This document shows positions 1 through 64,000 of a stretch of 64,000 nucleotides of DNA, one piece after another; within the stretch, counting starts at the first letter, position 1, and each line of letters opens with the position of its first letter. Source of the DNA: Chondrosia reniformis (Eukaryota > Porifera > Demospongiae > Chondrillida > Chondrillidae). The notes below the pieces were generated by a model. It made no database searches. It had not been told where the DNA came from and saw only the letters and a program-made list of their open reading frames with translations. The stretch is taken from contig OX359202.1 of NCBI GenBank assembly GCA_947172415.1, positions 126,501 through 190,500 of the forward strand, written 5' to 3'. The translations under genes and the position numbers were made by a program.

Positions 1-1
1 G

Positions 2-3000
2 GACATTACTGAAGTCCACCTGGCTCATCAGATAGCTGAGAAGGCTGACACCTTCTTTGCCTCTGTGACATCACATGATGCCTTGAAAGATGAAATTAAG
101 CATCTTTTGGACGACCTGTCAGAAGCAAGGTAATTATAAGTGGGTGTGTCTATGGGTGTGGGCGTGTCTATGGGTGTGGGCGTGTCTATGGGTGTGGGCG
201 TGTCTATGGGTGTGGGCGTGTCTATGGGTGTGGGTGTGTCTATGGGTGTGGGCGTGTCTATGGGTGTGGGCGTGTCTATGGGTGTGGGTAGGCTTGTAAT
301 GGTATTCTCCATTTTGCAGGAAGAACTTGAAGTTGTTAAACGAGACTGTCGCAGCTGATCACATGAAGTTGCTCCATCTAGGTGCCAAGAGGTATCGCAG
401 TCAACTGGTCTACAACATGCTGCGGATCCTGTGGGCGGTACAGCAGACTCCGCCCACCATCAAGTTGCTACTAAGCACATCAGATTTTGTGGGAGCCCTG
501 GATTTGATAGCCAGTACAAAGGAAGCTCTTCAGACAGATCTCGTGGGAGTCCACTGCGTCAGGTTTGTGTGGCATAAAGTAACTGTTAAGTCCACTGCTT
601 CCGTCTATCTGTCAGACTTTGTATGTAGAGTGTGAATGTGGTCATTTAATGAGCTTTACATGTGCACTGGATGTTGTAGGCATTTGTATTCAGAGCTAGA
701 TGAGATGGAGAAAGCAATTGAGAAGATGATGGAAGATGATTTTGCAGCTCTTGTACTGGAATATATAAAGGACATAGCCTCCCAAGGCCTCCAATCAGAG
801 ACGGGGGGCGGAGTCAACATTGTGGAGGAGAGACTGAACTCAATCACTGTGGGACTCATTCATCAAGGTAAACTGAAGCTGGCCAGCTCTCTGAGGGAGA
901 TAATACTGCCCTGGATCAAGAGCAATGTGAGAGAGGTAAACGTGTGGGTCTTCTAGAGTGGGAGGGGTTTTCTAGAGTGGGAGTGGTTTAAGTAGTTTCC
1001 TTATATGGTCTTGTAGACAGCCAGAAGAAAATTAAAGATGGCTGACCGGGAGTCACCGGAACAAGATTCAGCCAAGTAAGTAGTGGCATACGTGTATTGT
1101 GTGCATGTGTATAATGTATCCACTCTGTTGTGTGTTGTAGAATGGGTGATCTCGTGAGGTCTCAGGAGTTTAAGGAATGGCTGATGCTCCTGGAGAACGT
1201 CTTTAATAGAATGCTAGTATCACTGAGAGCCACGCAGGTGAGTAGTGCAACTGGCAGCTCATCCACTGTGTATCTACATTGAGTCTTCCCTTTGTGCAGC
1301 GTGCTCTGACCTTTATATTGTCAGTCATGAAGGCCGAGGTGGGGTCTGGTCCTAACGACTTCCTGTCCCAGCAGTCCACCCGGGACGTCAGTGTGCCCGC
1401 CCTATCAGGCACTGTCAGCCCTCCAGAAGGAAGGCTGGCTGAGGGGCAGGTGAATGAGACCAGCTATGAGTCTGTTGCTAGGCAACTAGAAGCAGCTGAG
1501 AAAATGGATCAACTTGTGATTGAAGATGAGCTAGCATCTGCTCTTGCAAGTGGTGGGACTGTAGCCATGGCAACTAAAGGTACTGTAACACAGCAAGAAC
1601 TGACTGACCTGGACAGAGGTATACAAAAGGATGATGGCTTGGGTTCAAAGGTCACCACAAGTGACATCCCGGGACAGAGGTATGTACAAATGTGTGAGAC
1701 TGTCAATCTTAAATCTTTGTCTTCTTTTACTTGTGATTAGAGTTACGAATGGAAAGCTGGCAAGGGAGGACGTCAAGAGGTTGTTTATGGATGGTCATGA
1801 GCTGTTATGTGCCGTAGCTGATTTTGCACATGGAAGGTGTACCAAATTATTGGGATTTAGAGCAAAGGTTGCTACTCTGACCTTTGTACCTTGACCTTAG
1901 CTTAGACTGTTTTGTCTTTCAACACAGGGAGGCCAACTTGAGAATTTGCATTCGAATGAATTTGTGTCTCTAGTCAGACTAATAGAGAAGTTTGTGAACG
2001 ACACGGCACAGATTACAGGGCGGCAGTGTCCAAGCCTTCGAGCACCCCTACTGTCTCATGTGAGCTGAACGGCCGACTGTTTCTGTTGCCATGGTAGCAC
2101 TGTTTTGTGACACCTCCTTTTTAAATATAGTCAAAGAAGTTTCTAGAACAGTTTCATGAAACGAGGAGTTCCAAATTGAGGTATTTTTGCTGTTATTGTA
2201 TGGTTTGTGTTGGGACCACACTCGTAATTACAGGAAGCTAGCTGGCTTCTGTTACCTTCCTCCTCAGTTTACTGTTGGATGGAGAAAGGTGGAAACAGAC
2301 AGATGTTCCACAGGAAATACAAAACCTGGTTTACACTCTCGAAGGGAATGTTGATCCAAAGGAGGCCATTGACCAAAAGACCAAGGGCTTCCTCATTGTC
2401 AAGGGACAGAACTTCACTGTAGTAGGGTCAGTGGAGGAGTCATGTGTCTTCTTGTAGCTGTAAAATAATATTCTAGAATATGTCAACTTTTCAGTTCAAT
2501 TTCATTTCTTGACGTGTAATTGTGAGATTACCTTGGGAATCTTTAATTCTAAAAGGAGCAGTTTTGATTTGTAATGTCTCTCCCCTGGTTGTCCTGTTTG
2601 ATTGAACCCTTTTAAACAAAGCTTTTATTCCTTTTAATTCTGTGGAAGCCATGAGACAGTCTTGTCAACCACAAATTGATAGTAAAGATGTACTTTACAT
2701 TAAAATTATTATACAATTTTTATTTCAATTTGAACATTCTGCTGTCTTGGAATGTCCGGTATTCTTTATCATTTCAGTGTTGTCCTACTGCTCATTAAGA
2801 TGATGGTGGAGTACTGTGATTGCGCAACAGACCTACCAATGCTGGCCTATGATGTAATGAACAAACTAGTTGAAGTCATGAAGGTATTGTGCAACATTTA
2901 ATATCGTTGCATAAATCAGACCACACCCCCTTGTCTACCTCTGCAGCTCTTCAACATGAGATCCTGTCAGCTGGTACTAGGAGCAGGTGCAGTGCAAGCC

Positions 3001-3863
3001 ATTGGACTAAAGACCATTACTGCCCGACACCTTGGTATGCGGTCACTGGAGGTCTGCACACATACATACTGTAGATATAGCTCCCATCAAGTAAACTTCA
3101 GTTCCACCCATTAGCTCATTGTGCTCCTCAGGAGACATGAGTGGGTGGGGTAGATCCAGAGGCAAATGATAATGATAATAAGTGCATGTTCTTGACTGCA
3201 GGACTAGTGTATCGGTGTCTTCAAGCAGTCATTCTGTTGATCCCCGATTTGAGAGAGTACTTTCGGAGTTTTTTAAGCAAACAACACAATGTTCTACTGA
3301 CACAGTTTGATCGTCTGTTACAAGATTACCAGACTCACTGCAGGGAACTGGCAAAGAAACTTAAGACAATTATGGAAGATGGGTTTATCAAACATTTGTC
3401 CAAGGTCTGGCTTCTTACATATTGAATTGAAACTGCCCACTTTCATATTGCTCCTCCAATCTGCAGTGGGAAATTAGAGCACCTATTCCTTCCAACAGCT
3501 TCAAGGCCATCACTAAGCAGATGGTGAAGCTTCATGAAGCCTTGGTTGACATCTTTCCAGAGGATCAGTTGGGAGGAGTGTTTGCAGGCGTGGAGGAGGT
3601 GCTTTGCTCACACGTCCGACAGCAAGTCAATCGGTTAGGAGTCACAAACAATGGCAGCACGCAGCATGGGTAAGCAGCTTCACAAGCCTGACCCTACATC
3701 ACTAGAGTGTGGCACATGCTTGTATCTTTCTAAATGCTTGCTTCTGTGTATCGTTTCAATTTGCAGCTTGGTTAATTCTGAACTGACCCTCTTTAGAGGA
3801 ACAATTGCTTCACTAGATGGTCTGGACAGATTTGGTGAAACTCTCTTTAACATTTGGACCTGA
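2..3863 (+). CDS. VPS54: VPS54, GARP complex subunit (5' partial)
   Basis: The 3' part of the VPS54 gene, whose product is the GARP subunit that tethers endosome-derived vesicles to the trans-Golgi. The window opens inside an exon (2-130, reading DITEVHLAHQIAEKADTF). Splicing from AG at 130 to the exon at 320 gives KNLKLLNETVAADH. Further exons read LLLSTSDFVGALDLIAS (about 470-520), EERLNSITVGLIHQGKLKL (827-885), DGERWKQTDVPQEIQNLV (2278-2331), LVLGAGAVQAIGLKTITARH (about 2970-3030) and a last exon ending FGETLFNIWT before the stop at 3861-3863. These blocks fall in the same order as in animal VPS54, including the conserved C-terminal domain. The N-terminal third lies outside the window. An 18-bp minisatellite fills the first visible intron. 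Family assignment is firm; internal exon limits were joined by eye. Confidence 0.93.
139..294. repeat. 18-bp minisatellite in VPS54 intron
   Basis: About eight near-perfect copies of GTGTCTATGGGTGTGGGC lie in the intron that runs from the donor at 131 to the acceptor at 318-319. The array is open in several frames but the flanking exons join cleanly without it, so it is intronic and not coding. Confidence 0.9.
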
Positions 3864-3867
3864 CATT

Positions 3868-3985
3868 TATTTATTTATTGTATTTGAATCTATAAAAACA
3901 ACTATACTTCTATACAAAATTAAAACTATCATTAAAAAACAGTTTGGCAATTTGAAATACAATATATGATAAAAATAAAGATTAA
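3868..3985. other. Convergent 3' ends with poly(A) signals on both strands
   Basis: A/T-rich spacer between the VPS54 stop (3863) and the IL-17-like stop (3986). AATAAA on the + strand at about 3974-3979 would serve VPS54. The run of ATTTATTTATTTATTG at about 3867-3882 reads as AATAAATAAAT on the - strand and would serve the opposing gene. Both sites seen directly; use is inferred. The two 3' UTRs would overlap antisense. Confidence 0.55.
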
Positions 3986-4516
3986 TTATACAGTATACTG
4001 TTGATCATTCTCTCTGTGGCAGGCACAGCCTGTAGACACTGTATAATCCTCAATGTCCCACACCTTCTCTCCCGTCATCTTGTCTTCATTTTGTTTTATC
4101 ACTTTTGTGGAGCTCAGGAACTCTTTACACTGACACTCTCCTGAACTGCTTGAATCTAAAATTAAGTAATCTACGACCAATGGCTGAGAGCATTTGGCGT
4201 GAAATATGAAGGCAGGTATTCTGTTTGCCACATAATCACATGTGTATTCCCAGCGACACAGCATACTCTGTGACAGAGGAGTGCTATGGGACTTTGCCCA
4301 GTTATTGCATCTCTCAGCTGTTTCATCCAATCCAAATCTTGTTCTCTGGGCTCTCTCTAACTTTTCCCAAGCCTTAGCCAAATTATCTACACTTGGGTTA
4401 TGAATGTGTTCTCTTGAATCTCTAATAACAGACTGTTCATTCTCTTTTGAATCAACTGGTAGACTGGACACTGACAGTAAAAAGTAAGAACAAAGCCATA
4501 AGTGATAAAGAAACAT
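3986..4516 (-). CDS. Secreted IL-17-like cystine-knot cytokine candidate
   Basis: A single-exon 176-residue protein. Residues 1-19 form a hydrophobic signal peptide (YHLWLCSYFLLSVSSLP), followed by a charged linker to about residue 66. The C-terminal half has the IL-17 layout: a CxWEY..D..xNRxP....xAKC segment (residues 87-109, with C87, C93, C109), then ECQC (C128, C130), a short strand ending TKVIKQ, and finally DYTVSTGCACH (C164, C166), which corresponds to the hallmark V.VGCTCV ending of IL-17 ligands. Length is also typical of the family (150-200 aa). IL-17 ligands are secreted dimers that signal through SEFIR-domain receptors; whether this one does is inference. The first 67 residues and upstream region are duplicated at 9809-10309. 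Alternative: an unrelated small cysteine-rich secreted protein. No intron was needed. Confidence 0.6.
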   Translation of the reverse strand: MFLYHLWLCSYFLLSVSSLPVDSKENEQSVIRDSREHIHNPSVDNLAKAWEKLERAQRTRFGLDETAERCNNWAKSHSTPLSQSMLCRWEYTCDYVANRIPAFIFHAKCSQPLVVDYLILDSSSSGECQCKEFLSSTKVIKQNEDKMTGEKVWDIEDYTVSTGCACHRENDQQYTV

Positions 4517-6116
4517 ATTTTGTTAAAGGATAAAACTTTATTAAAACTGCCTGCTTCTCAGGAATTCATCTTTTTATGTAACGTTGAGAATAAGGGACTG
4601 ATATGCCTTTACCATAAATGGATGGAATGAAAGTGACTTAATATGAAACTCAGCACCGTTTCCAGTCCCTTTTCTTCAGAATTGTTCATTTCCTCAATTT
4701 TTGTGTCCTCGAACATGGGCTGACGTTCCTTCCTTTAAGGAGCAACATATGACAAAACAATGTATAAATTTAAATGTTTTCATATACACTACATTTGTGG
4801 ATGTATATATATTTGCCTAATTTGAACCAAAACTATGTCTGCTGTGGATGTACTGTATATATGTCTGCTGCACGGTACACGTGTTACACTAATACTTTAG
4901 TGGAAACAAACTCTGTCTTGTACAATCTTTGTACAACTGCAGGCTATAAGACTTGTATCTACATTATATGTTTGAACTTGAATTTGTATGCAATTACATT
5001 TTGAAAGACACATTACTTAATAATTGAATACTTATCAACTATTTGTAATATAAGGTAACTTTTTTGGAATATCTGTAAACCTCATTCAATATTCAATATT
5101 ACGTATATCATTGTATAGATATTTTCCATGTTCAAAGTGTTCAGTGAAACCCAATTATAGAATTAAAACTTGACAAAATGTATATATGTATGTACATCAT
5201 CAGGAGCAACTGACTGAATATGAAAATGGATCTAATTCCTACTATGACAGGCATCTAAAAATAACTTTTACCTTGCATTGTTAGCAAAACAGTGCAATGA
5301 AAAATATTTACAAAATATTCCTACCAAAGTGACTTCATATTTACAATTCTTATATTGAAATATTAATGGTTTATTTTAATAAGGCACCATTGCCATATAT
5401 GTGTATGTACCATGCCTGTACTGGTACATGCTAATAGCGAAACTAAGAGAGTTCATGATCATGCATCATTAGATATGTGAATTCAAGCAAAATGCTTTTA
5501 CACATGTACAATCTCTCAAATCTCTCTTAGTCTACATTAAATATCATTTCTTTTATATACCATCTTAATGTATGGTGAGAGATAGGGCAAACTATATATA
5601 AGTATCCATCAAAATTTCCAAAACTCATTGAACATTATTTATGGATGTCTGCACAGGCACCATATGACTGTTCCGCGTTAAATTGCATTAAACCGTTAAC
5701 GCTTTTACAAGTTAATTTCTCAGCGTAGGAATAACTAATGCCTTTCAAAATTTATATTTAAAGTCTTTATGGTTAGAATAATAATATAATAGCACGTCTC
5801 TGTTTAATTAGTTAGCCAGGCACCTAATTATGAGGCAGTTCATAAAAGGTACGTATTTAGTGGAGTTCTACCTGGCAACACCTAAAATGTGGTTACATCA
5901 GTTATGCAGACACTTTTATAATTACGTAGATGTATGAGAAATCCATCATACATATACGTATGTATATTCCTTAGCAAAAGGACATTCATTGTTTTAAGAA
6001 TTACTTATACGTATAAGCTACACCTTTACGTACGCATCTTCAAATCTTAGCTTGTTCTGTAAATCAGGTGGAGAAATGTGCCACCAAGCACAATGTATAT
6101 TAATTACATGTATGCA
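4517..6116. other. A/T-rich gene-free stretch
   Basis: No ORF with recognisable similarity. 4517-4818 is the upstream region of the IL-17-like gene and recurs at 10010-10309. About 5570-5670 holds one degenerate unit of the 170-bp satellite family in inverted orientation (TGTATGGTGAGAGATAGGGC). The rest is A/T-rich with no structure I can name. Confidence 0.5.
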
Positions 6117-6555
6117 AGGCCAAGCCCAACCATCACTCCAAGCCTAACCCTCATTCCAAGCCCAACCATCACTCCAAGCCCAACCATCATTCCAAGCCCA
6201 ACCATCACTCCAAGCCCAACCATCACTCCAAGCCCAACCATCACTCCAAGCCCAACCATCACTCCAAGCCCAACCATCACTCCAAGCCCAACCATCACTC
6301 CAAGCCCAACCATCACTCCAAGCCCAACCATCACTCCAAGCCCAACCATCACTCCAAGCCCAACCATCACTCCAAGTCTAACCATCATTCCAAGCCTAAC
6401 CATCACTCCAAGCCTAACCATCACTCCAAGCCCAACCATCACTCCAAGTCTAACCATCACTCCAAGCCCAACCATCACTCCAAGCCCAACCATCACTCCA
6501 AGCCCAACCATCACTCCAAGCCTAACCATCACTCCAAGCCTAACCATCACTCCAG
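6117..6555. repeat. 18-bp minisatellite, about 24 copies
   Basis: Tandem copies of CCAAGCCCAACCATCACT with a few C/T variants run for some 440 bases. Because the period is divisible by three, both strands stay open across it (a Ser-Pro-Thr-Ile-Thr-Pro repeat on +, a Val-Gly-Leu repeat on -). No start context, splice or flanking domain supports translation, so I treat it as non-coding. Confidence 0.92.
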
Positions 6556-7240
6556 AGCTTTCAATCCTCTAAATTAGGCCATCAGGATCAACTTACTAGA
6601 ACCATTCCTTCTTTATAATGCATCTTTATCTCATCATAAGCAGAAGAAGGATCAATAGGCATCCACAAACCTTCCCAAGTACTGGCGTTTACCACTATCA
6701 ACAGAAACAAGCTTAGTTGTACATATACTGTACACGTTCACTTTTGTCCATACTACAACTCTACCATCACATACCTTACTCAGCCATTATCCATACTACG
6801 TATATACAACTCTGTCATCACATACCTTAACTATTATCCATACTAAGTACTCTGGCTCTGCCATCAGAGGACACTGAGTAGAAGTTGAGGTTGTTATCCA
6901 CGTCGTTCTCTTGCCAAACAAACTGCCACGCCGGATCAGCGTGCTTGCCACTCTTAGCTGTGGACTGGTAGAGGGGCACACTTCCCTTCTTCTTCTACAA
7001 ATTGTATTAATGTGGAATCACATTTGTCACGATACACAAACTACTTTAGGAACATATCAAGTTTCTAGCGTTATGAAAAAAAAGAAAAAAAGCGCGTCCC
7101 AAGTGTGTTTGGATACTCAGTGGGTGGTTCCAAAGTAATCGCGATATGCTGACGATAAGAAAAAAGAAAAAAAACAGCGTTTGGAACGGTTTCCAAATCT
7201 TTTACAATAATCAGCAAAGATAGAAGAAAAAAGACCAGTC
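6556..7240. other. Unassigned spacer
   Basis: No repeats of note and no recognisable coding. It ends with several A-rich runs (about 7076-7090 and 7160-7175). Confidence 0.4.
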
Positions 7241-7254
7241 ACGTTAGCCAGCAG

Positions 7255-7620
7255 AGACTGCTGTTACCGTCGAGCACCACGAGGAGGTGTGACTTGGATT
7301 TTGCTCGACGCAGGGAGTTCACGTTTACCATCCACAATGCGAGCCGTCCTTCCATCGCTGGTCGTCTGGGGCCAGGATCGTTGGTAACGCCTAACTCGTG
7401 CAGTTTCGGCTTTGGTAGTCACAGAGTGACAGAACCGGCCTTATCCCTCCCCGGGTTCCGTTGTATCGATAAATCGATAATTGGTGAGCACATCCCCATG
7501 GCACCAACCGATACAGGGCAGCTACGGAACCTAGACACTACCAAGCCAACGAGTAAGGACTTACACTCTTACCCGAGGCTCCACGCTGGCAGGCCTGAAT
7601 GGTCATGTTAAAATGGACTA
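7255..7620 (+). repeat. Divergent copy of dispersed repeat Z (5' part)
   Basis: Matches, with many substitutions, the better conserved copies at about 11,940-12,240 and 15,650-15,960. Shared landmarks are TACCATCCAC, a GGGGCCAGGATCGTTGGTAACG-like block, ATTGGTGAGCAC and CTATGGCACCAACCGAT. A 105-codon frame (7294-7611) crosses it but is not preserved in the other copies, so it is not called a gene. Confidence 0.5.
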
Positions 7621-7719
7621 TTTATACTCAACTCTGTGTGATGAAAGGGAAAAAAGAGAAAAAAAAACGATTGCCCTCGTCCTCGATCCAACTTTTGGCG
7701 TATTTGTTGGTATTGTAGG

Positions 7720-7810
7720 CTTGCTTCTCGCTTCACTGTACTACCGGTGCAGTCACTGAAGAAGACCCCCAGGGTCGAAACGTTTGGCAGACAGAAGAAT
7801 CGGAAAAAAC
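7720..7810 (+). repeat. Stem-loop flanked by CTGAAGA and GAAAC
   Basis: CACTGAAGAAGACCC-CCA-GGGTCGAAACG at about 7756-7785 forms a perfect five-base-pair stem (GACCC/GGGTC) between CTGAAGA and GAAAC. This resembles the CUGANGA...GAAA core associated with Penelope-like retroelements. No recognisable reverse transcriptase or GIY-YIG ORF adjoins it, and I could not find a convincing stem III and cleavage site, so it is at most a remnant. Confidence 0.25.
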
Positions 7811-7968
7811 TGCGTCTCTAGACGCTCTAAAAGTCGAAAGATGAACCTTTACAAAGATAAGTTTGACGCAGTTAGAAGAAATCCTTATTCCATTATTGAC
7901 CAGATATTAACTTGTATATATACAAAAGTGGTATGTTAAGCACCAGCTTAATATATACCTTAATACAT

Positions 7969-9808
7969 AAACTATAACACTATTATTGTATAAAATGTTA
8001 AGCACCAGCCATACTTATTATACAGTTCTCTGTATAGTATTCCTTAGTACGGTCGTCGGGCTTTCCAAGTTTGTTTTTCGATGGCTTCGAGATATTAGTC
8101 GTTCTAATGCAAAAGGTTAAATAAACACATTCAAAAAGAAAGAAGAACAATCGGTTTTGGAAGGCGCTTTGCCTGAAGGTGCAGTTAACTTGGACTTGAT
8201 CGTTTATGGCGAACTATAATGTGCTCTGCATTAGGGAATGAATCATTAAATATCGAGGTTAGACAGTTCGTTTTAATTCTGTCAGGATAGAAAAGCGTGG
8301 AATACATTAAAGCGTTGGTTAATCATAGCGACTCACAGCCAGGTTTAGCAGCATGCAATGACACAACTCCAATATACGCGCTCGCATGTATAAACAATAT
8401 ATATAGTCCGTATTTTTTGCTTTAAAATAAGATTGTGAATTCATATGCATACAATTTCCATAACTATATCCTATATGCTGCTCCCATTCTTCATCCACGT
8501 GTACAAGTAGACGATGCTTAACATTCAGTGTACTTCAATTTGGTATTCCAGTATATTAATGTACATTTGGTACTCTAACTCTGTCAAATGGAAAGATATG
8601 AAGCTCAAACTTTCTGTCAGCATTCACAGACATGTATGAAACATTTCCAATGAGAATTTGAAATTTTCATAAATCTTTACATTTGCCCTATCTCTCACCA
8701 TACATTAATTTGGTATTCCAGTATATGAATGTACATTTGGTGCTCTAACTCTGTCAAATGGAAAGATATGAAACTCAAACTTGCTGTCAGCATTCACAGA
8801 CATGTATGAAACAGTTCCAATGACAATTTGAAATTTTCATAAATCTTTACATTTGCCCTATCTCTCACCATACATTAATTTGGTATTCAAGTATATGAAT
8901 GTACATTTGGTGCTCTAACTCTGTCAAATGGAAAGATATGAAGCTCAAACTTGCTGTCAGCATTCACAGACATGTATGAAACATTTCCAATGAGAATTTG
9001 AAATTTTCATAAATCTTTACATTTGCCCTATCTCTCAGCATACATTAATTTGGTATTCCAGTATATTAATGTACATTTGGTGGTCTAACTCTGTAAAATG
9101 GAAAGATATGAAGCTCAAATTTAAACTTGCTGTCAGCATTCACAGACATGTGTGAAACATTTCCAATGACAATTTGAAATTTTCATAAATCTTTACATTT
9201 GCCCTATCTCTCACCATACATTAATTTGGTATTCCAGTATATTAATGTACATTTGGTGCTCTAACTCTGTCAAATGGAAAGATATGAAGCTCAAACTTGC
9301 TGTCAGCATTCACAGACATGTATGAAACATTTCCAATGACAATTTGAAATTTTCATAAATCTTTACATTTGCCCTATCTCTCACCATACATTAACTTAAA
9401 TGTACATTTAGTGATGTAACTCTGTCAAATTGGTAAATTTGAAGCTTAAACTTGGTATTCACATTCACATACAAGTATGAAACATTTCCAAACAGTTTTA
9501 GAAATATTGATTTTTACAGAAATTTACCCTATCTTTCCCCATACATTTTCTTAATACAATGTACACTTAGTGCTGTAACTCTGTCAAATGGCTAAATATG
9601 AAGTTTAAACTTTGTGTCTACATTCACAGACATGTATGAAACATTTCCAAACAGTTTTAGAAATTTTGATTTCTACATAAATTCCTCATCATACATTAAC
9701 TAACCCTAATTGCGTAATACTATAAATGGCCGACCTTGAGTAGGTGTAAGAGTGAACATGCCGTACTGTATATATTTCTGAAAAAATAGAACTCTTTGAA
9801 AGATTTCT
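7969..9808 (+). repeat. Repeat block X, copy 1
   Basis: Starts AAACTATAACACTATTATTG and ends TTTGAAAGATTTCT. It is nearly identical to 10310-11802. It contains a unique head of about 550 bases (bounded by AATGTTAAGCA near 7997 and its inverse TGCTTAACATT near 8515), then five units of the 170-bp satellite, then a tail with AATTGCGTAATACTATAAAT. In this copy the tail runs straight into the truncated IL-17-like duplicate. Confidence 0.75.
8525..9400. repeat. 170-bp satellite array 1
   Basis: Five units. TACATTAATT recurs at 8701, 8871, 9041, 9217 and (as TACATTAACT) 9387, giving spacings of 170, 170, 176 and 170. Each unit carries AACTCTGTCAAATGGAAAG, CATTCACAGACATGTATGAA and TTGCCCTATCTCTCACCAT. 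Two more degenerate units follow to about 9690. Confidence 0.92.
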
Positions 9809-10009
9809 AGCTGTTTCATCCAATCCAAATCTTGTTCTCTGGGCTCTCTCTAACTTTTCCCAAGCCTTAGCCAAATTATCTACACTTGGGTTATGAATGT
9901 GTTCTCTTGAATCTCTAATAACAGACTGTTCATTCTCTTCTGAATCAACTGGTAGACTGGACACTGACAGTAAAAAGTAGGAACAAAGCCATAAGTGATA
10001 AAGAAACAT
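9689..10009 (-). pseudogene. Truncated duplicate of the IL-17-like gene (5' half only)
   Basis: Residues 1-67 match the 3986-4516 gene with one visible change (K24 to E). The match stops abruptly at GGATGAAACAGCT, after which the frame runs into repeat X sequence and ends after about 40 unrelated residues. All cysteines of the cystine-knot half are missing, so the IL-17-like fold cannot form. The upstream region is duplicated as well (10010-10309 matching 4517-4818). It could still be transcribed and secrete a short peptide; I regard it as a broken copy. Confidence 0.75.
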
Positions 10010-10309
10010 ATTTTGTTAAAGGATAAAACTTTATTAAAACTGCCTGCTTCTCAGGAATTTATCTTTTTATGCAACATTGAGAATAAGGGACTGATATGCC
10101 TTTACCATAAATGGATGGAAATGAAAATGACTTAATGAAACTCAGCACCGTTTCCAGTCCCTTTTCCTCAGAATTGTTCATTTCCTCAATTTTTGTGTCC
10201 TCGAACATGGGCTGACGTTCCTTCCTTTAAGGAGCAACATATGACAAAACAATGTATAAATTTAAATGTTTTCATATACAAATACACTACATTTGTGGAT
10301 GTATATATA

Positions 10310-11802
10310 TTTAAACTATAACACTATTATTGTATAAAATGTTAAGCACCAGCCATACTTATTATACAGTTCTCTGTATAGTATTCCTTAGTACGGTCGT
10401 CGGGCTTTCCAAGTTTGTTTTTCGATGGCTTCGAGATATTAGTCGTTCTAATGCAAAAGGTTAAATAAACACATTCAAAAAGAAAGAAGAACAATCGGTT
10501 TTGGAAGGCGCTTTGCCTGAAGGTGCAGTTAACTTGGACTTGATCGTTTATGGCGAACTATAATGTGCTCTGCATTAGGGAATGAATCATTAAATATCGA
10601 GGTTAGACAGTTCGTTTTAATTCTGTCAGGATAGAAAAGCGTGGAATACATTGAAGCTTTGGTTAATCATAGCGACTCACAGCCAGGTTTAGCAGCATGC
10701 AATGACACAACTCCAATACGCGCTCGCATGTATAAACAATATATATAGTCCGTATTTTTTGCTTTAAAATAAGATTGTGAATTCATATGCATACAATTTC
10801 CATAACTATATCCTATATGCTGCTCCCATTCTTCATCCACGTGTACAAGTAGACGATGCTTAACATTCAGTGTACTTTAATTTGGTATTCCAGTATATTA
10901 ATGTACATTTGGTGCTCTAACTCTGTCAAATGGAAAGATATGAAGCTCAAACTTTCTGTCAGCATTCACAGACATGTATGAAACATTTCCAATGACAATT
11001 TGAAATTTTCATAAATCTTTACATTTGCCCTATCTCTCACTATACATTAATTTGGTATTCCAGTATATGAATGTACATTTGGTGCTCTAACTCTGTCAAA
11101 TGGAAAGATATGAAGCTCAAACTTTCTGTCAGCATTCACAGACATGTATGAAACATTTCCAATGACAATTTGAAATTTTCATAAATCTTTACATTTGCCC
11201 TATCTCTCACTATACATTAATTTGGTATTCCAGTATATTAATGTACATTTGGTGCTCTAACTCTGTCAAATGGAAAGATATGAAGCTCAAACTTGGTGTC
11301 TCTATTCACAGACATGTATGAAACATTTCCAATGACAATTTGAAATTTTCATAAATCTTTACATTTGCCCTATCTCTCACCATACATTAACTTAAATGTA
11401 CATTTAGTGATGTAACTCTGTCAAATTGGTAAATTTGAAGCTTAAACTTGGTATCCACATTCACATACAAGTATGAAACATTTCCAAACAGTTTTAGAAA
11501 TTTTGATTTTTACATAAATTTACCCTATCTTTCCCCATACATTTTCTTAATACAATGTACACTTAGTGCTGTAACTCTGTCAAATGGCTAAATATGAAGT
11601 TTAAACTTTGTGTCTACATTCACAGACATGTATGAAACATTTCCAAACAGTTTTAGAAATTTTGATTTCTACATAAATTTCTCATCATACATTAACTAAC
11701 CCTAATTGCGTAATACTATAAATGGCCGACCTTGAGTAGGTGTAAGAGTGAACATGCCGTACTGTATATATTTCTGAAAAAATAGAACTCTTTGAAAGAT
11801 TT
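10310..11802 (+). repeat. Repeat block X, copy 2
   Basis: Second copy of 7969-9808 with three full 170-bp satellite units rather than five (about 10,875-11,390) and the same tail. Its tail continues into repeat Z (TTATACACATGGATATGCAC), the arrangement also seen near 15,517, which suggests X-tail plus Z is the ancestral order and that the IL-17 fragment interrupts copy 1. Confidence 0.75.
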
Positions 11803-12500
11803 CTTATACACATGGATATGCACTGTGTAGTACTTGATTGTTGTTGAAGCAGTTTCTATCCACATATATTATATGGATGTCGTTAAAGTGAAATTTTGCC
11901 GATCGACGGCCAACGAAACTCCAAAGAAAAAAAGTTGGACCATACCGAACGCTACCATCCACGACGCTCAGAGGCCGGGATCGGTGGTAACGCTCTGCCG
12001 AGTTGAGCTTTGGGTGTCACTTGCGTGAGAAGAACCAGTTCTTCTCGATATGGCCGACTCATATGAATCCTAAGATATCAGATGCCAATCCCACATTACG
12101 TGGAACCCCCCCGAAATCCGGATTATTGGTGAGCACGTCTCTATGGCACCAACCGATTAGGAGACAGCTTCAGAGTCTAAGCGCTACCAACCTCTATGGG
12201 AACCGCTACCACCATAGAGATGTGTCCAGGTAGGCCTACTTTATAAGGTTTTGCGCTTCTATTTAAACAAGAAAATTTCAAAAGGAAACGATTGTGGTTG
12301 GCGCTATTCCATACTTAAGAATAGGGTATTTGCGAGAAAAATGTAGTCAAATTATATCAAGTTAATTCGGGATGAGTGCATCGTTCCAAGCCATTTTAAA
12401 GGTATATCCAGTATTCGTGGTTCATCTAGAAACTGGGAAAAATGGATGGAATCCTGTAAGTGTCTTGATTGGCGGAGGAGACCAACTTTTCTGGTCCCAT
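11800..12500 (+). repeat. Dispersed repeat Z, copy 2
   Basis: Nearly identical to 15,515-16,190. A short conserved frame reads MDVVKVKFCRSTANETPKKK (about 11,874-11,933), and a downstream one reads around SIRGSSRNWEKW and SCKCLDW (about 12,395-12,475). There is an inverted CTCTATGG/CCATAGAG pair at about 12,193-12,220. Function unknown; either a non-autonomous mobile element or a decayed multi-exon gene copy. Confidence 0.6.
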
Positions 12501-12759
12501 GTAGAAACGATTTTAGCGAGAGGTGTTCCGATATGAACGTAAACAGGTATAACCAGCCACACTCAATCTCAATTGCAGTAATAGCATAATGGCTACCTGC
12601 CTCTATGTAAAGACCTTCTGACAGCTGCGTTCTGGACTGTCCCTGCGTGTTTCTAGTTGCCCCATTCATGTCAAAACATTTTAACTTCGTATGCCGATAA
12701 TTTGCAAAATAGTATCGCACGATATATATGCTACACCCATTTAAGGTCGTATACTAGAA

Positions 12760-13425
12760 ATTTAATGTACATTAGAGTGCTGTAGCTCTGTCAAATGGAG
12801 AGATATGAAGCTTTAACTTAACGTCAGCATTCACAGACATGTTTGAAACATTTCCAATGAGAATTTGAAATTTTCATAAATCTTTACATTTGCCCTATCT
12901 CTCACCATACATTAATTTCGTATACCAATACTTTAATGTACATTTGGTACTCTAACTCTGTCAAATGGAAAGATATGAAGCTCAAACTTGCTGTCAGCAT
13001 TCACAGACATGTATGAAACATTTCCAATGAGAATTTGAAATTTTCATAAATCTTTACATTTGCCCTATCTCTCACCATACATTAATTTCGTATACCAATA
13101 CTTTAATGTACATTTGGTACTATAACTCTCTAAAATGGAAAGTTAATAAGCTAAACCTTGGTGTCAGAATTCACAGACATGTATGAAACATTTCCAATGA
13201 CAATTTGAAATTTTCATAAATCTTTACATTTGCCCTATCTCTCACTATACATTAATTTGTTATTCCAGTATATTAATGTACATTTGGTGCTCTAACTCTG
13301 TCAAATGGATAGATATGAAGCTCAAACTTGCTGTCAGCATTCACAGACATGTATGAAACATTTCCAATGAGAATTTGAAATTTTCATAAATCTTTACATT
13401 TGCCTTATCTCTCACTATACATTAA
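12760..13425. repeat. 170-bp satellite array 2
   Basis: Four units of the same satellite as at 8525, more diverged (for example TTTCGTATACCAATACTTTAA in place of TTTGGTATTCCAGTATATTA). It ends at ACATTAAGCACCGG, directly before the hairpin satellite. Confidence 0.88.
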
Positions 13426-13490
13426 GCACCGGAAAACAAATGGGAACAGTTTGGGTCTGCAACTACTAAACCTACCAATGTATGATTAGC

Positions 13491-14500
13491 TGGTGCTTAA
13501 GCCAAAAAGTGGATTAAGCACCAGGAGGCCTATAGGAGCTGTAATGTGTCATTTCAAGTCACCTGGATTGCATTTTCCAATAGTACAGGGCTTGCTGGTG
13601 CTTAAACCAAAAAGTGGATTAAGCACCAGGAGGCCTATAGGAGCTGCAATGTGTCATTTCAAGTCACCTGGATTGCATTTTCCAATAGTACAGGGCTTGC
13701 CGGTGCTTAAGCCAAAAAGTGGGTTAAGCACCAGGAGGCCTATAGGAGCTACAAGGTGTCATTTCAAGTCACCTCGATTGTATTTTCCAATAGTATCAGG
13801 CTTACCGGTGCTTAAGCCAAAAAGTGGATTAAGCACCAGGAGGCCTATAGGAGCTGCAATGTGTCATTTCAAGTCACCTCGATTGTATTTTCCAATAGTA
13901 TCAGGCTTACCGGTGCTCAAGCCAAAAAGTGGATTAAGCACCAGGAGGCATGTAGGAGCTGCAAGGTGTCATTCCAAGTCACCTCTATGGCATTTTCCAA
14001 TAGTACAGGGCTTGCCGGTGCTTAAGCCAAAAAGTGGGTTAAGCACCAGGAGGTCTATAGGAGCTACAAGGTGTCATTTCAAGTCACCTGGATTGCATTT
14101 TCCAATAGTACAAGGCTTGCTGGTGCTTAAGCCTAAAAGTGGGTTAAGCACCAGGAGGCCTATAGGAGCTACAAGGTGTCATTTCAAGTCATCTCTATGG
14201 TATTTTCCAATAATATCAGGCTTGCCGGTGCTTAAGCCAAAAAAAGGATTAAGCACCAGGCCTAGGAGGCCTATAGGAGCTACAAAGTGTCATTTCAAGT
14301 CACCTTGATTGCATATTCCAATAGTATCAGGCTTGCCGGTGCTTAAGCCAAAAAGAGGGTTAAGCACCAGGAGGCCTATAGGAGCTACAAGGTGTCATTT
14401 CAAGTCTCCTCAATTGCATTTTCCAATAGTACAAGGCTTGCTGGTGCTTAAGCCAAAAGTGGTTTAAGCACCAGGATGCCTATAGGAGCTGCAAGGTGTC
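13491..14500. repeat. 105-bp hairpin satellite, about 10 copies
   Basis: Unit starts recur at 13491, 13596, 13701, 13806 and so on, every 105 bases, with small length changes near the end. Each unit carries a perfect inverted repeat GGTGCTTAA...TTAAGCACC with a 12-base loop, followed by AGGAGGCCTATAGGAGC and CCAATAGTA. As 105 is 35 codons, a 271-codon frame (13493-14308) stays open across it, but this is a by-product of the period. The TTAAGCACC half-site also occurs at about 7935, 7999 and 10,341. Confidence 0.92.
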
Positions 14501-14925
14501 ATTTCATTTTCAGTATAGTTTAGATGACAGCTACATAGCGATCCTGTACAGTTGTTTAAGCAGTGTCTGCTTGTTCATTTTATGGCTAGATGGAATGACC
14601 CAAAGCAGTATTTACAACTAAAGACCACATGGATTAACAATATACTACTGTAACATTTTCACACCTAGCCACCAAACCCTCACTTGCCCACCATCCAATA
14701 AATATACTACTACTGTCTTGCCCCTTTACAAACATAGATGGCAGGTAGGTTTGTATACATATATATACTCCAAACACAAACATAGAAGGCATGCAGGAAG
14801 TAGGGGGCAGCACACTACACAACACCTACAAAGGAGGGTGAAACAGCTGTACATGTATTATAGCTTCATAGCGTTCCATTTTATAGAGTTACAGCCCTAA
14901 ATGTACTAGTATGCGAAGTTAATAT
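14500..14925. other. Unassigned spacer
   Basis: Nothing recognisable. Short frames on both strands overlap each other and have no domain features. Confidence 0.4.
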
Positions 14926-15400
14926 ACGTACGTATGGTGAGATATAGGGTAAATTATTAGTATCCATCAAAATTTCAAAAACTCATTGAACACTATTTAT
15001 GGAGGTCTGTGAATGCTGAGACCAAGTATTGGCTTCATAGCATTCCATTTTAGAGAGTTACAGCCCTAAATGTACTGGTATACAAAGTTAATGTATGGTG
15101 AGAGATAGGGCAAATATTGACTTACTTCAAAATTTCAAAAACTCATTGGGCATGCTTTGTATGTATCTATGAATACTTCCACCAAGTAGTAGCATGATAT
15201 CTTTAAGGATTCAAGAGTTAAAGCCCTAAATGTACATTAAATTCTTGTATACCAACTTAATGTATGGTGAGAGATAGGGCAAAAAATTTTTAATCAAAAT
15301 TTGAAAAACTCATTGGAGATGCTTTATGGATGTTTGTGAATGCTGTGTCACATTAACTTATAGCTACAAATGTACTTTAAATATTATTTGGCCTCATGGC
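14926..15400. repeat. Inverted, diverged units of the satellite family
   Basis: TGTATGGTGAGAGATAGGGC, the reverse complement of the satellite's GCCCTATCTCTCACCATACA, appears at about 15,091 and 15,258 and in variant form at 14,934. The intervening sequence (AAAACTCATTGAACACTATT, GAGAGTTACAGCCCTAAATG) is a different subfamily with similar spacing of about 160-170 bases. Confidence 0.75.
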
Positions 15401-15513
15401 AAATATTTTTGCATTTTCCATTATTGCGTAATACAAGAAATGTCCGACCGTGAGTAGTAAAACAAATTTGGTACCAATATCATATTTAAAAAAACACTAG
15501 AACGCTTTTGGAG

Positions 15514-16340
15514 CTTTCTTATACACATGGATATGCACTGCATAGTACTTGATTGTTATTGAAGTAGTACCCCCATAGATAATATATGGATGTCGTTAAA
15601 GTGAAATTTCGCCAATCGACAGCCAACGAAACTCCAAAGAAAAAAAGTTGGACCATACCGAACGCTACCATCCACGACGCTCAGAGGCCGGGATCGGTGG
15701 TAACGTTCAGATTATGAGTTGAACTTTGGGTGTCACTTGCGTGAGAAGAACCAGTTCTTCTCGATATGGCCGACTCATATGAATCCTTAAAGATATCAGA
15801 TGCCAATCCCACATAACGTGGAACTCCCCCGAAATCCGGATTATTGGTGAGCACGTCTCTATGGCACCAACCGATTAGGAGACAGCTTCAGAGTCTAAGC
15901 GCTACCAACCTCTATGGGAACCGCAACCACCATAGAGATGTGTCCAGGTAGGCCTACTTTATAATGTTTTTCGCTTCTATTTATATGAAGTTTTGTCCAA
16001 AGAAAACGGTTGTGGTTGGCGCATTTTTAACTTATTTCTCGTTATTTCCAGGTCAGTGCATTGTTCCAAGCAATTTTACACACATGCGCAGTATCTGTGG
16101 TTCATATGTAAACTGGGAAAAGTGGAAAAAAGCCTGTAAGTGTCTTGATTGGCCGAGGAGAACGACTTTTTTTGTCCCACGTATTTTCAAGAAATCGTCA
16201 AATTATACCACAATAATTCCAGACCAGAGATTCGTTCCAAGCAATTTTACACTCATACGCAGTATTTTCGGTACATCTTAAAACTGGGGAAGCTGGATAA
16301 AAACCTGTATGTGTCTTGATGGACGGAGGAGAACGACTTC
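15514..16340 (+). repeat. Dispersed repeat Z, copy 3, with internal duplication
   Basis: Copy of 11,800-12,500. The last part is duplicated in tandem: the block encoding VPSNFTHMRSICGSYVNWEK (about 16,060-16,120) recurs as VPSNFTLIRSIFGTS about 170 bases later (16,230-16,280), each followed by TGTGTCTTGAT or TAAGTGTCTTGAT and an RRRTT/PRRTT stretch. The open frame 15,964-16,281 spans the first copy. Confidence 0.55.
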
Positions 16341-16689
16341 TTAGGATGTAGAAAATTGCAGATAATTTGAGGCCCGATATTTATCGCCGGTTAATATTAT
16401 TGTACGATATGTCTGTAATCGATATTTCAACTATTTTGAGGCTATAAATTCTTATTTTAATTTTTTAGCAAGAGTAATGTATCGATCAAAAAACTTTTTT
16501 AGAATGAGCCATTTGTTTACCATGTAGGTCAACCATCTTAATTGTTTGTAATAAGTCAGTTTTAAGGCACAAATATTCAAGTAATAAATATAAATATAAA
16601 GTGACCTTGTTCACCTATTCTATATCAAGTAATCAACAGTTAGAGCTGCCTTCAGTGAAGCATGTTAGTTGGTCAACTTTTAGGAGCAG

Positions 16690-18343
16690 CTAGCAGCATG
16701 TCTTCTTGTCCGACTTTTTGGATTGTTCCTCTGTCAGAACAATTGATGGGCCCCGTTGCAGATCAGGTTTTGCTCCCTCCTTATCTTGTGTAGACTAGAC
16801 AACAAAACCACAAGTGTTTAGTCACTAACTAGCTATCCTCAGTCTAGCCATCTTACCTCCTTAAGTATTAATTCTGCTATCTTTTGAAATGCTTCAGGGA
16901 CATTGTGACCAGTATAATCACTAATTTCAAAAAAGGGCCAGCCATTTTGGTCTGCCAGCTATAGGGATATGAACGCAGCACTGTAGGATGCTGTATGGAA
17001 GTGCTATATATTGTCTCACTTCTTTTCCTCGCTCTGTTGATACTCTCCTTTCATTTTCTAAATCAACTTTATTGCCAATTAAGAGCACTTTGACTGTCTC
17101 TACTGCATTCTACAGTTACGGTTACATATACACGTCATACATGTTATTGTTAGTTGTCACGGCAACAAACTTCTTTGATATTTCTTATCCATTTTGAAAC
17201 ATTTTTAAATGAAGATTCGCTTGTTATGTCATACATTAATAGAATCCCCTAAAAAGAGATAACACAATACACCTGAACTCCTATTCAACTCCTTTTGCCA
17301 CTCCCCTCAGTCCTCTAGCCACTCCCCTCAGTCCTCTAGCCACTCCCCTCAGTCCTCTAGCCACTCCCCTCAGTCCTCAAGCCACTCCCCTCAGTCCTCT
17401 AGCCACTCCCCTCAGTCCTCTAGCCACTCCCCTCAGTCCTCTAGCCACTCCCCTCAGTCCTCAAGCCACTCCCCTCAGTCCTCTAGCCACTCCCCTCAGT
17501 CCTCTAGCCACTCCCCTCAGTCCTCTAGCCACTCCCCTCAGTCCTCTAGCCACTCCCCTCAGTCCTCTAGCCACTCCCCTCAGTCCTCTAGCCACTCCCC
17601 TCAGTCCTCTAGCCACTCCCCTTAGTCCTTTAGCCACTCCCCTCAGTCCTCAAGCCACTCCCTCCTTCACATCAATACTCACCTGAGCCCTCCTGTAGTA
17701 CGGCACTGATAAGGCTTGAAACCTCTCCTGACTGGCAGTATCCCTGCGTGTGGAGCAGACATCGTAAATATTAGCATTCACAAGTATCACAACCATTACC
17801 ATATTTGGAGCATTATTTTCTTTCCATTTACTTCCAGCAACTTCGTTTTAAAGTCAGTTCCTATTAGCATGGAAGAGCTGTGACATACTTAATGGGACAA
17901 TACACATATTTGTGGGTCATGTGATCTCTCTTACACAAGAGAGTGAAAGTAAACATTTCTTTAATATGAATTTGAAATAGAATAGTGTATTGATACATCA
18001 CTCATATTCACTGTCAAAGTGTTCATTAACAACAGACTAATATTGTTCTACGCAAAGGATACAGTCAAGGAGACAAGTCACGTGACAACGACTAATAACT
18101 CCACTTGAACACTTTGCTTTATGGCCTCCAGAGGTGATACTAGACCTGTCTAGTCCTTCAGAAGGACACCTACATGCGATCACTCGTCAGGCATCGATCA
18201 CGCTCGACCCCACTGTACTGACCTATCGTGTCGACGTTCTTGCCACAAAACTTGTTTATTAAGGATGTCTTTCCTGCCGAACTGTCGCCAATTAGAACTA
18301 TTACCATCTTAAGTAACTGATCGTAGTTCTTGTCGAACGCCAT
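16690..18343 (-). CDS. Divergent Rab-family small GTPase
   Basis: Seven exons join in frame: 18343-18223, 17860-17800, 17743-17683, 17248-17171, 17109-17020, 16958-16857, 16794-16690, giving 205 residues. The order is P-loop GDSSAGKTSL, G2 in DTIGTDFKTK, G3 in WDTASQERF, then YDITSESSFKNV, G4 GNKVD, and the C-terminus KKSDKKTCC, a double-cysteine geranylgeranylation signal that would anchor it to membranes. Closest look is to the Rab8/10/13 and Rab1 group, but the subfamily is unclear. Oddities: the stretch between P-loop and G2 is about five residues shorter than in Rab1/Rab8, DTAGQ has become DTASQ, and the usual ETSAK G5 box reads EISDY. An alternative start lies four codons upstream (18355). 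Confidence 0.88.
17285..17660. repeat. 21-bp minisatellite in Rab intron
   Basis: About 17 copies of a 21-base unit containing CTAGCCACTCCCCTCAGTCC fill the intron between exons 3 and 4 of the Rab gene. Some units have CAAG for CTAG. Private to this intron. Confidence 0.92.
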
Positions 18344-18720
18344 TGGGAGTGGCACCTTTTGTGATTGTCACGCGCTACACAGACTCGAAAACTTTTTGTG
18401 CAAGCGCTTTACGTTACATATAGTAAAAGTGATAATCCTTTTCGTTCGTTCAATATTCGACGCTAAGGAAGAGAAAGCTAATGAAAACGAAAGCCATCCA
18501 AGCGTCCGCCACTTTGGTGACAGATATCTATATAATTAAATTATAAATTTTGATTTCAGCACTAAATACGTATACTTAAAATTGTACTGACACTTTACAA
18601 AATGAATGTTGAGAGATTGAACAAAATTTAATTTTCAACAAAGTTTTTGGAGATATCTGCTTTATTAATGTCTGTAAGTGCTCACTAAATAAAAGATTTT
18701 GTGCATATTTAATCTTTAGA
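18344..18720. other. Spacer between Rab start and TSR1 stop
   Basis: About 380 bases, A/T-rich, expected to hold the Rab promoter and the TSR1 3' UTR. No motif I can assign with confidence. Confidence 0.4.
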
Positions 18721-21700
18721 TTAGTTCATTTGTTCTTCTAAAAGATCATGTTTTTCCTCGGTCCATGTGTCAGGTATGTCAACATCAATGGTATAGGCCC
18801 ATTTTGGATAGACTCTCTTGTATAGATTCATCAAAACAGAGTCTTGGGCCTTTAGCTGTGAATTAAAAGTACACTTCATGTGTCCATGAGTCCCTGCAAT
18901 AAGATAGAGGCCACTGGGATCTTAATTACGACCAAATATCAGAAGATTAAGAAACCTACCTAGTGGTTCTTTAATGTGTCCTTTAGCTCCATATTTGGTA
19001 TTAAGTTGAACCGGCTTGAACCATAAGATGTCGTCTGCAGGAGAAGGTGAGTTAATAAGCTGTTTTATAGTGACTTAAGGACAAACAACAATGATGGAAT
19101 AATATTGTATTTACCTCTATTGAAGAACATGTATCGGACAACTGCTGATTTCTTGTGTATTTTAAATGGATGTCCGCTTAAAACAATTTTTTTGCAAATG
19201 ACTCTGTCAGGGTCTACTTTATGAACTGTACCAAATGCCACCAATTTGTGACATACTCTTCCATCTGTAGAGATGGATGGATGGATGGATGGATGGGTGG
19301 ATGGACGGATGGGTGGGTGGATGGACGGATGGATGGATAGATGGATGGGTGGATGGATGGGTGGATGGATGGATGGATGGATGGGTGGATGGATGGATAG
19401 ATGGATGGGTGGATGGATGGGGGTGGATGGATGGATGGATGGATGGATGGATGGATGGATGGATGGATGGATGGATGGATGGATGGATGGATGGATGGAT
19501 GGATGGATGGATGGATGGATGGATGGATGGATGGATGGATGGATGGATGGATGGATGGGTGCGTGGATGGGTGGGTGGATGGGTGGATGGGATACCTTTG
19601 GTTATATCATCTTGAAACACCAGCGTAGGAGTAGGTGGATATGAAATAGGCACATATGCTGAGGCGACAACTACACTGCCAGGTCTAAAGTATCTCTCAT
19701 ACTAGAAGTATAAAGTAGAGAGGGGGGAACAGAGAGAGAGGGAGAGGGAGAGAGGGAGAGAGGGAGAGAGAGAGAGGGAGAGAGAGGGGGCAGAGGGAGA
19801 GAGAGAGAGGGAGAGATGGAGAGATATTCAATGCCATTCCCAACTGCACCCAACTACAGACAAACCTTGTGCTTATCTCCAGGGGAGTGCTGCGAGAACA
19901 CAGGACAGACACTGTATCTTTGAGCCCCAACTTGAAATATCAACCTCTCCTACACCAGTAACCAATATAAGACCTCAGCAAATGGTACTTCTGAGAAGAT
20001 GAAGTGATGGGTGATCTGATGTAGTTATCGATAATGTGCTTGTGAATACTTGTAAAGTAGGTCATCTATATAGTACTCATATAAAGTAGGTCATCTACGT
20101 AATATAGCACTCATATAAAGTAGGTATTTGTGAAGCTTTTCTGATGGTGCAACCTTTTAACTTTGGTAGAGTTATACAGTGAAGGGAAAGTCCCAAATGG
20201 CAGGTTCTACCTTTGATTTGATTGGCTGCTTGCAGTATTGCGACATTCTCAGTACAAAATGTACAACAGAGAACTTGTTTTCATGTGGAAGTAGACTAGT
20301 CAGGACCAGAGGACGTCTCCCGCTGTACCACCCATCTGTCAACATAAGCATACCACATGATCTACTAGGTGACTCTAAATGGGCTGCACTTACCATAAAA
20401 GGAATGGGGCACCTTGCTGATGTGAATGGTCACATAATGTCCTGCCTGCAACACAAAATGAAGTTTTACATACTACAGTTTTGCAGCAGAGTGATTGTTT
20501 ATCTACCGTTACTCCTTCATTCTCTGTTCTGCCAAGAATTCGCTTTCTTGTTCTAGTGAAATTCTCAAACTGAAATATCCTGGCATAATCTAATGGCAGG
20601 TTCTCCTTGGGATCCCATGGAGAGTGCTTAAAACTCTGCAGCCCTCGATACCTGCAGACAACACAACTTGCCTCTTGACACACAGAGGTAACTCAAGGCC
20701 TCATTTGACACACAGAGGTAACTCAAGGCCTCATTTGACACACAGAGGTAATTCAAGGCCTCATTTGACACACAGAAGTAATTCATACTTTGCAAATCGA
20801 ACTCTTGCTGGTTCAGTGAGTGGAGTGTCCACTTCATCAGGAAACATTTCATCTTCTTTGGCTGCCTTCAGCAGTTCAAACCTGTAACAAAGTTAATACC
20901 ATGGTTACCTCATCATTGCTACTGTATCAACAAATGTTGCTATGGCAACCTACTGTTTTCTTTCACTGTCAAAATCAAAATCTTCATCATATTTCTTATG
21001 ATCAATTGAAGTACCCTATAAAGATAGAGATAGGGGCTTCCCCTAGCAACGCTGTTGCTAAGGAGCCTACATCAACCCACAGCTTCTGAAGTGTTCTCCA
21101 AGACCTCCTAAACAGAGCAACACACGACACATAATTGCACATATCAGTACTTAAGGCTTGGTGCTTCCATACCATTTCATCTTCACAGTCATCTGACAAT
21201 CCTTCTTCTTCTATAAAGAGTTTCTCCAAATCTCCCTCTCCCTCACTGCCACTACCTCCCTCTCCCTCGCTGCCACTACCTCCCTCTCCCTCGCTGCCAC
21301 TACCTCCCTCTCCCTCACTGCCACTACCTCCCTCTCCCTCACTGCCACTACCTCCCTCTCCCTCGCTGCCACTACCTCCCTCTCCCTCGCTGCCACTACC
21401 TCCCTCTCCCTCACTGCCACTACCTCCCTCTTCGTCTATCCAGGAGGCCTGGTAGGTTGAGGTGCCTTTTGGAACTTTTCTGTTGATCATTGATTTATCT
21501 ATAGCTAACTGTTGAGCTGGAAGTTAGGAGCATTTGTAAGTCACATGCATGTCATGTGACTGCAAAGTCCATACCTTCTGCTTCCTGTAGTTCCTCTTCA
21601 GTTGGCCAGGTCTGTTCCCCTTCCATTGGGTCTGGTACCACCTCAGATATCAGAGATTCCTAATGTGTGGAAATCACATGATCGTCACATGACCTACACA

Positions 21701-23149
21701 TGACTGTCACATGATGACCTACTTGTAAATTTGGATCAGCTACTTCTAAAACTCTTACACCTTCTTCCATTGAACCAGTCATCTCACTTCCACCCTCCTG
21801 ATACAGGTAGAAATATACACATCACATGACCATCACATGACCATCAGGTGACAATCTACCATCTCACAGTTCTCATAGCTCCTGTGTACACATGTTGATG
21901 GCTCCTGAGCGGATGGAGATCCGGTGGTCCATCTATCTAAACAACAAAGTGTTTTGTCAATAGATCATTGAATCAATTACACAGTATTTGATAAAATGCT
22001 TTACTAATTGTTGGAATCTTGTCAAAGAGCTCCCAAAATACTTAACATTTCCACTGATATTATACTCTCCCAGTTTACCTGCTTCATTTGGAATGCTCCA
22101 AGTTTGGGTAAATATATTAAGCTGTTTACAGAGAGGTTGCGCCCGCCTCTGACGTATCCCGACACCTTCAAGGTCTCCGCCTCGTACGACATGCTCTCCA
22201 CTACTAGGTGACTGTGAGTGTCTCTGAAGGTTAGATCCCTCCTCTTTAAATTTGCAACATGTCGCAATACATTAACTGCATCCTACACTTCATGCATTGA
22301 ATTTATACAATAGCTATGATACTCCTATCTATATAAAATGATAGTAAAACAAACCTGAACTGTATCAATGCTAAACAGCTTGTCTATTTCAAACTTTGAT
22401 TCTACCATTCTGCTGATCCTCTTCCGAGTCTCTTGTTGTTTCTTAATGCTGAGCTGCTTCAGGTCTCTTACGGTATGAACAATGCTCGGCAAGCCTTGTG
22501 AGAGCAGGGCAGTCAGGGTTACCTCTCCGTGCGGATCTACTCCACACTCCCCATCATAGACAAACACGACAGTGTCACTGACCTAAGGGATCAAAGTACA
22601 GTAGTCAAACAGAACCATATCGGTCAGACAAACACTCACTTTGGCAACGTCCAAGACCTCATAGAGATCACTGGGAGCAGGAGTAACTACTGTAAACCTC
22701 TTCTTTGAGTTCCTGGAGTAATGATAATCTTGTCCATTCCACAGAGAGAGAGAGAGAGAGTGGTTAGATATTATGGTATGCTTACACTAGCGTCTGTACA
22801 GGTGCTGGGTCACATGACTGGTCACATGCTTCAAAAAAGAGATGGCTGACGGAAGCACCATTCAAACCAGCAGATAACGGAACCACAACCTGAGGATACA
22901 TACAACAATAGGAGAAGGCGTGGCAGGAGGGAGTGGTCATGCACGTACTATTAAATGTGGAGGACTATTTTCAACTCCAATTTGTCTCTTTTTCATTAAA
23001 ATTTTGTTTCTTTTGTTGTTGCGGATTTGCTTCATCTAAAACAGATACAGATCGCTCGTAAAGATCAAACGACTGATCATCAAGTGGACACGAACCTTAT
23101 TCTTTCGGTCTAGTCTTCTAACGTCTCGGCTACTACGCATCGAGGCCAT
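18721..23149 (-). CDS. TSR1: TSR1, pre-40S ribosome maturation factor
   Basis: Multi-exon gene for the TSR1 homologue, a degenerate GTPase-like factor that binds the pre-40S particle. It starts [18 protein letters not shown] (23149). Later exons read [14 protein letters not shown] (about 22,950-23,000), [15 protein letters not shown] (about 22,460-22,510), [20 protein letters not shown] (AARP2CN-type block, about 22,110-22,170), [18 protein letters not shown] (about 21,430-21,480), [20 protein letters not shown] (about 20,600-20,660) and FRYMFFNR-like sequence near 19,120. The last exon ends [19 protein letters not shown]. These blocks match TSR1 in order. The acidic region is an in-frame 24-base minisatellite (21,212-21,440). 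Introns hold a GGAT array, a GA-rich tract and a 30-bp repeat. Confidence 0.92.
19272..19600. repeat. (GGAT)n array in TSR1 intron
   Basis: Long tetranucleotide array of TGGATGGATGG with GGGT and GGAC variants. Frames open on both strands (Trp-Met-Asp-Gly, and His-Pro-Ser-Ile on the other) are artefacts of the repeat. Confidence 0.95.
19715..19820. repeat. GA-rich purine tract in TSR1 intron
   Basis: About 100 bases of AGAGAGAGGGAGAG-type sequence within an intron of TSR1. Confidence 0.85.
20674..20790. repeat. 30-bp repeat in TSR1 intron
   Basis: Four copies of a 30-base unit containing GACACACAGAGGTAACTCAA and GGCCTCATTT between the exons encoding the RYRGLQSF block and the one at about 20,790-20,880. 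Confidence 0.85.
21212..21440 (-). repeat. TSR1: Coding 24-bp minisatellite: acidic Ser-Glu-Gly repeat of TSR1
   Basis: Eight copies of a 24-base unit encode GGSGSEGE repeats between WIDEE and [15 protein letters not shown]. Other TSR1 proteins have an acidic, low-complexity linker at this position, so the repeat keeps the charge while its copy number can vary. Units differ only by A/G at one synonymous position, which points to recent expansion. Confidence 0.88.
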
Positions 23150-23536
23150 CTTGGCACTCACTTTACCTAGGTTTAATGCGACGATAAGAGCAAGGTGCGT
23201 TTGGTTAGCTAAGAAACCGTTGCTTCTATACCTTTGGATAATCTGTCTTGAGCGCCCTTCGTTTTGTGTCTGCCGTGTTTGTGTGCCTTATTTTGCTGCT
23301 TTAGCGGACCAGATCGATGTTTACCTTCTCCCAGCGGCATCTTCGCTGCAACACGTGGGTTGCGGGATTCCCCGTTGGCACAACTCTAACGGGTAGTCAC
23401 GCAAACTAATACAACTATACGTACAGATGCAATTGTATAATGTAATACTTATAATATTACTGTGTATTTTATAGGGTTCAAAGGTCTGTCATTGAAGAGC
23501 TACAAAACGCCAAATAAATCATATCCACCAATATAT
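23150..23536. other. Spacer between TSR1 start and RAB1 stop
   Basis: About 390 bases holding the presumed TSR1 promoter and RAB1 3' end. A short + strand frame (23,151-23,396) has no recognisable features. Confidence 0.4.
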
Positions 23537-25451
<1,915 letters not shown>

Positions 25452-25637
25452 ATTTAGTCTCTGCGCAGCAGATTGAGTAAACACGTCCGTCCAATATTCA
25501 ACAACTCTTGACGGCCCAGCAGTTATTAGGTAAAGCGTGAGTCACACGTGATGCGTCATCTGATGTCATTACTTCCTGAAAAATCGACGGATTACAGCGC
25601 TGGACAAGCGGTGGAGTGTGCAGCTGTTGTCGTAAGA
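25452..25637. promoter_or_regulatory. Bidirectional promoter region, RAB1 / glycosyltransferase
   Basis: Only 186 bases separate the two divergent start codons. The interval includes TCACACGTGATGCGTCA (about 25,541-25,557), which contains a CACGTG E-box and a TGACGCA-like element on the other strand. Element use is inferred. Confidence 0.5.
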
Positions 25638-27354
25638 ATGTTGTCTACCAAGCTCTTGAATCTAGTTCGTATTCTATTCTTCCTTCTGCTGGGAGCAATA
25701 CTGGGACGATTTCTGATTGACGACAGCTGCAATGCAGATTGCGGCGATGGTATCGCGACGGCACCTCAGCGACACTTAGCGCCCAGGGGCCTCAAAATCC
25801 CGAAGGATGATACCAATCGAAGGACCTCTACTACTGGTAACGCCAAAAAGGACCCTCCGCCCCTGTCCAGGCTGACGAGGCCCAAGACGTTGGATCAGGA
25901 GCTGCACATGCGACAGCCGCTACTGATTGGCGTCGTAACGGCTCAGACCTTGTTGAGCACCAGAGCGAGAGCGATATACGAGACTTGGGGAGCGGCAGCG
26001 CCAAAGGTATTGTTTTTCTCTTCTCCCGGAGACAGCCACGGTCTGCCTGTCGTCAACCTGGAGAACGTCGACGACACTTATCCGCCCCAGAAGAAGGTAT
26101 TGCATGCACTGTCACTGCACCTCGTATTGGTAGACTAATCATTCAAAGGTATCTCCACTAGGTGAACCGTCTCTCCCATCCACTAGGTGACCCCTCTCTC
26201 CCATCCACTAGGTGACCCCTCTCTCCCATCCACTAGGTGACCCCTCTCTCCCATCCACTAGGTGACCCCTCTCTCCCATCCACTAGGTGATCCCTCTCCC
26301 ATCCACTAGGTGACCCCTCTCCCATCCACTAGGTGACCCCTCTCTCCCATCCACTAGGTGACCCCTCTCCCATCCACTAGGTGACCCCTCTCTCCCATCC
26401 ACTAGGTGACCCCTCTCTCCCATCCACTAGGTGACCCCTCTCCCATCCACTAGGTGACCCCTCTCTCCCATCCACTAGGTGACCCCTCTCTCCCATCCAC
26501 TAGGTGACCCCTCTCTCCCATCCACTAGGTGACCCCTCTCTCCCATCCACTAGGTCTATTACATGTTAAAGTACTTTTATGACAACTTCCTGGACAAGTA
26601 CAACTGGTTTCTGAGGGCAGATGATGATGTGTATGTACGTGTGGACAGACTGACAGCTCTGCTCTCCAAGTTGGATCCTTTGGAGCCGCTCTACCTGGGC
26701 CAGCCGGGGATGGGCAAACCGGAGGACAGGGAGAGACTGGAGCTGTTACCTCACGAGTGCTACTGCATGGGAGGACCGGGAGTGGTGTTCAGCCGAGGGC
26801 TCCTTCAGCTGTTGGGACCACACCTCGAGGAGTGTCTCAGGAATGTTGTAGTGTCCTATAACGAGGACGTGGAAGTGGGTCGATGTATCAGCCGGCGAGT
26901 TGGGATCCAGTGTAGCTGGTCGTATCAGGTATACATACAGGCATACAGGGGCTCTTAATCAGACTTAGTGGCCTGGAGCTTTTATGTAACAACTTTAAAT
27001 GAATAATAGTCACTTGTTGATGCATTTAGCATGTCTGTTGACTGCTTTATGAGTAAATGTTTGTTACTGAATGGTTAATGTACTCATATTCTCTCGTTAT
27101 CTTTTAAGATGGCAAAGTTGTTTTACATGGATTATTCGAAAGGTGAAATATTTAAGAACTCCAATGTCTACAACCATAAGGATTTACCAAATGTGATGTC
27201 TGTTCATTCATTCAAACAACCTTCTGAAATGTACCGGATACACCAGTTTTACTTGGAACAGAAGATAAAGGACACACAATTAATACTGGAAGAAACTAAC
27301 AAAGAATTGAAAAAGTGGCAAGCCGTCACAAAACATGAGAAGGCATATGTATAA
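25638..27354 (+). CDS. Single-domain chondroitin-synthase-like glycosyltransferase
   Basis: Three exons (25638-26096, 26554-26928, 27109-27354) give 359 residues. The chosen ATG puts a type II membrane anchor at residues 8-24 (NLVRILFFLLLGAILGRFL), as expected for a Golgi enzyme; an in-frame ATG at 25548 would add 30 residues. The luminal part matches the N-terminal beta-1,3-transferase domain of CHSY1/CHSY3/CHPF: GVVTAQTLLSTRARAIYETW, DDTYPPQKK, the DxD site FLRADDDVYVR, MGGPGVVFSR and EDVEVGRCI. The protein stops shortly afterwards with a charged helix (IKDTQLILEETNKELKKW), so the second, GalNAc-transferase domain of CHSY proteins is missing. Donor and polymer are unknown. It ends 52 bases from the convergent NPRL2 stop. 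Confidence 0.87.
26155..26553. repeat. Minisatellite made of splice-acceptor-like units
   Basis: Some 17 copies of a 22- or 24-base unit fill the 457-base first intron of the glycosyltransferase. Each unit reads CTCTCTCCCATCCACTAG followed by GTGACC, that is, a pyrimidine tract plus YAG and then a GT donor-like site. The authentic acceptor at 26552-26553 is the last unit (CCATCCACTAG|GTCTAT). Confidence 0.93.
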
Positions 27355-27406
27355 ACATATGAAATTGAATGTATGCCATTTTCGTTTGATTTTTATTTGA
27401 GTTTCA

Positions 27407-29761
27407 TTACTTCCAAATAACAATTATCACTTCACTGTCCTCAGTGGCCTTCTCTATGGCTTCATCCAGCTCTTTGTAAGAAATGTCTACAGATGTCACA
27501 AATCAGTTAGTACAATGCACTGCATGCAAGTAGTTTACAGTACACACAATTATAAATAGCAGCAACATATATACATAGTGCACATATATAGCAGCACCAT
27601 ATATACGTAGTGCACATATATAGCAGCACCATTTATACATAGTGCACATATATAGCAGCACCATATATACATAGTGCACATATATAGCAGCACCATATAT
27701 ACGTAGTGCACATATATAGCAGCACCATTTATACATAGTGCACATATATAGCAGCACCATATATACGTAGTGCACATATATAGCAGCACCATATATACAT
27801 AGTGCACATATATAGCAGCACCATATATACGTAGTGCACATATATAGCAGCACCATATATACGTAGTGCACATATATAGGAATGGACGTTCATTGGATGA
27901 GTTACTCACTTAGTTCACAACATATTTCATCAAAGTGGTGACTGCCGTTCAGTAGGCTACAGCAATACAAGTGCACACATTGTACAGTTGTGTGAGGATA
28001 GGGAGAGGATACTAACTGTTTCACATCTTCCAAGAGCCTTGGCAGACTAGCGTCTTCCACCTTTAAGATTGGATATTTGTGAAGTCGTCTTATAAACCTC
28101 CTCATCAGCCCAACTTGAATTAGTGATCTAAAGCATGAGAGAGATTAGTGGGAGGTGGAGGAGGGACAGTGGGTGGAGGAGGGGTGGAGGGCGGAGGAGG
28201 GATAATGGGCGGAGGAGGGATGGTGGGTGGAGGAGGGATAATGGGTGGAGGAGGGACGGTGGGCGGAGGAGGGATGGTGGGTGGAGGAGGGACGGTGGGC
28301 GGAGGAGGGACGGTGGGCGGAAGATAAAACAGAGTGGTACCTGACATCAATGTTGAGAGCATTTGGATCGTGTCGCAGACAGAGGTCCCTGACAGTCTGG
28401 CCGTGTTCCAGAGAACAGTACAACTTGAATAGATCACTAAATTTGGCCGTCTTACCTGACAAAAGGTCGAGTTATGAAGTGAAGGAAACTCTATTGAACC
28501 TCCACTCACCTGGCAGAGCTACCTGAGTCATTACCCACTGCTGGAGCTCTTGGTCTTTGTAAAGGTTCCTCAAACTGTCAGTCACAATGTACATGTTGGA
28601 GTACTAGCATGACAGAGCAACACTAGTGAGGCACTCCAGAGATGTGACAGTCTGGCTTACTTGGAATATCGAGATCAACGATGCAAATCCATAGAGGCTG
28701 CAGAAAGATTGGTAAATATTTACTGGAAGCAGTTTATAGTATTCTTCAGAATAGGACTCACACAAGATGCTGTATGGATATTCTGACAACTTCTTTATCA
28801 ATGTCTGCTTCATCAGCAATCTTTGAAACATGATTAAAGCCATCAATGTACTGAAGGATCTATATAAACACGCCAGGCAATGACTTGTGGCAATGCTATA
28901 TCAGTGTATTGCCACATCACCCAACTGCCCATCTAGTAAGTTGCATGTGACAAGTCAGTACCAACTTAGCAAGCTTGCATACCTGGTTGATAGTCAAATC
29001 CCATTCCAAATCTGAGAGATTTTGTAGATTGCAAGTGAATATGGGAACGTGATAATCCATTACTTGAGGTGGTTTAGACAGCAAAGGTATAATTTTAAGA
29101 TTCAGTGTATTAAATTCATCTAGCAGAATAGAAAAGAGTTATTAGTACAGACGTGGTCGGACCGGGGCATACGTTACCTATCGGCACGTGACAGTATCCT
29201 CTAGTGTTGAGCTGATATAATACTTTTCTTAAAATTTCTGGAATATTTTTTCTAGTTTTTTCGTCTTTCAGAAAGTCGCTGTCGACTTCATATTCTTTGA
29301 AGGATGCACCGACCTTTCGGATGACGCCTTCATAGGGAGTGATGTCGCAATCTCCTTCAAACACAAAACAAAAGTTGAATATGAACGCGTTCCTATCGTA
29401 CTTCTTATTCTGGATGCCTTTGGGACATCCGGCGATCTTCAGACCGTCCAAGTCCCTACACAATGCAATGGGTACCATCTAAAGCTAATGGTAGGAGAGG
29501 TGTATGGAGCTAGTAACTGACACTGCTATGAGACGGTCGTACAAGTGCGGCTTCGTTATAATGTAATCGTGCGCCCCGTCAAATGGATCTTGCAGAGGAA
29601 AGTCTGTCGGCACCTATCATACGAAGACGAGTACAGTTTTATCACTTGATTGAACAGTCACTGCCAACCTGATATACTATCTTGGGTCCAGTGGTCGGAT
29701 GAAACTCGCTGAAAAAGATGCACTTTATTTCCACTGGTTTAACAAGCTTTTGATCGCCCAT
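27407..29761 (-). CDS. NPRL2: NPRL2, GATOR1 complex subunit
   Basis: Complete multi-exon gene for the nitrogen permease regulator 2-like protein, a GATOR1 subunit that restrains TORC1 when amino acids are scarce. It starts [20 protein letters not shown] (29761) followed by [11 protein letters not shown]. Later exons read [40 protein letters not shown] (about 29,340-29,440), [30 protein letters not shown] (about 28,375-28,440), [14 protein letters not shown] and HFDEICCEL (about 27,910-28,110). The end is [20 protein letters not shown] then VIWK and TAA at 27409-27407. Order and spacing match animal NPRL2 (about 380 aa). Two introns carry private minisatellites. Confidence 0.93.
27553..27880. 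repeat. NPRL2: 32-bp minisatellite in NPRL2 intron
   Basis: About ten copies of a 32-base unit containing ACATATATAGCAGCACCATA and TACGTAGTGC, with alternating TACGTAG and TACATAG variants. TGCAC recurs at 27,611 and 27,643, fixing the period. Confidence 0.92.
28145..28325. repeat. NPRL2: 18-bp minisatellite in NPRL2 intron
   Basis: About ten copies of GGGATGGTGGGTGGAGGA with GACGG and GATAAT variants, lying between two NPRL2 exons. Confidence 0.9.
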
Positions 29762-29815
29762 GCTACATGGGGATTTCCCTAAGTTTTAAAAGCACTCTAG
29801 CGGCGCTTATTGCTA
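29762..29815. promoter_or_regulatory. 54-base bidirectional start region, NPRL2 / RBKS
   Basis: The two ATGs face away from each other with 54 bases between them. The interval holds GATTTCCCTAAG and CTAGCGGCGC and no TATA box. Both transcripts must start here or overlap each other's first exon. Confidence 0.6.
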
Positions 29816-31337
<1,522 letters not shown>

Positions 31338-31498
31338 CACTATGATTTACATATACAGTATATAAATTAATGAATATGCATGTACGTGGGACAAATGTGC
31401 ATAACTCCATGTATATAGCATTATGAAGAGAGTTAAATTGTGTATACCTGTTGGCTGTATGTAGAGAAAGATGTGAGTGCACACAATATATGAAACAG

Positions 31499-31795
31499 TT
31501 AGAGATGAGTGTCTGCTATAGATATACGCCTAAGTTCAAAGCGTTCTGAAGGTGTTGGTTGTGAGTGCGTGCTGCTGTGGCTGTCCATTGTACCACCAGT
31601 CCGCAACATAAACATGAGGTCATTGTAATGTGAATCTTCTTGGTCGTCCTGATCCATTGGACGATCACTGGTACTTTCAAAGGAGTTACTTGAGTGGGTC
31701 GATGGAGCCTTTGGTCTAATAGCAATAGGAATCACTTTCTCTGGTGTTTCTCTTCCAAAGGTCTCTCCCGTCTTCTCCCATGGCTCCTGCTACAG
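31499..31795 (-). other. ADGRV1: ADGRV1: cytoplasmic tail with PDZ-binding C-terminus
   Basis: The last exon follows phase 0 from VEDE and reads QEPWEKTGETFGRETPEK, a Ser/Thr/Asp-rich stretch, and ends RRISIADTHL. T-H-L is a class I PDZ ligand (S/T-x-hydrophobic). An overlapping frame ending VYL is ruled out by splice phase. Confidence 0.8.
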
Positions 31796-34700
31796 GCAAG
31801 AAAACCAACCAATCAAATTGAGGCATAAGATTTGAGTTGTGTAACACTTACCTCATCTTCAACAAGTCTAAGAGTGTCTCCATAGTTATGTTGACTGGAT
31901 GTTACTTTGTACCCACCCATGCGGGGTGGGGTAAGGGCTATACTAGTGTTTTTTGGAATGTTGCGTTTCTTGTAACGTCTGGCCAGTCTCTCCCAACCCA
32001 GTAGGCCGTACACAAGGAGGGCATAGATCCCCTGCATACAACCAAACACACCATGGACAGCTGGAAGGGGCTTATACAAGAGCCACTTACCTGAAGTATG
32101 TTAAAAGCCACAAAAAATGAAAACACCTCGACAATGCCAATGTACGCATGAAGAGCCGCGAATATCCAAGTGGTGGTAATCAGGGCATACCAAATGACAA
32201 GATACACAACATCTTATTAAGATGATGGAGAGAGAGAGAGAGAGAGGAGACCAATTATGTGGTTGGTTCGAGTGTTACTGAGAGTGTATAGTGACATGTA
32301 CCTCTTTTGTTAAATGAGTAATTATAGACACCCTCCCTGTCACCCCATTTTGAGCAGAAGATGGATGCATGGAGGAATGCCAGTGCAGATATAAACAGGA
32401 AAATGGCTACCGGGATGATGGTGACGCCCACTGCCACAAACCAGTCGGGAACATAGCAACTACAGTAGAATTGAACATGTGTAAGGTCTACCTGAACCTG
32501 AGTGTTCTCTGTAGCAGAGCTCTTACGTAATAGCTCTTGTGATGCCATATGCTTCAAATATAGTGAAGCCTACTCCTGGTAGCAGGGCAACCACTGATAT
32601 GATAACCACAAGTATTGGTACAGCTAAATTGAGGAAAAAATAGTTCAACCATGCCATATAAGGATAGTCTAGCTCTATTTCATGTAGGAATAACTGCATT
32701 ACCATATAAGGACTGTAGAGTACTTACCCCACCCAAATGCAATGAAGAGAGCCAGTGGTTTCGGCTTCTTGTATTTAGTAAAGAATGTCAACCACAAATA
32801 AACAGTCTATTGGGAGAGGACATTGCCAATCAGTGGAACAGCTCATAAAACACTTGAGACAACACTCACTATTACTGCCATTAAAGAGAATTGTGCAACT
32901 ATAGTCAAATGGAGAGTAATCCCAAGCGCCGAGCATCCTGCAGCTGGTACAGACTCACTCACCAACATTGTTACCAAGGCAAACAACTACATGGATTCAA
33001 TGTATCTCATGAGCACTTTCATATAGTATCTGTCATGTGACGGTTACGGTTACCTCTAAGAGGAATATGGCAATGAAGAGATTCATCACTAAAATGAGTG
33101 AAGAAGTTAGCCTTTCATAGAAGAAGAGATGCAACAGGAAAATCAGCACCATAATCACCTGAGAGGGAGAGGGAGAGGAGAGGGAGAGGGAGAGGAGATG
33201 GGGAGGGAGAGGAGATGGGGAGGGAGAGAGGGAGAGAGAGAGGGGGGGAGGAGAGGGAGAGGGAGAGGAGAGGGAGAGGGAGAGGAGGGGGGGAGGGAGA
33301 GGAGAGGGGGAGGGGGAGGGAGAGGAGAGGGGGAGAGGGAGAGGGAGAGGGAGAGGAGAGGGGGAGGGAGAGGGGTAAGTATTATATAGTCCCTATGCAG
33401 GCTGTACACCCTTACCATGACAAAGGCACAGGAGGTGGGGCCTACTGGGTGCCATCCAAAACTATTGCTGATATTGGCTTGTGCTGAAAAGTTTCCTAAA
33501 AGGGCACACTGACACTCTACATAGTCAAAGTTCTGTAGCTGTGAGTTTGGGGGAAGGCAAAGAGGATTATCTGCTGCTGATTGCCATCTGTTACCAGCTG
33601 TCAACCAGTACTGACAACTGGAGAGAGGGAGGGAGAGAAAGAGGAGGAGGAAGAGGTAGAGTGGTAGAAGAAACAATTATTAAATCAGTTTAAATCATGT
33701 ACAGTACAGAAGAGATAATTCCTTCCACTCACTCCACTTCTTGTGGTATTATTCTATTGTTAGTAGGCGCATATATCCTGTAAGTCAGGTACTGCTCTTC
33801 ACCAATAACCTGAACTCCTTGCACTCCAACAGTGAGTACATAGTTATTCAGAGTGTGCTGGTCAACAAGGAATGCTGCATCACTTGTATACTCCATGAAC
33901 AGCACATTGACACACTACAGAGCAGAGGAGACACAGTCACTCCAAGGCATTATACACAACAACAAAGATGGCTGACCTCTGCTGTAGTCGGCAGGTTAGT
34001 ATTAGGCAACCTAATCAGATTTCGGCTTCCAAAGGTGTACTCTGTGTTGAGGAGGTCAACAGTGCGAGAGCGATTGACTGCAATGTTGATCAGGCAATCC
34101 TGTCTTGTTGCAGAGGGCACACACAACCTCACACTACACAGAGAGAGCGAGAGGTGCTGTAAGTAAACAAGAGAGACTGTAAGGAGACTGGATCTCACTG
34201 ACCTGTCAGAGCCAGGACAAGGAGCAGTGATAACTTGGGAGTACACAAAGTTTTGGAGTTTCGGAGTAAATTGTATCAGAAAGGACCTACAGTACATATA
34301 TGTAGTTATAGACAGTATATACATATACATATACGTACATAAATATAGTACATAGAGGTGGAGATAACCAACTAATTTAATAACAATGTCAAAATGCCAC
34401 TTACCTAAATGCAGTGCTTTCAAAAAGCACGCTATATATTTCCAAGATGGTATCTGTGAGTGTTGGAGTGTACAGTAGTCTATTGCTGACAACTGTGTCT
34501 GTGATATAGTCGAGGACCAGATGGATGACTTCGACATTCTCACTTGTGGCAGCAACAGTGTTTGGAGGACTGAGGGCAGCCAGCAGAGAAGAGGCAATGC
34601 TACAGCAACAGAAATGAATGAATGTAAATTGAATAAGTTGACAGTTCCAGTTTTGCAACGTTTTGCAATTTGGTAGAGTTGCTTCTCCAGTTTGGAGACT

Positions 34701-37700
34701 GAACTGTTATTATAAAGATAAACATACGTACTCTTCAAGTTGGTCAATGAGGTCCTGATCTTGTGCAAGCGTTTGTAGCGTGCTCAGATACACTGACAGT
34801 AGCATGGAGCCACGATCTGGCGGAGTAATGATAACAGTTGCATCAGATCCTGCTATGCTACCAGAGATACCAGCTGTTAAGTTTACAAAAAACGCTCTCT
34901 CCTCGCTCAACTGGTCATTTAGGATGTCAATTGTAACCACTGATTCTGACTGCAGGAAAAAGGGAAGCCAAACAGAGAAATTAAAAGTAGAATAAACACT
35001 TTAGAAATCTGGGACAGATACAGTCAATCTCAGAATGGCTATTTGGTCAGATATGTCATAAAGAGTTTATATAAATGTCCTTTAGTTCTCTGCTATTGAC
35101 TTGAGACAACTCACTTGTCCTTCCTGGAACTGTATGGCTCGGGAGACTGAGGTGAAATCGATTCCTCTCATGGCTGGTCTGAGACTGAATGCTCCAAACT
35201 TGACACTTCCTGGCGGAGGATTGGTCACCAAAATCAAGTTTCCAGCCACAAATCTACATCTTGTTCTCTCAATGGTGAGTTGAACTGGGTCTCCGTTGGT
35301 GACAGTGAAGAGGGAGGGACTTGCAAACTGGTAGACTGGATGGGTGCACGGGGACACAATAACCTGCAGTGTATCACCATCAGAGGCGACAGTAGCTCCA
35401 GTTGTGACAGATCGTAACGTGAGAGTCAGGTCCAGCCTCTCCTGAGGAACCTTTCATTATAACAGCAGGAATAATCATTAGTACAAGACATCTCATATAT
35501 AATATATACAGATAATACCTCATATATATACAGATACTATCTCCCCAGCCAACTCTTACCTGTGGTAATTTTTTTTTAACAATATAAAAATTCCATAATT
35601 TTTTCAATATTACTATTACTATACTGTTGCTATATTGTACAAGTGCACTTGTTAGCTTATATAGTTGTATGCTTACATTTTCAGAAATAAGGGCAACTTG
35701 GAAATCTCTTGAACTTTCACCAGAAGCAAACTGCACTGTTCCTCTGATGCTCTGAAGTACACTCTGTAGTCCAACCTCTACCGTCCCCGGATCAGTATAG
35801 TCAATGTTCCACTCCAGCTGCACAAATTAGGAATAACATGTTAAACAAAAGACTGTACAAGAGTACTCATCATTGACAGACTAACAGTGACTGCGTCAAG
35901 GCGTCCTCCTGTCCGCAATACAGTGACTGTTGCGGTGGACTGAACATTATCATTCAGTGTGAGCACACTCTGACTCAGAATGAATACACCAAGCGCATCA
36001 TCATTTTGACTTATAATGACCTCAAGAGATGACTTGTGAGTCAGGGAGAAGAAGGGAAATTAATTACACTTGTATATCATTATCAATTTCCATGACAACT
36101 CACTGCTGAGCTGTCTATCACAGCTTCTCCAAAACTGTTGATAAGTTGTAGCATGAAGTGTTCATCTAATTCTGGTTCACTATCATCCAAAATCATCAAA
36201 TTTATCATCTTTTCTGTTTCTTCATTCTAAATATTATAATGATTACATTGGAGAAGGAACTATATAAATAATAATATCCACAATACAGGTCAAAGTTCAG
36301 CTAAGATATGTATATTGTGTGCTCCGCCCAAAGGCATGAAAGAAACTCAAGTGAATTAAGAGAATTTGACTTACTTCAAATGTCAGTGTCTGGTCAACAG
36401 CTTCATAGTCAACTCCTTTAGTGGCAGCTAAAGAGTGAGAGAGATCAATTGACAACCAACCAACAGTCATCGAAGGAGTACAGGTACTTACGTGGATCAC
36501 TTCCTGTGTCAGATGTGGTGACCTGTAGCCTTACGCTCCCAACTGCACTTCCTATTCTCTGTACAGCAATGACTACATTGACACCTCCATCTTCGGACAC
36601 TGAAATTGGAGCTGTCCTAGAAAATCTAAATGTTCCTGACCCTCCCTCATCATCAACAATGGTGACCAGAGCTGACAGAGCACTAATGCCCAATCGAGGG
36701 GAGACCGATGGTCCCAGAGGAATTGGTACTCTGGTTACACCAGTCAGGGTAAAGTTTAACAGTCTGATGCTGTCTTGCTGATTGTTGTTTAACAGAGGTA
36801 CTGAAATATTCACCTCCGTCTCTCCCTCTAGCATGTCAACTGTAATGGGAGAGGTTGAAAAGTCTGTCCCGGCCACTGCAGCGATGCTGAGAGGAGGGAC
36901 TGAAGACTCATCAACAGAGGAAGCCATTCCCATCACACGAATTGCTCCTGCACTGCCATACTGCCGCCACACTCTGACCTTTGCACTCTGACCTTCAAAC
37001 TCTGTGATACTCTCCACTCCAAGCCGTATGACCCCAAATGGCTCCACCACCGACTGTGCAAAGGAAGGATCTACTTCGGAAGCCACTCCCACAAGGGAAC
37101 TGACTTGCAAATTGACAAGAAATATTTCTCGTTGTCCATGTGGTAGTATTGGTGTAGCCTAATGCCAAATAAGGTAACATGTTAATACTGTGAAAGAGGT
37201 CCCAATTTGACTTACAGTTAACTTGAAATCAGCTCTCGTCTGATTGTATGCCATTCTTATTGAACCAGAACTGGGAAGGAGGGACCCATCGGCCACGCCC
37301 TCTTCTGGGGCAATCTGTCCTACCTGCCACGATACCACGACATCACCCAATGAACCAGTCTTTACTACCACAAACTCTACATTATCATTCACCAAAGCTA
37401 AAAGAAGAAGACAGCACATAATTGGAACACTCAACTGTAACCAACATCTTCTCTTCATCCTAAAGTATGTGGCTTATACGTAGTGTCGCCAAACGTTGTC
37501 AACACAATTACTACAACTCCTCACTTAACACAAGACACCTGCCACACATGTACGTACATCGCATGTCCAGTTTTGAGCTTACTTAGGTCAACAGGAGGTC
37601 CAAGTGACTCAGGAGCAAAGCTAACAAGAGGATTGGCTGTCCCATCAGAGACTGTTACCATCACTAATCTGCCGATGTCAGCAATGACTGGAGGAACACT

Positions 37701-40700
37701 CGAATCTGTTTACCAAGAAGAAAGTAAAGACATTAAATCTCCACCTATCACTCAAACCTCAACACACACCTCCACTGGATGTGAGCTGCACACTCTCCAG
37801 AGCAATGGTGAAGGACCCTCCTGCCGAGAGGAAGGCGTCTGATGAAATGGGCAGAATGACCTGCTTTTCTACCTCCTCGGGCACAAAGTCCACAGTGACA
37901 GGGCTGGCAACATAAGAGGCATCCGGTGCCTAGATACACCAATCAGATCACAGCTACATTGCAGGTGTGAGATATGTATTATGTCCATACCTGGTCATAT
38001 GCGATGGATATGGTACAGCGCACTGTTCCAAAGTCACCCAATTCCCTTAAAATTGTAACATTGAGATTCCTTGATATGCTTGGGGTGGTTGTCGTGGTTA
38101 CAGCTGCTTGGCTAAGAGCAAACTCACCATATGGTACGTTGTTTGCTCTAAAAGGTTATCACATGTACATGTATGGAGTTCAACCTCATAACATTAACCA
38201 GCAGGACTCAATGGTATATGCAATACCTTACCTGACAGAGAAGGCTGAGGTAGTTCTGGTGTTATCAATGGTGGCTCCTCCGCTAGCAGACGTCAGACGC
38301 ACTTGGAAGGATTCCTCTAGCTCTGGAATTCTGTCTGGCAGGAGGTTTAGGGTAATGTTTACTCTTATGGTGCCTGTTGTCATGACAACTGAACCATTGA
38401 CTGGAGATATGTCAACTGATGTGTCTCCAATACTGATCACCTCAAAGAACACCTTTATACAAGAATAGCAACGGTTAATACAGAAATGTCCTCAATACAG
38501 CTATAAAGTAAACCTGTATACGTAGTATTCCCATAACATACACCTATGTATGTATAAAGAATACCTCAGTCATTCCCAAAGCCCCCTCTGATCTGCTGAC
38601 TGGAAAGTACAAACTGGTGGCCTCTTCTCCTTCCACAAATACCCTCGGATCCAGTGCCTCTCCAGCAAACCCAATGACCCCAAAAGGCATTCCTTGTTGA
38701 GTGACAGTGATTCTAGCTGGGGCTGCCGGGTCGAACACGGCTCCTCCAGAGGCAGCTATGAAACTGACCAGAAACAGTTCTTCCGGTTCAGGATCATCAG
38801 TTGGAAGGATCCACACTCTTATCCTCCCAGAGCTGAGGAGATAGGTCACACAAAGTACATCACTAAGCCTTGGCTGATGACAGCATACATTACCTCTGTC
38901 CATTGGTGAACACAAACAGCCCCTGTAGAGTTGACTGATCTATATCTTGTACCTCCATTCCAGGGTCTGGTCCAGTAACTCTCCATTGAATGCTCACCTC
39001 GCGATTCAAGTTGACTGTCCTGATAACTTGTAGGCTTAACAGTCTTGCTCCCTCTGCTGAGGTCGGATTGTCCACAACGATACCAGTCAGCTCTTCTTCC
39101 CCAAAGGAGATGAGACCTCCTGGTGAGTCACTGGCAGCTATGACAATTGTTGCAATGGTAACATCACCAAGTGTAGCTCCATTGTCAGCATCAAGGATCT
39201 GAATGGTAAACTGTTCTTGGAGTTCAGCGTCGTTGTCATTCACAATAGGAATGGAGATGATTGCTGATGAGACTTCCGGTGGAATGACCAGCGTTTGGAT
39301 GCCAGATCCACCTTGATAATCTACACCATCTCCAACGGCCGAGCTTTCTGTTAAACGATAGTCAACAGAAATGGTGCCAATAGTCCCCCCTGATCTGGTA
39401 ACATTGACAGATAAGGTCTCTCCTTCAGAGACGCGATACATGGTTGAAGAGAGACTGATGACTCCCCTTGCATCATCATTTTCATCTATTATAACCTCAA
39501 CTACACGATTCTCTCCCAAAGATGGTGAAACATCAATATCTGATGATCCATTGTAGCTAAAAGTGCGCCCAAAATTTGGTGAGTTTAACAGCTCCACAGC
39601 CAGTAGTTGTAACTGGAATGCTTCAGCCCTCTCAGGAATTGCATCATCAGAGATTCTGACAATGATATTGGCACTGACTGTTGTGTCATTAAATGTGAGA
39701 GCTGGAACAAGGGGATATACAGTAGGACATTCTTAGTAAATAAAATGGAAGGATGGAAATGGGACACTTACTGGAATATGGTATTGTGTAATCTTCATTC
39801 AGTATTGCTTCATCTTCAATAGAAGTGTAGGTGACTCTAACAGTGCCATGAGATCCAAAGTTGCGCAATACTGGTACCCCGACCTGTCCCACTGACTCCT
39901 CAACCGGAATTTGGAAAGGTTGTCCAAACTGGAAGATGCCGTGAGGAAAGTCGCTAGCTCTCACAAATATGGGAATTGAGGAAGCATCAAAATTAATGCG
40001 AGCCTGTCCAGCTGTGACCAGCACCAAGTTATACATGGCTGCCACTTCGGGAGAGCTGTCACTCAGCGTCTGTGAGGGAGAGGGAGGCCATTAAATACTG
40101 CTGCTACACATGCACACATCACATGAGACAGACCTGTATCACAATATCAGCTACTTCCTGTTGGTCTTCAAACACAACCTGACCAGTGCTGGATTGGAAT
40201 GTGTTGACGTCAGCCGGAGTCAACTCCCACATAACAAGAGCAGTTCCAAATGTGCCACCACTCCGATGCAGCCTGAACCAACAACATTACATGAAACACT
40301 TTAGGTACATTGTACTGTAACTGACCTCGCATTGACTGTCTCTCCTTCATTGACCACAATGCCTTCAGGGTAAGGATCAAACGCAACCACTCCAGAAGGA
40401 TCATTGCTGGCTAGGATTCCTAAGTTGGCCTGACTTGTACCAAATATTCTACCTCCATTTGTTGCTGAAACAAGGGTGATTGTAAAAGCTTCAAATTCTT
40501 CTGCTTCTCCATCCCCAAGAGCCCTTATTGTCAAGGTCTGTAGAGTCACATTCTCAGGAAACACTAGAGTGCCATTTACAGGAAACAGGTCTCCCTCGGC
40601 AACAGGCCCCACCTCCCAATACACCTCGACCTCTCCTATCATACCACTGGATCGTCTGACAGTGAAGGTAGCAAGACCTTCAGGGTCTTCTGGAGTAATA

Positions 40701-43700
40701 CTCTCTGCCAAAATGACCTGTTAAATACGTATACAGGATTAGTGAAGACCATTCAGCAGTTAATGAGAGCATGTTTTGTATACTTACAACTGTACTGCCT
40801 ATGAATTGGAATACACCATTGATGTCATCACTTCTTAAAATAGTAACAGTAGTCACGACATCATTTCCTAGACGTACACCACCATTTCCAGACACCAGCT
40901 CTACAGTAAAGGTCTCTTCCAGTTCTGGTTCCAAATCATTAACAATGGGAATGGGAATGAAGGTGGTAGTCTAAAGAAAATAAAAATGGTAGTTCTATAT
41001 TGACTCGTTGTAGCCTAATATGGTATGAGGTGGGATGAATACATGCTTCCAAATATGGCTATGTATCCTTATATGGTATGATGTGGGATGCATGCATACT
41101 TCCAAATATGGCTATGTATCTTAATATGGTATGATGTGGGATGCATGCATACTTCCAAATATGGCTATGTATCTTAATATGGTATGATGTGGGATGCATG
41201 TGCATACTTCCAAATATGGCTATGTATCTTAATATGGTATGATGTGGGATGCATGCATACTTCCAAATATGGCTATGTATCTTAATATGATATGATGTGG
41301 GATGCATGTGCATACTTCCAAATCCTGGAAAGTGACCACTCCACTATCTGTTTCATAGTCCACTCCATTTCCTAAAGCGCTGCCTTCCGTTGCTCTCCAA
41401 GAGACACTAACTTGACCAAAGGAGCCTCCAGTTCTCACCAAACCCAGCCTCAGTACTCTCTCAATCTCATTAACATGGACCGTACCATCACTCTCCTGCA
41501 ACCAGACACATGTATGTATGTACATAAGGAATAATTAAAGTGATAATTAAACCACAAGTATTCATTTGCAAACATCAAAGAGGTGAAGACATGAAAGAAG
41601 CAATTGCTGGATATTGAAGCCAGGACAGCTTCTTATGACCACCAGTGCTCTGCCACTGAGCTATAATTGCCACAGCAATGCTTCATTCATGTTCCTCCTC
41701 TTACACTAACTACAACTAAGTAATTAGTAATTTTGATTAGTTGCCATTCACACTAATTAGTGGTGATTTCAATTATCAGTATATAATCAGTGCATGAGTG
41801 CCTCAGGCAAGTGAAGTACCTTTTCCACAGCAAACTCCACTACACCATTACCATCATCGTTTGTTGCTATGACTACTGTAACAACCCCATTGCCAACTCT
41901 CGGAGAGTTCAGAGCAGGGTTCTGTGACACACTCCCATTTGCAAGCTGCACTTGAGTGATGTTGACATAAAACTCCTCTCCCACCTCAGGTTCCTCATCA
42001 CCATGGATACCAACTGCTATTGTGACAGAGGTGATGCCATCCTCCATCAGTCTGGTCCCATTTGAGGGTAGGTAGTCCTCATCAGGTGAGGCCCTGCTCC
42101 TCTCTGCTCCAGTCGTCTTCATCCCTGTGGTGTATGAGACCTCGACAGTTCCGGCTCTTCCAAACTCTCTAATGATGGTCAGTTGAATGCTGCTAAGCTC
42201 CTCCTCCTCTGGTTCTGCCACTTCAACAGTACTTGCAGACCATGTGAATACTCCATAAGGGTCATCATTGGCGAGGGTAGTGATGACGGCAACATTGGAG
42301 GAGCCGATAATGGCACCCCTATTAGGATCACCACTGGATCCAACTCCATTCTGCAGGACCTGGTGGAGTAGAAGTCTGGTCAGTTCATTCAGCTCTGGGT
42401 CATTGTCAGATGTGATGAAGACAGTCACGTTGGCTGTAGTGATACTGTCTGGGAAGATGACACTCTCGCTTGACAGTCTGACCTCGTTGGTCCCATGGTC
42501 ACCTTCCAACTCTAGAGATACCTCAACTATTCCTTCAGTTCCTTCCAAACGCTCAACTGTCACAATCACTTCAATGTCAGAACTATCTTCCTCTATGACA
42601 ATTGACCTTGACATCTATACACCACACGTACACAACACATTCCTGAAAATACTTTATAAACAACCGTCAAAGAGCAGCATACCTGAGCAATCTGAATAAC
42701 ACCATGAGCATTATCATTAGTTGCTATGACAACCTCAGTCCTCCCCCGGCTCCCTATTGAAGCTCCTCCAGTTGGATTTGTGAGCTCAATTTCAAAGAAC
42801 TCGTCAAGTTCAGGCAACCGATCGTCCACAATATTTACATAGACAGTGTGGACGCTCTCAGATGAATCAAACTGCATCGTACCACCACTGAATACAAGGA
42901 GTGCATAACATTGGTAAACCCCAATTACATAATACTGGAAGAAATAGCACTATATACATAGATTGTATTATAAGTCAAAAATGTATACCTTATATATGTG
43001 CACCATCCATATACTATGTTAGTGTGTGTGGAGGTCTTTGACAAAATCACTTGTTTTGACACATGAAATCAAATGACAAATAAACCCTTTAGCAACTACT
43101 GTATATAAAACTTACTCAGCGATATAATCAGTCATGTTTGGAGTGAACACTGTCTCTCTGTAAAGCAGCTCCATGTCTGTGTTTGCTGTTGTTATGGCAA
43201 CGTAATTAACTCCACCTCCACTGGTGAATGCAGCAGCACTAGAGGCTTGTGGTAGGGTAAAGTGAGGATGCAGAGAGAAGCGGCCATCTTGTTGTTGAAC
43301 ATACCAGAGGGCACTAGAACTAGACTGGGCAACAATCAAGTTCACTACAAACACAAAATGAACTGAAATAAATTAAATGGTAAAAATCTTTCTATTTAAC
43401 TACATTTTCAATCTCTCAATGTTCTATTGTTTGTACATAATCTTAAAATTACCCTCAACATGAAATAGTGTGTCCACAACATTTCCAGATACACTTACCA
43501 TATCCCTGTCTGTAGAAGATCTCAATGTCAGTGCTGCCAACGGTTGCTATGGAAGTGAAGAGCGTGTCTGCTATCAGAGATGTGGAGGAGAAGGTGTGGA
43601 TATTTACATCAGTGCTGGGACTGGATACAGCAACATAGCCGTCTCCTGTTGAACTGGTAAAGTATTCAACATCAGAGGCAGAAGACGTAGAGAAGTGTCC

Positions 43701-46700
43701 TTTGAGATCAAACTCCCCATCTTCCCAGGAATACACAGGAGATCTGTCATCACTCTCACTGACTGCCACCATGAAGAGGGTGGAGTTAGCAGTAAAGATG
43801 GCCACCGCTGATGGTGATTGAAGTGACACCTCTTGAGATGTAACAAACGTGGATCCAGTCCAAAGGTAGATGAGAGAATTAGTCTGAACAGTGTCTCCCT
43901 TGTTGGATAACAGGAGATGAAGTCCAGATATACCAGACCGTGTTGGAGCTGCGAAGAAGGCAACATCACTTGCTACATTAGTCTCCAGTGATTGTAACTA
44001 ATGGAAGGAATAAAAGTTAAATTTATCAACAAATTCAAGTCCCTCGTATGTACATTAAGTATGTGTATATCCTGCACTGTTGGATAAATAGTCAAACTCA
44101 AGCCAAAAACACCTATCACTTATCTAGTACTGTTTAAATGAATAATTGATTGGAATGTTAGTAGACCATTTGGACGCACCACTACCAGGCTCTGATCCAC
44201 TAGCTCATAGACCGTGGAGTCGCCTTCACTGTTAGCAATAGCTAGGACTGTATGGTTATCACTGAAAGTGTAGGAATCTGCACTTTGAGCTCCAAATGTT
44301 GAAATTGTCTGTGTAAGTACAAACGTGCCCTTCCACTGGTACAGTCTTGAGGTTCCCATGGCAACACTACTCAGCAGCAACAGATACTCATTGCCAGTAG
44401 CATCAGTAAAGTAGTGCCACATCTTAGACTCGTTGAGAGCAGGAAACATTTGTGATGTCGCAAGGAAGGGTGTTGTACCTCCTGACAGAGCAACAGAAGA
44501 TGGAGGAAATTAGTGAATAAAACTATCCTTCTGAGCAACTGTATTTACAACTAAGTTAGGCCACTCTGGATATGTACGAATAATCTAGTGTACCACAATG
44601 CACCTGTGTCGTCTTGAGCTGTGTCTGGAGTTGTGCTCCAATCAACTGTGACAGAGCCAAATGTGCCAAATGAGCGTTTTATCTGGAGTCCCACCACTCC
44701 AACATTCTCCTCAATTCTTAAAGAGGGCGTGGCAGGGGAGGAGACTGGAACAATCTCAAAGAGCCCATAAGGATCTTGATTGGAGGAAATGGTAACCATA
44801 GCGACTGTGTTGGAGTCAGCAAGTCTTCCCAGTACAGGGTCCATCAAAGTAACTTGAAAGGTTTCAGTTAGTTCAGGAATCTCATCCATTACTGCAGTCA
44901 AAACTAAACTCTACAAAAAGAAAATGTTACAATACAAAGTGTGTATTACAGGACCTTTGTGTGGTAACATGTACCAATATTTACCTGTTGTGTGACCCCA
45001 GGGGGAAATACAATGACTCCACTCGACTGACTTATGTCATCTCTTCCTGCAGTGTCGACTTGATATGGAACAGACACTTCTCTGATGGCTCCTCCCATCC
45101 TCTGTACACTCAAACGAGCGACTACAAGAAAGACAGTTTAGTTAAGTTTACAACATCTGCAAAGGAGAACATGGCTGTACGTCTGGTGACTAACTGTTAT
45201 CTTCTGTTGTGACAATTCCTGCCTCCTCCAGAGTTGTGTTGAGTGAGTCCACAGTATAGGAGAATATCCCATAGGCCTCATCACTGTTTGCTATGGTTAC
45301 GGTTACTGGGGGAACAGTAAGAATACATTAGCACACCTCACAAGCTGTCACTGTCCTTTACATGTACATCTAGTCACTACCATATAAGGCATGTAATACT
45401 TCTGTACCAGCAATACAGTGTCAGTATACATTGCTTACTTTCATTCGGGTCTCCCAAGACAGCTCCTCCTTGTACATTAGTCAGTCTCAACATGAACAGT
45501 TCATCGTCTTCTGGCATTGCATCATCAGTTAGGGAGAATTCAATGAACATTTCAAATTCCTCATCTTCAAATATCAGCTCCTAGAGACCAAATTAATAAA
45601 TATGGGATGTGCCCCCTATAATTGTTGCCTTATAATCCTTACAGTTTCCTGAAAGGTAAAATCTACTCCACTTCCGCTTGCTCCCATTTCTACCAGGATG
45701 ACTTCTACAGTGACCCTGCCAAACCTGCCGTCTTCTCTAAGAACAAGCAGCATCATGTTTATGTCTTCCTCAAACACTGTCAAGTTACTGTACTGAAACA
45801 CCAGTTCTCCCTGGGGGTTGTCGTTGGGTGGGATTGTAATGGTAACTGTATTTCTAGCTCCCAAAAAGGGAGGACTTGAAGTGTTACTGGAGTTAACCAG
45901 TTTAACAGAAATGAGAACCACATTAAACCTCTCTTCCAACTCTGGAATGTCATCCTTTAGGAGAGAGAGAGGGAGGGAGAGGGTGTTAGATGGAGAGGGG
46001 GTAATGCTTAATAGTTGGTATTTCAGCATTATTATATGTGTAATGCACAAACGTACATCAATGATTGGAACTGGAATAGCTTTGGACCCTTCTTCATTTA
46101 GTATTATTACTGAAAATTCACCGCCTTGAAAGTCCTTCCCAACCTCAGCACTGCCATTACCCTCTGTTCTGTATCTAACCTCAATATCACCTAAATACAC
46201 ACAACAGACATTGCAGTGCTCACTGGATGACTATGATGCAATCAGCAGCTGTGTGTCTCACCAAATGTCCCAAACTCTCTCACAATGGTCAGTTCAGAGG
46301 AGCTCTCTTCAGAGACATTCACTGACTCTGACCCCATTTGGAATTCAACTATACCATGCGGGCTGTTGCTGGCCTCTATTGTGATGGTTGCCATGGTATC
46401 AGTATCACTAAGAATGGCTTGACCACTGGGTGCTACATCAGGACTGACGGTGCGGACGGCAGTGAGTGAGAGAACATACAGTTCAACAAGCTCCGGCATT
46501 CTGTCCTCCACAACGTTGAAGGTAATGTTGGCATGAGAGGACTCCTACAGCAAATGAAAGACTTGTGGTTTCATATCACCTAGATATAAAACTTTACTTA
46601 CATCTTCAAAGATAGCTGTTCCAGAGCTATTCATGAACTCTTTAGTAACATTAGGTCCACCTGTAATGGTCCAATCCACCTCCACTACTCCTTGCATGCC

Positions 46701-49700
46701 CACCGTGCGCTCAGCATGCAACACAACCTCTTGACCTACAAACCAGGAGAACAAAAATTACTAAACTCTTGGAGTGCTGTATCAATAGTAGTAGTTACCT
46801 TCACTTAGGACAGCTGCTCTGGACTCAAGGGCTAATCTCACAATACCAGCAGCATTGTCGTTGGCTTCTATCACTATGGCAACCCTCTGTCCTCCATCTT
46901 CAGCTACTGCAGCTCCCCCAGAAGCATTCACTAGTGTCAGAATGATAGTCTCATCTCGCTCAGGGAGAGAATCTGATAAGATTTCCAAAATGATACTCTT
47001 TCTAGTTTCTCCTTCCAAGAATATCAGAGAGAAGTCGGGAGCTGTAAAGTCTTCATTTTGTGTGGCAGTTGAACCTTCTGGAGACCATAGGACCTCGACC
47101 CGCCCATTGGCCCCGCCCCTCCTCTCAACAGTCAGGGAGACGGCAAAATTTTCATTCTCTGGTACACTCCTAGTTTGTTCTCCAGAAGCAGTAAAGATGA
47201 AGAAGCGACCGTTAGGGTCATCACTGGGAACAATCCTCACCCACACATAATCAGGCTCTCCAACTGGCAGCATCACTGAAGAGTCTGCTTCAAGAGCAAC
47301 AGTTTGGACTGACAGGATTCGAACTACAAAATACTCTTCAAACTCTGGCAGGCTGTCGTTATTGATGCTCAAAGGAATGCTACCCATGTTGTTGCTATCA
47401 TCAATGATTATATTACTGCTGGCAACAGGAGTGAAGTCACTGGGTGAGGCTTGCTGCATCTCAAAAGGTCTAACCTGAGTAAACAACACGATTAACTGAA
47501 CTAAAGCTATCGGGTACAATTTGGTGTGCATGATATTCGCAACACTCTGAAAGCATCGCATCACATCAGGCGACCTTTATTCTAAGGGCATGTGGTCAAA
47601 CTAAGACTACATATTACATGCAACTATTGACCTTTCATTCTAAACTCCATTATTCAAGCCTACGTAATTCACATTATTAACATACTGTATGCACATACGT
47701 ATATAAGTGAAGGAGTTTAATCATTCAAAACTCACTCTTGCTACAAGTTTGTCATAGACCATTGATCCAGTCTGCGTGACTCCACTGCTGCTGGTAGAGG
47801 AGGACAGTCGGCAGGTGGGCGGAGTGTTGCCATTCACATTAAAGGACATGCAGGCCCTGTCCGAGAGGCACAGCTCAGCACATTCCATTGTCGGGTTACT
47901 AGTCGTGGCAGCCTGGCTCCTGTAGACCACCCCGTTGGGGAGAGCGGTGGAGGGGATAGTGGCAAAGTAGTCTGTGGGCGGAGTGCCGTCAGCTGTGGCC
48001 AGATCTGATATATCAATTTGTTCAATTGCATAAGTGACTCTAACTTGTCCAAATGTCCCACGTCTAACAAAGAAATCTTTATCTTCACCACTCACTACAT
48101 CACACAATGACATTGACATACCTTCTGAGGACTTTTAGAGAAGAATCAGTTTCATTGATATCAACATTGTCAGCCTCAAATTGGACAATTCCGTTTGGAT
48201 CATCATTGGCAGGAATGCTTATCTGTGCTGTATTCTCGGATCCAATGGCAGCTCCACCAGTTGGACTGTGCAGTTCAATCTCGACCACCTGGCAGGCAGT
48301 GACATGTAAACTTGCTTCATATCAGAACAAACACTGTACATTACACATACTAGTTTATTAATATACTAAGGCTGCCTATCCATACAATATAAATAGCCTG
48401 TCCATACGACATGTACGTACGTGCATACCTCCAGCTCTTCTGGAAGATCGTCTGCTATCAGGTTGACAGTGAAGGACTGTTGACTGACACTGGACAGGAA
48501 GGACAGTGAACCTGACAAGGGGAAGACATCGGAGCTGTTAGTCCTCCACTGCACTTCCACCACTCCAGTGAGGCCTCCCCTCCGGTCCACCACAAGTGTT
48601 ACAGCTGTACTACCAGACACAGGTTCCTCAACCAGCTGGTTCCTACTGGCAACAGAGAACTCTAAATATAGTAGAAAGACATATATGTACTTTATAAATC
48701 TATTATATATATATACTGTAAGACACATCTGATCAACTTTACAGTCACAAATCAATACCCACCAAATCTTCCATTTGGATCATCATTTGATAATATGGTT
48801 ACTGTTGCCATGGTAACAGTTCCTAGTCTGCCTCCCTCAGTTTCACCAGTTAGGCGTACTACAAAGTCCTCATCAAACTCAGCCAGTGAGTCATCAATGA
48901 TGTTCAGTGGTAGGGCAGCTCTGTCCTGCCTCTCAGAGAGTGTCACTTGGCCTCTTGAGGGAGCATAGTCAGCAACAAGGGCAGACCCGGAGAGAACCTC
49001 AAAGTCCACAGAAACAGAGCCAAAGGTGCCTCTCTCTCTGATGATGAAGAGAAAGGCAGCACTGGATGGCTCTGTAGTGCTGACGGCACTTGAGGAGAGG
49101 GAGAGGACACCTCTTGCATCATCATTTTCAGAAATAACAATTTCACCAAACTGGCCGTCACTTGGAATTCTAGGGTTAACAGAATCTAAACGGAAACAAA
49201 TGAATCTCAAAAGATCTTCTACTACTTGACTTGTATATACGTAGTGTACATATGTATGTATTGTATCAATAATCCAAGTGATAATCAGAGAGCTGTTAAT
49301 TAGATACTGTATGGATGTGTAATAGACCTACCATTTGTAGAGAGAGGTACACTCAACAAGATGGCGTCAGTCAGTTTGAGGTAAACTGATTCATCGATCT
49401 CTGGTTCATTGTCCATTTGAATTGAGATAATGATGTGTTTGAAGGACTCTCCATCTTCAAATACAACACTAGCACTTTCCACTGACTGAAAATCACTCGG
49501 AGAAGCAATGCTATTGAACCAGGAGGACCAGACAGGTCAACACAAACAAACAAAGCTGTGTTTATGGAACACATTGTCATACAATATTAACACGATCAAG
49601 TGACCAATTAAATGTAATTGTTAATGTCAGATTTACCTTTCATTTCTGGTTATTGTGTTGCGAATACTTTGTGGAAGATTGCTTGGATCAAGCGTTTGAT

Positions 49701-52700
49701 AAAATACTTCAACTCGTCCAGTTTGACCAAACTCTCTGATAATTGTAAGAGTAACATTTTCCTCGTCTTCTTCTACTCTGACAGGTCTTGAGGAGGCAGC
49801 AAAGACAAAGCTGCCGTAAGGATCATCGCTGGCCTCCACAGTCACTGTAGCATCTCTGTTGGTTGAGCTCAGCGCTCCATTGGACACAGAGGTCAGACTA
49901 ATTACAACTGGTTCAGCAAACTCTGGAAACTAGTTTGAAGAGTTGAATAAGTGGATGTTAACTATACGACGAGATTATTAAGTGTTCACTCACAGTGTCA
50001 TTCACAATAGTTATAGAGATGATTTCGAGTGACGCTTCCTCCAAAAAGGTCACCTCTCCTGCGCTAGGGTTCACATCCATGCTGTAGTTCCCATGGGCCT
50101 CCCAGTACACCGTTACGTTGCCAAGCAACCCACCCACTCTCTGAACAGTCAGTAGCACAGTCCTGTGTTCCTGTGCCAGTACAGAGACACTGTCATCAGT
50201 GAAGGAGAACACACCATAGGCATCATCGCTAGGCAGAACGGAGACAGTGATTCTCCTTCCAATGCCCAAAGAAGGGGGTTCTGGTACTAGAGGAAGCATT
50301 AAAAGAGATTTAATGGAGGAGAATAGGAGATAAGATTTGGTGGGAGAATCCTTGCTTACCTCCACCTGGATTATTTAGCTCAACTGTGAAATACTTTTCA
50401 AGCTCTGGAGCTAAATTGTCAATGATGTCAACTGTAATTGTCTTTGATCTTTCATCTCCACTAAAGGTCACTGTTCCAGCAGCTGATATATAGTCCACTC
50501 CATTCAGTGCACTGCCATCCACCGTCTGATATTCAACACTCACACTACCCACTAGCCCTTGGGCTCTTACAACTGTTACCATGGCAACACGGATCTCCTC
50601 TTCCACAGTCAGAACAGGCTGTACTGTGAGTGGTGGAGTAGTGCGATCCCCAGGCATAGGGGGTGGGGTCATGGTCCAAAACTGGATCAGTCCATATGGG
50701 TCGTCACTTTCCTCAACCATTAGACTGGTCTCAGAGGCTGAACCATCGATCCCTGCTCCACTGGTGGCTGTAGTCTCCTTCTGAGATCCACTGACAGCCA
50801 CGCCCACCAGCGAGACAACAAAGTCCTCAGACAGTTCTGGTTGGGTATCATCAGTAATGTTGAGATATAGCAGCTGAAGAGTTGATTGGACAAGTAATAC
50901 AGTACATACATGTGAATAGCTAGGAATATGATCACAGAACATACGTATGTACATTATACAGTATACAGCTATAGCTCTGGAGAGGGACTGTTAGTAGTGC
51001 TCCAGGTTTTCGTGTTTTTCTGACCTTTTCCATCTCCATGGGTTCAAACTGGATCTGACCTCTGTCTTGTTCAAAGTCTGCAGTTGCTGGAGTACTGTTA
51101 TTGTCTGGCATTGTCACCTCCCATGTGACAGTCACATGACCATTAAGTCCCTCCCCCCTAACCACCCTGACTCCCCAAGCAGTGCCTTCCTGTGAAGTTC
51201 CGTTGGAGAGTGGTTCACCAAATCTAAAGAGACCGTTACTGAAGTCACTCTTGAGGACTGTCAGAACTGACTCGGCAGTTCCATTGCTCTTCACTTCTGC
51301 TCCACCAGAAGCAGCAACAAGGGAAATGGTGAACCTTTCAGCGGGCTCTGCTATTCCATCATCCACTGAGGTCACGTTGAAAGTGGCTGACATGACATCT
51401 TCCTCCAGCGACAGGTAGCCAGAGATAGGAGTAATGTCTGCAGCTACATCATCAGCTGCCAAAATGGATACTTCACTGCAGGAACATGAGGCACTGATCA
51501 AAGTAGTATATATATATATATATTTATATACATTCTGAGGGGAATACCCTTCAGTCTACCATGCAGCTGCTATACTGAGGGAAGTACTCCCAGTTCCTAC
51601 ATACTGACTTAAGATGTTACCTTGAAGAGAGAGGATCGCTGTACATTCTGACATCTTGGAGTACACCTTCAAAGTCATCGTTCTGCCATCCTCCCACGTA
51701 CACAATACCACCAGGTTGGTCATTTAGTTCCTCTTGCACTGATATGGATTCCAGGAGGGATCCATCAAGATAAAACAACACGTTGGTAGAGTTGATCACG
51801 GTTGCTAGGTGATGCAGGTTTCCGTCAAGCAGTATTGCAGAACTGATTGCTGTACTAGCAGTAACTTGCCCACTCTAAGAGAAAGCAGATAACATCATTG
51901 TAAGGATGCATCCGTGCAGTACAAGACTTACTCCAACTGTGGCTGGTTGAAAGAGGAAAACGGCAGCAAACAATGTCCGCAGCTCCAGTCCATACAGCAA
52001 TTCTCCATTGAGCACTTTGGCAATCAAATAGCCTCCATCGCTGGCTAGGTTTGGCCTCAACCACAAACTGTGGAACAAGCAACGAGCAGGTGACATTATT
52101 ACTAATGCTATACTTCACTGACATCACGACATATGTATACCATCAGTAGTATATAGTATAGTATATATAGTATCAAGATATATGTATACCATCAGTAGTA
52201 TATAGTATAGTATATACAGTATCAAGATATATGTATACCATCAGTAGTATATAGTATAGTATATACAGTATCAAGATATATGTATACCAGAACACACACC
52301 TTATGGTGAAACCATCGTTAACATCACCAGGCAGCAGCTGATCTGTAGAGGCCACTGCAACATTGGAATTACCATCAAACTGGAGAGCTATTGTATCAGT
52401 TGTTGGACGAGGAGCCACTGACACCACCCCTCCACTGTACTCCCCTTGCAGGAGGAGGTCCACCAGAGGCGAAGAGACCCCACTTCCTTCCTTAAAGGCC
52501 TCCCAAAGTACCTGGTGAAATATGGGACATGGTGAAGCAACTCACTAACACACAAAGACTAGAGGTTTGAACTAACTGTTATATTTCCAAAGTTTCCCCT
52601 TGTTCTTTCTACTGTCAAGGTTGCTGTATCTGCAGTCTGGTTGCCGGAAGGAACATCTTCAGCCACGTCCAACAGTCTGGAACTTGACACAAACTGTATC

Positions 52701-55700
52701 AGTCCATGTGGAAACTCATTAGCTAGGATAGTCACTTCCGAAGAAGTATCTAAATTGTTCAGTCTCCCTCCAGACACTGTTCTTGTCAGAGACACACGAA
52801 ACATTTCCTCCAATTCAGGTACTCCATCAGCAAGTACTGAAAGGGTTAAATTTCCAGAGGCAGTTTCCTCCTCAAATGTGATCTGTCCCGAGGTAGCCAT
52901 AAAGTCAGTGTTGGATGACGGATTGGACTCTGTCACTGCAGTCACCTCCCACACAACAGATATCCTCTCAAACAATCCCCCCTCCCTCATAACCACAAGA
53001 TTGTACTCCATTCCCTCCTCGGCTATCAGGGTGAGCGATGAAGCAGCAAATGAGAAGACTCCTTGGTGGTCGTCATTGGCTGCTATTAACACTGTAGTGG
53101 TGTTGGGCCTAACTAAGACAGCATCGCCTGTAACATTGGTGAGCATTAATTGGAACTCCTCTTCACTTTCAGGAATGTCATCGTTCACTATTTCAATGAC
53201 TACTTCTGCTCGAGTTTGGCCGTCAACAAACACAACAGGACTTGATGTTGTCACATTAAAGTCACCAGTTCCAGCTGTACCAGTCTCCACAGAGAAACTG
53301 ACTTCTGATTCACCATTAGCTCTCCCCCCTCGGGTGATGTAGAGGACAAGTGTGCTTCCTTCTAAAGTGTTCACAGCATTGTTTTGGACTAGAACTGAAT
53401 CATCGTTCTGGTTGATAGTTAACCGAGCCTGAATGTTTGAGGAGGCTAATCGACCTCCTCCTGTGATGTTACTCAAAGTAATGGTAAACATCTCTTCAGT
53501 TTCAGAGATCTGCAGATGAAAGAATTAATAAATTATTTCTTGTAAAAACCTCTGGTACACTGTGTCAACACCAACCATATCATCGACGGTGCCTATTTCC
53601 AAGATGGCTGACGTTTCGTCCTCCTGAAAGATTAGCTCCCCTGAGGTGGATGTCAGATCAAGGTCTGGAGAGGTGGAGCCACTGGCATACCATGTGACAG
53701 TCACCTGACCAAATAGTCCCGCCTCCCTCTGCACAGTAAACCTGGCAGTATATGCAATGCTGTTGCTACTGCCTCCATTGGGCACCTCATCTGTACACAC
53801 AATTATGTTAGTTACAGTTTGTGTTATATAATTATAAAACTAGAGTGTACCTATGGATATGTTGGTGGAGGAAGGAAGGAATGAAAACACCCCATTTGGA
53901 TCTTCATTCTCCAAGACTGTAATGTTGACAGTCGAGGGGCTACCAATATTTGTTCTGGACCCATCCTCATTGAACAGCTCAATCTCAAATGTTTCATCTA
54001 ACTGTGTTAGAATAAGGATAACAGTAACTTTATTATTTCTTATATAGCTCATCCAGTATTGCACAATACTAACCTCTGGTATGCCATCACTTCGAGCAGC
54101 TACTGTGAAGGATTTCCACCTCTCTCCAGCAGCAAAGTTGACAACCCCATTGCCACCTAGCAAATCCCTCTGGTCTACAAGTGAGAAGTGATGATAATGC
54201 TTCTAAACGTACATAGTATATATAAGATCTGTAATGCAACATCATATCTCACCCATGAGGTACAGTATATAAACACTACATGTGTACACATATATCGTAT
54301 ATGTATACATACATACATATATTGTATGTTCTATATAGTGCATGGAGCTCTCCCTTACTGGACCTACTGGATGGAGCAGCTTGGTGTAGTATCCTTTCAC
54401 TGGTGAGTGCCCCCCCGACCCGCTGGATGGTCAGGTTGACCGGATCATTAACATTCTCTTGGATGATGTGTGGTCCCAGCGATGCATTTGGAAATAGAAA
54501 GGTTCCTTCCGGGTTGTCGTTCCTCAGTACTGTGATGGTGGCATTGCTGGACTGTGGGCTCAAAGCTTGATTAGACTCAGAGACACTAACAAGCTGGATC
54601 TGGAACATTTCATCCAATTCTGGATCAGTATCTGATAGTACGTTAATCACTAGGGATGTCCCCATAGACCCTATTATTAAGAGCATTCACAAATTCATTA
54701 AACATTTAAGGATAATTAACTGTCACACTTACCATCTGCTATTGTAACAACTCCACTTGTTCTGTCTACCTCTTGAAGCACGTTGAAGGAGCTTGAGACA
54801 GCTGTCACACTAAAGATAACAGTTGCTTGCCCAAATGACCCACTTCTAGATATATCCAAGGTGATGGCTGTACTGTCTCCATCTTCTGGCTCTTCAACTG
54901 AGTAGCTCAGCTGATTAAACCCAATCAGACCATTAGAAACAGTCGGAGGAATGTCGACCAGGACTGCTGATCTAGGCCCGATGCGTGGAGAGGAGAGAGC
55001 CTCGTTGGACAGAATAGGGTTGTCTGCAGGACAGAGAACTACATATTCACAGAACCTGCACGGTCAAACAGTGTCATGTGACCTACTTTCATTGAGCACT
55101 ACATCCGTGAGCTCAATGTAGAAATGTGACTGTGGCTCCAACACAGCTTCTGATGATATGTTGACAGTGAGGGCTGCGGACCCATCTCCAAACTCCATCC
55201 TCACTGAGCCACTGGAGGGACTGGTGGTGTCAGCAACACCATTTGAGGGATCAGTCACTCCGGGAGGAAGATAGAGGATTCTGTAGCTCACAGATACGGA
55301 CCCCAAAAGTCCACCAAACCTCAAAATCACAACACTCAACTGACGAGGATCCTGCACCAGACAGGACAACACCAACTGAACAGAACTATCATAAATTCAA
55401 CAGTTACTATGTGAACTCTCCTAAACTAGTAATACTTTTCTTCACATTAATACCCATTAATATTATGACTAATCAAAGTGATAATCAAACCACAAGTAAT
55501 TATAATCATTTGCTGAGAATTTAACCCAGGACAGCTGTTTATGACCATCAGTGCTCTGTCACTATAATTCTCTTATCAGAACAAACTGATAATCAAGACC
55601 CGCCCATTTCCAGTGGGAGGGGCCATACATGCATACTTACGGCTGATACTTGCAGTCTATTATTTTCTGCCCACTCCAATCTACCATAGGCATCATCACT

Positions 55701-57384
55701 GTCTGTTACTGTTACCATGACAACCAAAGCTCCTCCAAGTCTCCCAGCTCCACTGGTCACCTCATCCAGTCTCACAGAGAACACCTCAGGTGGCTCGGGA
55801 GAAGTGTCATTGGTGAGTGTGATGGTGAGATTGGCACTGTTCACTCCGTGAGGCAGTGAAATGGTGTTGTTGGGAGGACCAAAATCATCAGATGCCAACT
55901 GTCCTCTACTGTCCACCACTGACCATGAGACTGTGAGATCACTCACTGTACCAGTATCCCTTTGAATTGTGAATGTGGTGGATGGACTGCTACCATCTTC
56001 TTGTACGGTAACTGGATCAGTAGATGCAAACTCAACTACTCCTCCAGCGTCGTCATTCACAGTAATGACCACAGTCACCTCTGAAGGGGACAGTAGAACA
56101 GCGTCTGAAGAAGGCATGAACAGCCTTATGGTGAAGGTCTCATCTCCTTCTGGTTCAACATCATCAACGATGGCCAACTGAATACTCTGTGATGTGATAG
56201 AGGATGTAAATGTGACAGACCCAGTGGTCACGCCGGAGTAGTCAACTCCGGAGGTGGCACTTCCTGCTACCACCTCATACATGACAGTCACTTCATCAGA
56301 CAATGGGCCAACAGTGCTCCCATCAGCAAGTAAACCTCTAGTTACTGATACACTACTTGCTCCAACTCCTTCATCAACACGCACCATTGAAGATGAGAAT
56401 CGTATGGGAGAATCATTTGCTGGAATAGTTACTAGTGCAGCGGTCTCATTTTGCTGACCCAACACTGCTCCTCCTCCAGCTCGAGTGAGCCTCACTGTGT
56501 AGGCTTCATCATTTTCTGGTATATCATCTGCTTGAATGAACAACTGTAGTGTCACCTGTCCAATCCCATTTCCAAACACTAGTTCTCCACTGGTAGGAGA
56601 TATGTCGGTTGAAGCACCTGAAATCTACCCACATTAAACGATATATATTCACTTTATGTATTTATAATTATAGCGGACCAACTTACCTCCCAATCGACTG
56701 GTATGTTACCATATACTCCTGGTCCTCTTTGAACGGTTAGTTCTACTGTCCGAGTACCATTTACCGGTTCCAATGCGGAGATACTTCGCGTGCTGGCTGC
56801 AAAAGTTACTACACCAAAAGGATCATCATTTGCCTCAATCGTCAGCCTCAAGTTAGCTTGGGGTCCGATCTCTGCACCTCCGTTGACTGCCACTATTTCT
56901 ATGACAAATGTCTCATTTCCTTCAGCTAGTGTATCAGACCTGATAAAGTACACCAAATCTTCTCTAGTTTGACCATCAAAGAATGTTGCTGATTGTTCAG
57001 TTGTAGTAAAATCACTGGTAATATTTACAACCTGGAACATTAATTATACGTATACGTGAATTATTCGAATCTTCGATGGCAGTCAAACAAACCTGAGTGA
57101 ATACAGTTACGCTGCCTGCAGTTCCACCACTTCGCACTAGAGCTAGGATTACGGGAGTATTTCCTCCATCACCCTCTTGCGCTAGCAAGGACGACGATTC
57201 GAAGCTGATAAAACCGTTTTCGACGCCTGTGGCGCTTACTGGCCCAAAGAGAATACAAATAAATACTATAGCTGGAAAGGAAGAGAAAATTAAACTAAAC
57301 AATACCGACTGTACGAAATTGGGATGTGATCAGAAGCCATACATTGTGCTGCAACTTACAATACAACTGACGTGCCCCGCCCAT
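31499..57384 (-). CDS. ADGRV1: ADGRV1/VLGR1-type giant adhesion GPCR
   Basis: A 25.9 kb multi-exon gene. The first coding exon (57384-57360, MGGARQLY) splices to 57271 to give a signal peptide (YSIVFICILFGPVSATG). It encodes, in order, about ten Calx-beta domains, a LamG/pentraxin-like domain, about twelve more Calx-beta, EAR/EPTP repeats, about fifteen more Calx-beta, a GAIN domain with GPS, seven membrane segments and a cytoplasmic tail ending DTHL. I count roughly 35-40 Calx-beta units from their recurring linker (NDDPxG.F and variants). This order is the signature of vertebrate ADGRV1, a calcium-binding adhesion receptor of ankle links and the Usher complex. Every domain block is open and joined by plausible GT-AG introns; no frameshift was seen. 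Exon limits were not all fixed. The last exon is set by splice phase (VEDE|QEPWEK). Confidence 0.92.
31950..33170 (-). other. ADGRV1: ADGRV1: seven-transmembrane domain
   Basis: Hydrophobic segments across several exons: VIMVLIFLLHLFFYERL and LILVMNLFIAIFLLE (about 33,050-33,160), GITLHLTIVAQFSLMAVI (32,880-32,935), TVYLWLTFFTKYKKPKPLAL, AVPILVVIISVVALLPGVGF (32,560-32,620), WFVAVGVTIIPVAIFLFISA (32,380-32,440), VVYLVIWYALITTTWIFAAL with VFSFFVAFNILQ, and GIYALLVYGLLGWERLARRY, the class B2 TM7 pattern. Confidence 0.85.
33160..33378. repeat. GAGAGGGAG-rich tract in ADGRV1 intron
   Basis: Over 200 bases of purine-only sequence between the GPS exon and the first membrane-segment exon; a pyrimidine tract on the gene's strand. 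Confidence 0.88.
33410..34770 (-). other. ADGRV1: ADGRV1: GAIN domain and GPS motif
   Basis: The GAIN part reads SIASSLLAALSPP, HLVLDYITDTVVSNRLL and LTDTILEIYSVLFES. The GPS exon (about 33,480-33,640) has CQYWL, NPLC and VECQCALLGNFSAQANI. The four-cysteine, two-tryptophan frame fits a GPS, but where cleavable GPS motifs have H-L then S/T, this protein has L-L-G. Confidence 0.8.
41040..41330. repeat. 53-bp minisatellite containing a splice donor copy
   Basis: About five copies of a 53-base unit lie in an ADGRV1 intron (AAATATGG recurs at 41,051, 41,104 and 41,157). On the gene's strand each unit contains TTTGGAA|GTATGCATGC, matching the authentic exon end GATTTGGAA|GTATGC at about 41,320. 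Confidence 0.88.
41525..41690 (-). repeat. tRNA-derived SINE-like element, copy 1
   Basis: The - strand reads GCAATTATAGCTCAGTGGCA then GAGC (A box with a perfect GCTC/GAGC D-stem) and GGCTTCAATATCC (B-box-like), and the flanking GCAATTA/CAATTGC would pair at six of seven positions like an acceptor stem. Downstream is a shared non-tRNA tail (AACCACAAGTATTCATTTGC on +). It lies in an ADGRV1 intron. A matching copy is at 55,455-55,570. Confidence 0.6.
43110..44460 (-). other. ADGRV1: ADGRV1: EAR/EPTP repeat region
   Basis: Not Calx-beta. Short repeats of about 45-50 residues with the EAR pattern: TSRLYQWKGTFVLTQTISTF, NSLIYLWTGSTFVTSQEVSL, SPVYSWEDGEFDLKGHFS and SALWYVQQQDGRFSLHPHFT, interleaved with F....LLAVAN-like strands. 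EAR repeats form a seven-bladed propeller in LGI, VLGR1 and TSPEAR. Confidence 0.82.
44550..51500 (-). other. ADGRV1: ADGRV1: middle Calx-beta array (about 12 domains)
   Basis: Linkers include SDFSNGLFRF, ESDDPYGLIQF, PSDDAYGVFSF, ASDDPYGSFVF, ENDDARGVLSL, SNDDPNGRF, ANDDPNGIVQF, PSDDPNGRFFIF, ANDNAAGIVRL, ASNSPHGIVEF, PNDNPQGELVF and SNQDPYGLFEI. Confidence 0.85.
51600..52470 (-). other. ADGRV1: ADGRV1: LamG/pentraxin-like domain
   Basis: Reads TIALQFDGNSNVAVAS, LLPGDVNDGFTIR, then YLIAKVLNGELLYGLELR-type sequence, LDGNLHHLATVINSTNVLFY, LDGSLLESISV and GGIVYVGGWQNDDFEGVLQD with VRMYSDPLSS. This is a concanavalin-like LamG fold, placed after the tenth or so Calx-beta as in vertebrate ADGRV1. 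Confidence 0.85.
52125..52300. repeat. 49-bp A/T-rich repeat in ADGRV1 intron
   Basis: Three copies of a 49-base unit containing ATATGTATACCATCAGTAGT, in the intron after the first LamG exon. Confidence 0.85.
52520..57290 (-). other. ADGRV1: ADGRV1: N-terminal Calx-beta array (about 10 domains)
   Basis: Recurring linkers seen: ANDDPFGVVTF (about 56.8 kb), PANDSPIRFSS, VNDDAGGVVEF, DSDDAYGRLEW, RNDNPEGTFLF, ENEDPNGVFSF, NQNDDSVLVQ, ANDDHQGVFSF and ANEFPHGLIQF (52.7 kb). Between them are the typical D..PE..E.F...L and V.VTR.GG..G.V.V.W strands. Calx-beta domains bind calcium and form elongated stalks. Confidence 0.88.
55455..55580 (-). repeat. tRNA-derived SINE-like element, copy 2
   Basis: Diverged copy of the element at 41,525-41,690: AGTGACAGAGCACTGATGGT, CATAAACAGCTGTCCTGG and the same tail (AAGTGATAATCAAACCACAA on +). 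It lies in another ADGRV1 intron. The D-stem is damaged, so it is not a tRNA gene. Confidence 0.6.
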
Positions 57385-57677
57385 CCCGGAACTTCTGTAG
57401 TCAATAAAAGCACAGACAAGTGACTAGCCTTCAGAAGAGAATTAAGATGCCTGATATTTCTAAACGAATGCCCTTCCCTCCAAAAAATTAAAATTGGGGG
57501 CGGTGGTGATTTATAAGAGTTGAGCTTAGTGGGCGTGTTGGTAGTGCACACAGAATAATAATATTATGGTTTCGACAGAAAACATATGAATATCATTAAA
57601 CTGTTCCGTCCAGACAGAGAGCTAGTGGGAAAAACCAGCATATGACGTGTCAGCTATTTTTAGATAGTCTAATACAA
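57385..57677. promoter_or_regulatory. Bidirectional promoter region, ADGRV1 / UBR
   Basis: The 293 bases between the divergent start codons contain ATTAAAATTGGGGGCGGTGG (about 57,487-57,506), a GC-box-like element, and AATAATAATATTATGG. The ADGRV1 start has a short first coding exon, so its 5' UTR begins within this interval. Confidence 0.45.
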
Positions 57678-60600
57678 ATGGCGGACATAAGCGAGAGGCT
57701 CAACCGCCTGTTATCCTCAATCGCACCGGACCTATTAGAGAAAGAAGGAGAAGATGAAGACGATTCTGAGCTGATAAAGACACTCAATGAAATTCTGACA
57801 AACGGAGAAGCCGAAATTTCAGGAGGAGTCGATAGTCAGAGCACATTGTGTGGCAAGACACTGGAAGTTCACGAAGTCGCGTATTGTTGCAAGTACGTCG
57901 CAAAGTGATAGTCGTAATTGTAATGATTCTTTACGTACCTGTCCAAACTATTACATGTATTACATGTTATGCGCCGCGAAGGAAAGACAATGTACTGTCG
58001 AATTTGCGTCACGCTAGAGTGGAGAGTAATCCAAAGTTGTGAGTGCGAGTTAGGTTTGAATGGTTGAACAACTCCTCGTGTTTAGAGACTTATTTCCGCT
58101 ACTTCTCCTACTGGACGGTAATGGTCAATTGCCATTAAGCTACTGGTCAATTGGTTCAGTTACCCAATTTGGACGATGCATTCAATTAGGTTGTCCCTGA
58201 CTTGTAGTCACTTTGTGAGTCTAATGACCTTGTCAAGCAGCGACAACGACCTCATTCATATTGGAGTATATAAGGAATGTCCAGCTTGCAGTTGAGAAGT
58301 CATTAATGTGTTCATTCTGCAGAGATTGTGAAACTGATCCGACATGTGTTCTCTGTGCAAAGTGTTTTGAGAATAGCATTCATGTCAATCATAGATACCG
58401 GGTTAGTGTCATGTGACAATCATGTGATGTGTCATTACGTTATAAGATAATGTACTGTGCATGTCTGCCCCACCCCCTACATGTCTGCCCCGCCCCCTAC
58501 ATGTCTGCCCGCCCCTACATGTCTGCCCCGCCCCTACATGTCTGCCCCACCCCCTACATGTCTGCCCCACCCCCTACATGTCTGCCCCGCCCCTACATGT
58601 CTGCCCCGCCCCTACATGTCTGCCCCGCCCCCTACATGTCTGCCCCACCCCCCTACATGTCTGCCCCGCCCCATACATGTGAGCCCCACCCCCTACATGT
58701 CTGCCCCGCCCCTACATGTCTGCCCCGCCCCCTACAGATGATAACCAGTGGTGGGGGATGTTGTGACTGCGGAGACTCAGAGGCCTGGACCTCGGGAGTC
58801 TACTGCTCAGCACATGTTCCAAAAGAGGAGGCTTCAGCCAACGAGGAGGTCAGAGGTCATGCCTGTATACTTGCCATATTAGGAAACATGCTGGATTACA
58901 CACTCACCGATGTTCAGTTAAGTACGTGTGTGTTTGCTTTATAGGAGGACCCTCTGTCATCCCTCCCGGCAGTGGTCATGTCACGAGGTCACGTGTACTT
59001 TCTCGTGCTCCTTCGTTACTGTTTGGATATGATGTACTGGGGTACGGAGGAGAGGAGCCTCCCTCAGCACCTCTGCCAACAGGCCACGGCCGAACTGTGA
59101 GCATGCTATGTGTTTGATAACGTTCATCTGTCTCTCTGGAATGTCTATAGTTAGTGTTAATAACCCAATCTTGTACTTCCTACATTGAAGGTTGGAAACT
59201 GACAGTCACTATGCGATGCTTTACAATGATGAGCAACACAGCTATGATCAGGTATGTACATGAGTAAGGATACCAAGAAATCCTTTATTCCTCTCTCTCC
59301 TTCCATACACTATCTATTCTCCCTCTCCCTCTCTCCCTCTCCCTCTCCCTTCCAACCTCACAAAGGTGATTAACACGCTGACCAAGAACCTCAAGTTAGG
59401 TCATGTTGATGCAATAGGTCTAACTACTACAGTTGATCATAAGGTGAGTGTATTAACGTACATAAGTAGGTAGGTAGTCACTCTAGAAGTGACCATTTCT
59501 CCCCTCCCCCCCACAGGGAAGATGTGTTGTGAACAAAGGCAGCAAAGAGGAATGCCAAGAAGTTGTCAAACTTGTTAACGTAGGTCACATGTCAGTCACA
59601 TGTGATCACATGCTTTGTGTTTACCACACTTGTGGCCTCCTCCTCTATCAGAAACCAAAGTTCAAGCCTCTTAGAGTTCCCGTCTTCCACAAGGCAGTGG
59701 TGGCACATCAGGAGTGTGCTGCAAGCATTCTCAAGCACTTGGACACCTTGTCACTGCAATCTGGTGGGTTATTCCCCCTCCCTTTTTAATCATTGCCCCT
59801 CCCCTTTTAATCATTGCCCCTCCCCTTTTAATCATAGCCCCTCCCCTTTTAATCATTGCCCCTCCCCTTTTAATCATAGCCCCTCCCCTTTTAATCATAG
59901 CCCCTCCCCTTTTAATCATTGCCCCTCCCCTTTTAATCATAGCCCCTCCCCTTTTTATCATGGGCCCCCTTAACCATATACATACTTCAACCTTTACTAC
60001 ATGTCTGCTTTGTCTGCAGCTGGTCTGAGGAGGTTGATGAGTGAAGCCATGTTGCTTCCCATTCCTGAAGAAGAAGGGAACAGCTTGCTTGATCTGTACT
60101 TTCAAAGAGACGGCAAGGCGTGGAAGGGTAAGATCCAGTATCTGTGTTCATTCAGTATCAGTTCAAAACCCAACCACTCCATCAGTGATAATGTAACACA
60201 ATCTCTCTTGTAGATGCTTCTCTGAGGTGGCAGAACTTTATTCTTCACTCAATCTATATTGACTCCTCTCACAAGAAGGATCTTGCTGTAGCTCTCACAA
60301 AGGTAGCCTTCACAGCAGACTGTGTGTCCTGAGTGTGATTTTTCAATTGTCCAATCTTGTAGAACTACAAGTGTTTGTTGGAAAACTATTCCAAAGGTCT
60401 CCAAATAAGAGACTGTTCGGTGAGTGAGGTGTGGAGGTCTAGTGCCATGTCTCCTTAGCTAACTTGCTGTAACACTCCCACTCCCCCCCGCAGGCTACAG
60501 CTCTGAGTGTCCAACTCTTTACAGCACCCTCCCTGGTAAGTCTCTTGTCCATGTGACATCTGTTGAGTGTTCCATTGATGGACTGTTCTTTGCACTCAGG

Positions 60601-63600
60601 CTTATAGGCTGATAGTGGAGTACGACTTGCTGGAGGTGCTGTTTATGACGGCCAAAGGCTTTGTTGAACAGTCGGTGGAGGAAGGGAGAATGAATAATGT
60701 TTCAAAAAGTGTAAATATGTACTTTGTCATCTACGATCTAAGGTATGTATGTATGTGGTAAATGTATTGGAGATATAGGCATTGTAACTGTATAATTGTG
60801 GCACTAAACGCATCTGGTGTGCGTCAGGTATGTTCTAAGGCCGCTGGTACCTGCAAAAGAGGAATGGACAAGTGTATTTAAAGAACAGTTTCTGAAGGGA
60901 TTCAAAGTCTTTTTAGAGTTGCTACAGTTGTTAGAAGGAGTGGACGGAGTTGTCAGACAGCGAGGAGAACATGTTGCTTCAGAAGTGTCTTGGGAGCCAG
61001 CCCTTAACCTCTGGTGCTCCATGCAACCTGTCTTCTTGCAGATAATCAAGTGGTGTCAGGCCGATGTGAGTTTAGGGTCTACAGTGACTCATTTGTAAGT
61101 GATCTGAATGACCTCCCTTGCCCTCTCCTCCCCCTCCCCCCTCAGCATGAAGTAATGCAGAAGGCGGTTGAAATGACACTAGGTGCTTGTTTGAATTCTG
61201 AAGAAATGAGTTTTACACAAACAGTTCCACCTTTGGTAAAGTATTTTATCGGAGAGAAGATTGTCTCTGTACACTATCCACTGCACAGACTTCTTGGAGG
61301 TAACCAACATCCTCCCATCCATCCTCCCATCCATCCTCCCATCCATCCTCCCATCCATCCTCCCATCCATCCTCCCATCCATCCTCCCATCCACCCTCCC
61401 ATCCACCCTCCCATCCATCCTCCCATCCATCCTCCCATCCATCCTCCCATCCATCCTCCCATCCATCCTCCCATCCATCCTCCCATCCACCCTCCCATCC
61501 ACCCTCCCATCCACCCTCCCATCCATCCTCCCATCCATCCTCCCATCCATCCTCCCATCCATCCTCCCATCCATCCTCCCATCCATCCTCCCATCCATCC
61601 TCCCATCCATCCTCCCATCCATCCTCCCATCCATCCTCCCATCCATCCTCCCATCCATCCTCCCATCCACCCTCCCATCCATTCACATCCTCTCATTCAT
61701 CCTCCCATCCATCCATCCATCCATTTATCCTCCCACCCATCCATCTTGTAGGGTTACTGACAGGGTCTGCCTTGCATGAATTACAATTGAGTGATCTCTT
61801 AACTGTAAAAGACAACAATACAAGCAAAGTAAGTAGTCTCATCTCTCACCTCATCCTTCCACCCTGCCCCTCCCCCTTCCACCCTGCCCCTCCCCCTTCC
61901 ACCCTGCCCCTCCCCCTTCCACCCTGCCCCTCCCCTTCCACCCTGCCCCTCCCCTTCCGCCCTGCCCCTCCCTTTTCCACCCTGCCCCTCCCCCTCTCCC
62001 TTCCACCCTGCCCCTCCCCTTTCCACCCCAGGAGAAGGTCCTGCTGCACTTGTTGGAGAAGCCTCTTCGTAGCATAGTGCTCTCTGGTCAGGTGATGGCC
62101 GGAATGTGGAAGAGAAACGGGTTCAGTGTGTTGAATCAGGTCTACAACTATCAGTTTCACAATTGTCAGCAAGGCATGTACGATCTGGATGTAGTGATGA
62201 TAAAAACGGTGGCAGCCATTTTGGAACCACATGCCTTCCTACATGCTCTATTGCACAAGTATAGATTGCAGAATTGGTACCAAGGGTAAGTGGTTTCCAT
62301 GACAGCAAGCAGTCCTATCTCAAATTGACCCTTCTTTACCTTTCTGTGTTGATAGCAATGAAGATCCAACTCTTGGACGTGATGAGGTTTGCATTCATTA
62401 CATATGTAGTTACATATATGTGTGTAATTTAGTATAGTCAACTCCACATACGTACTATAATGAGCTAGTTTTGTTAATATAGCAGATATTCTGTGCCACT
62501 CAAAATGTTCTGTTTATAACAATCCCAATTCAGTAATAATATATGTTATCAATCAGTGTTATAGCAGGTCCCTGGCCGGCCTCGGTAGTGTGTTATAGCA
62601 GGTCCCTGGCCGGCCTCGGTAGTGTGTTTACATGTCTTTCTCTCTCACTGCCCATTCTTACTAAATACTACAGTCTGCTGATGACGCACTGCGCTTTCTT
62701 GTTGCTGAAGCAGAAGAGTTTGTGTTTCTTTTGAATGTCGTGTTAGGTAAGATCACATGACCTCCAGTGCATGTTAGGTAAGGTCACATGACCTCCAGTG
62801 CATGTTAGGTAAGGTCACATGACCTCCAGTGCATGTTAGGTAAGATCACATGACCTCCAGTGCATGTTAGGTAAGGTCACATGACCTCCAGTGCATGTTA
62901 GGTAAGGTCACATGACTTCTGGTCCATATTGCTACCATATTGTTGTGTTACTGCAGGTGAACACTACTACCCTGGTATTGGCAAGGTCACCAAGACAGAC
63001 TGCTTGAAGAGAGAGATACTCCATTGCCTCTACATCAAGTCCTACTCACACAGTGATCTTGTGAAACAGCTAAAGGTATTGAGCAATTCCCTGGCTGTGT
63101 TGCATAATAATTCCAGTTGGTGATGCAATATTTGGTGGTTTCATAGAATTATGATGAAACAGATATTTCTGAAGCTCTCAAAGGAGCTGCAGTCTTCAAG
63201 AGGAATGCACAAGGTCACAAAGGAATGTACGAGATAGCTCCACACTGCGAGGATCAACACAACCTCTTCTTCTACCATTACTCAAAGACTGATCAGTCAA
63301 AGGCCCTGGAAGCGAGAAGGAAAAGGTCCAAGACCTCCGCATCATCTCAGAAGACAGAAGGTACGTACGTACACTGCAGAGAGAGACGGCTTGTATAACA
63401 TGTTTATTGTATGAACATCGTATCTGCTGTGCAGGTGTTCTGCTGGCCACGCCCCCTCCCTTGTGTGACCTGTACAGGGGCATCCTCAGGCTGATTCACA
63501 GTAGAACGCTCTGGCAAGTTCTGTTAAGAATATTCAAATGGAACAATAAGCTTCAATCAGAGAGACTAATTCATTTGGTAAGACCCTCACAGACTGTAGA

Positions 63601-64000
63601 GTAATCATGTGACCCCCATCTTGATCATGTGACCCCATCTTGATCATGTGACCTCCATCTTGATCATGTGACCCATCTTGATGATTTCATTCTGTCTCCT
63701 TCTCATTCTGTTCCCATTCCCATTCCCATTCCAGGGACTGCACTTGTGTGGCTTGATGATACTGCAGGAGGAGGCCACTGGTAAACATGACTTTACAGAT
63801 TGCGCAAGTGACCCATTACCCAATGAGAGTCTACTGGATCTGTTGGAGGACCTGCTTCAGCAGCAAAAGTTTGAAGAAAACCGACCTCTTCTTCAGTGGA
63901 TAGTGGAGAAGTTGCAGACAGTGAGGCAGCTGAGATTGGGCACCCCAGTTGATGGAGAAGGTATTGTGCAATCATTTAGCTGCTAGTCACAAGTATTCCC
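57678..64000 (+). CDS. UBR1: UBR1/UBR2-type N-recognin E3 ligase (3' partial)
   Basis: Multi-exon gene running off the window. It starts [20 protein letters not shown] (57678; an upstream in-frame ATG lies at 57642). The UBR box is split over three exons: [15 protein letters not shown] (57678-57892), [18 protein letters not shown] to NHRYR (58323-58401), and [17 protein letters not shown] (58738 onwards), with all zinc-binding Cys/His positions present; it binds basic N-terminal residues of substrates. The ClpS-like N-domain follows ([20 protein letters not shown], about 59,215-59,395), then [39 protein letters not shown] and [14 protein letters not shown], all in UBR1/UBR2 order. The window stops in the helical region before the RING. 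The N-terminus before the UBR box is about 35 residues shorter than in vertebrates. UBR1 versus UBR2 cannot be decided. Confidence 0.92.
58455..58737. repeat. 20/21-bp minisatellite in UBR intron
   Basis: About 14 copies of CTACATGTCTGCCCCGCCCC up to the acceptor GCCCCCTACAG|ATG. The acceptor differs from a repeat unit only by ACAG for ACATG. Confidence 0.92.
59765..59970. repeat. 20-bp minisatellite in UBR intron
   Basis: About ten copies of CCCCTCCCCTTTTAATCATT with G/AG junction variants, after the exon ending HLDTLSLQS. Confidence 0.92.
61310..61745. repeat. 12-bp array in UBR intron
   Basis: About 35 copies of CATCCATCCTCC with CACC variants, between the exon ending HRLLG and the acceptor at about 61,751. 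Open in all frames, hence several long spurious ORFs. Confidence 0.95.
61852..62030. repeat. 20-bp pyrimidine minisatellite in UBR intron
   Basis: About nine copies of CTTCCACCCTGCCCCTCCCC leading to the acceptor TTTCCACCCCAG|GAGAAGG, so the units look like copies of the acceptor's pyrimidine tract. Confidence 0.92.
62741..62910. repeat. 31-bp minisatellite of splice-donor copies in UBR intron
   Basis: Six GTTAG|GTAAG sites occur at exact 31-base steps (GT at 62747, 62778, 62809, 62840, 62871, 62902). The first is the authentic donor of the exon ending NVVL. Units also share TCACATGACCTCCAGTGCAT. Confidence 0.93.
63605..63685. repeat. 20-bp repeat in UBR intron
   Basis: Four imperfect copies of ATCATGTGACCCCCATCTTG before a CATTCC run and the acceptor at about 63,734. 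Confidence 0.85.

What the first reader, a model, noticed from the sequence alone, without database searches (positions are those of the whole stretch)
3986..4516. Candidate IL-17-like cytokine in what looks like a non-bilaterian animal
The 176-residue secreted protein has the IL-17 landmarks in order: a W.Y...D...NR.P....AKC segment (residues 88-109), a middle ECQC, and the terminal V..GCACH that lines up with the V.VGCTCV end of IL-17 ligands. Signal peptide, length and single-domain form also fit. To my knowledge IL-17 ligands are described mainly from bilaterians, so a sponge-type member would move the origin of this cytokine family earlier. The cysteine after AKC is absent at its usual place, so the knot may be rearranged.
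Basis: partly seen in the sequence, partly recalled or inferred. Interest (0 to 1): 0.85.

Follow-up and report, generated by a model that had tools for sequence, protein, structure and literature searches.

The report
IL-17-type cytokine gene in a sponge
A sponge genome carries a small family of genes for probably secreted proteins that belong to the interleukin-17 group of immune signalling molecules, which two published surveys had not found in the one sponge they examined, so this signal is probably older than they concluded.

Summary
An intact 176-codon ORF lies on the MINUS strand at 3986-4516; its protein passes the Pfam IL17 cut-off (30.6 bits, cut-off 24). The genome matches the demosponge Chondrosia reniformis. 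The gene is one of 14 full-length single-frame paralogues on five chromosomes, nine on chromosome 14. A profile of 13 sponge sequences finds IL-17F (1.3e-7), IL-17A and IL-25 in the PDB, nothing else below E=0.1. Two cysteines reported as typical of invertebrate IL-17s are invariant in 14 of 14; the position of IL-17F C77 is empty. Cysteine patterns across paralogues suggest that the first C of CQC replaced it (inferred). No IL-17 receptor ectodomain was recognised (controls silent too); the one SEFIR frame lies beside a Death-domain frame, as in an adaptor. Surveys of 2015 and 2021 did not find IL-17 in Amphimedon, though the second notes one Pfam record. So: a real IL-17-family member that probably pushes the family's origin back. 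Function, receptor and disulfides are untested; structure models were too poor to use.

The parts
3986..4516 (-). Intact 176-codon ORF, IL-17-family protein (P0001), ATG at 4516, stop at 3986-3988, no intron in the coding part
4463..4516 (-). Probable signal peptide, residues 1-18 (cleavage after VSS, by eye)
   Evidence: Sequence; hydrophobicity (marginal for this member); helix 2-16 lies in the best-scored part of a poor model. No predictor was run.
4016..4261 (-). IL17 domain, residues 86-167
   Evidence: Pfam PF06083 E=4.6e-7, profile positions 2-80 of 81
3866..3879 (-). Overlapping AATAAA signals 107-120 bases after the stop codon, possible poly(A) signal
   Evidence: no transcript data
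9803..10312 (-). Truncated duplicate: about 300 bases of 5' flank plus the first ~69 codons, 96.5% identical to 4309-4814, without the IL17 domain; probably a pseudogene

Best explanation
The ORF encodes a secreted IL-17-family ligand of the demosponge Chondrosia reniformis, one of 14 paralogues. After signal-peptide removal the 8 cysteines would form four bonds: C87-C130 (the third disulfide reported for invertebrate IL-17s), C109-C164 (as IL-17F C72-C122), C128-C166 (replacing IL-17F C77-C124 with the partner moved to the next strand), and C70-C93. It would form an IL-17-type dimer without the IL-17F inter-chain bond through C107, because it has no cysteine between C130 and C164. The dimer would be released by epithelial or mesohyl cells and bind a cell-surface receptor that is not yet identified, and the signal would pass through a Death-SEFIR adaptor towards NF-kB-type responses. 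Shown: family membership, gene family, intact reading frames, purifying selection in two paralogue pairs, a Death and a SEFIR open frame side by side. Inferred: secretion, disulfides, dimer, receptor, splicing of the adaptor, pathway, immune role. I put family membership at about 0.95 and the cytokine mechanism at about 0.5.
For: Pfam IL17 over cut-off. 13 of the 13 members of A1, the window protein included, match PF06083 at E<=1, best 1.5e-12; 11 of 13 genomic matches are over the cut-off. Sponge-only profile against the PDB: IL-17F 1.3e-7, IL-17A 5.1e-7 to 1.1e-5, IL-25 8e-4; the only other row of 26 is a RIFIN at 0.17. One paralogue alone finds IL-17A at 1.4e-5. The alignment puts C87 on the S of SPW and C130 on the S of NSVP; two serines in chordates are reported to replace cysteines of invertebrate IL-17s, with CPW/SPW as the motif (passages of PMC4517768 and PMC8353272). 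Cysteine concordance: C109/C164 14 of 14; C128/C166 13 of 14 as aligned (14 of 14 after setting L021 by hand); C70/C93 13 of 14; the two cross pairs 9 of 14; the best other pair 11 of 14. dN/dS 0.19 and 0.42 in two pairs (from dN and dS). Death frame (E=2.5e-6) followed by SEFIR frame (2.2e-8). Weak: in a Foldseek search of the poor model the first 45 of the 50 rows shown are IL-17A or IL-17F entries, none significant.
Against: Alone, this protein finds only IL-25 at a non-significant 0.015 in the PDB, followed by weaker unrelated rows. No IL-17 receptor ectodomain (PF16556, PF16578, PF15037) rang in the genome, but the controls did not ring either, so this is uninformative. No second SEFIR was found, though the SEFIR controls were silent as well. 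Structure models are poor: pLDDT 46 and 48, and Foldseek E is at best 0.043 with TM below 0.3. Cysteine concordance rests on one independent comparison over supported branches for each pair, so it is not significant. The window member lacks any counterpart of the IL-17F inter-chain cysteine. No RNA evidence was available. The NF-kB motif count upstream of this gene is 0. The 14th paralogue gave no IL17 match in Pfam, and two others fall below the cut-off.
Confidence: 0.72

Rival explanations
1. True IL-17-fold family, but not a SEFIR-receptor cytokine: the sponge proteins act through another receptor, for example an Ig-TIR receptor, or directly, for example on microbes or matrix.
For: No IL-17 receptor was recognised, while frames with an Ig domain, a hydrophobic segment and a TIR start lie in a row on C10 (L062). 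The family is divergent (14-30% identity of the other 12 members of A1 to P0001).
Against: A Death frame and a SEFIR frame sit side by side, which fits IL-17-type or MyD88-type signalling. Receptor absence was tested exon by exon with Pfam profiles whose controls did not ring.
Confidence: 0.22
2. Another cystine-knot growth factor (TGF-beta, NGF, Trunk or PTTH type) that resembles IL-17 by convergence.
For: Cystine-knot families share spacing motifs (general knowledge); a TGF-beta frame lies beside one paralogue.
Against: PF06083 is the only Pfam family listed for P0001 at E<=10. The sponge profile finds IL-17s and no other knot family in the PDB.
Confidence: 0.03
3. A decaying, unexpressed copy.
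For: A truncated duplicate lies 5.5 kb along. No transcript data. All 13 other members have at least one N-glycosylation motif and this one has none.
Against: Intact ORF with all core landmarks; 84.7 bits against a profile of the other 13.
Confidence: 0.06
4. Contaminant sequence from a mollusc or other animal in the sponge assembly.
For: None found; sponges harbour foreign organisms.
Against: The 14 genes lie on five chromosome-scale scaffolds of an assembly whose lengths match the published Hi-C-confirmed one.
Confidence: 0.01

Closest known systems
Vertebrate IL-17A and IL-17F
   Same: W-Y-D-NR-P-AKC segment, GCxC end, domain length; sponge profile hits at 1.3e-7 to 1.1e-5
   Different: No cysteine at the C77 position; cysteines where these chains have serines; this member has no counterpart of the C107 inter-chain cysteine; a single coding exon, whereas 29 of 34 vertebrate genes in PMC4517768 have two introns (passage)
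Invertebrate (mollusc, echinoderm, annelid) IL-17s
   Same: Third-disulfide cysteines with the C-x-W motif; large families with genes in clusters, as reported in passages of PMC8353272
   Different: CQC with the second knot cysteine apparently moved; no direct sequence comparison was possible, as no such sequences were held
Amphimedon queenslandica Pfam record A0A1X7VXB1 (residues 359-442)
   Same: Reported IL17 domain in a sponge (passage of PMC8353272)
   Different: The domain lies at residue 359, so in a longer protein; those authors could not find the gene in the genome; sequence not seen here
Placozoan Death-SEFIR protein (PMC6321704 passages)
   Same: Death plus SEFIR, resembling both MyD88 and CIKS; matches the pair of frames on C4
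   Different: A different animal; an adaptor and not a ligand; splicing of the sponge pair not shown

Membership tests
IL-17 ligand family (PF06083) | Profile match over the curated cut-off | tested here: met
   30.6 bits against 24, positions 2-80 of 81
IL-17 ligand family (PF06083) | Reverse search from the new family finds known IL-17s first | tested here: met
   25 of 26 PDB sequences at E<=10 are IL-17F, IL-17A or IL-25; the remaining one is a RIFIN at 0.17. The window protein alone does not do this significantly.
IL-17 ligand family (PF06083) | Knot cysteines at the IL-17F C72, C122 and C124 positions | tested here: met
   C109, C164 and C166
IL-17 ligand family (PF06083) | A fourth knot cysteine able to pair with the C124 counterpart | tested here: inconclusive
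   The C77 position itself is empty in 14 of 14; replacement by C128 is inferred from paralogues only
IL-17 ligand family (PF06083) | Two extra cysteines of invertebrate IL-17s (CPW and a second serine position of chordates) | tested here: met
   C87 and C130 invariant in 14 of 14; positions; literature passages. That the second serine is the one in NSVP is my reading of the alignment.
IL-17 ligand family (PF06083) | Cystine-knot fold and dimer | tested here: inconclusive
   Models at pLDDT 46 and 48; Foldseek E at best 0.043
IL-17 ligand family (PF06083) | Secretion signal | tested here: inconclusive
   Hydrophobic N-terminus by eye; no predictor
IL-17 ligand family (PF06083) | Binds an IL-17 receptor and signals | not testable with these tools
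   No receptor recognised; needs experiment

The most novel reading that the evidence does not exclude
Sponges keep a multi-gene IL-17 system with a relocated knot disulfide, and it signals through a Death-SEFIR adaptor without any canonical SEFIR transmembrane receptor. That would be an ancestral state in which IL-17 ligands preceded IL-17 receptors and used an Ig-TIR or unknown receptor.
Probability: 0.2. Interest if true: 0.85.

Novelty: new member of a known kind. Interest (0 to 1): 0.6.

Why it matters
IL-17 is a central epithelial-immunity cytokine whose origin was placed first in nematodes (2015) and then in cnidarians (2021). If inherited vertically, a 14-gene family in a demosponge puts it at least in the common ancestor of sponges and the other animals that have it. 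It also gives a concrete system in which to ask how IL-17 worked before specialised immune cells, and what its first receptor was.

Tried and rejected
Viral contigs: 3 stretches matched a pattern, none encodes a relative. NCBIfam: nothing for the protein or the SEFIR frame. PHROGs: one match at 0.17, noise. NF-kB-like motifs upstream: 3 in 14 kb over the 14 genes against 0.36 (sd 0.61) expected from mononucleotide shuffles, none upstream of this gene; too weak to use. Gene tree: only 1 of 11 inner branches well supported, so no order of duplications is claimed; a second tree without the cysteine columns moved L009 and L027, which shows how weak the trees are. N-terminal cysteine with the RFxC cysteine: 11 of 14 concordant, not significant. 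Structure: both models were folded without an alignment and are too poor; Foldseek was run on the first only. No tree with other animals' IL-17s could be built and no other sponge, ctenophore or choanoflagellate genome was searched: apart from the window's own genome, the collections I could search are of prokaryotes, viruses and plasmids. Transfer from a bilaterian was therefore not tested.

Full report
What is there. It starts with ATG at 4516, ends with TAA at 3986 and encodes 176 residues.

Which organism. The window lies at C14:126501-190500 of a genome of 117,379,552 bases in 15 contigs. Contig lengths (C1 10,409,357; C14 6,754,398; C15 17,451) agree with the published assembly odChoReni1.1 of the kidney sponge Chondrosia reniformis: 117.37 Mb, chromosome 1 of 10.41 Mb, chromosome 14 of 6.75 Mb, mitochondrion 17.45 kb (passages of PMC12181767). 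Taxonomy: Porifera, Demospongiae. The match is by lengths; no marker gene was compared.

Family membership. Pfam gives one family for the protein, IL17, E=4.6e-7, above the curated cut-off. A phmmer search of the PDB with this protein alone gives IL-25 at a non-significant 0.015, followed by nitrite reductases, so the single sequence is too divergent for a pairwise claim. With its relatives the claim is strong. Profile search of the genome found 13 IL17 matches, 11 over the cut-off; protein searches added one more. All 14 are uninterrupted open frames of 169-200 residues, on C3 (two), C5, C11, C13 and C14 (nine, eight of them within C14:342781-348146 and C14:913944-939783). Thirteen of the 14 match PF06083 in hmmscan at E<=1; the 14th, L027:7947-8495, does not but scores 59.7 bits against a profile of the other 13. 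The profile of 13 sponge proteins finds IL-17F at 1.3e-7, IL-17A and IL-25 in the PDB, and apart from them only a RIFIN at 0.17. One sponge paralogue on its own, L009, finds IL-17A at 1.4e-5. Such single-protein searches were run for two of the 14 only.

Controls. Left out of the profile, the window protein scores 84.7 bits against the other 13; the best of its 999 shuffled versions, of which 996 were scored, reached 10.0. Two close pairs show dN 0.256 and dS 1.356 (L010, L011) and dN 0.093 and dS 0.221 (L013, L014), so coding constraint is present there; the window gene against L010 is saturated (dS 3.4).

Cysteines. By the alignment, in the numbering of that IL-17F chain, AKC is C72 and GCxC is C122 and C124. 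The cysteine after VLRF in most sponge members falls two columns before IL-17F C107, so their equivalence is a guess. That C72-C122 and C77-C124 are the two intrachain bonds of IL-17F, and C107 an inter-chain one, is recalled from Hymowitz 2001, which is not held; a held paper states two intramolecular and two inter-chain disulfides for IL-17A and IL-17F (passage of PMC4869123). Invertebrate IL-17s are reported to have two further cysteines where chordates have serines (passages of PMC4517768 and PMC8353272). The sponge proteins have cysteines at the SPW and NSVP serine positions, C87 and C130 here, in 14 of 14. None of the 14 has a cysteine within six residues after the AKC position. The AKC cysteine and the first of GCxC are present together in 8 and absent together in 6 of 14. 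The first C of CQC and the second of GCxC agree in 13 of 14 as aligned, the exception being L021, where a gap places a different cysteine in that column; set by hand it is 14 of 14. C70 and C93 agree in 13 of 14. The two cross pairs agree in 9 of 14, and the best other column pair in 11 of 14. Since C87 and C130 are left over, the eight mature cysteines of the window protein fall into four pairs. Caveats: related genes are not independent, and only one comparison over well-supported branches exists for each pair, so this is a consistent picture and not a statistical proof; and 7 of the 14 proteins have an odd number of cysteines after residue 25, so four intrachain bonds cannot be the whole account for them. 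The window protein has no cysteine between C130 and C164.

Pathway. The genome has one SEFIR match, and a protein search with that frame found no second copy (one other row at E=1.75 with two stops); the 14 control genomes were silent, so sensitivity to a divergent SEFIR is unknown. An open frame with a Death domain (PF00531 E=2.5e-6; best PDB hit MyD88, E=0.005) ends about 170 bases before the SEFIR frame on the same strand. This looks like the Death-SEFIR protein described in placozoans (passages of PMC6321704); that the two are spliced together was not shown. Dysidea avara, another demosponge, is reported to have one (text) or two (table) SEFIR sequences (passages of PMC12909245). IL-17 receptor ectodomain profiles found nothing, but neither did the controls, so receptor absence is not shown. 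A candidate Ig plus hydrophobic segment plus TIR set exists on C10.

Structure. Two AlphaFold models without alignment were poor (pLDDT 46.2 and 48.3). The first shows four strands at 87-96, 100-109, 135-144 and 151-160, mostly at pLDDT under 50. A PDB fold search with it listed IL-17A or IL-17F entries in the first 45 of the 50 rows shown (342 matches at E<=10), the best at E=0.043 and TM under 0.3; this is not significant and may reflect sequence.

What is known. PMC4517768 (2015) found no IL-17 in Amphimedon, Hydra, Nematostella or Trichoplax (passages). PMC8353272 (2021) found none in Amphimedon or Hydra, found it in other cnidarians, and noted a Pfam record from Amphimedon that could not be located in the genome (passages). 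Searches of the held library listed no paper whose title or abstract start reports IL-17 ligands in sponges. Three of those lists were cut short (12 of 51, 10 of 201 and 10 of 229 papers shown), and not all listed papers were opened; the sponge papers that were searched for passages showed KEGG pathway names, SEFIR counts or nothing on IL-17. Subscription journals and preprints are not covered, and the published Ensembl annotation of this genome may already tag the gene.

Verdict. An IL-17-family gene in a sponge, part of a 14-gene family, with an inferred relocation of one knot disulfide. Membership is well supported; function, receptor and disulfides are inferred.

Noticed in passing
window 9803-10312 (-): Recent partial duplicate of the IL-17 gene's 5' half and flank (96.5% identical), without the IL17 domain, in a stretch with several copies of the motif TTAATGTATGGTGAGAGATAGGGCAAA.
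   Followed up: partly
L067 (C11), ORF 655-3294: An 880-codon uninterrupted frame with two TIR_2 stretches and weak SLOG-type matches (LDcluster4 9.5e-5, below its cut-off; STALD 0.003), a combination reminiscent of TIR-SLOG immune proteins.
   Followed up: partly
L062 (C10): Frames for an Ig domain (8.4e-9), a hydrophobic segment and the start of a TIR domain (8.5e-12) in a row: candidate Ig-TIR receptor.
   Followed up: partly
L029 4506-5156 (+), C14:912506-913156: A TGF-beta ligand frame (1.6e-18) lies about 800 bases from IL-17 paralogue L011, tail to tail.
   Followed up: partly
window about 35400-57040 (-): A long run of ORFs that by eye look like Calx-beta repeats of one giant adhesion protein (ADGRV1-like); not tested.
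   Followed up: no
C14:342781-348146 and C3:2435093-2436896: The six IL-17 paralogues in these two clusters lack both the AKC cysteine and the first cysteine of GCxC, so a two-branched family with a missing knot bond may exist.
   Followed up: partly
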